From contig CANIFU010000024.1 of the NCBI GenBank assembly GCA_947466965.1, positions 1 through 38,865 on the forward strand: a stretch of DNA of 38,865 nt. The letters are read 5' to 3'. The stretch is from Bacteroidota bacterium (GTDB lineage: Bacteria; Bacteroidota; Bacteroidia; 2-12-FULL-35-15). Made by a program: the position numbers and the translations under genes. Shown here in pieces: positions 1 to 38,865 of this stretch (its first letter is position 1; each line of letters begins with the position of its first letter). The notes below the pieces were generated by a model. The model searched no databases. It was given only the letters and a program-made list of their open reading frames with translations, and was not told the DNA's origin.

Positions 1-114
1 AGAGCTGCAAGAGTTGGTCGTAACCCACAAACTGGAAAAGCAATTAAAATTGCTGCTAAAAAAGTTGCTAAGTTTAAAGCTGGTGCTGATTTAGCTAAAA
101 CAGTTAACAAATAG
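1..114 (+). CDS. HU-family DNA-binding protein, 3' end (partial)
   Basis: The first 37 codons form an open frame entering from the left edge and ending at a TAG. The visible peptide contains GRNPQTGKAIKIAAKK, the conserved DNA-arm and C-terminal signature of HU/IHF proteins (the GRNPxTG arm tip), followed by a typical Lys/Ala-rich end finishing in TVNK. HU dimers bend and compact DNA. The start lies outside the window, so length and paralogue type (HU-alpha or HU-beta-like) cannot be judged. A strong intrinsic terminator follows 18 bases after the stop, so this gene is transcribed separately from the agmatinase gene downstream. Confidence 0.9.
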   Translation, partial: RAARVGRNPQTGKAIKIAAKKVAKFKAGADLAKTVNK

Positions 115-132
115 TCGATGACTTTTTGAAAT

Positions 133-168
133 AAAAAAGTCCCGCAGAAATGCGGGACTTTTTTATTT
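133..168 (+). terminator. Intrinsic terminator after the HU gene
   Basis: A perfect inverted repeat (arms 133-146 and 151-164, core GTCCCGCA/TGCGGGAC, loop GAAA) is flanked by an A-run on the left and a T-run on the right. It is a GC-rich hairpin in AT-rich surroundings followed by TTTTTT, a classical rho-independent terminator. The flanking A/T tracts could let it work in both directions. Confidence 0.9.
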
Positions 169-197
169 TATGTATTTTCGTTCCTCAAAAAAAAAAC

Positions 198-1253
198 ATG
201 AGCAAACAAGATAAAATTAAAAATTTCGATCCCAACGGATTGGGAGATGCAAACAATAATATATACGGCTTACCTTTTACCACAGCTGAAGCTGAAGTTG
301 TAATTCTTCCTGTACCATGGGAAGTAACAGTTTCATACAGTGCAGGAACAGCATTGGGTCCTCAGGTAATTTACAATGCATCTTATCAGGTTGATTTATT
401 TGATCCTAAAATTGAAGATGCCTGGAAAATAGGCATTGCAATGGATACAATCTCAGATGACATCTCCAGCAAAAGTGAAAGCTTAAGACGGAAAGCTGAA
501 AATTATATCGAACTATTACAGGAAGGTGAAACTCCTACTTCAAATAGTGATATGGAGGATATTCGTTTACTCATAAATGCAGAATGTTTAAAAATGAATA
601 ACTGGGTAAAAGCTAAATCACTTTCATTTTTAGAACAAAATAAAATTGTAGCTCTACTAGGTGGCGACCACTCTACTCCACTCGGGCTAATGCAAGCCTT
701 AGCAGAGAAAAATGAATCGTTTGCTATTTTACAAATAGATGCGCACGCCGACTTACGAGATGCTTATGAAGGGTTCGAATTTTCTCATGCATCCATCATG
801 TTCAATGCATTAAAAATACCTCAGGTTTCAAAATTAGTTCAGGTGGGTATCCGTGATTATTGTCAGGCTGAATTTGACATTATCAAAAATTCAAACGGAA
901 GAATCCAAACTTTTTTTGACAGAGATATAAAATACAGACAATTAGATGGAACAACGTGGACAACAATTTGTAACGATATCATTACGCAATTGCCGAACGA
1001 GATCTATCTTAGTTTCGACATTGATGGCTTGGATCCAAAACTTTGTCCGAGTACAGGAACACCAGTTGCTGGGGGTTTTGAATTTGAACAAATCTTAATG
1101 TTAATAGAGAAAATTGTTGATTCTGGAAAACGTATCATTGCTTTCGACATCAATGAAGTAGCTCCTGGCGGCGATGAATGGGATGCCAATGTAGGTGCAC
1201 GCTTACTATACAGGATAGCAAATATGGTAGCCAAATCGAACGGAAGAGCTTAA
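198..1253 (+). CDS. Agmatinase/arginase-family ureohydrolase
   Basis: A 351-residue ureohydrolase of the arginase/agmatinase/formiminoglutamase fold, binuclear Mn-dependent enzymes that hydrolyse guanidino groups to urea. The metal-ligand motifs are all present: GGDHS (His158), DAHADLRD (Asp181, His183, Asp185) and SFDIDGLDP (Asp274, Asp276). The late motif AFDINEVAPGGDEWDAN is the ExNP-like region seen in agmatinase-like members. I chose the ATG at 198 (MSKQDK) because an earlier in-frame ATG at 150 lies inside the HU terminator hairpin and would add an unconserved peptide. An insertion around residues 85-130 is typical of the Bacteroidota branch. Agmatinase is the likeliest activity, but arginase or another guanidino substrate is not excluded. 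No other polyamine genes are adjacent. Confidence 0.88.
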   Translation: MSKQDKIKNFDPNGLGDANNNIYGLPFTTAEAEVVILPVPWEVTVSYSAGTALGPQVIYNASYQVDLFDPKIEDAWKIGIAMDTISDDISSKSESLRRKAENYIELLQEGETPTSNSDMEDIRLLINAECLKMNNWVKAKSLSFLEQNKIVALLGGDHSTPLGLMQALAEKNESFAILQIDAHADLRDAYEGFEFSHASIMFNALKIPQVSKLVQVGIRDYCQAEFDIIKNSNGRIQTFFDRDIKYRQLDGTTWTTICNDIITQLPNEIYLSFDIDGLDPKLCPSTGTPVAGGFEFEQILMLIEKIVDSGKRIIAFDINEVAPGGDEWDANVGARLLYRIANMVAKSNGRA

Positions 1254-1346
1254 GGATAGTAATTCCGATAGTATGAGGAATTAATTTAAAATCAAAAGAA
1301 GTTAAAACGAATAGAAAGATCATTCTACTTCAGTTGTTATAACAAA

Positions 1347-2018
1347 ATGGAAGAACTAATCACCTATTTATCACAATTCATTTCAGAAACGCGTAGAGGG
1401 AAGTTTGACACTGTACTGAATTTCAGAACAAGACACATTACTATTGCACTCGAAGATTTATACCAGCCTCACAATGCGAGTGCCGTTTTGCGGTCGTGTG
1501 ATATTTTCGGAATTCAGGATATTCATATCATTGAAAATAAAAATGCGTATACCGTAAACAAAGATATTGCTTTGGGAGCACCCAAATGGTTGAATTTACA
1601 CCGTTACAGAAAAGCAGAAAACAATTCGTTGGATTGTATATTAAAACTAAAAGCACAAGGATATCGAATAGTAGCAACAACACCACATGAAAAAGATTGT
1701 AATATAGAAGACCTTTCTGTTGATAAACCCTTAGCACTTTTTTTCGGAACAGAACTCACAGGCATCTCTGATACAGTAAGAGCGCATGCCGATGAATTTG
1801 TAAAAATTCCGATGTATGGTTTTACAGAAAGCTTTAACATTTCCGTAAGTGCTGCATTATGCCTTCATTCACTAAAAGAAAAACTCCACAAATCGGAGAT
1901 TGCTTGGCAATTGAATGATCTTGAAAAAGAAGAATTACTTTTGCGTTGGTTAAAAAATTCGATACCAAAAGTTGAATTGATTGAAAAGGATTATTTTTCA
2001 AAAAAAGGTTTAAAATAA
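1347..2018 (+). CDS. trmH: TrmH/SpoU-family 2'-O-ribose RNA methyltransferase
   Basis: A 223-residue SPOUT methyltransferase. All three SpoU motifs are visible: motif 1 HNASAVLRSCDIFG (Asn43, Arg49), motif 2 LFFGTELTGIS (residues 131-141) and motif 3 IPMYGFTESFNISVSAAL (154-171), which form the trefoil knot that binds S-adenosylmethionine. The length and the short helical extensions at both ends match TrmH, which makes Gm18 in tRNA, better than the longer RlmB type with an N-terminal L30e-like domain. The gene stands alone, about 90 bases after the ureohydrolase and on the same strand. No terminator is obvious between them. Confidence 0.85.
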   Translation: MEELITYLSQFISETRRGKFDTVLNFRTRHITIALEDLYQPHNASAVLRSCDIFGIQDIHIIENKNAYTVNKDIALGAPKWLNLHRYRKAENNSLDCILKLKAQGYRIVATTPHEKDCNIEDLSVDKPLALFFGTELTGISDTVRAHADEFVKIPMYGFTESFNISVSAALCLHSLKEKLHKSEIAWQLNDLEKEELLLRWLKNSIPKVELIEKDYFSKKGLK

Positions 2019-2113
2019 TAGTTTCACTTTTTTAGATTCATTTTCAGCAAGGCCTTGAACATTCTAGAGAAAAAAAGGATATTCAAGTTTTAACTGTTTA
2101 AAAAATTAAAGAG

Positions 2114-2144
2114 TTTGTTATTTTCTAAATTTAATGTAGGTTTG
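2114..2144 (+). promoter_or_regulatory. Bacteroidota-type promoter for the THX gene
   Basis: TTTG at 2114-2117 and TAGGTTTG at 2137-2144 are separated by 19 bases, an exact match to the known Bacteroidota primary sigma consensus (TTTG, about 19-21 bases, TAnnTTTG). Transcription would start near 2151, leaving a leader of about 38 bases before the ATG at 2189. Confidence 0.7.
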
Positions 2145-2188
2145 TATCAGAAATTTAAAAAACACAAAATAAAATAACAACAACTATT

Positions 2189-2398
2189 ATGGGAAAAGGT
2201 GATAAAAAAAGTAAAAAAGGTAAAATTTCAATGGGTTCATTTGGTGTTAGCCGACCAAATAAAAAAAAGGTAGCAGCAAAGAAAAAAGCAGCACCTTCTA
2301 CAAAAGCAGCAAGCCCTAAAAAAGCAGCAGCACCTAAAAAAGTTGCTGCGCCTAAAAAGGCAGCAGCACCTAAAAAGGCAGCAAAAAAAGCTGAATAA
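2189..2398 (+). CDS. Ribosomal protein THX with Lys/Ala/Pro-rich tail
   Basis: A 69-residue, very basic protein. Residues 1-25 (MGKGDKKSKKGKISMGSFGV then SRPNK) match the short Thx family of 30S proteins, whose Thermus member begins MGKGDRRTRRGKIWRGTYG and sits in a cavity at the head of the small subunit. Residues 27-69 are a low-complexity tail with repeated KKAAAP and KKVAAP units, like histone H1 or AlgP tails. Such tails are not part of the structurally defined Thx. The gene has its own strong promoter and terminator, as expected for an abundant protein. Assignment rests on the N-terminal motif. The role of the tail (RNA contact or nucleoid binding) is unknown. Confidence 0.75.
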   Translation: MGKGDKKSKKGKISMGSFGVSRPNKKKVAAKKKAAPSTKAASPKKAAAPKKVAAPKKAAAPKKAAKKAE

Positions 2399-2416
2399 AA
2401 TTGAATTTATTTAAAT

Positions 2417-2452
2417 AAAAAAAACCTCTAAAACATAGGGGTTTTTTTTATT
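2417..2452 (+). terminator. Intrinsic terminator after THX (probably bidirectional)
   Basis: AAAACCTCTA and TAGGGGTTTT form a 10-pair stem with one G-T pair around a 6-base loop, with an A-run before and TTTTTTTT after. It lies between the convergent THX and pdxH genes and has T-runs on both strands, so it can stop both transcripts. Confidence 0.85.
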
Positions 2453-2485
2453 TATAATCTTGATAATTACTTTTAATAAAGAATA

Positions 2486-3136
2486 TTAAGGCGCTAATCG
2501 CTCTATTTTCCAAGCATTATTTTCTTTCGTATACAAAATCCTGTCATGTAAGCGGCTTGGTCTGCCTTGCCAAAATTCGATACTAATTGGCTTTAAAGTA
2601 TAACCACCCCAATTTTGAGGACGAGGAACATCTTCACCAGGAAATTGAGCAGATAATTTTTGATATTCTTCATCCAATACATTTCTGTTTGCAATCACAT
2701 GACTTTGTTGAGAAGTCCAAGCACCCAATTTACTAGTTCGTGGACGAGATTTAAAATACACATCCGAATCAAATGCAGTTTGTTTGAATAATACACCTTC
2801 AATCCTCACTTGTCGTTCAAGCTCCGGCCAAAAGAAAAGCAATGCACAGCTTGGGTTATTTTTGATCTCAGTACCTTTTCTACTTGTATAATTGGTATAG
2901 AATACAAAACCCGACTCATTAAAATTGCGGAGCAACAAAATACGTGCAGAAGGCTTACCATCAGCTGTTGCAGTAGCAACTGTCATTGCATTAGGTTCAT
3001 TTACTTGTGAATCAACAGCTTCCTTAAACCATTTTTCAAATTGCAAAACAGGATTTATATTCACATCCTTTTTACTTAAAGTTTGTTTAGCAAAATCGTG
3101 ACGGAGGGTATTTATATATAATCTAAAATCTTCCAT
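2486..3136 (-). CDS. pdxH: Pyridoxamine/pyridoxine 5'-phosphate oxidase
   Basis: A 216-residue FMN-dependent oxidase that makes pyridoxal 5'-phosphate, the last step of vitamin B6 metabolism and salvage. Conserved segments are clear: NAMTVATATADGKPSARILLLR (phosphate/FMN region, residues about 49-70), FYTNYTSRKG (FMN-binding), WPELERQVRIEG, YFKSRPRTSKLGAW (substrate Arg) and the C-terminal ending with FWQGRPSRLHDR and WKIERLAP, the family's almost invariant last residues. Length equals E. coli PdxH. It is followed at its 3' side by the convergent terminator shared with THX. It is co-oriented with the PLP-dependent class IV aminotransferase 55 bases upstream, a sensible though unproven functional pairing. 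Confidence 0.95.
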   Translation of the reverse strand: MEDFRLYINTLRHDFAKQTLSKKDVNINPVLQFEKWFKEAVDSQVNEPNAMTVATATADGKPSARILLLRNFNESGFVFYTNYTSRKGTEIKNNPSCALLFFWPELERQVRIEGVLFKQTAFDSDVYFKSRPRTSKLGAWTSQQSHVIANRNVLDEEYQKLSAQFPGEDVPRPQNWGGYTLKPISIEFWQGRPSRLHDRILYTKENNAWKIERLAP

Positions 3137-3191
3137 TGTAAAATTTATTTAAGTGGTTTATGAACTAAGTCAAAAATGAGTAAAGTAAATA

Positions 3192-4040
3192 TTACTTAGT
3201 AGCAATAAGTTCGTTCAATTTTTCAACTAATTTTTTTGATGTATCATTAAAATAACGTTTTTGTTTATATGCAACAGCCCATCGTATTCCAGTGATCGTA
3301 TTCGTTAAAAACAACTCATCAGCACCCAGTAATACATTTTGCATAACAGAAATTTCATACACCGCTATTTTAGTTGCTTGAGCGATCTCAATAATCTTTT
3401 TACGCATCACTCCATTTACGCAACCATCGGCTACCGGAGGAGTATACAACACACCATTTTTGACTGCAAAGATATTCGAACTTATTCCTTCAATAATATG
3501 ATGTTTGTCATTAAGCAATAGACATTCATCTAATTGTTGGTGAACTTTATGAATTCCTGCCATCACATAAATTACACTATTTGCTGATTTTATGGAAGAA
3601 AGTGAATTCTGAGCTTTTTTAAAATCAGTATAAAGATCTACAGTATATCCTTTATTATTGAGCGTATAACCAATTTCATCCAAAGGGTATACTTCTATTA
3701 AAAAGGAAACCTTATTGTCGCAAGGAGCATAAAAACCACCTTCATTGCGGTAAACGGTTAAGCGAACACGGCCGTCAGAGGTAATATTATTTTTCTGAGC
3801 CAGTTCCAGGAAAGCATGCTCCAAAAAAGTCGCATTCAACAGGGGATTCATTTCCATCTTCAACACTTCCATTCCCGCATACAATCGGAGCAAATGTTCT
3901 TTTAAAAACTGAGGGTTATAATTTGTAATCCGAATTGTTTCAAACAAAGCATCACCATATCTGAAAGAACGATTATTAGCAGTAATGACTGGAGAATCTG
4001 CTAAAATAAAATTGCCGTTATGATTCAGGTATATTTGCAT
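3192..4040 (-). CDS. Class IV aminotransferase (aminodeoxychorismate lyase- or BCAT/DAAT-like)
   Basis: A 282-residue fold-type IV PLP enzyme. The N-terminal FRYGDALFETIRI motif (residues about 26-38) is the hallmark of PabC, BCAT and D-amino-acid aminotransferases, and EGISSNIFAVKNG is the phosphate-binding loop that follows the conserved Glu. The Lys in SIKSANSVIYVMA is in the position of the PLP lysine. The length favours aminodeoxychorismate lyase (PabC) or D-alanine aminotransferase over branched-chain aminotransferases, which are longer. A standalone PabA/TrpG subunit is encoded 7 kb away, which fits a PabC role in folate synthesis, but substrate specificity cannot be set from sequence alone. 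Confidence 0.8.
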   Translation of the reverse strand: MQIYLNHNGNFILADSPVITANNRSFRYGDALFETIRITNYNPQFLKEHLLRLYAGMEVLKMEMNPLLNATFLEHAFLELAQKNNITSDGRVRLTVYRNEGGFYAPCDNKVSFLIEVYPLDEIGYTLNNKGYTVDLYTDFKKAQNSLSSIKSANSVIYVMAGIHKVHQQLDECLLLNDKHHIIEGISSNIFAVKNGVLYTPPVADGCVNGVMRKKIIEIAQATKIAVYEISVMQNVLLGADELFLTNTITGIRWAVAYKQKRYFNDTSKKLVEKLNELIATK

Positions 4041-4081
4041 TTAAATAAATTTCAACTTGATTATAAGAAGATTAAAAAAAA

Positions 4082-4561
4082 CTAATTAATTTGATCTAAG
4101 ATTAATTTTAGAGAACTGTTTGCTTCAATCAAAATTCCTTTTACACCTACTTTTTCTGCAGCGGCTGTATCTCTTTCTTTATCGCCAATAAAATAAGACT
4201 TGCTTGCATCAATATCAAAACGAGCAAGTGCTTTTTCAACAAAAAGTGAATCCGGCTTACGGCAAATACATTTTACAACATCAGGATGATGAACACAATA
4301 GTAAATTTCGGATAATGCAATTCCATTCTTTGAAAATTCATCCACCATAAATTTATGTAAAATCTCTACTTCGTCTTGTCTATAAAGTCCTTTCGCTATT
4401 CCACTTTGATTTGAAACAACAACAAGTAAATATCCTTTTTTCTGAAGCAGTTGAAGCACTTCAATGAGATCTGGTAAAATTACAAAATCAGACAACAAAT
4501 GTGTATACCCACGTTCAACATTAATTACTCCGTCTCTATCTAAAAAAACTGCTTTCATCAT
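4082..4561 (-). CDS. gmhB: D-glycero-manno-heptose 1,7-bisphosphate 7-phosphatase-like HAD hydrolase
   Basis: A 159-residue HAD-IIIA phosphatase. It has the catalytic pair in FLDRDGVIN (Asp8, Asp10), SNQSGI (motif II Ser, about residue 50), the Lys in CRKPD and the late acidic GDKERD (Asp127, Asp131). The Zn-binding insert C-x-HHP-x-C-x-C (Cys89, His91/92, Cys98, Cys100) is diagnostic for GmhB and the related histidinol-phosphate phosphatases. GmhB removes the 7-phosphate of heptose bisphosphate for LPS inner core. No other heptose genes are visible here. Its ATG overlaps the stop of the rhomboid gene by four bases (ATGA), so the two are translationally coupled. Confidence 0.85.
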   Translation of the reverse strand: MMKAVFLDRDGVINVERGYTHLLSDFVILPDLIEVLQLLQKKGYLLVVVSNQSGIAKGLYRQDEVEILHKFMVDEFSKNGIALSEIYYCVHHPDVVKCICRKPDSLFVEKALARFDIDASKSYFIGDKERDTAAAEKVGVKGILIEANSSLKLILDQIN

Positions 4562-5169
4562 CTTCCAATAATTTGTTCTATAAAACGTGTTGCTAAACTA
4601 GGTTTAAGAATTAATGTGAGAACAACGCCATAAATTGCGCCCCAAAAATGAGCATCATGTGCGATGCCAGTATTTCCTCGTTTGCTTAAATAATATTCAA
4701 TTCCCAAATAAATAAAACCAAAAAGATAAGCAGGAATAGGAACAGGAATAAACATAAAACCTAATTTGGCTGTTGGATCTAAAAGAATAAAAGCATATAT
4801 AACAGAAGATACAGCTCCAGATGCTCCCAAGGCATTGTAATATATATTTCCTTTGTTACGTTCAAAAGAATAAATCGAGGACATTGCAAGGCCACCAACA
4901 TATAATAAAATAAAAAATAAAACACCTTTTACATCAAACAGTTTATAGTATGCATCTTCTACCGCTTTTCCAAACATATAAAGTGACAGCATATTAAATC
5001 CAAGGTGCATCCAGTCGGCATGTATCAATCCACTTGAAAAAAATCGATACCATTCTTTTCGTTCATGAATAAGATATGCATTAAAAACCATTTTATTTTT
5101 CAGAGAATGGTTATCCATTGCAGAAATGGAAATAAAAATTGTAATTGCAAGTATTATATAAGTAATCAT
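4558..5169 (-). CDS. Rhomboid-family intramembrane serine protease
   Basis: A 203-residue polytopic membrane protein with about six hydrophobic segments. The family landmarks are present: HADWMHLGFNM (residues 50-60, the HxxxN element), GASGAV with nucleophile Ser117 in the fourth helix, and AHDAHFWGAIYG with the catalytic His (171 or 174) near the C-terminus. Rhomboids cleave single-pass membrane proteins within the bilayer. It lacks the extra N-terminal cytoplasmic domain of GlpG. Substrate is unknown. It is the first gene of a two-gene unit with gmhB (ATGA overlap). Confidence 0.9.
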   Translation of the reverse strand: MITYIILAITIFISISAMDNHSLKNKMVFNAYLIHERKEWYRFFSSGLIHADWMHLGFNMLSLYMFGKAVEDAYYKLFDVKGVLFFILLYVGGLAMSSIYSFERNKGNIYYNALGASGAVSSVIYAFILLDPTAKLGFMFIPVPIPAYLFGFIYLGIEYYLSKRGNTGIAHDAHFWGAIYGVVLTLILKPSLATRFIEQIIGR

Positions 5170-5343
5170 ATTTGTAAAGATACTGATTTGCCAATCATTT
5201 TCAATGTACTTTTAATAGAAGAAAAAAATTATGGTCTTCATTAATAAAAAATGGCAAATTATAAGTTCTCTTTTATTAACAAAATTAGCTATCAAAAGTC
5301 AAGAAAAAAAACATCACTCATATTTGCGATACAATTTTTTTGA

Positions 5344-6939
5344 TTACTTAGTTTGAAATCCGTCGGGGTTAAGTTGAATATTTTTTGATATTTCAAACTT
5401 AAAAGAACTTTTATCCAAAACTGTTATTTTTTCGGTGATCGATTGAAAACCATTTGCCTCCAGATTGATTTCATAATTTCCAGGAGAAAGCACCATGACA
5501 TAACTTCCTGAATTAGGATTTGGTAAATAAGTACCAACAACTTCTAGTGATTTAGTATCGGTAACTGTAATAAATACATCTGAAAAAATTAATTTCTGAG
5601 TAGAATCGGATGAAGAGATGTTACCATTAATTACAGAATACTGCTGTTCTACTTCATTTAAAGTGACACGATAAATATCAAGATCACCAAACCCGCCGTC
5701 ACGAAGAGCCGCGATATAGCCATATCGACCGTTGCTAGAAATACGGAAATTGAAATTATCCTCGGGAGTATTTATCGGATACCCAACATTTTTAGGATTT
5801 GAAAATTGATTTGTCTCCGTATTAAAATCCGCTTTAAAAATATCATAACCACCCATTGTTGTATGTCCGTTTGAACTAAAAAAAACTATTTTACCGTCAG
5901 CGGAAACATTCGGAAAATCTTCGTCGTAAGGTGTATTGATCTCAGCGCCCATATTTTGAGGAGGCCCCCATTTACCATCAGGTAATTTGCGACTTAAATA
6001 TAAATCTGTACCACCGTTACCACCTTCGCGGTTGCTCGCAAAATACAGTATTGAGCCATCAGTACTTATACATGCAGCAATCTCTTCTGCTTTAGTAGAA
6101 TTAATATTTACATCTAGTTTATATGCAGGCTTAAAGCTTTTGTTTTTATCAGTAGTAGTACTATAAATATCGCCAACACCTTTAAAATTCGTATAATACA
6201 ATAACATTATTTCACCAGTTGCAGATAAGCCAATAATCTCCTGTTCATCTTCTTTTTTAGCAATGGGAGGACCTATATTTTTTGACTTTACAAAAGAACC
6301 TTCAATTACTTTTGAAATATAAATTGCTGCAGGGTACGTTCCGTCTTCCTTTGTAATTGCAGCTCCTTCATCGGGTCTGCGAGTATTAAAAATAATAAAT
6401 GACTCATCGCTTGGAACAAAAGGATAATAATCAGCGTAAGGTGAATTTACATTTGCCCCTAGGTTTTCAAATTTTACATCCAATGGAAATTTCATCAACT
6501 CTTTTGCGTTTATACAAAATTGTATCTGTCGATCAACATCCCCTAAATTAATAGCATTTCCTCTTCCTGTTTGTTTAAAAACATTATATGTTTTAATTGC
6601 ATCATCAAAACGATACGCATAATGATAGGCGCGACCTAACAAGTACATTGCATTCGGATCAAATTTAGGTTTACGTGTAAGAATCTCTAAATATGGAATC
6701 GCTTTCGTTTTATTGATGTTGGTATTCAAATAACAGATTGCAATATTGTAATTGTATTTATCGTTTTTGGAATCATCTTCCAACAACGACAAATAATCTT
6801 CCAATGCGGATTCGTAATTACCGCTATTAAATTTTTTATCCGCTATGAAAGGATCATTTTTTATATTCTCCTGAGCATATATTAGAGATGAAACAGAAAG
6901 GGTAAATATTACGAATAAAAGAGTGTGTAATTTTTTCAT
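5344..6939 (-). CDS. Exported TPR-PD40 beta-propeller protein (PorE-like without OmpA domain)
   Basis: A 531-residue exported protein. I use the ATG at 6939 because it starts the signal peptide (MKKLHTLLFVIFTLSVSSLIYAQ). An in-frame start 18 codons earlier would bury it. After the signal come TPR-like helices (residues about 30-150), a PD40/TolB-type propeller with repeated 'DG..LYFASNR..G.GG.DLY' and 'ADGK.VFFSSNG....GGYDIF' blades (about 160-430), and a carboxypeptidase-regulatory-like beta domain (about 440-525). This is the architecture of the T9SS protein PorE/SprE-type envelope proteins except that the C-terminal OmpA peptidoglycan-binding domain is missing. That domain is supplied by the gene immediately upstream in the same operon. 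It probably acts in the periplasm. Confidence 0.85.
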   Translation of the reverse strand: MKKLHTLLFVIFTLSVSSLIYAQENIKNDPFIADKKFNSGNYESALEDYLSLLEDDSKNDKYNYNIAICYLNTNINKTKAIPYLEILTRKPKFDPNAMYLLGRAYHYAYRFDDAIKTYNVFKQTGRGNAINLGDVDRQIQFCINAKELMKFPLDVKFENLGANVNSPYADYYPFVPSDESFIIFNTRRPDEGAAITKEDGTYPAAIYISKVIEGSFVKSKNIGPPIAKKEDEQEIIGLSATGEIMLLYYTNFKGVGDIYSTTTDKNKSFKPAYKLDVNINSTKAEEIAACISTDGSILYFASNREGGNGGTDLYLSRKLPDGKWGPPQNMGAEINTPYDEDFPNVSADGKIVFFSSNGHTTMGGYDIFKADFNTETNQFSNPKNVGYPINTPEDNFNFRISSNGRYGYIAALRDGGFGDLDIYRVTLNEVEQQYSVINGNISSSDSTQKLIFSDVFITVTDTKSLEVVGTYLPNPNSGSYVMVLSPGNYEINLEANGFQSITEKITVLDKSSFKFEISKNIQLNPDGFQTK

Positions 6940-7031
6940 TTTTTGAAAGAGTTGTTTATTTAAAATTTGAGACGACAAAGATAAAAAAAGCAATAAATGA
7001 ATACTCTTAATAGTTGAATTGATTTTGGAAG

Positions 7032-7934
7032 CTAATTATTAGCTTTAGGTAACAGAATTATACTTACCCTTCTGTTTTTATCCTGTCCATCTTTACTTTC
7101 ATTGGTTGATAAGGGAAGCGAGCTCCCATAACCAATAGAGCTCGTTTTTCCTTTAAAAGCATTTAATTTTATCATAATATAATTTTTGACCGAAGAGGCT
7201 CTTTTTTCTGACAATGAAAGATTGTATGATTCAGAACCTAAATTATCAGTATGACCTTCAATGATTATTTTGGAGGGCATTTCATTTTTAATTAATTCAA
7301 CCACCTTATCTAATTCTTTTTTTGAAGCTGGCAAAAGGTCAAACTTGTCAAAATCAAAAAGTACAGCACTTTTAAGGTTGATCTGTGTTCCCGAACCAAT
7401 AGCCGCTACAGCGTCTATATCAGCTCCGGGCCATGAACCTTTGCAATCGGATTTCAGATCTTCCAGCATAACATAATGAAATACATCGCCTAGATTAACT
7501 GAATCACCAATATCAACAGAAGAAACACCACCACTGATTACGCCAACATTTGTCCAATTTTTACCGTTTTTAGAAACAAACAACTGTGTTGTTTCAATAT
7601 ATTTTCCAACTTCAAAAACATACAAATCAGGACCGGGAATATCAATGAGAGCATTGTCGGAAAAACGTAAAGTCAGTTTTCCGCCACATCCTAATGAAGT
7701 AAAATTAGAGGCTACTCCAACAAAATCAGAAATCCCTAATGATAAAGTAGAATCACAGGATTCAGAAACAGCATCCGGTTCACCACGTTTAAAATCAACT
7801 ACTTCATCGGCAAAAGAAATATCTCCTTGAGGAAGAAAAATAGTGCCGCCATTACCTGCAGGATATTTTTTTCCTTTACTTTGCGCTAGAGCCCAAAATG
7901 GTATAAGAATAAATAGTAAAGAAATTTTTTTCAA
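7032..7934 (-). CDS. OmpA-family protein with N-terminal lectin-like beta-sandwich
   Basis: A 300-residue exported protein starting at a TTG that directly precedes a signal peptide (KKISLLFILIPFWALAQ). Residues about 25-185 form a beta-sandwich-like domain with GPDLYVFEVG, VSKNGKNWTNVG and the closing PGADIDAVAAI, reminiscent of discoidin-like domains that end in GFDLDAVA. Residues about 190-297 are an OmpA C-terminal domain: LFDFDKFDLLP, IEGHTDNLGSESYNLSLSEKRA and KNRRVSI carry the Asp and Arg that hold diaminopimelate of peptidoglycan. It lies 92 bases upstream of the TPR-PD40 gene on the same strand, and the pair may work together as anchor plus propeller. Confidence 0.88.
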   Translation of the reverse strand: MKKISLLFILIPFWALAQSKGKKYPAGNGGTIFLPQGDISFADEVVDFKRGEPDAVSESCDSTLSLGISDFVGVASNFTSLGCGGKLTLRFSDNALIDIPGPDLYVFEVGKYIETTQLFVSKNGKNWTNVGVISGGVSSVDIGDSVNLGDVFHYVMLEDLKSDCKGSWPGADIDAVAAIGSGTQINLKSAVLFDFDKFDLLPASKKELDKVVELIKNEMPSKIIIEGHTDNLGSESYNLSLSEKRASSVKNYIMIKLNAFKGKTSSIGYGSSLPLSTNESKDGQDKNRRVSIILLPKANN

Positions 7935-7986
7935 GAATGATACTTCTTTATAATATTAAATGTGCTGTTCATTTGTATTAACATAG

Positions 7987-7994
7987 CAAAGCTA
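7987..7994 (-). promoter_or_regulatory. -7 box for the OmpA/PD40 unit
   Basis: CAAAGCTA on the plus strand reads TAGCTTTG on the minus strand, an exact TAnnTTTG match. It would start transcription near 7980, about 46 bases before the TTG start at 7934. No clear TTTG is seen at the -33 position, so support is moderate. Confidence 0.45.
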
Positions 7995-8141
7995 AAAATT
8001 ATTTTGTCATTATACAGCTAAAACTAAGCTAGGAAAATGGTTTCAGAAAAGATGAGTTGAACTTAAAAAGAAAACAGATAAAAAATAATATATCAATTTA
8101 AAAAAAAATTTACTACTATATCAATAAAGATATAATGCTAA

Positions 8142-8639
8142 TTAAAATCTTCCACATAGGTGAGGGTGATAACGCTTCTTACGTTTTGGAAACCATGTGT
8201 TTAAACGCTTTTTTACATTAAAAGATCTTTCAGCGAGAGTAGTTTGGCGCTTTTTTGTTTTACCAACAGACGAACCACCATCAAAAGAAGGAGAAGATGA
8301 AGCATTAGGGTTGAAGACAGCATTTGAAATCTTTTTATCGGCTTTCTGAACGGTTAATTCTTGCAGTTCAGAATTCAGTTCGAAACGAATGTGAAATCCA
8401 TTTTCTATAGTGGGCTCAATATTCCGAGAAGTCATTTGCTTTTGCAATTGAGGTTCGTTGTTTTCTGAATAAGGATTAGAATTAATAAAATCATGAGGAG
8501 TAATATTAACATTCACTTCTGGAATATTTCCAACAATAGTTGCCACCGCCTCATTGTTTTGATTGGTTTGCTGAGAATAAACCACAAAAACAATCAGTGT
8601 AAATGCAAGAGACAAGTAATATTTAAATCGTTGCGACAT
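8142..8639 (-). CDS. Small exported protein of unknown function with basic tail
   Basis: I do not recognise this 165-residue protein. It starts with a convincing signal peptide (FKYYLSLAFTLIVFVVYSQQ), followed by an Asn-rich low-complexity region (residues about 25-75), a short beta-prone segment GFHIRFELNSELQELTV, a Ser/Gly linker, and a strongly basic tail with RLNTWFPKRKKRYHP and the terminal HLCGRF. The aromatic/basic end with a single Cys resembles short terminal motifs I have seen in other Bacteroidota exported proteins, but I cannot name a family. It is monocistronic, with its own good promoter upstream. Confidence 0.6.
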   Translation of the reverse strand: MSQRFKYYLSLAFTLIVFVVYSQQTNQNNEAVATIVGNIPEVNVNITPHDFINSNPYSENNEPQLQKQMTSRNIEPTIENGFHIRFELNSELQELTVQKADKKISNAVFNPNASSSPSFDGGSSVGKTKKRQTTLAERSFNVKKRLNTWFPKRKKRYHPHLCGRF

Positions 8640-8661
8640 TGTAAACGATGGAATTTAAAAT

Positions 8662-8692
8662 CAAATTTAGAAAATATTATTTAGATTGTCAA
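8662..8692 (-). promoter_or_regulatory. Bacteroidota-type promoter for the small exported protein
   Basis: On the minus strand, TTG (8692-8690) is followed after 20 bases by TAAATTTG (8669-8662), matching the TTG / TAnnTTTG consensus. The leader to the ATG at 8639 would be about 15 bases. Confidence 0.55.
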
Positions 8693-8880
8693 GTTTGTAG
8701 TTCACTAATTTCCAATATGTTAATAAAATAGAACTGATTAATGTAACTAAAAATAAAATCGCCTTCACTCTTTAAAAAAATAGTAAAGCACTCCACCACA
8801 GCATTATTTAGCTAATTGTATTCATGGAAACGTGCATTTAAAAATCGGTATGTTTATTCGTAAATTCCCTACATTTACGC

Positions 8881-9846
8881 ATGGCATTTCCGGTTGAATA
8901 CTCTTCTTTATCGACAAAAGCATTATTAAAATTAATTATAGGTAATTATCCTATTTCGGATGATGCGGAAATTACTTTTTTAAAGCGTGGATTTAATGAC
9001 ACCTATCTTATTAAAACAACTACAAAAAAATATATTCTTCGTGCATACAAGCACAATTGGAGAAGTATAGAAAGTATTGAAACAGAAATTAAACTATTGG
9101 AGGCGTTAAAAGAAAATGGAATTTCGGTTTCATTTCCTATTCCGGATAAGCAATCGAAATACATTCATAGCATTTACGCTCCGGAAGGGATCAGGTATCT
9201 TGTTTTATTTTCATTTGCTGAGGGGGATCAGGTCAGAAAACTAACCAACGTACAAGCTGAATTACTGGGAAAAGAAACAGGGAAAATTCATGTCTTGACT
9301 CAAAATAAAAATTTGGGAGAAACTGCGCACAACTACGACATTAAATTTCAGTTTGAAAAGACATTAACAACGCTGAAACCTATACTTAAAAATTACCCAG
9401 AAGCATATGACTACCTTTTAAAATTATATGATAAATTTAAAACTATTTTTTCTAAAATTGATAAAAAAGCTTTAGGAATAGGCGTTTGTCACGGTGACTT
9501 GCAAGCGGAAAATTTTCATTTGACAAGTGATAACAAATTTACCTTTTTTGATTTTGATTTTTTCGGAACGGGTTTTCTTATTTATGACATCGGAGTTTTT
9601 ATATGGTATGATCACAAAAACAAACCAAAGGAAATTGTTGATTCATTTTTAAAAGGATATACGTCACAACGTAGATTAACTGAAACAGAAATTAAGCTGC
9701 TCCCCTATTTCAGCACCTTGCGTGCACTTTTTCAAATGACCTTATACTGTAAAATTAGTGATGGTTATCAATTACCAGTATGGCCAGCACAGCAGGTTGC
9801 TGATTTTATTAAAAAGATAGAGAAATGGATGTTGGCTAGTAAATAA
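8881..9846 (+). CDS. APH-fold small-molecule kinase
   Basis: A 321-residue member of the aminoglycoside phosphotransferase/choline kinase/homoserine kinase II superfamily. It shows the ATP-binding N-lobe (YLIKTTTKKYILR, with Lys about 50), the Brenner motif CHGDLQAENF (His204, Asp206, Asn211) and the metal-binding FFDFDFFGTG (Asp224, Asp226). The typical role is ATP-dependent phosphorylation of an amino alcohol, homoserine or antibiotic. Nothing in the context indicates the substrate, and the pattern is closer to generic 'phosphotransferase' members in Bacteroidota than to true aminoglycoside resistance enzymes. The ATG at 8881 is only 3 bases after a TACATTTA sequence, so a very short leader is possible. 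Confidence 0.8.
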   Translation: MAFPVEYSSLSTKALLKLIIGNYPISDDAEITFLKRGFNDTYLIKTTTKKYILRAYKHNWRSIESIETEIKLLEALKENGISVSFPIPDKQSKYIHSIYAPEGIRYLVLFSFAEGDQVRKLTNVQAELLGKETGKIHVLTQNKNLGETAHNYDIKFQFEKTLTTLKPILKNYPEAYDYLLKLYDKFKTIFSKIDKKALGIGVCHGDLQAENFHLTSDNKFTFFDFDFFGTGFLIYDIGVFIWYDHKNKPKEIVDSFLKGYTSQRRLTETEIKLLPYFSTLRALFQMTLYCKISDGYQLPVWPAQQVADFIKKIEKWMLASK

Positions 9847-9925
9847 TAATAATAAAAATAATTTCAATATATCGCTGCTGTACGCTAACTATTTTCCAGA
9901 TCTTTCAACCTGTCTATTTTCAGTT

Positions 9926-10417
9926 TCAATTTGTTTTCCGGATCATTATAAAGTCATTCATAAAATATCCTTCTCCAATATCAAAATCAGCTACATCTTT
10001 AATTATAAAACCATTTTTAAAATAAAAATTAATAGCTTTATAGTTCTGTCGGTTGACAGTTAATTCAATACTTTCAGAATCTGGAATGTGCTCCAGAATA
10101 TGTTTAAGAAAAGTTGAACCTACACCTTTCCTCTGATCTGTTGTTTCCACATAGAATTTATGAAGAAAATATTCTTTATTATTTATTGAACTAAGAGAGA
10201 TATATCCGATAGGGGTTATATTATTGTAAGCAATTTCGAATTGATGTCCATCCATCATCTGACTTAGTATACTTTCTTCAGAATACATTTTTTTGAGCAT
10301 AAACACTATCTGTTCTATACTGATGATGTTGATGTAATGTTTTTTCCAGATACGATCAGCAAGTTGAGCGATCAATAACACATCATCAGTACTTGCTTTT
10401 TTAAATTTTAAATCCAT
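9926..10417 (-). CDS. GNAT-family N-acetyltransferase
   Basis: A 163-residue single-domain GNAT enzyme transferring acetyl from acetyl-CoA to an amine. The pyrophosphate-binding motif A is KFYVETTDQRKGVGSTFLKHIL (residues about 96-117, the R/Q-x-x-G-x-G/A turn), followed by a motif B strand IELTVNRQNYKAINFYFKNGF, in which the Asn-Tyr pair and FYFKNGF are standard. The overall spacing resembles the spermidine/PaiA-like branch, but the acceptor is unknown. It is convergent with the APH-fold kinase and stands alone. Confidence 0.82.
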   Translation of the reverse strand: MDLKFKKASTDDVLLIAQLADRIWKKHYINIISIEQIVFMLKKMYSEESILSQMMDGHQFEIAYNNITPIGYISLSSINNKEYFLHKFYVETTDQRKGVGSTFLKHILEHIPDSESIELTVNRQNYKAINFYFKNGFIIKDVADFDIGEGYFMNDFIMIRKTN

Positions 10418-10679
10418 ACAAAGCGCTTATTAAATTATTTTTTTTAAATACAACAATAAATTTTGCTTATCAATAAAACACATTCAATCAATAGCAAATT
10501 GTGCTAAAAAAACTGTATCATTTGCAATTGCATAAGCTATTGCTTCCAATTTTATTATACGAACTAAAATTCAGCTTCTCGTTATATTTTACCTTTTGGC
10601 GGAATTACTTGAAGTAACCTTTTATTTGCTTGTACGATTAGCGTCAATTATTTTGAAACAAATAATTTATTTCTTTTCT

Positions 10680-11246
10680 CTATCCTTTAATCCAATTTTC
10701 AATCATTTGTAATCCATGTTCTGTGAGAATACTCTCCGGATGGAACTGAACACCTCTTACATCAAATTTTTTATGTTTCAAGGCCATAATATTTCCATGT
10801 TCATCTTGCGCAGTAATTTGCAATGTTTCAGGGAAGTTCATTTTATTTACACACCAGGAATGATATCTGCCGACATTCAATTTATAAGGTATATTTTTAA
10901 ATAATAAATCATCGGAAATAATTTCAACCGGAGAAGATACACCATGAAAAACTTCGGATAAATTAAACAATGTTCCGCCAAAAGCCTCTGCAATTGCTTG
11001 CTGACCGAGACAAACACCCAAGATGCTTTTTGAAGACGCGAATGTTTTAATGAGCTCTATAAGAATACCAGCCTCAGAAGGAATACCTGGACCTGGAGAG
11101 AGTATAATCTTATCAAACTTTACAATATCTTCCAGACTGATTTTATCGTTCCTATGGACTTCAATTATGGCATCGCTTACTTTTTCGAGGTAATGAACTA
11201 GGTTATATGTAAAGCTGTCGTAATTGTCTAATACTAGTATTTTCAT
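10680..11246 (-). CDS. pabA: Glutamine amidotransferase subunit of aminodeoxychorismate/anthranilate synthase
   Basis: A class I glutamine amidotransferase of 188 residues from the ATG at 11246 (MKILVLDNYDSFTYNL, the canonical beginning). An in-frame ATG four codons earlier at 11258 is less likely. The catalytic triad is visible: Cys79 in GVCLGQ, and His169 and Glu171 in VQFHPESILTEHG. LSPGPGIPSEAG is the oxyanion-side loop. It supplies ammonia to a TrpE- or PabB-type chorismate enzyme. No trpE/pabB or trpD lies next to it, which favours use in folate (p-aminobenzoate) synthesis or dual use, but sequence alone cannot separate PabA from TrpG. Confidence 0.85.
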   Translation of the reverse strand: MKILVLDNYDSFTYNLVHYLEKVSDAIIEVHRNDKISLEDIVKFDKIILSPGPGIPSEAGILIELIKTFASSKSILGVCLGQQAIAEAFGGTLFNLSEVFHGVSSPVEIISDDLLFKNIPYKLNVGRYHSWCVNKMNFPETLQITAQDEHGNIMALKHKKFDVRGVQFHPESILTEHGLQMIENWIKG

Positions 11247-11388
11247 TGAGTCACTCAAAAATTAAATTAATAAAATTTCAAACGATGGACTTTGTTTTTC
11301 ATAACAGGTTTTAAAATATGGATCGCCCTATATATATTTAAATAATCTCTTTGAATTTTATTAATTTAAAAGCTAATTATTAAGGAAA

Positions 11389-12555
11389 TTATTTTTCATA
11401 AATCAGTTTTTCTAAAATGCTAGTTGTACTTTGCCAATTGAAGTTATTGATAACAAAGTGATAACCATTCATAGCAATTTGTTTTGCTTTCGATTCATTT
11501 TGCAGAAGGTCGATGATGTGAAGGGCATATTGTTCAGGAGAATCGGCAACAAGAATTTGCTCTCCAGGTTTTGCACCCAGCGCATTATTTGCTAAGGTAG
11601 ATGTAATGCAGGGCAGTTGCATAGCCATTGCTTCCAACAACTTATTTTGCAATCCGATACTGATTTGCATCGGGGCAACAAGAATTTTTGATTTCACAAA
11701 GTTTATCCGGATGTCATCTACCCAACCTGTAACAATTACTTTTTCGGAAGCAAGATCCTGAACAGTTTTATTCGGAGTTGCTCCAGAGATCAATAAACGG
11801 GTGTGTGGTAATTTATTCCAGACAAAGGGCATTACCTTTTCAACAAGATATTCTACACTCTCAATATTCGGTGGGTAATTCATGTTTCCATTGAATAGTA
11901 ATTCAAATTCTTTTTTATGCTGAATAGGTTTAAAAAAAGACGTATCGACACCATTTGGAACAACAACAATTTTATTTTTTTCAGAATGAGGAATTAGGTT
12001 TTTATCCTGCTCCGAAATAATCGTTTTGTTATTAAAATAAGCAAAAGCTTTCTTCTCGTATTTCAACAATCGTCTGTATTCCATTACTAAAAAGGGCTTC
12101 AGACAAAACGAATCTGAAGATATTCTTCGTTCAATGCCTTTCGAGAATACATCCATATAATCCAATGTTTTTGGGATGTGAGGAAATTTTTTTATGTATT
12201 CAGCCGTACGGATCAATTGGCAATAGATGTGATCGGGTTTGTGTTTCTTTATCAGTTCATCTACTTTTTTCTGCGCTTTGCTAAAATAGAAATAACCAAC
12301 TTGCATTGGATTACCATTAAAAAAAGCACGTATCAGATTGAAAAAAATAGTGAATTTAGAAAAATTAACGATGGAGATGGCCTCGCAATATTTTTTTAAT
12401 TCGTGCAGCGCTTTATCATCTAACTTATCATCATTAAGAGCAAACAAAATGATCTGATGTTTTTTGGAAAGTTCTTTTATCTGGTTAAAGGCACGCAGCT
12501 TATCCCCTTTTTCGAGAGGATACGGAACACGCGATAAAAGAATAAACAGCTTCAT
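11389..12555 (-). CDS. GT4 glycosyltransferase
   Basis: A 388-residue GT-B enzyme of family GT4. The N-terminal domain starts MKLFILLSRVPYPLEKGDKLR, typical of the acceptor domain with its PYP-x-x-GD loop. The C-terminal domain contains LLFNGNMNYPPNIESVEYL, VIVTGWVDD and the nucleotide-sugar motif GLQNKLLEAMAMQLPCITST (the E-x7-E element). It transfers a sugar from a nucleotide donor, presumably onto LPS O-antigen or another surface glycan. Its start codon overlaps the stop of the upstream GT4 by one base (TAATG), so the two form a coupled pair. Donor and linkage are unknown. Confidence 0.88.
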   Translation of the reverse strand: MKLFILLSRVPYPLEKGDKLRAFNQIKELSKKHQIILFALNDDKLDDKALHELKKYCEAISIVNFSKFTIFFNLIRAFFNGNPMQVGYFYFSKAQKKVDELIKKHKPDHIYCQLIRTAEYIKKFPHIPKTLDYMDVFSKGIERRISSDSFCLKPFLVMEYRRLLKYEKKAFAYFNNKTIISEQDKNLIPHSEKNKIVVVPNGVDTSFFKPIQHKKEFELLFNGNMNYPPNIESVEYLVEKVMPFVWNKLPHTRLLISGATPNKTVQDLASEKVIVTGWVDDIRINFVKSKILVAPMQISIGLQNKLLEAMAMQLPCITSTLANNALGAKPGEQILVADSPEQYALHIIDLLQNESKAKQIAMNGYHFVINNFNWQSTTSILEKLIYEK

Positions 12556-13754
12556 TAATTTAACAGGCTAAGATAAAATGCTGATAGTTTATTACAGATG
12601 ATCTGATTGTCGTATTTCGCTTCCACCAATGCTCTGGCTTTTTTACCCAGCGAGTCGGAGAAGGATGTATTGTTCAAACAGGTATTAATCGCATCAACAA
12701 ATTCAGGTTCGGTATTTGCGATCAAGAGGTTTACCCCCTTTTCATATTCGATTCCCTCCGCTCCTACAGCCGTTGAAATGATTGTTTTACCAAAAGCCAT
12801 TCCTTCAATAATTTTCACACGCATACCACCACCGGAAGTAAGCGGCACAATCATTATCGATCGGGAATTAATGAAGGCGTGTGAATCGGGAACTTCACCT
12901 TCAATAACAACATTTTGCATTTTGAGATTCATGAGCCAGTCGGGCATATTCCTGCCTGCTAAATACAATTTAACAGAAGGATTTTTTGCCACCACATCCA
13001 TCCACACATTTTTCAGGAACCAATTTATTCCATCCGCATTCGGTCGCCAGTCCATTGCACCGATATGAAACACAGAAGGTTTTTCAAGCGTCGAATCATC
13101 TAATTTATATTTTACAAGATCGATTCCAAAAGGAACATGAATGATTGGAATGCTACACCCCATTTTTTTAAACACCAAACTATCTAATTCGGTAATCGTA
13201 GCAATAGCATCGTATTTATTTAAAAGGTTCAATTCGTATTTTTTCAAACGAGAAGCAAGTAATTTGAGGTATATTTTTTTAATCGGATTTGCTGCATCTT
13301 CCGCAAGACGCTCCCAAATCATGTATTCAACATTTTGAGAACGCAAAATAATTTTCGCTTTTGAATACTTCCGGATCACATCCACATAGGGAGTCACCCA
13401 AAGCGTTTCCAGCTGGATCAGATCATACGCTTCCGATTGCAAACGTTCAATCAGCACCTTTTCAAAATCTTTGGAATAAAACCGAATGATATTATAGGAT
13501 TCGGAGCTGAATAAATTCAAGATGGCATCAACAGGTTTGATAGACGTATCAATAAAAACAGAGCGGTATGACGTTTTTTTTCGGTAAACAGGATCAATGT
13601 CATCGTCTTTGATAAAATGCTTCGGAGTATTCACTGCTAATACATGCACTGTATTACCTGCATTTATCAGTCCCTGCGTAAGTATATTCATCGCAATGCT
13701 TCCTCCATCTTTGGGTGGAAAAGGAATTTTACTGCAAACCTGTAATATCTTCAT
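12555..13754 (-). CDS. GT4 glycosyltransferase
   Basis: A 399-residue GT4 enzyme with an N-terminal MKILQVCSKIPFPPKDGGSIAM (acceptor domain with a Gly-rich loop), a middle SVFHIGAMDWRPNADGINWFL and a C-terminal donor-binding motif IVPLTSGGGMRVKIIEGMAFGKTIIST (Glu-x7-type). Similar genes sit in capsule and LPS loci. It is the first gene of a two-gene unit with the second GT4 (one-base overlap) and is divergent from the SDR gene at 13.9 kb, which makes a GDP-deoxyhexose that one of them could use. That link is inference from position. Confidence 0.88.
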   Translation of the reverse strand: MKILQVCSKIPFPPKDGGSIAMNILTQGLINAGNTVHVLAVNTPKHFIKDDDIDPVYRKKTSYRSVFIDTSIKPVDAILNLFSSESYNIIRFYSKDFEKVLIERLQSEAYDLIQLETLWVTPYVDVIRKYSKAKIILRSQNVEYMIWERLAEDAANPIKKIYLKLLASRLKKYELNLLNKYDAIATITELDSLVFKKMGCSIPIIHVPFGIDLVKYKLDDSTLEKPSVFHIGAMDWRPNADGINWFLKNVWMDVVAKNPSVKLYLAGRNMPDWLMNLKMQNVVIEGEVPDSHAFINSRSIMIVPLTSGGGMRVKIIEGMAFGKTIISTAVGAEGIEYEKGVNLLIANTEPEFVDAINTCLNNTSFSDSLGKKARALVEAKYDNQIICNKLSAFYLSLLN

Positions 13755-13805
13755 ACCTTAAATCGCTATCAATTGAAAAACGACTTCAATAGCTAGCCGT
13801 TGTTG

Positions 13806-13813
13806 CAAATATA
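13806..13813 (-). promoter_or_regulatory. -7 box upstream of the GT4 pair
   Basis: CAAATATA reads TATATTTG on the minus strand, an exact TAnnTTTG box, about 52 bases before the ATG at 13754. No convincing -33 element at the right spacing. Confidence 0.4.
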
Positions 13814-13888
13814 ACAAATAGTTCAACCCGAAAATTGATGTTTTATATTTAATAGCGAATGCTTACTTTTGAAGCAAATATGATAGAA

Positions 13889-14860
13889 ATGAGCATCAGC
13901 AGCAAATATTTAATTACCGGCTTTTCGGGCTTTGTCAGCAAACATTTTATAGATTTCTTAGAAAAAAATAAGATTAATGCGGAAGTACTGGGCGTTGATA
14001 TTAACGATATCGATTTCAATGTTTCTAATTATACGTATGTGAAATGCACCTTTGAAAAAGCCAACTTATTAAACAAGTCTGAAGTAGAACAACTCATCAT
14101 TCAGTTTAAGCCCGACTATGTTCTTCATTTAGCATCCTTCAGCAGCGTTGCCCTGAGCTGGAGAATGCCGGTGGAGAGTTTTGCAAACAATACAAACATC
14201 TTTTTAAATTTAATTGAAACCATACGGTTATCGGGAATCAATTGCAGAATATTATCAATTGGTTCATCTGAAGAATATGGTAATGCGCAAGATGGCAGCA
14301 TCCATTTAAAGGAAGAGCATGTTCTAAATCCCATCAGTCCGTATGCGGTTGCCCGCGTATCGCAGGAAATGCTTTCAAAAGTGTATACAGATAGTTATGG
14401 AATGGATATTATCATGACCCGTTCTTTCAATCACATCGGCACTCACCAGAAAGATATTTTTGTTATACCATCCTTTGCGCGACAGCTAATTGCATTAAAG
14501 GATAATGCATCCGCTGTAAAAGAACTGACAACCGGAGATACGAGCATTATAAGAGATTTTGTGGATGTAAGAGCGGTTGTGGAAGCGTATTATTTGCTTT
14601 TCATGAAAGGTAAAAAAGGAGAGATCTATAATATTTGTAACGGCAAAGGCACTTCATTGAATGAGGTGATTCAACAGATGGCCGCTATATTAAACATTCA
14701 AGTGACACAAAAGATCGATCCGGCATTGGTTCGCCCGAACGATAACAAAGTGATTATTGGTTCGAACGAAAAGATCAGGAAAGATACCGGCTGGGAAAAC
14801 AAATATACCTTGGAAGACAGTCTGAAAGATATTTTAGCCTATTACAAAGGGAGAGTCTAG
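13889..14860 (+). CDS. GDP-mannose 4,6-dehydratase / Rmd-like extended SDR
   Basis: An extended short-chain dehydrogenase. From the ATG at 13889 it has 323 residues. In-frame ATGs at 13859 and 13880 are possible, but a TAnnTTTG box (13864-13871) lies after the first one and the Rossmann motif TGFSGFVSKHF should sit near the N-terminus. SSEEYG gives the active-site Ser, and SPYAVARVSQEML supplies Tyr152. The residue four after the Tyr is Arg (Arg156), not the usual Lys. TRSFNHIGTHQKDIFVIPS, DTSIIRDFVDV and YNICNGKG are close to GDP-6-deoxy-D-lyxo-4-hexulose reductase (Rmd) and GDP-mannose dehydratase. It probably makes a GDP-6-deoxyhexose for surface glycans. Confidence 0.8.
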   Translation: MSISSKYLITGFSGFVSKHFIDFLEKNKINAEVLGVDINDIDFNVSNYTYVKCTFEKANLLNKSEVEQLIIQFKPDYVLHLASFSSVALSWRMPVESFANNTNIFLNLIETIRLSGINCRILSIGSSEEYGNAQDGSIHLKEEHVLNPISPYAVARVSQEMLSKVYTDSYGMDIIMTRSFNHIGTHQKDIFVIPSFARQLIALKDNASAVKELTTGDTSIIRDFVDVRAVVEAYYLLFMKGKKGEIYNICNGKGTSLNEVIQQMAAILNIQVTQKIDPALVRPNDNKVIIGSNEKIRKDTGWENKYTLEDSLKDILAYYKGRV

Positions 14861-14896
14861 TTTGTAAAAGTGTAAGCTCTGGAAAGTCAAGCATTT

Positions 14897-16324
14897 TTAA
14901 TACTTATTTTTCTTGGCAAACAAGCGTTTTACAGGATCGATAAAGGTATTCATATCAAACAGCGTACTATCTGAAGTAGCTTTGATCGTAAGGAAAATGC
15001 CTATTGGTAATAAAATAATGGTAGCCATCCACATACCTTGATAGGGTGGCATTTCACCTTCTTTCGCTAATTTCTCACCGGTAATTGAGAGGATATGAAA
15101 GGTGATAAAAAAAAATACTGAAACGACTACCGGCATTCCTAGTCCCCCTTTACGGATAATTGCTCCTAATGGAGCTCCAATAAAAAACAATACCAGACAA
15201 GCAATAGAAAGCGTGAATTTACGATGCCACTCAATGTTACATTTGAAAATAGAAAATTCTTCTGAAACAATATCCGATTGCATTCCTTCAGCAGACGCCT
15301 TCGCATTTCGGGCCATGTTTGTTGCTGCTTCGATAATACTTATTTTTTGAGAATTAGGGAGCTTCACAAAATAATTTTCAGATCCCAGTTCAATTTTTCC
15401 GGAATCCAGTTTCGATAAATATTTTGTTGTTCGGCTGTAATATGAATTATTTAGGTGTTTAGAATATTCCATTCTGCGTTTTTCATTTTTAATTTCAAGA
15501 GAATCTGCAACTTTATTTAATTGAGAAATCGTCATCATCTGAAAATTACTTTTAAAAAGCTCTTCATTGGTCCGGTTCATTTTAAATTCGGAAAGATCGA
15601 AGCGTATTATCCGTTCAGCAAACTTATCTCTAATCATCGGGCGGCTGATAGCATCTTTTGGATTTTCATTCATCTCTTTGTAACTCACACCGTCTTTTAA
15701 AGTTAGCACCAAAAACATTTTATCTGATGTTTCTTCCATTTTACCATATTTAGCAGATAAAACAGTAGTATTCCCTTTCATATCGCGGTGATCGTAGATC
15801 ATGATACCCCCTAACGTGCGACCATCTTTTTCTTTTTTATCTACACGGATGCTGAAACCCTGAATACTGTTATTAAAGACACCCTCTTTAAAAAGAAGAG
15901 CAGGCTTGGATTCACGAACATCGTATAGTAAAGATCCAGCTTTGAGGTTGGTATATGGTAAAACATTATTTGAAAAATAAAATGCGGCAATAGACAAACA
16001 TATGGTGGTGACAACGAGAGGCGACATGACCTTCTGAAGCGATAAGCCGGCACTTTTCATGGCGGTAAGTTCAAAATGTTCACCTAAATTACCAAAGGTC
16101 ATTAATGAAGAAAGTAAAATGGCGAGGGGCAATGCCATTGGAATGGTTGTTAATGAGAAATAGAAAAACAATTCTGCTAAAACGCTAGCTTCAATCCCTT
16201 TTCCTACAAAATCATCAATGTATTTAAAGATGAACATCATAAAAAAAACAAACATTGCAATGAAGAAAGTCATTACAAAAGGGCCGATGTACGACTTTAA
16301 TATGAATTTATAGAGGGTTTTCAT
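14897..16324 (-). CDS. LptF/LptG-family LPS export permease (YjgP/YjgQ)
   Basis: A 475-residue inner-membrane protein. Three transmembrane helices are packed at the N-terminus (residues about 12-35, 55-80 and 100-122) with the typical MALPLAILLSSLMTFGNLGEHFELTAMKSAG segment, and three more lie at the C-terminus (about 375-460), with a periplasmic beta-jellyroll-like domain between them. LptF and LptG join LptB2 to extract LPS and pass it to LptC. The Bacteroidota form has a long insertion (about residues 240-350) relative to E. coli. It is convergent with the SDR gene and located in the surface-glycan block. A TAnnTTTG box sits 8 bases upstream of the start. Whether it is LptF or LptG cannot be told. 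Confidence 0.88.
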   Translation of the reverse strand: MKTLYKFILKSYIGPFVMTFFIAMFVFFMMFIFKYIDDFVGKGIEASVLAELFFYFSLTTIPMALPLAILLSSLMTFGNLGEHFELTAMKSAGLSLQKVMSPLVVTTICLSIAAFYFSNNVLPYTNLKAGSLLYDVRESKPALLFKEGVFNNSIQGFSIRVDKKEKDGRTLGGIMIYDHRDMKGNTTVLSAKYGKMEETSDKMFLVLTLKDGVSYKEMNENPKDAISRPMIRDKFAERIIRFDLSEFKMNRTNEELFKSNFQMMTISQLNKVADSLEIKNEKRRMEYSKHLNNSYYSRTTKYLSKLDSGKIELGSENYFVKLPNSQKISIIEAATNMARNAKASAEGMQSDIVSEEFSIFKCNIEWHRKFTLSIACLVLFFIGAPLGAIIRKGGLGMPVVVSVFFFITFHILSITGEKLAKEGEMPPYQGMWMATIILLPIGIFLTIKATSDSTLFDMNTFIDPVKRLFAKKNKY

Positions 16325-16331
16325 CCGAGAA

Positions 16332-16339
16332 CAAATATA
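16332..16339 (-). promoter_or_regulatory. -7 box close to the LptF/G start
   Basis: CAAATATA is TATATTTG on the minus strand, an exact TAnnTTTG match only 8 bases from the ATG. If functional, the mRNA would be almost leaderless. Confidence 0.35.
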
Positions 16340-16532
16340 ACAATAAGTGTGCTAAGAAACAGCGGTGCAAACGGATTTCTATTGAATATACAAAAGAATG
16401 AAAAGAAGCTTGAGAGGAACTGTTCCGGCATGGTATGAAATTACTGAAGGAAAATGCGGGACAACAGCAGCCAAGCGGAGCGAATGTGCTATTTATTCCA
16501 AGATGCGGGAGTCCTGCTCTCATTAATTTTAT

Positions 16533-16540
16533 TATTTTTG
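16533..16540 (+). promoter_or_regulatory. -7 box for the GT2 gene
   Basis: TATTTTTG is an exact TAnnTTTG match ending 20 bases before the ATG at 16560. The -33 region is weak. Confidence 0.35.
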
Positions 16541-16559
16541 CTTTCAAGAAGCCTCTAAA

Positions 16560-17309
16560 ATGATAAATAATAAAAAAGTAATCGTTGTTCTTCCGGCATA
16601 CAATGCGGCACTGACACTCGAAAAAACATATAAGGAAATCCCGTTTGACATAGTTGATGAAGTGGTGCTGGTGGATGATGTGAGTAAAGACGATACCATT
16701 GAAGTTGCGAACCGCATTGGTATTAAGCATGTTATTAAACATCAAAACAACAGAGGATATGGTGGAAATCAAAAATCGTGTTACGATAAAGCATTGGAAT
16801 TGGGCGGTGATATAGTGATCATGCTTCACCCCGATTATCAATATACACCGCTTTTGATTCAGTCGATGGCGCATATTATCGCAAACGATTTGTATCCTGT
16901 AGTATTTGGCTCACGGATTTTAGGAAAAGGTGCATTAAAAGGCGGCATGCCGATGTATAAATACATTTTTAATCGTTGTCTCACCCTTTCTCAGAACATA
17001 CTGATCAATCAAAAATTATCAGAATACCATACAGGCTACCGTGCATTTTCACGTGAGGTATTGGAAACAGTCAACTATGAAGCGAATAACGATGACTTCG
17101 TTTTCGATAATGAGATGATCTCCCAGATATTTATGGCCGGCTTTGAAATTGCTGAGATCACTTGTCCGACTAAATATTTCCCTGAAGCATCATCGATCAA
17201 TTTCAGCAGAAGTGCGAAATATGGAATGGGTGTTTTACGTGTTTCTTTTACACACTTTTTCTATACACTCGGACTAAACAAGTGTAAGCGTTACGAGAAG
17301 AAGAAATAA
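16560..17309 (+). CDS. GT2 glycosyltransferase (dolichol-phosphate-mannose synthase-like)
   Basis: A 249-residue GT-A enzyme of family GT2. VVLPAYNAALTLEKT is the start of the nucleotide-binding fold, VVLVDDVSKDDT carries the first acidic pair and IVIMLHPDYQYTP replaces the usual D-x-D with HPD-Y, as in many DPM1-like proteins. HTGYRAFSREVLE is the acceptor-side motif. No C-terminal membrane segments are present, so it acts on the cytoplasmic face. Enzymes of this type charge a polyprenyl phosphate with a sugar. The GT83 enzyme encoded convergently 25 bases away uses exactly such lipid-linked donors, which makes a donor-user relationship plausible. Confidence 0.88.
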   Translation: MINNKKVIVVLPAYNAALTLEKTYKEIPFDIVDEVVLVDDVSKDDTIEVANRIGIKHVIKHQNNRGYGGNQKSCYDKALELGGDIVIMLHPDYQYTPLLIQSMAHIIANDLYPVVFGSRILGKGALKGGMPMYKYIFNRCLTLSQNILINQKLSEYHTGYRAFSREVLETVNYEANNDDFVFDNEMISQIFMAGFEIAEITCPTKYFPEASSINFSRSAKYGMGVLRVSFTHFFYTLGLNKCKRYEKKK

Positions 17310-17333
17310 ATTCACCCTTATTTTTATGTTTTT

Positions 17334-18968
17334 TTATTCAGGATTTCTCATCCAGAATACAAATCCATTTTTACGGTAGAGCTCAATTAAATCGGGATAG
17401 TCGCTTTTTATTTCATCCACCGAAGTGATCTTACTTACAAAGCAAGCTGTTTTATCGATATCTCCTTTTAGCAACCAGGTGTTGTTATAACTGTCGGGAT
17501 TGCTTTGTGGCTGTTTGTGTGAATAAAACAAGTGAGCATAACTTTTAAAACCGATAGTTTCAACATAATAATCTTTGTCTTGGAGGTATTCATAAAACTC
17601 GATGGCAGCACCTTGCGAATATTTTTCGATACGCGTTACCACCAATACAGAAGCCATATTTACAGCAAACAGACTGATCAAACAGATTCCGATGATGCCA
17701 ACTTTGATTTTCCCTTGCTTTATGAAAAGCAGCATCACTGCCACACCAATGATTAGTAACAATCCGATCATCCACTCCACTCCGCTCCAGTTGACATCTG
17801 CCTTTAAATTTTCAAGAGCGAACTTATCCTTGATCAGATCCAAACCGATGAGCTGCTGCTTGTAATGATCGACGATTGGTAAGGCAGAAATAACGATACC
17901 AATTACACTGGCGATGATCAGCAGCAGAACGCCGGTATATTTTTTCCATTTTAATTCACCCATCACCAATTTATAGATGGCATACGCAGCCAAAAAGCTC
18001 AGCGGGAAATAACACAAAGAAGAATAATGAACAATTTTAGTTTTCACGATACTGAATAAAATAAGGACCACCCAAAATAAGATCAGCATCCACAATTTAA
18101 AATGTTTTTGATAAGGTGTGTCGTACGCACTTTTTCTGAACGCTCTCAAAGCAAAAACCGACAAAGGGAAACAGCCGATTAGCAATACGATCCAATGGTA
18201 AAAAAATGGCCCGCCATGTCCGGCATCTTGGGTATTGAAGAGGCGCACCTGATAAACAAAAAATTCTTTGATGATCTCGGCATGACCGGTGAGAGCAAGC
18301 ATTAAAAACCACAATCCACCAACAGACGTAAGAGCAATACCAAAAATAAAAAAATGTTTGATGGAGATGATGGTCCGGAAGCGTTTGAACATCCAGAAGA
18401 AACCAACACACAATCCGAACACCAATAAGGCAACGGGACCTTTTGTTAAGATCGCCAGTCCGATAAATACGGCAGAGAGAATAAGTTTACGCAAACCTTT
18501 ATCATTGGTATACACAATAAAATAATAGATACCGCAAAAGATAAAGAGATTGAACCAGGGATCGATGATACCAGATTTAAAATAAAAATGAGGAAGGAAA
18601 GAACCTGCATAGGCCAGCACCCAGAGGAGTCCGAAACGCTCATCCACCAATTTCCTACCAATATTGAACATCACGAGCAAGGTAATTACACCACAGATGG
18701 CGTTAGGAAGGCGGGCAGCAAATTCATTAATTCCGAAAACGCTCATGGACAGTGCCTGCATCCAGATGAAGATGGGAGGCTTTTCCCAGAAGGGCTGATA
18801 ATTTATTTTAACGGAAAAATATTCCTGAGTCAGCAGCATTTCGCGAGCACATTCCGCAAAATTGATCTCATCCCAATCAAAGAGGTGGACAGCACCTAGG
18901 AAAGGAACAAACAACAGCAATGCGCCAATGGCAATGATTAGGTTGTATTTAAAAGCACTAGTGTTCAT
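17334..18968 (-). CDS. GT83/ArnT-PMT-like polyprenyl-phosphate sugar transferase
   Basis: A 544-residue polytopic membrane protein with about 11-12 hydrophobic segments. The first periplasmic loop carries DWDEINFAECAREML, with the catalytic Asp-Glu pair of GT-C enzymes (PMT, ArnT), and INYQPFWEKPPIFIWMQ, a second highly conserved loop (the WEKPP element). The soluble C-terminal end is short. It would transfer a sugar from undecaprenyl phosphate to a lipid or glycan in the periplasm, for example modification of lipid A or LPS core. It overlaps the upstream PAP2 phosphatase by four bases (ATGA), so the two genes are coupled. Acceptor and sugar are unknown. Confidence 0.88.
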   Translation of the reverse strand: MNTSAFKYNLIIAIGALLLFVPFLGAVHLFDWDEINFAECAREMLLTQEYFSVKINYQPFWEKPPIFIWMQALSMSVFGINEFAARLPNAICGVITLLVMFNIGRKLVDERFGLLWVLAYAGSFLPHFYFKSGIIDPWFNLFIFCGIYYFIVYTNDKGLRKLILSAVFIGLAILTKGPVALLVFGLCVGFFWMFKRFRTIISIKHFFIFGIALTSVGGLWFLMLALTGHAEIIKEFFVYQVRLFNTQDAGHGGPFFYHWIVLLIGCFPLSVFALRAFRKSAYDTPYQKHFKLWMLILFWVVLILFSIVKTKIVHYSSLCYFPLSFLAAYAIYKLVMGELKWKKYTGVLLLIIASVIGIVISALPIVDHYKQQLIGLDLIKDKFALENLKADVNWSGVEWMIGLLLIIGVAVMLLFIKQGKIKVGIIGICLISLFAVNMASVLVVTRIEKYSQGAAIEFYEYLQDKDYYVETIGFKSYAHLFYSHKQPQSNPDSYNNTWLLKGDIDKTACFVSKITSVDEIKSDYPDLIELYRKNGFVFWMRNPE

Positions 18969-19612
18969 TTATTAAAAAAGTTAACGATGGATCTATCCAT
19001 CCATTCATGTTTTTTATGCTGAACGAAATAAAATACAACAAATGCGGTACTTACACCAATGATAGAGCCGGCATACACATCCTCAAAAAAGTGCTGCGAC
19101 AAATACACTCTTGAATAGCCCGTTAAGATTGCGAGGATGAAAAATAAAAGTTTATATATTTTATTTTTTGCCATCAGACAAAAAGAAAAGTACATGGCAA
19201 AGGCGCAAGTGGAATGTCCGGACGGAAAGCTGTGGTACATGTGGTTATCGATGCCCGGAACAAAATAGAGTTCTTGCAAACCTTCAAAAAATTTTTTCGG
19301 CCGCACAACATCCTCAAAAACAAAATGCTTGAGCGACTGGGTGATCATAGCGGAGATGATATTTGCAGCAGCGGCAATAATAAAGAAGCGATACTTCACA
19401 GTCAGCAGCATCATTATAAATAAAGTTGCAGTAACACCGTCACCTAAATAAGTGGTGTATGTATTAAAAGTATCTAGAAATGGATTGTGAAAAGAATTAA
19501 AAGAAAGGTGCGTTTCCGCCTTTGAATTAACAAAAATCAAAGCTGCTCCCAGAAGGATGTATACAGAATAGGGTACTAAAAATGAAAGATTATTTTTTAA
19601 AATGGCCTTCAC
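18965..19612 (-). CDS. PAP2-superfamily membrane phosphatase
   Basis: A 215-residue integral membrane phosphatase starting at a GTG. The tripartite acid-phosphatase motif is present: RP at 104-105 (preceding Lys two residues further away than the classic spacing), SFPSGHS at 128-134, and SRVYLSQHFFED with Arg168, His174 and Asp178. Such enzymes dephosphorylate undecaprenyl pyrophosphate, phosphatidylglycerol phosphate or lipid A 1-phosphate on the periplasmic side. Its translational coupling to a GT83 glycosyltransferase suggests lipid A remodelling (as LpxE-type phosphatase with ArnT-type transferase) or recycling of polyprenyl phosphate. This is inference. Confidence 0.88.
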   Translation of the reverse strand: MKAILKNNLSFLVPYSVYILLGAALIFVNSKAETHLSFNSFHNPFLDTFNTYTTYLGDGVTATLFIMMLLTVKYRFFIIAAAANIISAMITQSLKHFVFEDVVRPKKFFEGLQELYFVPGIDNHMYHSFPSGHSTCAFAMYFSFCLMAKNKIYKLLFFILAILTGYSRVYLSQHFFEDVYAGSIIGVSTAFVVFYFVQHKKHEWMDRSIVNFFNK

Positions 19613-19640
19613 ATCAACAAAATGAGAGTAAAAAATGTGA

Positions 19641-20714
19641 TTAGTTAGAGCCTAAAACACCCAATAATTTGTTCACCTGACTATCCCATAACAACTTTGA
19701 TGTCTGCATATCAGAGGCTTCATCAGCAAAATCGATTATGATCAAGGAGATATCTCCTGTAAGTTCATCCTTTTCTATACGGAATTCAAAATAGGTACCT
19801 TCGGGCTTATCTAGCCAGTATAAGCGGATAAATTTATCTTCTTTAAAGCCAAGAAGTTTTGCTTTTTGTTCACTTCCATCCCAGAAGAAAGTAAAGAAAC
19901 CATCACGGATATTCACATCATCAGCAAACCATTCCGACAAACCACTTGGGGAAGTGATAAATTCGTATAGGATACCTGCAGATGTGCGTATTACGTATTC
20001 TAGCTCAAACTTTCCTTTAGGTTCTTTTTTAGGAAGGTTGTTTCCTTTTTTACCATTTTCGGGAGGTGCAACGGTAAGAGAAGTCATCGGATTAACAAAC
20101 GTCTTTAAAATCTTAGGGACTTTAGGACCTTGTTTTTTCTTCTTTGTGCTTTGAATCAACTGTTCGATAAGCTCATCATGAATAATTTCAGGTTCATCAT
20201 CATCACCATTCTTGGATTTAGGTTTTCTACCACCTTTACCACGTTTCTTCTCTTTAGTAGGCTTTACAATCTCTTTCACTTCCTTTTTTACAATCACTTT
20301 CACAACTTTCTCTTCTTTCAAAGGCTTCAAAGATCCTTTCGATTTAACAATCTCAACTTTTGCGATTGGTTTCTTAACAACTTTAGAGGAATTAAGGCTT
20401 TTTTTAACAGGAACAGACTTAGAAATTTTTTTCGCAACCGCTTTTGTCAGTTTTTTAACAATAACCTTAACAACAGGCTTGGATATCTTCTTTTTCACTG
20501 GGGTAGCCGACTTCAGCTGCTTTTTAGCAACAGGACGCAGCACCTTCGTAACTTTCGTTACTTTCTTCACTGTTTTAACAGGTTTAGTCTTTTTACCGAC
20601 AGCAGGACGGCTAGACTTAGAGTTATTATTGGCTTTCGCCTTTTTAGGAACGCTTGCTTTAACCGGTTTTATATTTTTATTCACCTTTTTAGGTGCAACT
20701 TTCTTCTTAGCCAT
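19641..20714 (-). CDS. START-like domain protein with a long histone H1-like N-terminal tail
   Basis: A 357-residue fusion. I use the ATG at 20714 (MAKKKVAPKK). An upstream in-frame ATG adds ten unrelated residues. Residues 1-170 are Lys/Pro/Val/Ala repeats (many PVKK, KKVTK and VVKVIVKK units), like histone H1 tails. Residues 170-185 are acidic, and 190-230 basic again. Residues 234-355 (KGKFELEYVIRTS, SPSGLSEWFADDV, WDGSEQ, GTYFEFRIEKDELTGD, LLWDSQVNKLLGVLGS) match the START/AHSA1-like domain proteins that in Bacteroidota usually exist alone at about 130 residues. The ligand is unknown. The tail suggests nucleic-acid binding. It is single-gene, near tRNA-Met, and reads away from it. Confidence 0.8.
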   Translation of the reverse strand: MAKKKVAPKKVNKNIKPVKASVPKKAKANNNSKSSRPAVGKKTKPVKTVKKVTKVTKVLRPVAKKQLKSATPVKKKISKPVVKVIVKKLTKAVAKKISKSVPVKKSLNSSKVVKKPIAKVEIVKSKGSLKPLKEEKVVKVIVKKEVKEIVKPTKEKKRGKGGRKPKSKNGDDDEPEIIHDELIEQLIQSTKKKKQGPKVPKILKTFVNPMTSLTVAPPENGKKGNNLPKKEPKGKFELEYVIRTSAGILYEFITSPSGLSEWFADDVNIRDGFFTFFWDGSEQKAKLLGFKEDKFIRLYWLDKPEGTYFEFRIEKDELTGDISLIIIDFADEASDMQTSKLLWDSQVNKLLGVLGSN

Positions 20715-20827
20715 TTTAATTGTAATTAAACGAATCTCTCGCAATATATAAAAAAATTCTAAGCATCCTATAGGTATGTTTTGTTAAAAATTATTAAAAC
20801 TGCTTTTTTATATGAAAAGATAAACAC

Positions 20828-20835
20828 TATATTTG
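20828..20835 (+). promoter_or_regulatory. -7 box for tRNA-Met
   Basis: TATATTTG is an exact TAnnTTTG element 16 bases before the tRNA 5' end, leaving a short processed leader. The -33 region holds only a T-run (about 20803-20809). Confidence 0.5.
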
Positions 20836-20851
20836 CGCCCTCAAAAATAAT

Positions 20852-20925
20852 GGCGAGGTAGCTCAGATGGTTAGAGCGCAGGATTCATAACCCTGAGGTC
20901 TCGGGTTCAACTCCCGATCTCGCTA
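20852..20925 (+). tRNA. tRNA-Met (anticodon CAU)
   Basis: A 74-base tRNA that folds as a full cloverleaf: acceptor GGCGAGG/TCTCGCT, D-arm with GCTC-AGATGGTTA-GAGC, anticodon loop TTCATAA (CAU), variable loop AGGTC, T-arm CGGGTTCAACTCCCG. The discriminator is A and no CCA is encoded. The G1-U72 end pair rules out initiator tRNA, which has an unpaired 1-72. An elongator methionine tRNA is likely, though a CAU tRNA could also be the lysidine-modified isoleucine type. The anticodon stem has an A-C mismatch next to the loop, which may simply be tolerated. Confidence 0.93.
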
Positions 20926-20930
20926 CACAG

Positions 20931-20958
20931 AACCCCTTGATAATCAAGGGGTTTTTAT
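20931..20958 (+). terminator. Intrinsic terminator after tRNA-Met
   Basis: A perfect 10-pair stem, AACCCCTTGA with TCAAGGGGTT, around a TAA loop, followed by TTTATTTTT. It ends the tRNA transcript 6 bases after the mature 3' end. Confidence 0.92.
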
Positions 20959-21395
20959 TTTTCAGGTGTTTTGAAAAGCCCGAAATGTCATTTGGAGTCG
21001 GGTTTGGAGTCGGGTTTTTTACAGAAATTCAATTTTTTGAGGGGGGAAATTAGGCGATTTTGGGGTTGTTCTTTTGGTGCTTTTTAAGACCAATTTGAGA
21101 TATGAATCTCTTTAAATTAAAGAAAGAGTTTCCAAATAAATTCAGATACTTTTAAATTCATTTTATAACATGGGCTACTAAGCAAAGCTTGCTGCTAAAA
21201 AAACATTCTAATAAAATAAGGTAGTAAAAGAATAAATGCTGCATTTAATAATGTCAAATAAATCTTATCATGATTACCTATCGACTTCTTCGATAGAGAA
21301 GGAATATCAGTATGGTTTTAATACGTATAAAAAAAACTAAAACTTTAAAAAAATAAAGCAGTAGTAATCTATTTAAAAACAGTTTCAATGGATAT
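20959..21395. other. Gene-poor spacer between tRNA-Met and the phosphatase operon
   Basis: 437 bases without an intact gene. The left third holds the tandem 12-base repeat and the suspected integrase tail. The remainder is AT-rich with no recognisable coding, promoter or hairpin of note. It marks the boundary between the conserved-looking block on the left and the signalling operons on the right. I did not see a second copy of the tRNA 3' end in the window that could mark the far side of an island. Confidence 0.6.
20988..21083 (-). pseudogene. Probable 3' remnant of a tyrosine integrase gene
   Basis: On the minus strand a 31-codon frame between an in-frame TAA and a TGA ends in KKPDSKPDSK, preceded by LKKLNFC. 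From memory this is the C-terminal end of a group of Bacteroidota tyrosine-type recombinases found beside tRNA genes, including the doubled KPDS caused by a 12-base tandem repeat (20991-21002 and 21003-21014). No integrase catalytic region exists upstream, so only the tail would be left. The position just outside tRNA-Met(CAU), with the frame pointing toward the tRNA, fits an abandoned integration site. The identification rests on recall of a short motif and could be wrong. Confidence 0.45.
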
Positions 21396-22400
21396 TTATA
21401 ACTTAACACCTATAACTAAAATATCATCTGTCTGTTCCATATTTCCTTTCCAGTTTAAATGAAATTCTTTTAAAAACGCTCCTTGTTCTTCCAAATTTTT
21501 ATCCTGAATTGATAACAATGCCTCTTTAAAACGTTTTGTCATCATTTTTTTATCAAGAGAACTAAACTGATCGGCATATCCATCACTTGAAAGATAAAGT
21601 GTATCTCCTTCGTTTAATTGTAAAGTAGTTGATAGAAAAGTTACGGCTTCTTCACGCAGTCCACCAATTGCTGTTTTAGTTGATTTTATTTCAAGAATTT
21701 CTTGTGAGGATTTTTTCACTATCCAAAGTGGTCTGTTTGCACCTGCATATTCAATTATTCTTTTTTCCTTATCAATTATACAAAGACAAATATCCATACC
21801 GTCTCGGGTAGATGTGTCCTGATTGTCTTGCCTCAAAACTGTTCTTACGCTATTATCCAACTCGTTTAATATCTTGCCTGGCTCAACAAAACCTTTTTGT
21901 AAAACAATCTCATCCAAAAGAATATGTCCCACCATGCTCATAAATGCGCCAGGAACTCCATGTCCAGTACAATCAACAGCTGCTAAAAATATTTTTTCGT
22001 CCTTCACATTGAACCAATAAAAATCTCCACTCACTATATCTCTTGGCTGAAAATAAACAAAATATTGAGGAAGAGCTTTACTAATTTCCTGTTCTAAAGG
22101 TAAAATGGCCGACTGAATTCTTTTTGCATAGCTAATACTATCTAACACCTCTTGATGACGCAATTCTACCTCTTGCTTTAATTTATCAACATGTTCTTTT
22201 TCCCGGTGAATGGCTTCACTTTGTTCCCACAGTTTAATATTTCTTTCTTCAATTTTTTTTTTTTCTGTTTCAACATGTTCTTTCTCAACAATCAAATCTT
22301 CCAATTGGGCATCCAATTCCTTCTTCTGTTTTAATATCTTTTCATTCAGCTCCATCAGGAGCTTTTGACGCATAATCGTATTATCCTGTTCTGAACCCAT
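21396..22400 (-). CDS. Cytosolic PP2C/SpoIIE-type protein phosphatase with coiled-coil N-terminus
   Basis: A 334-residue PPM phosphatase of the SpoIIE/RsbU class, which dephosphorylates Ser/Thr on STAS- or SiaC-type partner-switch proteins. Residues about 10-95 are a heptad-rich coiled coil (KILKQKKELDAQ..., VEKEHVETEKKKIEER). The catalytic domain runs from LDSISYAKRIQ to the end, with metal-binding Asp in PRDIVSGDFYWF, DCTGHGVPGAFMS, STRDGMDICL, LYLSSDGYADQF and QTDDILVIG. No membrane segment is present. It is the last gene of the five-gene operon, 2 bases after the lipoprotein gene, so it may be its cytosolic output. Its catalytic domain is a close paralogue of the one in the membrane phosphatase at 30.3 kb. 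Confidence 0.92.
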   Translation of the reverse strand: MGSEQDNTIMRQKLLMELNEKILKQKKELDAQLEDLIVEKEHVETEKKKIEERNIKLWEQSEAIHREKEHVDKLKQEVELRHQEVLDSISYAKRIQSAILPLEQEISKALPQYFVYFQPRDIVSGDFYWFNVKDEKIFLAAVDCTGHGVPGAFMSMVGHILLDEIVLQKGFVEPGKILNELDNSVRTVLRQDNQDTSTRDGMDICLCIIDKEKRIIEYAGANRPLWIVKKSSQEILEIKSTKTAIGGLREEAVTFLSTTLQLNEGDTLYLSSDGYADQFSSLDKKMMTKRFKEALLSIQDKNLEEQGAFLKEFHLNWKGNMEQTDDILVIGVKL

Positions 22401-22402
22401 TT

Positions 22403-23710
22403 TTATTTTAATAAGTTACCTTCTTTATCAACTTTTGCTATAAAGCCCTGAAAAACATTACCACTGCCGTTTGTAAGTTTGTTACCGATCAACAAATATT
22501 CGTTTTCGGTAATTTCCTTGCAATAAGATGAATAAGAAGTCACACTGTTTTTAGGAAATTTAAAGGTTGATATTACACTTCCATTAGGGTCTATTTTTGC
22601 AACGCCTATATAATTTCCAATGGGATGATTTACTGAAGAACTCACTCCTTCTTCTTCATAATATACAAGAAGCTTTTCGTCGGCTGTAACAGTCGAACCA
22701 TTGTATTTTTGGTTTAATTTATCACCATGAAAAACAAAATAGTTCAGCGGACTCAACGTAATATCAAATTTTACAAATCCAAAATGTGAATAGTAATCAT
22801 CCGACATATAACCAACACAAAGAATTTCGTTATTAACGTATTGCAACTCGCTAAAATATCTGCTCATTGAAGAAGGAATATAATCATCTATCTTTTTAGA
22901 TGCAATTAAATTTAAATTTAAATTGTATTTTGATACGTACATACTGTTAGAAAAATTTTGATTTGAATACAGCAAGAATATTTCATCATTCACTATTTTA
23001 ATATCTTTAAAAGAACCATTATTCACTATATTCGAATTATTAATTTTAATAGATTTCACAAAATTAAAATTGAGATCCAGTTTATATATATTCAAAGAAT
23101 CTTTTTTTGTCCCTATCCCGTTTAAATCTTGCCCTAATTCAAAAGCAAAATAATAAAACCCATCATTTTCAACAACCTTTATTCCATCGTAAATGTTGGG
23201 AAAATTGCCAAAATAATTATTCAGAAAAAAACACTTGCGTGTTAAAAACTGGCCTTGTTTATTAAATTTCAGCAAACACAAACTATCAAATTTATAGGAT
23301 GTAGAGAGAATCTTAGAACATTTTAAAGCTGGAATTAAATAATCATTGTTCTCATTTTTAAAAGGATCCCTTCCAATAATACTATAGTCGTATGCTGAAC
23401 TGGACAAAGGTAGAAGCTGAGATTCTGTATACGAATTTTCAGCAAGAAGCTCATTTTCTTCATTAAAATAATGGGTTTTCAGGATAACAAAATAACTAGG
23501 ATCATAGCTTCTTGAAAATGAAACAAAAGAATTGTCATCGTTTATTACAATAGGACGTGATATATGACCAGTAGAGTTATAGCTATAAGTAGGGTCATCG
23601 AATATAAAATTGAAAATTTTCAGATTGGTAAATTCAGGAAGGATGGACTCTTCCTTTTTACAAGAAAACAACAATAAAACGCATACGAGTGAAACGAAAA
23701 TGTTTTTCAT
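22403..23710 (-). CDS. Lipoprotein of unknown function, probably beta-propeller-like
   Basis: 435 residues. The start MKNIFVSLVCVLLLFSCKKEE is a lipoprotein signal peptide with the lipobox LFSC. Lys-Lys after the Cys is compatible with outer-membrane or surface location in Bacteroidota. The rest is beta-rich, with repeated short elements such as LYKLDLNFNFVKSIKI, VSKYNLNLNLIASKKI, FVKFDITLSPLNYFV and FIAKVDKEGNLLK (the K-x-D-x-x-G-N-L pattern), each followed by a strand, suggesting a propeller of 6-7 blades. I cannot assign a family. Its ATG overlaps the stop of the upstream OMP gene by four bases (ATGA) and the phosphatase gene follows after 2 bases, so it belongs to the same translation-coupled unit. 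It may be the outer-membrane sensor or receptor. Confidence 0.8.
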   Translation of the reverse strand: MKNIFVSLVCVLLLFSCKKEESILPEFTNLKIFNFIFDDPTYSYNSTGHISRPIVINDDNSFVSFSRSYDPSYFVILKTHYFNEENELLAENSYTESQLLPLSSSAYDYSIIGRDPFKNENNDYLIPALKCSKILSTSYKFDSLCLLKFNKQGQFLTRKCFFLNNYFGNFPNIYDGIKVVENDGFYYFAFELGQDLNGIGTKKDSLNIYKLDLNFNFVKSIKINNSNIVNNGSFKDIKIVNDEIFLLYSNQNFSNSMYVSKYNLNLNLIASKKIDDYIPSSMSRYFSELQYVNNEILCVGYMSDDYYSHFGFVKFDITLSPLNYFVFHGDKLNQKYNGSTVTADEKLLVYYEEEGVSSSVNHPIGNYIGVAKIDPNGSVISTFKFPKNSVTSYSSYCKEITENEYLLIGNKLTNGSGNVFQGFIAKVDKEGNLLK

Positions 23711-24843
23711 TTTTGTGAAATTTTGTTGTAAATATAATTTGAAAGAATAAAATTAATTGAAAATTTTATAATGTGGTTGTAATTTTTAAAATTTCTATCG
23801 ATATAAAATGATTTCAGCATTAGGTCTTCTTCCAATACAAAATTGCCATTATTTGTTGACAATGTCGTATATTCATAAGCGTAATTCAATGAAAGAGAAA
23901 TAGAGTTATTAATTTTATAATCAACGCCAATAAGCGGTTTAATAAACATTAAGGATTTCCTTCTGTTTTCGGTTGTATTTACATCTATTTTTTCAAGTGC
24001 ATATTGATCTGTTATGTTCAATGAATTAGAATTAGAGACTGAATATACCAATGAAGGATAGTTATAAGTAATTTTTGAATTGGAAAAACTTAGACTTTTA
24101 AATAATCCAACTAAACCAATATATGGAGAGAATTTTTTAAAGATGAAATGTTTTGTCAGCTCGATGCCTGCTGTATAATAATTATCTTGTTCGTTCAATT
24201 CCGAATAATAGTCTGCATTTGTTTTGTATGCAATTCTTCTTTTAAAAAACAAATCTTGAGTCCCGAGACATACACCTAACCTGACATTTTTATACACATT
24301 GTATTGCCCCCAAATACCATATCCTCTAGAAAAACCAACGGCTTGATAAGAAGTTTCATAATTAAAATCGGAATTAACTGTATTGAACGTTCCTGTGTTT
24401 TTTAATATAGGAGAAATTGCCTCGAAATAAACACTAAAAGTTATTTTAGGAATGATTTGATAATGATTAAATGTTTGGATATACATTTCCTCCACCCTGT
24501 TGTTATTAGGTTTATAATTAGGAAATCTTTTCAATAATTTTCTAAATACAGTATCCGCTCCCATAACTTTATCCGTTTCTAGTTGAGTACGGATAAGCAA
24601 TTCATAAGCATCCTGCTTACCTATTTTACTTAATTTGCATTCTCCCAAAATCTCATTGAGCAATTTTTCAGTTTCAAAATACAATCCGCCAGCATATAAG
24701 TTCTGAGCTTCTTCTAATTTTTTATCGCATTCAATCGTCCTTTTAACTACTTTTGTTGACTTACTATCCTCTTGAGAATAAGCAGCTGAATAAATCATAA
24801 AGAATAATACCAGAAGATGAGCTATTTTAAAGTGCGTCTTCAT
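23707..24843 (-). CDS. Exported TPR plus outer-membrane beta-barrel protein
   Basis: 378 residues. A signal peptide (IAHLLVLFFMIYSAAYSQ) is followed by a helical, TPR-like region (residues about 35-135, with LEEAQNLYAGGLYFETEKLLNEIL, FRKLLKRFPNY and a Cys-rich start), then by a long run of amphipathic strands (about 140-378) rich in Tyr, Phe and Asn: VGFSRGYGIWGQYNVYKNVRLGVCLGTQ, FSPYIGLVGLFKSL, SLSLNYAYEYTTL, HIIKFSINFIL. This is the look of an 8-12-strand outer-membrane barrel. The TPR part would lie in the periplasm and could touch the nSTAND1 propeller. It overlaps its neighbours by four bases on both sides. No named family. Confidence 0.78.
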   Translation of the reverse strand: MKTHFKIAHLLVLFFMIYSAAYSQEDSKSTKVVKRTIECDKKLEEAQNLYAGGLYFETEKLLNEILGECKLSKIGKQDAYELLIRTQLETDKVMGADTVFRKLLKRFPNYKPNNNRVEEMYIQTFNHYQIIPKITFSVYFEAISPILKNTGTFNTVNSDFNYETSYQAVGFSRGYGIWGQYNVYKNVRLGVCLGTQDLFFKRRIAYKTNADYYSELNEQDNYYTAGIELTKHFIFKKFSPYIGLVGLFKSLSFSNSKITYNYPSLVYSVSNSNSLNITDQYALEKIDVNTTENRRKSLMFIKPLIGVDYKINNSISLSLNYAYEYTTLSTNNGNFVLEEDLMLKSFYIDRNFKNYNHIIKFSINFILSNYIYNKISQK

Positions 24844-27800
24844 TTTTTACAATTTAAAGGTTTGAATTCCACATCATCGCCAAAATATTTTTTCCACTCT
24901 TCAGTACTTAGATCTCGATTTATTTTAGAACATAATTCGTTATAAACAGTATAGGAATTTGAATGAAATTCTCTAATGGTAAGATCCGACAGTGTCACAT
25001 AAATATTACCATCACTATCTGCATAAACAGATCTGACGTGAGTTCCAAAGGCAACAGAGATTGGTTTTCCCGAAGCACGACTGCAATCTACCATCCAGAT
25101 TTTATTATCGGAACTTATAGCGGACAATACAGCACTTTTTTCGTTAAAAGAAAGTTTTTTAATAATTGATTTAGAGACCTTGTATTCATTTTTAGTTACA
25201 AGCATATTATCCTGAAATGAAAATTTAATAATTTTACCGTTTGAGAAGCCGGCAAAAACAATATTTCCTGAATTATCGGCTTCAAGTGAATATGGAAGCT
25301 GTTTTTGTTTATCATTATAATATACTAGTTTTTTTTCTCCGCTACTTGATATATGATATATATTACCCTTCGTTGTTCCGATCAAACATTCTCTCTTATT
25401 TAAAGCAGTAAAAGAAATAACATCTTCCTTTAATTCAACTACCTTTTCTGGAGTTCTAACTTTTTTATTATAAAAAGAGATCATACCACTTTTTGTAACT
25501 AAAAGAAACTTTTCTCCGTCATTAATAGCCATCCCTCCTCTTAATGCACCTCCCAATTTTTCAAAACGGCCCAATAGAGTTACATTACTTTCAGATAAAG
25601 CGAACCCAGACACAATCCCCGAGTTATTTTCAGTAAACAACGTCATTGCTTTTTGCTCAACGAACATATTTTCTATCAAACCATTATTTTTAATTATCGT
25701 TTCATTTGTAATTATGTTTCCTTCTTTTTTTTGTTTGTTCCATTGGTAAATATTAGCATCCGATCCTAATGAAAATAGCTTTCCATTTGCTTCAAAAATT
25801 ACAGATTGTTCAACCAAAGCTCTTTTGTTAAAATTAAAGCAATCCTTACCATTTAAATAATAATTCGCCTGTATCAAACCATTATAAATAATGGGATCCC
25901 AAGCTTCGCCATTTACCTCTTTATGCAAATCCAAAGCGTGCATTGCAAATAAAGCCGAAAGCTGTATTTCCTCAAATTTGTCTGCAGACATATATGCGAT
26001 TTGCTGAGAAAGTGCTTTTGAGGAAAGTACTTTTGTTTTTAATTCTGAATTCAAAGCTTTTTCTTTTGCACTTTCTGCAATTTTGGTTTGTTTAATTGCA
26101 TTTTCCGCTTCATTGCTTGCACGTTTTGCTTCTTCTTTCGCAAGTGTTGATTTACTTATGGCTAGTATTGTAGCTTGTTGAGCAATATTTTTTTGAGCAA
26201 TTGCGTCTTTTGCGAATTTTTCAGTTTCCTGTTTCGCTTTTAGTGCCTCCTGTTCATTCTTCTGAGCTTTTTCTTTTGCCTTCTCGGCCTCATCTTTTGA
26301 TAACAAAGCCAAAGACTTAGAATTTTCGGATTCTATTCTTTTTTGTTCAGCAAACTCTTGCTGGCTTGCGGCAAAATTTTTCTGATTGAATGCCCAAAAG
26401 GTTAGTCCAGATAAAACAAGCATTATCAAAACTGAAAGAGTGACAAGAACTTTATTTTTTCTCTTTTTTACTTTTTCAATATTATTCAGAAATTGTCTGC
26501 TTTCTTTTATGTAAACATTAATATTATCGATCTTACTCTTTGCTTTATTAAATTTCTGTTCAAGCAAATCAGTGCTTTCATCATATTTAACAAGCCAATG
26601 TTCATTAATAAAAGACTTTTCATACCATGTTTCGAATTGCTCTAATGGGCCTAGTGGAAGTAAAAAATTATCTGACTTATTACTTTCTTCCCATCTTAGC
26701 AACTGTTTATTAAAATCAATGAAATCATTTAAATTTTGAGCATCCTCTTCCGACCACATTCTTAGTTTTTCCCAATTACGAATCAATGCCTCATGTGTAA
26801 TGTCTATAACAGCGTCAACATTTAATATCTCCTGCTGGCTGATAAAAGGATTCAAAAGTGTGTTACCAGGTTCACGGTATCTTCTTAGCAGACTATCCAA
26901 TTCAACTATACCAATATCTTTATTGTTAATGTTTCCTAGTAAATCTTTTACACTCGAACGGTGACGAACAGAACGGCCTTCATTAATCTTTGTAAGAGTC
27001 TGAAAGGAACGTTTCAAAGCAAAATACAAAGTATCTTCAGAAATATCACTTTTATTATTCTTTTTAAACTCTGCTATAGAATCCTGCATTAATTCATCAG
27101 CATGCGCATTAATAATATTTTGTAAAGAAGGATTTTTAAAATGAGCTTTTTTGGATTGCGGAATTTTTTCAAAAAAAACACCAAACCTATTTCGGTCAGA
27201 TTCTGAAAGTTCAACCGGATCGATTCCTCCGGCCATTGCTAAATGAATCAACCCCATTTCTTCCTCATTCTCCATTGCAATATTCCAAATTCTATTCAGT
27301 GCATGCTGAATGATCGGTAATTGATCGGTTCCATCAGTTGCAGCAGATGTTAAATAATTAACCAATTGATCAGAAATAGAATTGCCATTTAACAGAGCTG
27401 GTTCCAAAATAATTTTTTCAATTTCTTCACGATTCAATCTGGGAATAAAAAAATGACTGAATCCTACTAGTTCCGGTAAGCCACGAAATGCAGGACTATT
27501 CCCAATAAAATCGGAACGCATTGTAAAGACAATATAGATCGGGAGTTTTTCTTCATTCGCGATTCTTATTGTTTCCACAAGTAAATTTAAAACCACTTCC
27601 GCTTCAAGAGTAGGCTCATTCTTAAAAAAATTCTCATTGTTCGTAAAAAACTCTTCAAACTGATCAACAAGAATAAATAAGTTAGCTGCTTTTGATCTCT
27701 TTAATTTTTTTTCATCTAGTGAAAGATTTTTCCAATCCTGACTTTCATTATTAGTGTGAAATTCACTTTTTTTATAGAGTTCTACAATCGAGGAAAATCC

Positions 27801-28136
27801 AAATGAGAGGTCTTCATAAACTGTGTTTACAGGTAATTTGAAAATTTCCGCAAGTGATTTAGAAAGATTGAATAAAGGCCGGTCTTCCGGTTTGATTATT
27901 GAAAATCGCCATGAATTATAAGTTGCTTTAATAAATCCAGCTTTTATATTAGGAATAACACCGGCATAAACAATAGATGACTTACCATCCCCAGAGGCAC
28001 CCGTAATCATTACAAAGCGGTTCTTCTCAAGTTGCCCTATTATATCATCAATGTTTTTTTCCCTCCCTTTAAAAAAGATAGATTCTTTTTCATCAAAAGG
28101 TCTAAGACCAGGATATGGACATAATTCAATTTCCAT
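24840..28136 (-). CDS. nSTAND1 NTPase with transmembrane helix, coiled coil and C-terminal propeller
   Basis: A 1098-residue STAND ATPase. ELCPYPGLRPFDEKESIFFKGRE is the hallmark N-terminus of nSTAND1 proteins. Walker A GASGDGKSS (46-54), Walker B LFILVDQFEEFF (153-164) and sensor-like MRSDF (206-210) follow. A winged-helix/helical region runs to about 540, with ITHEALIRNWEKLRMW at 446-461. A hydrophobic segment KVLVTLSVLIMLVLSGLTFWAF (563-584) is a transmembrane helix, then a long Ala/Lys/Glu coiled coil (585-705), a STAND-WD40-typical helical linker (FEEIQLSALFAMHALDL) and a beta-propeller (about 765-1085). With basic KKRKNK before the helix, the ATPase is cytosolic and the propeller periplasmic. 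It sits 3 bases from the TIR-like gene and overlaps the OMP gene. Confidence 0.9.
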   Translation of the reverse strand: MEIELCPYPGLRPFDEKESIFFKGREKNIDDIIGQLEKNRFVMITGASGDGKSSIVYAGVIPNIKAGFIKATYNSWRFSIIKPEDRPLFNLSKSLAEIFKLPVNTVYEDLSFGFSSIVELYKKSEFHTNNESQDWKNLSLDEKKLKRSKAANLFILVDQFEEFFTNNENFFKNEPTLEAEVVLNLLVETIRIANEEKLPIYIVFTMRSDFIGNSPAFRGLPELVGFSHFFIPRLNREEIEKIILEPALLNGNSISDQLVNYLTSAATDGTDQLPIIQHALNRIWNIAMENEEEMGLIHLAMAGGIDPVELSESDRNRFGVFFEKIPQSKKAHFKNPSLQNIINAHADELMQDSIAEFKKNNKSDISEDTLYFALKRSFQTLTKINEGRSVRHRSSVKDLLGNINNKDIGIVELDSLLRRYREPGNTLLNPFISQQEILNVDAVIDITHEALIRNWEKLRMWSEEDAQNLNDFIDFNKQLLRWEESNKSDNFLLPLGPLEQFETWYEKSFINEHWLVKYDESTDLLEQKFNKAKSKIDNINVYIKESRQFLNNIEKVKKRKNKVLVTLSVLIMLVLSGLTFWAFNQKNFAASQQEFAEQKRIESENSKSLALLSKDEAEKAKEKAQKNEQEALKAKQETEKFAKDAIAQKNIAQQATILAISKSTLAKEEAKRASNEAENAIKQTKIAESAKEKALNSELKTKVLSSKALSQQIAYMSADKFEEIQLSALFAMHALDLHKEVNGEAWDPIIYNGLIQANYYLNGKDCFNFNKRALVEQSVIFEANGKLFSLGSDANIYQWNKQKKEGNIITNETIIKNNGLIENMFVEQKAMTLFTENNSGIVSGFALSESNVTLLGRFEKLGGALRGGMAINDGEKFLLVTKSGMISFYNKKVRTPEKVVELKEDVISFTALNKRECLIGTTKGNIYHISSSGEKKLVYYNDKQKQLPYSLEADNSGNIVFAGFSNGKIIKFSFQDNMLVTKNEYKVSKSIIKKLSFNEKSAVLSAISSDNKIWMVDCSRASGKPISVAFGTHVRSVYADSDGNIYVTLSDLTIREFHSNSYTVYNELCSKINRDLSTEEWKKYFGDDVEFKPLNCKK

Positions 28137-28139
28137 AGT

Positions 28140-28985
28140 TTAATTTATGGTTATTTTTTCAAAAAACATTTTTATTTCTAATCCTGCTAGCGTGTCTTCT
28201 GTAAACAGCTTATAAATATTGGGAACTTCGAGCGAAACTTGATCGGGAGATGTAAACTCTTTATCAAATATTGTTAAAATAGGAACATTGGAAGAAACGC
28301 CACCTATTATTTTCCATACTTGTTGAGAAAAGTTTACCGCCCATTCTGTTGAATTTTTGGAATAAACCACACATAAAGTAGAATTTAAAATACTTTCTGA
28401 ACAGAGAGAAGCATAATTTATTTCAGTTGAAAAGTCGATGTAGATCGGATTTATTTTTAATATATTGTCAATTATTAGCTGAACATCTCCAGCCTTTTTT
28501 TTGTCGTTCTCATTGCAAATAAATGTAATATCATAAAGCTTTTCACTCTTCTTTTCTTCTTTGAATAACTTCATGCTCCTCAAATCATCAACAAGTTTAA
28601 TAAGAGAAGAATAGGATATAAAATGTTGATTGAAAATAAGTCGTTTTAAATTTTCAATTACTTTGAATTCGCCTTTGCCTTTTAAAACTTCAATCAATTC
28701 CTTTGAGCACCATACAATTGTATGCTTTTTAGAGAGCAAATCGGCATATTCATTAAGGGAATCAATTCCTTGAAAAATCTTTTTATTTTTGTTATCAAGT
28801 ATTTCAGAAGTGATAACGTTCAAAACAATATCTGAACTTTGAATTAGCTCAGACCTTTGGTTATCAGAAAAATCATCCGTTGGGTTGACAACTTCCATTC
28901 CTGCACGATGAATAATTCCGACCATTTTTTTTCTAAAATCTAAATTAGACTCAGGAAGCCTTGATAAAAAGATCTTTCTATGCAC
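28140..28985 (-). CDS. Double TIR-like/DUF4062-like protein partnering nSTAND1
   Basis: A 281-residue cytosolic protein starting at GTG. The N-terminal half (KIFLSRLPESNLDFRKKMVGIIHRAGMEVVNP, then SELIQSSDIVLNVI and GIDSLNEYADLL) follows the strand-helix order of the DUF4062/TIR-like domains that accompany nSTAND1 NTPases. The C-terminal half (ITFICNENDKKKAGDVQLIIDNIL, ESILNSTLCVVYSKNSTEWAVNFSQQ) resembles a second TIR-like domain. The Glu usually found after the W-C/A-x-x position for NADase activity is not seen, so it may be a scaffold or receptor adaptor, not a NAD-degrading enzyme. It is the first gene of the five-gene operon. Divergent promoters with the T9SS cargo gene lie upstream. Assignment is by pattern and context. 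Confidence 0.7.
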   Translation of the reverse strand: MHRKIFLSRLPESNLDFRKKMVGIIHRAGMEVVNPTDDFSDNQRSELIQSSDIVLNVITSEILDNKNKKIFQGIDSLNEYADLLSKKHTIVWCSKELIEVLKGKGEFKVIENLKRLIFNQHFISYSSLIKLVDDLRSMKLFKEEKKSEKLYDITFICNENDKKKAGDVQLIIDNILKINPIYIDFSTEINYASLCSESILNSTLCVVYSKNSTEWAVNFSQQVWKIIGGVSSNVPILTIFDKEFTSPDQVSLEVPNIYKLFTEDTLAGLEIKMFFEKITIN

Positions 28986-29023
28986 AGTTATCAGTTAATA
29001 AAGTTGTTATTGAATGAGTATTA

Positions 29024-29031
29024 CAAATTTA
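29024..29031 (-). promoter_or_regulatory. -7 box of the TIR/nSTAND1 operon
   Basis: CAAATTTA reads TAAATTTG on the minus strand, an exact TAnnTTTG box about 39 bases upstream of the GTG at 28985. The -33 region is poor (TTTTAG). It lies within 10 bases of the -33 element of the divergent gene, so the two promoters are nearly back to back. Confidence 0.5.
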
Positions 29032-29039
29032 ATATTTAA

Positions 29040-29072
29040 TTTGTAACTTACTAAAAATAAAAATTATATTTG
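29040..29072 (+). promoter_or_regulatory. Bacteroidota-type promoter of the T9SS cargo gene
   Basis: TTTG (29040-29043), 21 bases, then TATATTTG (29065-29072): an excellent consensus promoter. It predicts a start near 29079 and a leader of about 32 bases before the ATG at 29111. Confidence 0.7.
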
Positions 29073-29110
29073 TGATACTCTTGCAAAGCTCCAAAACAAA
29101 ATAAAATAAA

Positions 29111-30271
29111 ATGAACACAAAGCCTCTTATATTATCATCATTTTTGATCTTTTCATTTTTAAACATTTTCGGCCAAGCACCAATCAATGATGACCCATGT
29201 AATGCTATTCTTCTTTCAACAAATCCCTTTTGTTCTTATTCTACTTTTTCCAATGCTGGTGCAACTGCTTCAGTAGGAGTGCCAGATCCTTTATGTGCAA
29301 GTTACCTTGGAGGCGATGTTTGGTTTAAAGTTGTTGTTCCAGCAACAGGCATTAAAATTGATAGCAATACAGGAGATATCCTAGATGGCGGAATGGCAAT
29401 TTATTCCGGAACTTGCTCCAGCCTAACATTAATTGAATGTAATGACGATGACAGTCCGAATGGCGCAATGCCGCAACTATATAATACCACATTAATACCC
29501 GGAGACACTATTTGGATAAGGTTTTGGGAGTTTGCTAATAATAATAATGGGACTTTTCAAATATGTATTTCCGAAACTAACATAGCAGCCGATGAATCTT
29601 GCAGTGCTGCATTACTTTCTGTGGGAACATCTTGTACATATATTGACCTTTCCAATGTTGGTTCTACAGGTTCCATTGGGCTGCCTGCAGCAGGTTGTGG
29701 ACAATACGTGGATAGCGATGTTTGGTTCAAGTTTATAGTCCCCCCAGCAACAACTAATGTTATAATTGATAGCAATATCGGAACGATAACAGATGGAGCA
29801 ATGGCAATATATTACGGGACTGATTGCATAAGCCTCACTTTATTAGAATGTGATGATGATGATAGTCCAAATGGCTTTATGCCCCTTATCAATAATTCTT
29901 CATTCATCCCGGGTGAAACTATTTGGATCCGTTTTTGGAAATATCTTGGTGGCTCAGGTTCTTTCCAAATGTGTGTCTATGCGCCTGAAATAATTTCTGT
30001 TCCCGAAAATCAATTGATTAAAGAAAATGTAATAATTTCTCCTAATCCTTTTTCAGAATCTGCAACAATAAACTTCGAAAATCCTGCAATTTTTGGTTTG
30101 AATACTGAAATATCTATTTATAATATAATGGGAGAAAAAGCAGAAGTAATTATCTCTAAAACATCTACTGGATTTGAAATTCAAAAAGGTAATCTAAGTA
30201 ACGGGATTTATTTTTTCATTATTACTTCAAATAAAAAAAATATTAGTGTTGGAAAACTTGTAGTAGAGTAA
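29111..30271 (+). CDS. Secreted protein with duplicated beta domain and T9SS type A sorting signal
   Basis: 386 residues: a signal peptide (LILSSFLIFSFLNIFGQ), two homologous domains (residues about 25-155 and 160-292), and a C-terminal sorting domain (about 300-386). Each repeat contains DVWFK-VVP, MAIY-GT, SLTL-ECDDDSPNG-MP and IPGDTIWIRFWE, a beta-sandwich like those of Bacteroidota adhesion or enzyme-accessory modules. The acidic DDDSPNG loop could bind calcium. The C-terminus (ISPNPFSESATI, IYNIMGE, LSNGIYFFIITSN, GKLVVE) is a clear T9SS type A CTD, so it is exported across the outer membrane by the T9SS and attached or released. It is divergent from the TIR/nSTAND1 operon and convergent, 6 bases away, with the membrane phosphatase. 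Function unknown, adhesin likely. Confidence 0.85.
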   Translation: MNTKPLILSSFLIFSFLNIFGQAPINDDPCNAILLSTNPFCSYSTFSNAGATASVGVPDPLCASYLGGDVWFKVVVPATGIKIDSNTGDILDGGMAIYSGTCSSLTLIECNDDDSPNGAMPQLYNTTLIPGDTIWIRFWEFANNNNGTFQICISETNIAADESCSAALLSVGTSCTYIDLSNVGSTGSIGLPAAGCGQYVDSDVWFKFIVPPATTNVIIDSNIGTITDGAMAIYYGTDCISLTLLECDDDDSPNGFMPLINNSSFIPGETIWIRFWKYLGGSGSFQMCVYAPEIISVPENQLIKENVIISPNPFSESATINFENPAIFGLNTEISIYNIMGEKAEVIISKTSTGFEIQKGNLSNGIYFFIITSNKKNISVGKLVVE

Positions 30272-30277
30272 TAAAAA

Positions 30278-32431
30278 TTACACCCTTACCCCTATTACCA
30301 ATATATCATCCGTCTGCTCCATATTCCCTTTCCATTCATCAATAAAAGAACCCAGGTATTCCTTTTGTTCTTCCATTGTTTTATTCTGAATGGATAATAA
30401 AATGTCCTTAAATTTTCTTGTCATTAATTTTTTGTCCTGCGGACTAAATTGATCGGCATAACCGTCTGAAAAAAGGTAGATTGTATCCCCTTTCTGAAGA
30501 TTGATAGAATGCTTTACAAACTCCTGGCTATCTTCTGTTAATCCACCTATAGCTACCTTTGTTGCTTTAAACTCCTCTATCTCATGTTGATCTTTACGAA
30601 TAATCAAAAGTGGGCGGTTGGCGCCTGCATACTCCAACTGTGTCAGCTCTTTATTGAAAGCACAAAGCGATACATCCATTCCGTCTCGGGTTGAATTTAT
30701 TTTATCTGTCTGGCGCAATACTTTTTTCATTCCTCGATTTACCAGATTTAAAATAACTGAAACATCAGAGCTATCTTTAATCGCCTCATTCAACTTTTCA
30801 GAACCTATGGTGCTCATAAAAGCACCCGGAACACCATGGCCGGTACAATCACATGCTGCAATCAATATTGTATTATCTCTTTCTGAAAACCAATAAAAAT
30901 CGCCTGCAACAATATCTTTTGGTTTAAATAAAATGAATGAATTTGGAAGTGCTGAAGAAACTTCAGCTAAAGGAGGAAGTAATGCATTTTGAATTCGTTG
31001 GGCATAACTGATTGAATCTAGTATTTCTTTTTGTTTTTCTTCAACTAAATTTTTTTGATCTTCTACTTCTGTTTTTTGACTTTCAATAATTTCTTTTTGC
31101 TTTAACAATGTATTATTTATTTGTTTCCTTAGATAATTACTTCGCAAAACAAAAAACACTAACATAAGAAAAACCATAATAATAAGTATGAAATAAACAA
31201 TAGTTTGCTTATTATCGCTTAACTCAGAATCTTTGGCATTCAGTAATTCCATACCTTTTTCATTTTCACTTTTCAACTTCACTATTTCCTCTTGCTTTTT
31301 TACAGCATCATATTTTGAATTAAGATTTGTTATTTGACTAAACAATGCAGTATTTAAATCTTTATTACCCGAATTTATAATGTCGGTCAATGCTTGATAT
31401 TCAGCATTTTTAATTTCGTATTGAATATTCGTAAGCGTATTAAAAACATATAATAAAGGCATATAATTAAAATTAGTTATCTCCCAACTAACGGGCTGGC
31501 CTTCTTCTCCCGAATAATTATCTGTACTTAAATTCAATCCCTCTTGTATAATAGTACGATTTTGTTCTTGAATTAAACTTAATAATGTATCTCTGAAATT
31601 GTTTATAACTGATTTTAATTTTGAGGCAGAGTATTTGTCTTTATTGAGATTATATTCATTACCAATTAAAATTTTTGTTGTAAGATCCAAATTTACTTTG
31701 TTTTCTATAAATAAAGAAGATAGTGTGTCTGCTTGTGTTTTTGGAATTTTATCTATAATGACTAATAGATGTGATTTTAAATCTTTAATATGAATTATTG
31801 CAGAATCGGCAGCAGTTTTTAATTTAGTGGCTCTGATTAAAATATCATTGTTTTTATCTATGCCTATTTTGTATAAAGTACCATACAATTGTTTATTTCT
31901 TGAAGAAGCTGTTCTAAGTGCCTCCTCGGTATTTACTCCTTGTTGCAGCACAGTGTCTATATTGATTCTGCCACTTCCCGAATTTAAAAGTGCACTAATT
32001 GTATGCACAAAAAAATAGATTACTAGCAAAATATTATGAGAAACTATTAAATTTTTCTTTCGCAATAAGGCTAAATGATAGAGCGAAAAAGGAACAATTA
32101 TAAATAAAAGGATATAATTATTGATAATGTAAAAAAATCCGGCACCAGGCCAATGCATTATTAAAAATGTTAAACCAATTGCAAAAAGCAGTAAAATAAT
32201 AGTTTGGAGAAGTAATACTAGCTTCGATCTTTTTGTTTCTTTTGTTTTCCAACTTTCTATAGCAAATAATGGCATATAAAAGAAAGTAAAGATAAACGTA
32301 CCAAACATTATTAAAATTGAGGCGCCAGGCCAATGTTGAATTTTAAAGAACTCTCCTAATAATGTAGGAATTATTAAAATCCAAACGATAACATTTAATG
32401 TTTTGGATGGTTTAATTTCGTTTAAGCCCAT
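30278..32431 (-). CDS. Membrane PP2C/SpoIIE phosphatase with GldL/GldM-like sensor region
   Basis: 717 residues. Five predicted membrane helices (about 12-28, 38-60, 70-90, 99-122, 128-150) are followed by a periplasmic domain (about 153-405), a sixth helix (409-430), a coiled coil (435-470) and a PP2C domain (471-717; GDFYWF, DCTGHGVPGAFMS, STRDGMDVSL, FSDGYADQF, QTDDILVIGV). Motif HWPGA after helices 1 and 3 (residues 33-37 and 93-97, both preceded by a Phe-Lys-Ile-Gln or Ile-Met element) matches the GldL/PorL hairpin. The periplasmic domain, with SWEITNF, MPLLYVFNTLTNIQ and EIKNAE (315-344), matches the first domain of GldM/PorM. Odd helix number puts the sensor outside and the phosphatase inside. 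The likely substrate is SiaC or a similar anti-anti-factor. Confidence 0.85.
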   Translation of the reverse strand: MGLNEIKPSKTLNVIVWILIIPTLLGEFFKIQHWPGASILIMFGTFIFTFFYMPLFAIESWKTKETKRSKLVLLLQTIILLLFAIGLTFLIMHWPGAGFFYIINNYILLFIIVPFSLYHLALLRKKNLIVSHNILLVIYFFVHTISALLNSGSGRINIDTVLQQGVNTEEALRTASSRNKQLYGTLYKIGIDKNNDILIRATKLKTAADSAIIHIKDLKSHLLVIIDKIPKTQADTLSSLFIENKVNLDLTTKILIGNEYNLNKDKYSASKLKSVINNFRDTLLSLIQEQNRTIIQEGLNLSTDNYSGEEGQPVSWEITNFNYMPLLYVFNTLTNIQYEIKNAEYQALTDIINSGNKDLNTALFSQITNLNSKYDAVKKQEEIVKLKSENEKGMELLNAKDSELSDNKQTIVYFILIIMVFLMLVFFVLRSNYLRKQINNTLLKQKEIIESQKTEVEDQKNLVEEKQKEILDSISYAQRIQNALLPPLAEVSSALPNSFILFKPKDIVAGDFYWFSERDNTILIAACDCTGHGVPGAFMSTIGSEKLNEAIKDSSDVSVILNLVNRGMKKVLRQTDKINSTRDGMDVSLCAFNKELTQLEYAGANRPLLIIRKDQHEIEEFKATKVAIGGLTEDSQEFVKHSINLQKGDTIYLFSDGYADQFSPQDKKLMTRKFKDILLSIQNKTMEEQKEYLGSFIDEWKGNMEQTDDILVIGVRV

Positions 32432-32503
32432 ATTTTTTTAGTTTATCTATTGTTTAAATAAAAATTAAATGAAGGACTACTATTTTTTATGGAATCAGTT
32501 CTT

Positions 32504-32530
32504 TAAAAAATAATAATCAATTTCTTGATT
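32504..32530 (-). terminator. Possible weak terminator after the ABC transporter gene
   Basis: On the minus strand, AATCAA-GAAA-TTGATT forms a 6-pair hairpin with a stable tetraloop, beginning in the stop codon and followed by ATTATTTTTT. It is AT-only, so the evidence is weak. The 98-base gap to the phosphatase gene allows separate transcription. Confidence 0.3.
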
Positions 32531-35500
32531 TATTTCCTCTTCCTTAAAAACAGTTCAGTCAAATTCGAAGACAACTTCAAAAGTTTCTTAAGGCCGTCAA
32601 AATATAAAGTCAGCCATAAAAATAGTGTCATGCCCCATATAACAAGGATATTCACCCAATATGTACTATAAGCTTTACCAAAAAAACTTTTTGTAGGAGC
32701 AAAAAAGTGTGATCGGATAAGCTCATCACTGGATCCATCTCTAAAAATGGGATTAGCCGTTGCGATCAGTTTACCATCTTCTACAATCACTTCATCCAAA
32801 TCTGAACCAACATTTTTTACAAGTTCCTCCAGTTTCTCATTTTGTGAGCTGCTCATCAGGTTTTCATAACGAACTTTACCTGCTTCGGTTTCCTGAAACT
32901 TTGCCATCCACATATCTTTGCTCTTCACTGCAGCATCATAATTTTCAGCATAGATTTTTTTTAAGATTGTTAAATAGTCTTTGGTTTCATTTGCTGTATT
33001 TATATCAAAGGCTGTTAAGTTAAAATTACCTATTGCAGAAAAACTAATAGCGGGAAAGGTTTTCATTTCTCTTACTATTTCTTTTTTTAATATCTCAAGA
33101 TTCGCAGCTGCATTTTTAGATTTCTCGTTACATTCATCAATCAATTCATTCATTTTAGAAAACCAGTAGACTTTTTTATATGAATTATAACTGATGGCTT
33201 TATCAAAGGCATAAATATTTTTTTCATACTCATTTTCCATAAACTGATTCACTGCCAATGCCTCAAATGCCCACCTAGAAGTCATTACATCACCCCATAC
33301 AGGCACTACCGAATTGCTAGAAATTTCAGGATTTAACTCCTCAAATTTCACGATAACCCCACTTAACAATATCTGAGGAATCAATAAAAATGGAATAAGA
33401 ACATAAATTGTAACAGCTGAATTAAAGGAAGCTGAAATGTTAAGACCTAACATATTCGCAAAACAAGAAGTGGTAAACAACACCAACCAGTAATCGAAAT
33501 ACATACCTTTAATTTCTAGAATGTAATTACCAATCAAGACAAACATAACCGTTTGTATTGAGGAGATAAAAAACTGAATCATAATTTTTGAAGTAAGATA
33601 ACTCCCTTTACTCAAATTCAAAAAAGATTCACGTTTCAATATTTTCCGATCTCGGATAATTTCTTCGGCACTTACCGTCAAACCAATAAACAATGCCACA
33701 AGTACACACATAAATAAATAAGCGGGCATATTTTTATTATTCGACAACATATAACCTTTATCCGAATGATAATATTTGATAAGGGAAGCCAATATCAATG
33801 CCAATATAGGTGCTTCAAACAAAGTGATAGAGAGGTATTGGGCATTCGACAATTTGGACAATACATCTCTCGTTGTGAATACGTTAAATTGTTTTAAGAA
33901 ATTTGGTTTTCTAAAGGTGTTTTTAATCGGACGTTTTTCATCAGCGTGGGAAGCATTTGGGTCTATTGCTAATTTCGAAGTGTAAAACTCATTCCATTCT
34001 TTTGAAGAAATCCTTCTGTTTCTTGTTTGATTGCCATTTTCATCCAATACCTTAGATTCAATAATATTAAAGATCTGTTCAGGATTCACATTCCCACAAG
34101 CATTACATTCGCTTTCATTCGCATTCACCTGATTAATGATGGTTTTGAAGTACACTACTGATTCAACAGGATTTCCGTTATAAATAGGATAACCACCCAC
34201 ATCGAGTAATAAAAGCTTATCAAACATTTTAAAAATGTCGGAGGAGGGCTGATGAATAACAACAAAAACCAATTTACCCTTTAAAGCCAGTTCTTTCAGC
34301 AAATCCATTATATTTTCTGAGTCACGTGACGACAAACCCGAAGTTGGTTCATCAACAAATAAAACAGATGGTTCACGGATTAATTCAAGCGCAATATTCA
34401 ATCTTTTTCTTTGTCCGCCACTTATTGTCTGATCCAAGGGATTGCCTACTCTCAAATCCTTCGTTTCCAATAATCCCAGATCACTAAGCATATCTAAAAC
34501 CAGTTGATGAAGTTGGGCCTTCTCCATTCCATCGAAACACAATTTGGAATTATAAAAGAGATTTTGGTATACAGTAAGCTCTTCAATCAAAAGGTCATCT
34601 TGAGGAATATAACCAATTACCCCTTCAAGCATTTTCTTTTCGTGATGAAGATTATGGCCATTCACCAAAACCTCACCGGAGGAAGGAGCATTATTACCGT
34701 TCAAAATATTCAGCAGGGTGGATTTACCAGCACCACTTCCACCCATGATACCAATTAGTTTACCTGAATTCTCAGTAAAATTCAATGGTCGTAAACCAAC
34801 TTTGCCACTTTTAAATTTATACTCTAGATTTTTAACTGCAAAAATAAATTTATCTTCAGAAGCATCTTTTAAAAAACAACTAACAATATCACTATAATAA
34901 ATAGGTTGCACCTTAGAGCTTCTGATGGATGATCCTTGTGATAAAATATAAATTGTATGCTGATTGATAATCTGTCCGTTTAAAAACAATTCGGTTTTAC
35001 CAAAGTAGCGTATAAGGTAGATTCCAATGCTGTTTACACGCAGCACTGCTAGATCACCCGAAATAGAATCAGATTGGAAAAATTTGGTATTTACTTTGGA
35101 TTCATTTTTTTGTTTACCTGCAATTAAAAATTCAGGCACATCATCAATTTCAGCGGTTATTCCTTTTGTAGCTAGTTGAATACATTGATTTAATTCTTCA
35201 TTAGGGATATTAAAGGAAGAAGAAACAGTCTCAACAAATTCCATATCCTGATCAGAAATTGAATTATTGAAATTAACAAACTCTATAAGATTCAAAAGAA
35301 CAATGTATTTCTGTTTCTGAGTCAACTCTTCATTAATCTGTTCGCAGATAACAATAACTTTAACTGAACTGACAGCCAAGCGTCTTTTTTTCTTTTCTCC
35401 ATCGGCTCCTTCGTTTTGTTGTTTGAGAAAATCTTCGTAAACAGCAAGATATTCATTTACCTGTTCCTTGTTGAGTTGTTGTTTCAAGTATGATTCAACA

Positions 35501-35586
35501 ACATTCGTTGCGTTGGATGAACTTTCATCAGCCTTTGCAATAATTGCAAACAGGCGCATTAAGGCTTTCAGTATTTTCTCACTCAT
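32530..35586 (-). CDS. ABCG-type ABC transporter with N-terminal TerB-like and FHA-like regions
   Basis: A 1018-residue single-chain half-transporter. Residues 1-140 are helical and resemble TerB/DjlA-like tellurite-resistance modules (LMRLFAIIAKADE, ISDQDMEFVETVSSSFNIPNEE). Residues 165-245 form a beta-rich FHA-like strip (NGQIINQHTIYILSQGSSIRS). The ABC domain (245-480) has Walker A GGSGAGKST (282-290), Q-loop Gln329, signature ISGGQRKRLNIALELI (388-403), Walker B LFVDEPTSGL (409-418) and the H-loop VIHQPS (443-448), in the ABCG/White order. A CNAC cluster near residue 493 and six or seven membrane helices (about 580-800, 980-1005) follow, with a large extracytoplasmic insert (about 800-980). 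Substrate unknown. It belongs to the SiaC locus. Confidence 0.88.
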   Translation of the reverse strand: MSEKILKALMRLFAIIAKADESSSNATNVVESYLKQQLNKEQVNEYLAVYEDFLKQQNEGADGEKKKRRLAVSSVKVIVICEQINEELTQKQKYIVLLNLIEFVNFNNSISDQDMEFVETVSSSFNIPNEELNQCIQLATKGITAEIDDVPEFLIAGKQKNESKVNTKFFQSDSISGDLAVLRVNSIGIYLIRYFGKTELFLNGQIINQHTIYILSQGSSIRSSKVQPIYYSDIVSCFLKDASEDKFIFAVKNLEYKFKSGKVGLRPLNFTENSGKLIGIMGGSGAGKSTLLNILNGNNAPSSGEVLVNGHNLHHEKKMLEGVIGYIPQDDLLIEELTVYQNLFYNSKLCFDGMEKAQLHQLVLDMLSDLGLLETKDLRVGNPLDQTISGGQRKRLNIALELIREPSVLFVDEPTSGLSSRDSENIMDLLKELALKGKLVFVVIHQPSSDIFKMFDKLLLLDVGGYPIYNGNPVESVVYFKTIINQVNANESECNACGNVNPEQIFNIIESKVLDENGNQTRNRRISSKEWNEFYTSKLAIDPNASHADEKRPIKNTFRKPNFLKQFNVFTTRDVLSKLSNAQYLSITLFEAPILALILASLIKYYHSDKGYMLSNNKNMPAYLFMCVLVALFIGLTVSAEEIIRDRKILKRESFLNLSKGSYLTSKIMIQFFISSIQTVMFVLIGNYILEIKGMYFDYWLVLFTTSCFANMLGLNISASFNSAVTIYVLIPFLLIPQILLSGVIVKFEELNPEISSNSVVPVWGDVMTSRWAFEALAVNQFMENEYEKNIYAFDKAISYNSYKKVYWFSKMNELIDECNEKSKNAAANLEILKKEIVREMKTFPAISFSAIGNFNLTAFDINTANETKDYLTILKKIYAENYDAAVKSKDMWMAKFQETEAGKVRYENLMSSSQNEKLEELVKNVGSDLDEVIVEDGKLIATANPIFRDGSSDELIRSHFFAPTKSFFGKAYSTYWVNILVIWGMTLFLWLTLYFDGLKKLLKLSSNLTELFLRKRK

Positions 35587-35617
35587 AATTTATTTTTTCT
35601 ATTTTTTATGTTTAAAC

Positions 35618-35655
35618 AAAAAAAGCTTTGAAGAATAATTCACTCCAAAGCTTTT
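35618..35655 (-). terminator. Intrinsic hairpin between lipoprotein and ABC transporter genes
   Basis: AAAAAGCTTTG (35620-35630) and CAAAGCTTTTT (35645-35655) are inverted arms around a 14-base loop, with T-runs on both strands. It lies 28 bases after the stop of the lipoprotein gene and 32 bases before the ABC gene start, so it may partly separate transcription of the two halves of the locus. Confidence 0.6.
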
Positions 35656-35682
35656 TATAAACACTAATTTAAATATATACTT

Positions 35683-36525
35683 TTAGTTTATGATTTTTGA
35701 TCTTGCTTCGCCTAATTTTGAATGTAATTTCTGAAGCAAAGCAGCATCTACTTCTCCATTTTTTATACTTGAATATAATTTATCCAGTTCAGAAATAGCG
35801 GAAATAACAGCTTTAAAATCTTTTTCTTTTTCGTATTCTTTTAAAAGTTCAACCAATTTCTGAGAAGTAAAATTTTGTTGAGCTACTTTTTGAAATAAAA
35901 CTTCATTGTCTTTGTTTTTTGCCTGATCCTTAATCAATGAAACGGTGATGAACTGACTTTCTACCCAACTTCCAACCAATATTTGTGTTGCAGTCAATAA
36001 ACGGTCATTCGATCGAAGATATCCATCCATTTCAGTGTAAATCTGATCGATCACTTTATTGATGGTATCTTTTTTATCAATGTTGTTTTCTAATCTCGAA
36101 CCTGCTATATTATCAAAGCTTTCAGCACATCCAAGACTTTGAGCAAGATTTCTAGACGTTTTAAAATACGTTTTCACTTCAGAAAATTGCTCATTCGTTG
36201 ATAAGTATACAAGATCAACTATGTATGCACCATAATTCAGACCTTTTTTTGTAGTAGTCGTGTATTTCGTTTCATTTTCGGCAGCGTTTACAAGGCTCTT
36301 ATTGAAGGGCAGTCCTGCTTTTGGTAAAAAAGTAATAATCTCTAATGGAGAAGGGACATTGATTACAAGAACATGAAATTGGAAGTCCGCCAGATCATTT
36401 GTAGGTTGAGTCTGAACTTCTTTTTTAACAGTGTCGGGTTTAACGTCGGCTGTTTCAGGTTTAGATGAATTTCCACCGCAAGACACTAATAAAGCAGCAA
36501 AAGAAAGAGTAATTAATTTTTTCAT
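35683..36525 (-). CDS. Lipoprotein of unknown function in the SiaC locus
   Basis: 280 residues. MKKLITLSFAALLVSCGGNSS is a lipoprotein signal peptide with lipobox LVSC followed by Gly-Gly. A Pro/Lys/Thr linker (about 25-45) leads into a mainly alpha-helical domain (45-280) with segments IVDLVYLSTNEQFSEVKTYFKTSRNLAQSLG and VESQFITVSLIKDQAKNK. I cannot name a family. The 32-base spacing to the siaC stop and shared strand suggest co-transcription. An extracytoplasmic lipoprotein next to a partner-switch module could sense an envelope state, but that is inference. Confidence 0.7.
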   Translation of the reverse strand: MKKLITLSFAALLVSCGGNSSKPETADVKPDTVKKEVQTQPTNDLADFQFHVLVINVPSPLEIITFLPKAGLPFNKSLVNAAENETKYTTTTKKGLNYGAYIVDLVYLSTNEQFSEVKTYFKTSRNLAQSLGCAESFDNIAGSRLENNIDKKDTINKVIDQIYTEMDGYLRSNDRLLTATQILVGSWVESQFITVSLIKDQAKNKDNEVLFQKVAQQNFTSQKLVELLKEYEKEKDFKAVISAISELDKLYSSIKNGEVDAALLQKLHSKLGEARSKIIN

Positions 36526-36557
36526 GTTATAAGATTAAAAATTAAAGAGGGTTTATA

Positions 36558-36947
36558 CTATTTTGTAAATGAAACGATATTAAAGGGCATTTTAATGATG
36601 GATTGATAATCCTCTCCCGCTTCCAACATATCATCATCCTGATCATCATAAAGCCAGTTAATCAATGCTTCGCCTTTACCATTTTTAGTTATTTGTTCTA
36701 ACTTTTTAAAAAGGTCGACAATACACTTTGACGAACTGGTATTAAAATAATCCAATTGAATATTCAATGTTGTTTTAGGTGCAGGATTTTGAATGTAATT
36801 ATCCAACCAATCAAACAATGGTTTGTAGAACGAAATAGAATTTTCGGGGATTGATTTACCTTTCAAGTCAAAAACACCTGTTGTTCCATCAAAGTTAACA
36901 ATAGGTGTTTTTGCTGATTGTTCAGCTTTAAATGAGTTTTCTGCCAT
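36558..36947 (-). CDS. siaC: SiaC-family regulatory phosphoprotein (DUF1987)
   Basis: 129 residues with the complete SiaC/DUF1987 pattern: KTPIVNFDGTTGVFDLKGKSIPENSISFYKPLFDWLDNYI (residues 13-52), LNIQLDYFNTSSSKCIVDLFKKLEQI (61-86) and the acidic INWLYDDQDDDMLEAGEDYQ near the end. In Pseudomonas, SiaC is phosphorylated by SiaB and dephosphorylated by the PP2C phosphatase SiaA, and its phospho-site lies in the FNTSS segment (Thr70-Ser73 here). In this window two SpoIIE-type phosphatases are present but no SiaB-type kinase or SiaD-type GGDEF. Gene order suggests it is the first gene of a unit ending with the GldL/M-like phosphatase. Confidence 0.88.
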   Translation of the reverse strand: MAENSFKAEQSAKTPIVNFDGTTGVFDLKGKSIPENSISFYKPLFDWLDNYIQNPAPKTTLNIQLDYFNTSSSKCIVDLFKKLEQITKNGKGEALINWLYDDQDDDMLEAGEDYQSIIKMPFNIVSFTK

Positions 36948-37264
36948 AATTGTTGGCTTAAGGAGTTTAGTTTTATAAGTAACAAATATATGTATAATAT
37001 TAAAATATGGTAAAAAAAAAGATATTTAATTTAAAAAAAATAACTTATTCATAAACATGTATTTCACAAAATCTATCGGCATTGTAATTTCAATTCAAAT
37101 AATTGATAGAGAAAGAACATTCCAGTTTAGTTTGGACTATTAAATTCGGGATTTACAGTTTAAAGTACTAATTTTAGATAATATTAATTAGCTAATTTGT
37201 TATTTAGTAAATTCATAATTTGTTTAAAAAAAAATCATTATAAATTAATTCTTTTCTAAAAAAA
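36948..37264. other. Intergenic region between divergent siaC and lipoprotein genes
   Basis: 317 very AT-rich bases separating the divergent siaC and lipoprotein genes. Apart from the siaC -7 box, imperfect TAATTTG sequences occur near 37193 and 37215 and may serve the plus-strand gene. No coding region, stem-loop or repeat of note is seen. Confidence 0.5.
36983..36990 (-). promoter_or_regulatory. -7 box for siaC
   Basis: CAAATATA is TATATTTG on the minus strand, an exact TAnnTTTG box 36 bases upstream of the siaC ATG. No clear -33 TTTG. Confidence 0.5.
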
Positions 37265-37819
37265 ATGAAAACAAATATATTACTTCCGATTGCTTCCCTA
37301 ACCATTCTTTCATTAATATTTTCCTGTAAAAACACCTCCCTTAAAGAACCGTCTAACGGTAAATTACTTTGGGCGGAAAATGTTCAATCGTCACTTTCAC
37401 TTGAAACAGATACAATTTGGGATCAATCTGATCTTACAAATGCTGCAAACAAATTTGACAGAAAAAAATTAATTTCTTCTATTACGAAAGCTGTTTTAGC
37501 AGGTAAAATAAAAGCTTACAGAAATTTTCCGAATGAAGAATTGTCACCAGTTGATGTTGAACATATTTTAGTAAAATGGGACTCTACAGCTCAAATTGAA
37601 GACCCTAAAAATCCAGGGAAGTTTATTTCTGCTCCGATAAAAAATGAAATTACTTCATGGAATATTCCATTTATAAGGTTTACTGAAAAAATCGAATTAG
37701 ATACCTTAGATTATTCTGTAAGCAAAAAGGTGTCATTGGTTTCATTGTATGTTTACAAATGCACTGAAACAGGTGCACCCATAGGAGCAATTAAAATATT
37801 TGATGTGAAACTTAATTAG
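37265..37819 (+). CDS. Lipoprotein, weakly GldN/PorN-like
   Basis: 184 residues. MKTNILLPIASLTILSLIFSCK is a lipoprotein signal peptide with lipobox IFSC. The mature part has a segment DTIWDQSDLTNAANKFDRKKLISSITKAVLAGKIKAYRNFPNEELSPVD followed by a strand-rich end with DYSVSKKVSLVSLYVYKCT. The order (D-x-IW, then an L-x-x-x-I-x-x-A-x-x-x-G-K-I-x-A-Y helix and loop, then R-x-x-V-S-L strands) reminds me of the T9SS/gliding protein GldN/PorN, but true GldN is longer and the similarity is short. It is not in a gldKLMN cluster here. Treat as an unassigned lipoprotein with a possible distant relation. Confidence 0.6.
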   Translation: MKTNILLPIASLTILSLIFSCKNTSLKEPSNGKLLWAENVQSSLSLETDTIWDQSDLTNAANKFDRKKLISSITKAVLAGKIKAYRNFPNEELSPVDVEHILVKWDSTAQIEDPKNPGKFISAPIKNEITSWNIPFIRFTEKIELDTLDYSVSKKVSLVSLYVYKCTETGAPIGAIKIFDVKLN

Positions 37820-37919
37820 ATAGGTTAGCAGAAATCGGATCCAGGAATCGTGACAAATATTAAATAAAACCGTTCGAGTTGTCTTCTGCTTTTTTTTGGG
37901 GGATAGATGAATATAGATC

Positions 37920-38120
37920 CTAAACCCTTCTTATCTTATTAATCCGGATAATAGTATAATCTGTTTTTCTGCTTTTATCTTTGGATTTTACTGTTTCTGT
38001 ATAAACAATATTGGAAATTAAAATTATATCCCCAATACCTATTAACCCAATAATTTCCATGTCAACTTTCGAATTACGTTGTTGGTAATCTAAAAATACA
38101 TCATTTACTTTAAAACTCAA
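37920..38120 (-). CDS. Small ORF of unknown function
   Basis: 66 residues starting at a TTG (SFKVNDVFLDYQQ...), ending IIRINKIRRV. The frame stays open upstream without any ATG as far as the TAG that ends the larger gene at 38163, and the intervening codons (reading VFKIHTAYTGIFTSL) look protein-like. So either a non-standard start is used, or this is a piece of the upstream gene separated by the TAG. A beta-rich small fold (GLIGIGDIILISNIVY) is possible. No family is recognised. Confidence 0.35.
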   Translation of the reverse strand: MSFKVNDVFLDYQQRNSKVDMEIIGLIGIGDIILISNIVYTETVKSKDKSRKTDYTIIRINKIRRV

Positions 38121-38162
38121 GGAGGTGAAAATTCCGGTGTAAGCGGTATGAATTTTAAAAAC

Positions 38163-38865
38163 CTAACCATACAAGTCAGCAACGATTTTCCGTTTGACCT
38201 TTGCCGTAATCCATTTTTCGTAATTTTCAATTAAGGAAACTGATGATCCTGCGCTTGACTTTTTAGCCAATCCTACCGCCTCAGCAAGTTGCTTTAATTC
38301 ATCCGTTTCATATTTTAATGTTGAATGTTTGAAACCTGTTATCTTCAGCAAGGCGTTTACAATCCATTCTTCTATTGGCAATAGGATCTTTTTCGACTTA
38401 TTCTTTTTCAGTATCTGTGTTGCTAAAGAATGCGTCAGTGAAGCGTTCCTCAATTCAAAATGAACAATAATATTGAGTACTTCCACCCTAAGGAAAACCT
38501 GAGGACGATCTACTGCATCAAAATCGTTGAGAATAATATTGATAAACTTCAAAGCTTTGTGAAACTCACCAAAATACACCAACGTAATCGCATGCAAATA
38601 ATAGAAATAAATCAGATGGTAAGGCTCGATATTAAAAATTTTTTTATGGATTTCTTTCTCAATTTCCTTAATTTTATGAAGCGTCGAAGCAAAATCATTG
38701 TTAATAAGATAATATTCAATTTCTTGTGTATTGGTGTGAATAAAAACCCGTTCGAGAATAACTTCCTTCTGAAATGGAACAAGCTTTGAAAAATTCCTCA
38801 AACGAATGATATCATCAAAAAAAGAATCTGTTTTAAAATGTTTTTTGATAGCTAATAAACGATTG
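38163..38865 (-). CDS. Helical-repeat protein, 5' end outside the window (partial)
   Basis: The frame is open from the right edge (NRLLAIKKHFKTDSFFDD...) to a TAG at 38163, so the visible 233 codons are the C-terminal part of a longer protein. A TTG at 38801 is unlikely to be the true start. The content is alpha-helical with TPR-like pairs (YHLIYFYYLHAITLVYFGEFHKALKFINIIL, FLRVEVLNIIVHFELRN), followed by a basic end (KWITAKVKRKIVADLYG). Similar long helical proteins of unknown function are common in Bacteroidota. The in-frame downstream ORF after the TAG should be examined with it. Confidence 0.6.
   Translation of the reverse strand, partial: NRLLAIKKHFKTDSFFDDIIRLRNFSKLVPFQKEVILERVFIHTNTQEIEYYLINNDFASTLHKIKEIEKEIHKKIFNIEPYHLIYFYYLHAITLVYFGEFHKALKFINIILNDFDAVDRPQVFLRVEVLNIIVHFELRNASLTHSLATQILKKNKSKKILLPIEEWIVNALLKITGFKHSTLKYETDELKQLAEAVGLAKKSSAGSSVSLIENYEKWITAKVKRKIVADLYG

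Follow-up and report, generated by a model that had tools for sequence, protein, structure and literature searches.

The 38,865-nucleotide stretch of DNA analysed here (the window) encodes, on its reverse strand (30278..32431), a membrane enzyme of 717 residues, P0001, in which a sensing half made from duplicated pieces of the GldL/GldM motor is fused to a protein phosphatase. P0001 is probably a transmembrane sensor-phosphatase with a non-motor, GldL/GldM-derived input half and with phosphorylated SiaC as its likely substrate. SiaA/RsbU-like transmembrane phosphatases are an already known kind, but the open-access papers searched describe none whose input derives from a rotary motor, nor did the open-access literature yield a relevant paper on a link between GldLM and a phosphatase or between GldL and PadR. 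If the reading is correct, it would be the first case found in that literature in which parts of a rotary motor have been recruited as the input of a signalling protein, and in Bacteroidota it might connect the envelope machinery of T9SS and gliding with partner switching of the SiaC type. The isolate names of the metagenome-assembled genomes holding the G025 and G006 copies suggest that the host is a freshwater member of the Bacteroidota.

Domain architecture of P0001

The fusion protein is defined by its open reading frame, whose boundaries in the initial annotation proved exact, by its Pfam matches and by a family of 11 members; all its parts are given here on the reverse strand. The chain begins with two GldL-type hairpins, the first of which (residues 10-62; 32246..32404) consists of two transmembrane helices with the motif FKIQHWPGA, while the second spans residues 67-122 (32066..32233). 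Two HWPGA motifs are present as previously reported, each between two hydrophobic helices and 60 residues apart, at residues 33-37 (32321..32335), in a predicted periplasmic turn, and at residues 93-97 (32141..32155). A fifth helix, TM5 (residues 128-150; 31982..32050), aligns with the transmembrane helix of GldM by hhalign and by fold, and is followed by GldM domain 1 (D1, residues 155-355; 31367..31969), a periplasmic domain recognised by Pfam (PF12081) and by its VIA Z score. A long helix (residues 357-405; 31217..31363) replaces GldM domains 2-4 and runs from D1 to the membrane, which is crossed by TM6 (residues 406-430; 31142..31216; hydropathy peak 3.35). The cytoplasmic part comprises a helical linker (residues 431-485; 30977..31141), with the conserved stretch ...EEKQKEILDSISYAQRIQ, and an SpoIIE/SiaA-type PP2C domain (residues 486-717; 30281..30976) with intact catalytic motifs.

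Helices are predicted at residues 10-31, 37-62, 67-91, 97-122 and 128-150, together with a long helix at 357-439 that includes TM6, and K/R-rich loops are found at residues 60-70 and 122-128 and after TM6. The positive-inside rule would assign these loops to the cytoplasm, and hence the two HWPGA turns and the region 153-405 to the periplasm, in agreement with the periplasmic domain of about 250 residues (~153 to 405) that had been proposed to follow the fifth helix.

Homology with GldL and GldM

Three Pfam families meet in this single protein: GldM_1st (56.9 bits, E 3.7e-15, gathering score 25), SpoIIE (PF07228, 77.9 bits, E 1.3e-21), as expected from the fusion to an SpoIIE-type PP2C put forward in the initial annotation, and GldL_N (23.0 bits, E 9.4e-5). 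The GldL_N match of P0001 lies one bit below the gathering score of 24; that score is exceeded by the G480 orthologue (29.8) and by P0002 (37.5), a paralogue encoded in the same genome as P0001. Judging from the family profiles, the hairpin pair is a true duplication, as had been claimed, since the profiles of hairpin 1 and hairpin 2 align over their full length (hhalign 99.6%, 55 columns, E 8e-25).

A profile built on 13 fused proteins matched genuine GldM from inside the transmembrane helix onward (E ~1e-35) and genuine GldL across the HWPGA region (E ~3e-9). Profile-profile alignment of P0001 with GldM spans residues 133-355, starting within TM5 (99.8%, E 2.6e-30), and each hairpin matches GldL at about 98%. 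The motifs SWEITNF, PLLYVFNTLTNIQ and IKNAE, previously noticed as standing in the GldM order, are all present and aligned in order with GldM. A PDB profile search returned GldM 7sau (E 2e-18) and GldL 7sau_C (E 0.001).

Furthermore, all the top Foldseek matches of the AlphaFold models of P0001 are GldM/PorM. Superposition of residues 130-355 on the GldM chain of the GldL-GldM structure (7sau_B) gave a VIA Z of 22.1 with 208 aligned residues at 2.9 A, the best unrelated chain reaching Z 8.5-8.8. A bias introduced by the GldM rows of the alignment was considered and rejected, a second model from an alignment devoid of any GldM sequence being in agreement (Z 21.7, 182 aligned, 2.1 A). Taken alone, the transmembrane part resembles unrelated helical proteins to a middling degree only, with Z reaching about 9. 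Pfam and profile-profile evidence agree on the four GldL-like helices in two hairpins, and Pfam, hhalign, the PDB profile and the predicted fold on the GldM-like helix with domain 1; neither of the outcomes named beforehand as contrary to this anatomy, a lack of GldL or GldM matches and a different fold, occurred.

P0001 is nonetheless distinct from GldL and GldM (PorL and PorM). What is common to them is the transmembrane hairpin of GldL with FKxxHWPGA, that is, a K-x-x-HWPGA element, and the GldM transmembrane helix plus periplasmic domain 1 in the same predicted fold. The differences are that two hairpins and the GldM helix with D1 stand in one chain, that the motor glutamate and the long cytoplasmic tail of GldL are missing (the hairpins are followed by short loops only), that GldM_1st is the sole GldM domain found by Pfam, domains 2-4 being absent, and that the gene lies outside the gldKLMN operon. 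The score of P0001 against the NCBIfam GldM model TIGR03517 is 38 bits, the cut-off being 180. The N-terminal arginine R9 is invariant in genuine GldM, and the alignment of the fused proteins is gapped just after that place.

Absence of the motor glutamate

In GldL, E49 (Fj) of TMH2 is strictly conserved and essential for the motor, and the conformation of GldM depends on GldL and on the proton gradient (PMC8986121). The position equivalent to E49 is occupied in P0001 by F in hairpin 1 and by L in hairpin 2, and is hydrophobic in every fused hairpin examined: it is acidic in none of 68 first and 64 second hairpins (counts in which some genes recur as truncated copies), versus 10 of 10 aligned genuine GldL. 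The lysine preceding HWPGA is K/R in 66/66 first hairpins. As for the membrane Glu, Arg and Lys residues, whose check was suggested in the initial annotation, K30 alone among the charged residues of the membrane part is invariant in the 11 phosphatase members, and no acidic residue is conserved there.

It had been proposed that a motor module serves in the fusion as a sensor of force, proton flow or secretion state; the sensing of proton flow by a working motor is not supported. The dependence of GldM on GldL and the proton gradient would favour a small motor driven by protons, or a sensor of PMF, whose D1 is moved as protons pass through the GldL-like helices. Such a device is highly improbable given the residues just described, and a working proton motor was rejected because of the missing glutamate. 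Moreover, whereas the 5:2 ion-driven rotary motors are made of separate pentameric and dimeric subunits, rotor and stator are here a single chain; the covalent link between stator and axle would exclude continuous rotation, and a dimer would provide at most four hairpins, versus five GldL. Domain 1 dimerises in GldM, and P0001 may likewise be dimeric.

The phosphatase domain and the link with SiaC

The closest PDB sequence to the PP2C domain is SiaA (6k4e, E 3.3e-36), and residues D511, D528, D656, D708 and D709 are invariant in 11/11 members. Against the SiaA equivalog NF038263, P0001 scores 169 bits, over the PP2C part only and with a cut-off of 700. In Pseudomonas, SiaC is phosphorylated by SiaB, and SiaA removes the phosphate at T68 (PMC7647112). 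P0001 resembles the SiaABCD system in its homologous PP2C domain, in the SiaC homologue of its gene cluster and in the SiaB kinases encoded elsewhere in the host genome, and differs from it in having an unrelated input domain and no adjoining SiaB. With SpoIIE/RsbU-type transmembrane PP2C proteins it has in common the arrangement of sensor, helical linker and PP2C, and is set apart by a sensor derived from a rotary motor; a survey of bacterial PP2C domains makes no mention of a Gld domain (PMC12088040).

P0001 belongs to a same-strand run of SiaC, lipoprotein, ABC transporter and phosphatase genes. Ending 98 nt upstream of it on the reverse strand is the gene of an ABC transporter (32530..35586) with a TerB-like N-terminal region, below cut-off, and an ABCG-type ATPase-permease; next come, also in reverse orientation, a predicted lipoprotein of 280 residues with an LVSCGG lipobox (35683..36525) and a SiaC-family regulatory phosphoprotein (36558..36947; PF09345, 147.8 bits), the proposed substrate, which matches 6kko (E 5.7e-15) with the NTSS phosphosite motif aligned. 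The order SiaC-lipoprotein-ABC-PP2C is kept in three genomes (the window, G025 and G006), and the phosphatase gene of G004 is directly preceded by two SiaC genes. No SiaC was seen beside the phosphatase gene in G480, G549, G574, G729, G664 or the G028 stretch read, and the G709 contig is too short to show such a neighbour. SiaC is thus the likely substrate in the clade of the window; it may be specific to this clade or, in the other families, be encoded at another locus. The host genome holds 18 SpoIIE genes, which makes the specificity of the phosphatase uncertain.

As for the mechanism, D1 would most likely respond to altered conditions in the envelope or periplasm. A conformational, non-rotary change may then travel down the helix 357-439, through TM6 and the cytoplasmic linker, to the PP2C domain, which would be switched by analogy with SpoIIE/SiaA-type phosphatases. 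The output would be the dephosphorylation of the SiaC encoded in the same cluster, to be rephosphorylated by the SiaB kinases, so that the likely pathway leads from an envelope signal through the GldLM-derived sensor and the PP2C domain to SiaC.

On contig C10 of the same genome, a paralogue of the ABC transporter (55% identical) has SiaC, SiaB and two SpoIIE genes as its neighbours. This recurring ABC-SiaC-SpoIIE linkage suggests that the transporter is an effector. At this locus (L235, C10:16000-30000), where the TerB/ABC transporter paralogue is found, one neighbouring SpoIIE phosphatase has a beta-propeller sensor.

Two further arrangements were observed. In the host genome, some 10 kb separate a SiaB-SiaC pair (C1:64470-65334) from gldKLMN (gldL at C1:51947), which may be chance. 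Within the window, the reverse strand also carries at 21396-28985 a run of genes for a 281-residue protein, an nSTAND1-WD40 NTPase, two unknown proteins and a short SpoIIE phosphatase; the 281-residue protein has no confident family match and the run no PADLOC match, and in G006 the phosphatase end of such a run adjoins SiaC.

Distribution of the module in Bacteroidia

The phosphatase form is found in 11 genomes of 5 families (the window, G025, G006, G004, G028, G480, G549, G574, G709, G729 and G664), with members 34-91% identical to P0001, so that the fusion architecture is maintained. A one-off assembly artefact was rejected, there being full-length members in 10 other genomes.

The host genome contains a second copy of the module, P0002 (contig C93, 417 residues), made of an N-terminal domain of 80 residues, two hairpins, TM5 and D1. 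The GldL2-GldM1 module is common to both proteins; unlike in P0001, the output in the P0002 family is the 80-residue LLDHICCxIE domain, and the gene lies beside a PadR regulator gene or, as for P0002 itself, overlaps it. The module occurs more often behind this small PadR-linked domain than in the phosphatase form: this type accounts for about 39 different ORFs in the loci read that lie within ~90 nt of a same-strand PadR gene or overlap it. The label HAAS was tried for the N-terminal domain and is unconfirmed, 14 members giving no HAAS match and no convincing match to any other Pfam family. Free-standing GldL2-GldM1 proteins of about 350 residues are also present. In many Bacteroidia, motor parts have become what looks like a signalling module, which occurs across the class with several outputs (PP2C, PadR-linked domain, free-standing). 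The 11 phosphatase members and the tens of PadR-linked ones form a defined family for studying what GldM domain 1 senses or passes on.

A double-hairpin profile matches 109/395 class-level genomes and 53/196 genera, only part of the 109 having D1. The full profile gave almost no matches in a phylum-wide search at E 1e-25 with five candidates scored per genome.

In a tree of TM5 and D1, the fused modules stand apart from GldM (97/98), save one three-hairpin protein on a long branch, which falls with GldM. This PadR-linked protein (L214, 1910-3349, reverse strand) has three overlapping hairpin matches and D1, and its placement may reflect a second recruitment, perhaps, or a long-branch error. 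Eight phosphatase members from four families group with one free-standing protein (98/95). Beyond this core, a single origin of the phosphatase fusion is neither established nor rejected (p-AU 0.15).

Helical sensors are often partly structural, and no ligand is known for this one, so the GldL/GldM-like half could serve as a mere membrane anchor and dimerisation scaffold, with activity set by expression or by cytoplasmic partners. This is improbable, since the module is kept with different outputs, and K30, W316 and E344 are invariant in its 32-member alignment, which is unexpected for a mere anchor.

Relation to the T9SS/gliding motor

P0001 could also watch the real T9SS/gliding motor, its D1 or hairpins pairing with GldM or GldL and the phosphatase reporting the state of assembly or secretion. 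Such related parts might assemble together, a complete GldLM is encoded in the genome, and contact between a regulator and the motor has a precedent in PorX, which binds PorL (PMC5005315). However, the target of PorX is the cytoplasmic tail of PorL, which is missing in P0001, and no association with GldM domain 4 is visible, this domain being found in 37/40 module-bearing versus 34/40 module-free genomes. GldM_4th was not detected in G480 (95% complete, phosphatase form) nor in G685 (100% complete, double-hairpin module), misses that may be due to fragmentation or divergence. With GldM_4th present nearly everywhere in the sample, co-occurrence does not bear on T9SS sensing. That P0001 watches the motor is rather unlikely. 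The broader proposal, that Bacteroidia turned the GldLM motor into a general, non-rotary envelope sensor with several outputs, reporting on the real T9SS/gliding motor by co-assembly, is likewise doubtful. The preferred reading remains a non-motor sensor of the envelope or periplasm.

Other proteins with HWPGA-type hairpins

Several genomes of the genus encode free-standing membrane proteins of 215-279 residues (L050, L051, L052, L054, L056 and L057), in which tandem HxPGA hairpins, three at most, are the sole recognised feature. In three genomes, HWPGA-type hairpins are joined to the phosphatase linker helix in proteins (L202, 1273-2052, reverse strand; L055, 3778-4614, and L053, 3776-4516, both forward) that stop right where the PP2C domain should start (RIQxSLLPT), and which might be split or adaptor halves. 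Finally, two PP2C phosphatases (L063, 3593-4954, reverse strand; L215, 2683-4044, forward) have HWPGA hairpins without GldM domain 1, and in G014, to which L063 belongs, the hairpin-PP2C gene comes directly after the same ABC transporter gene.
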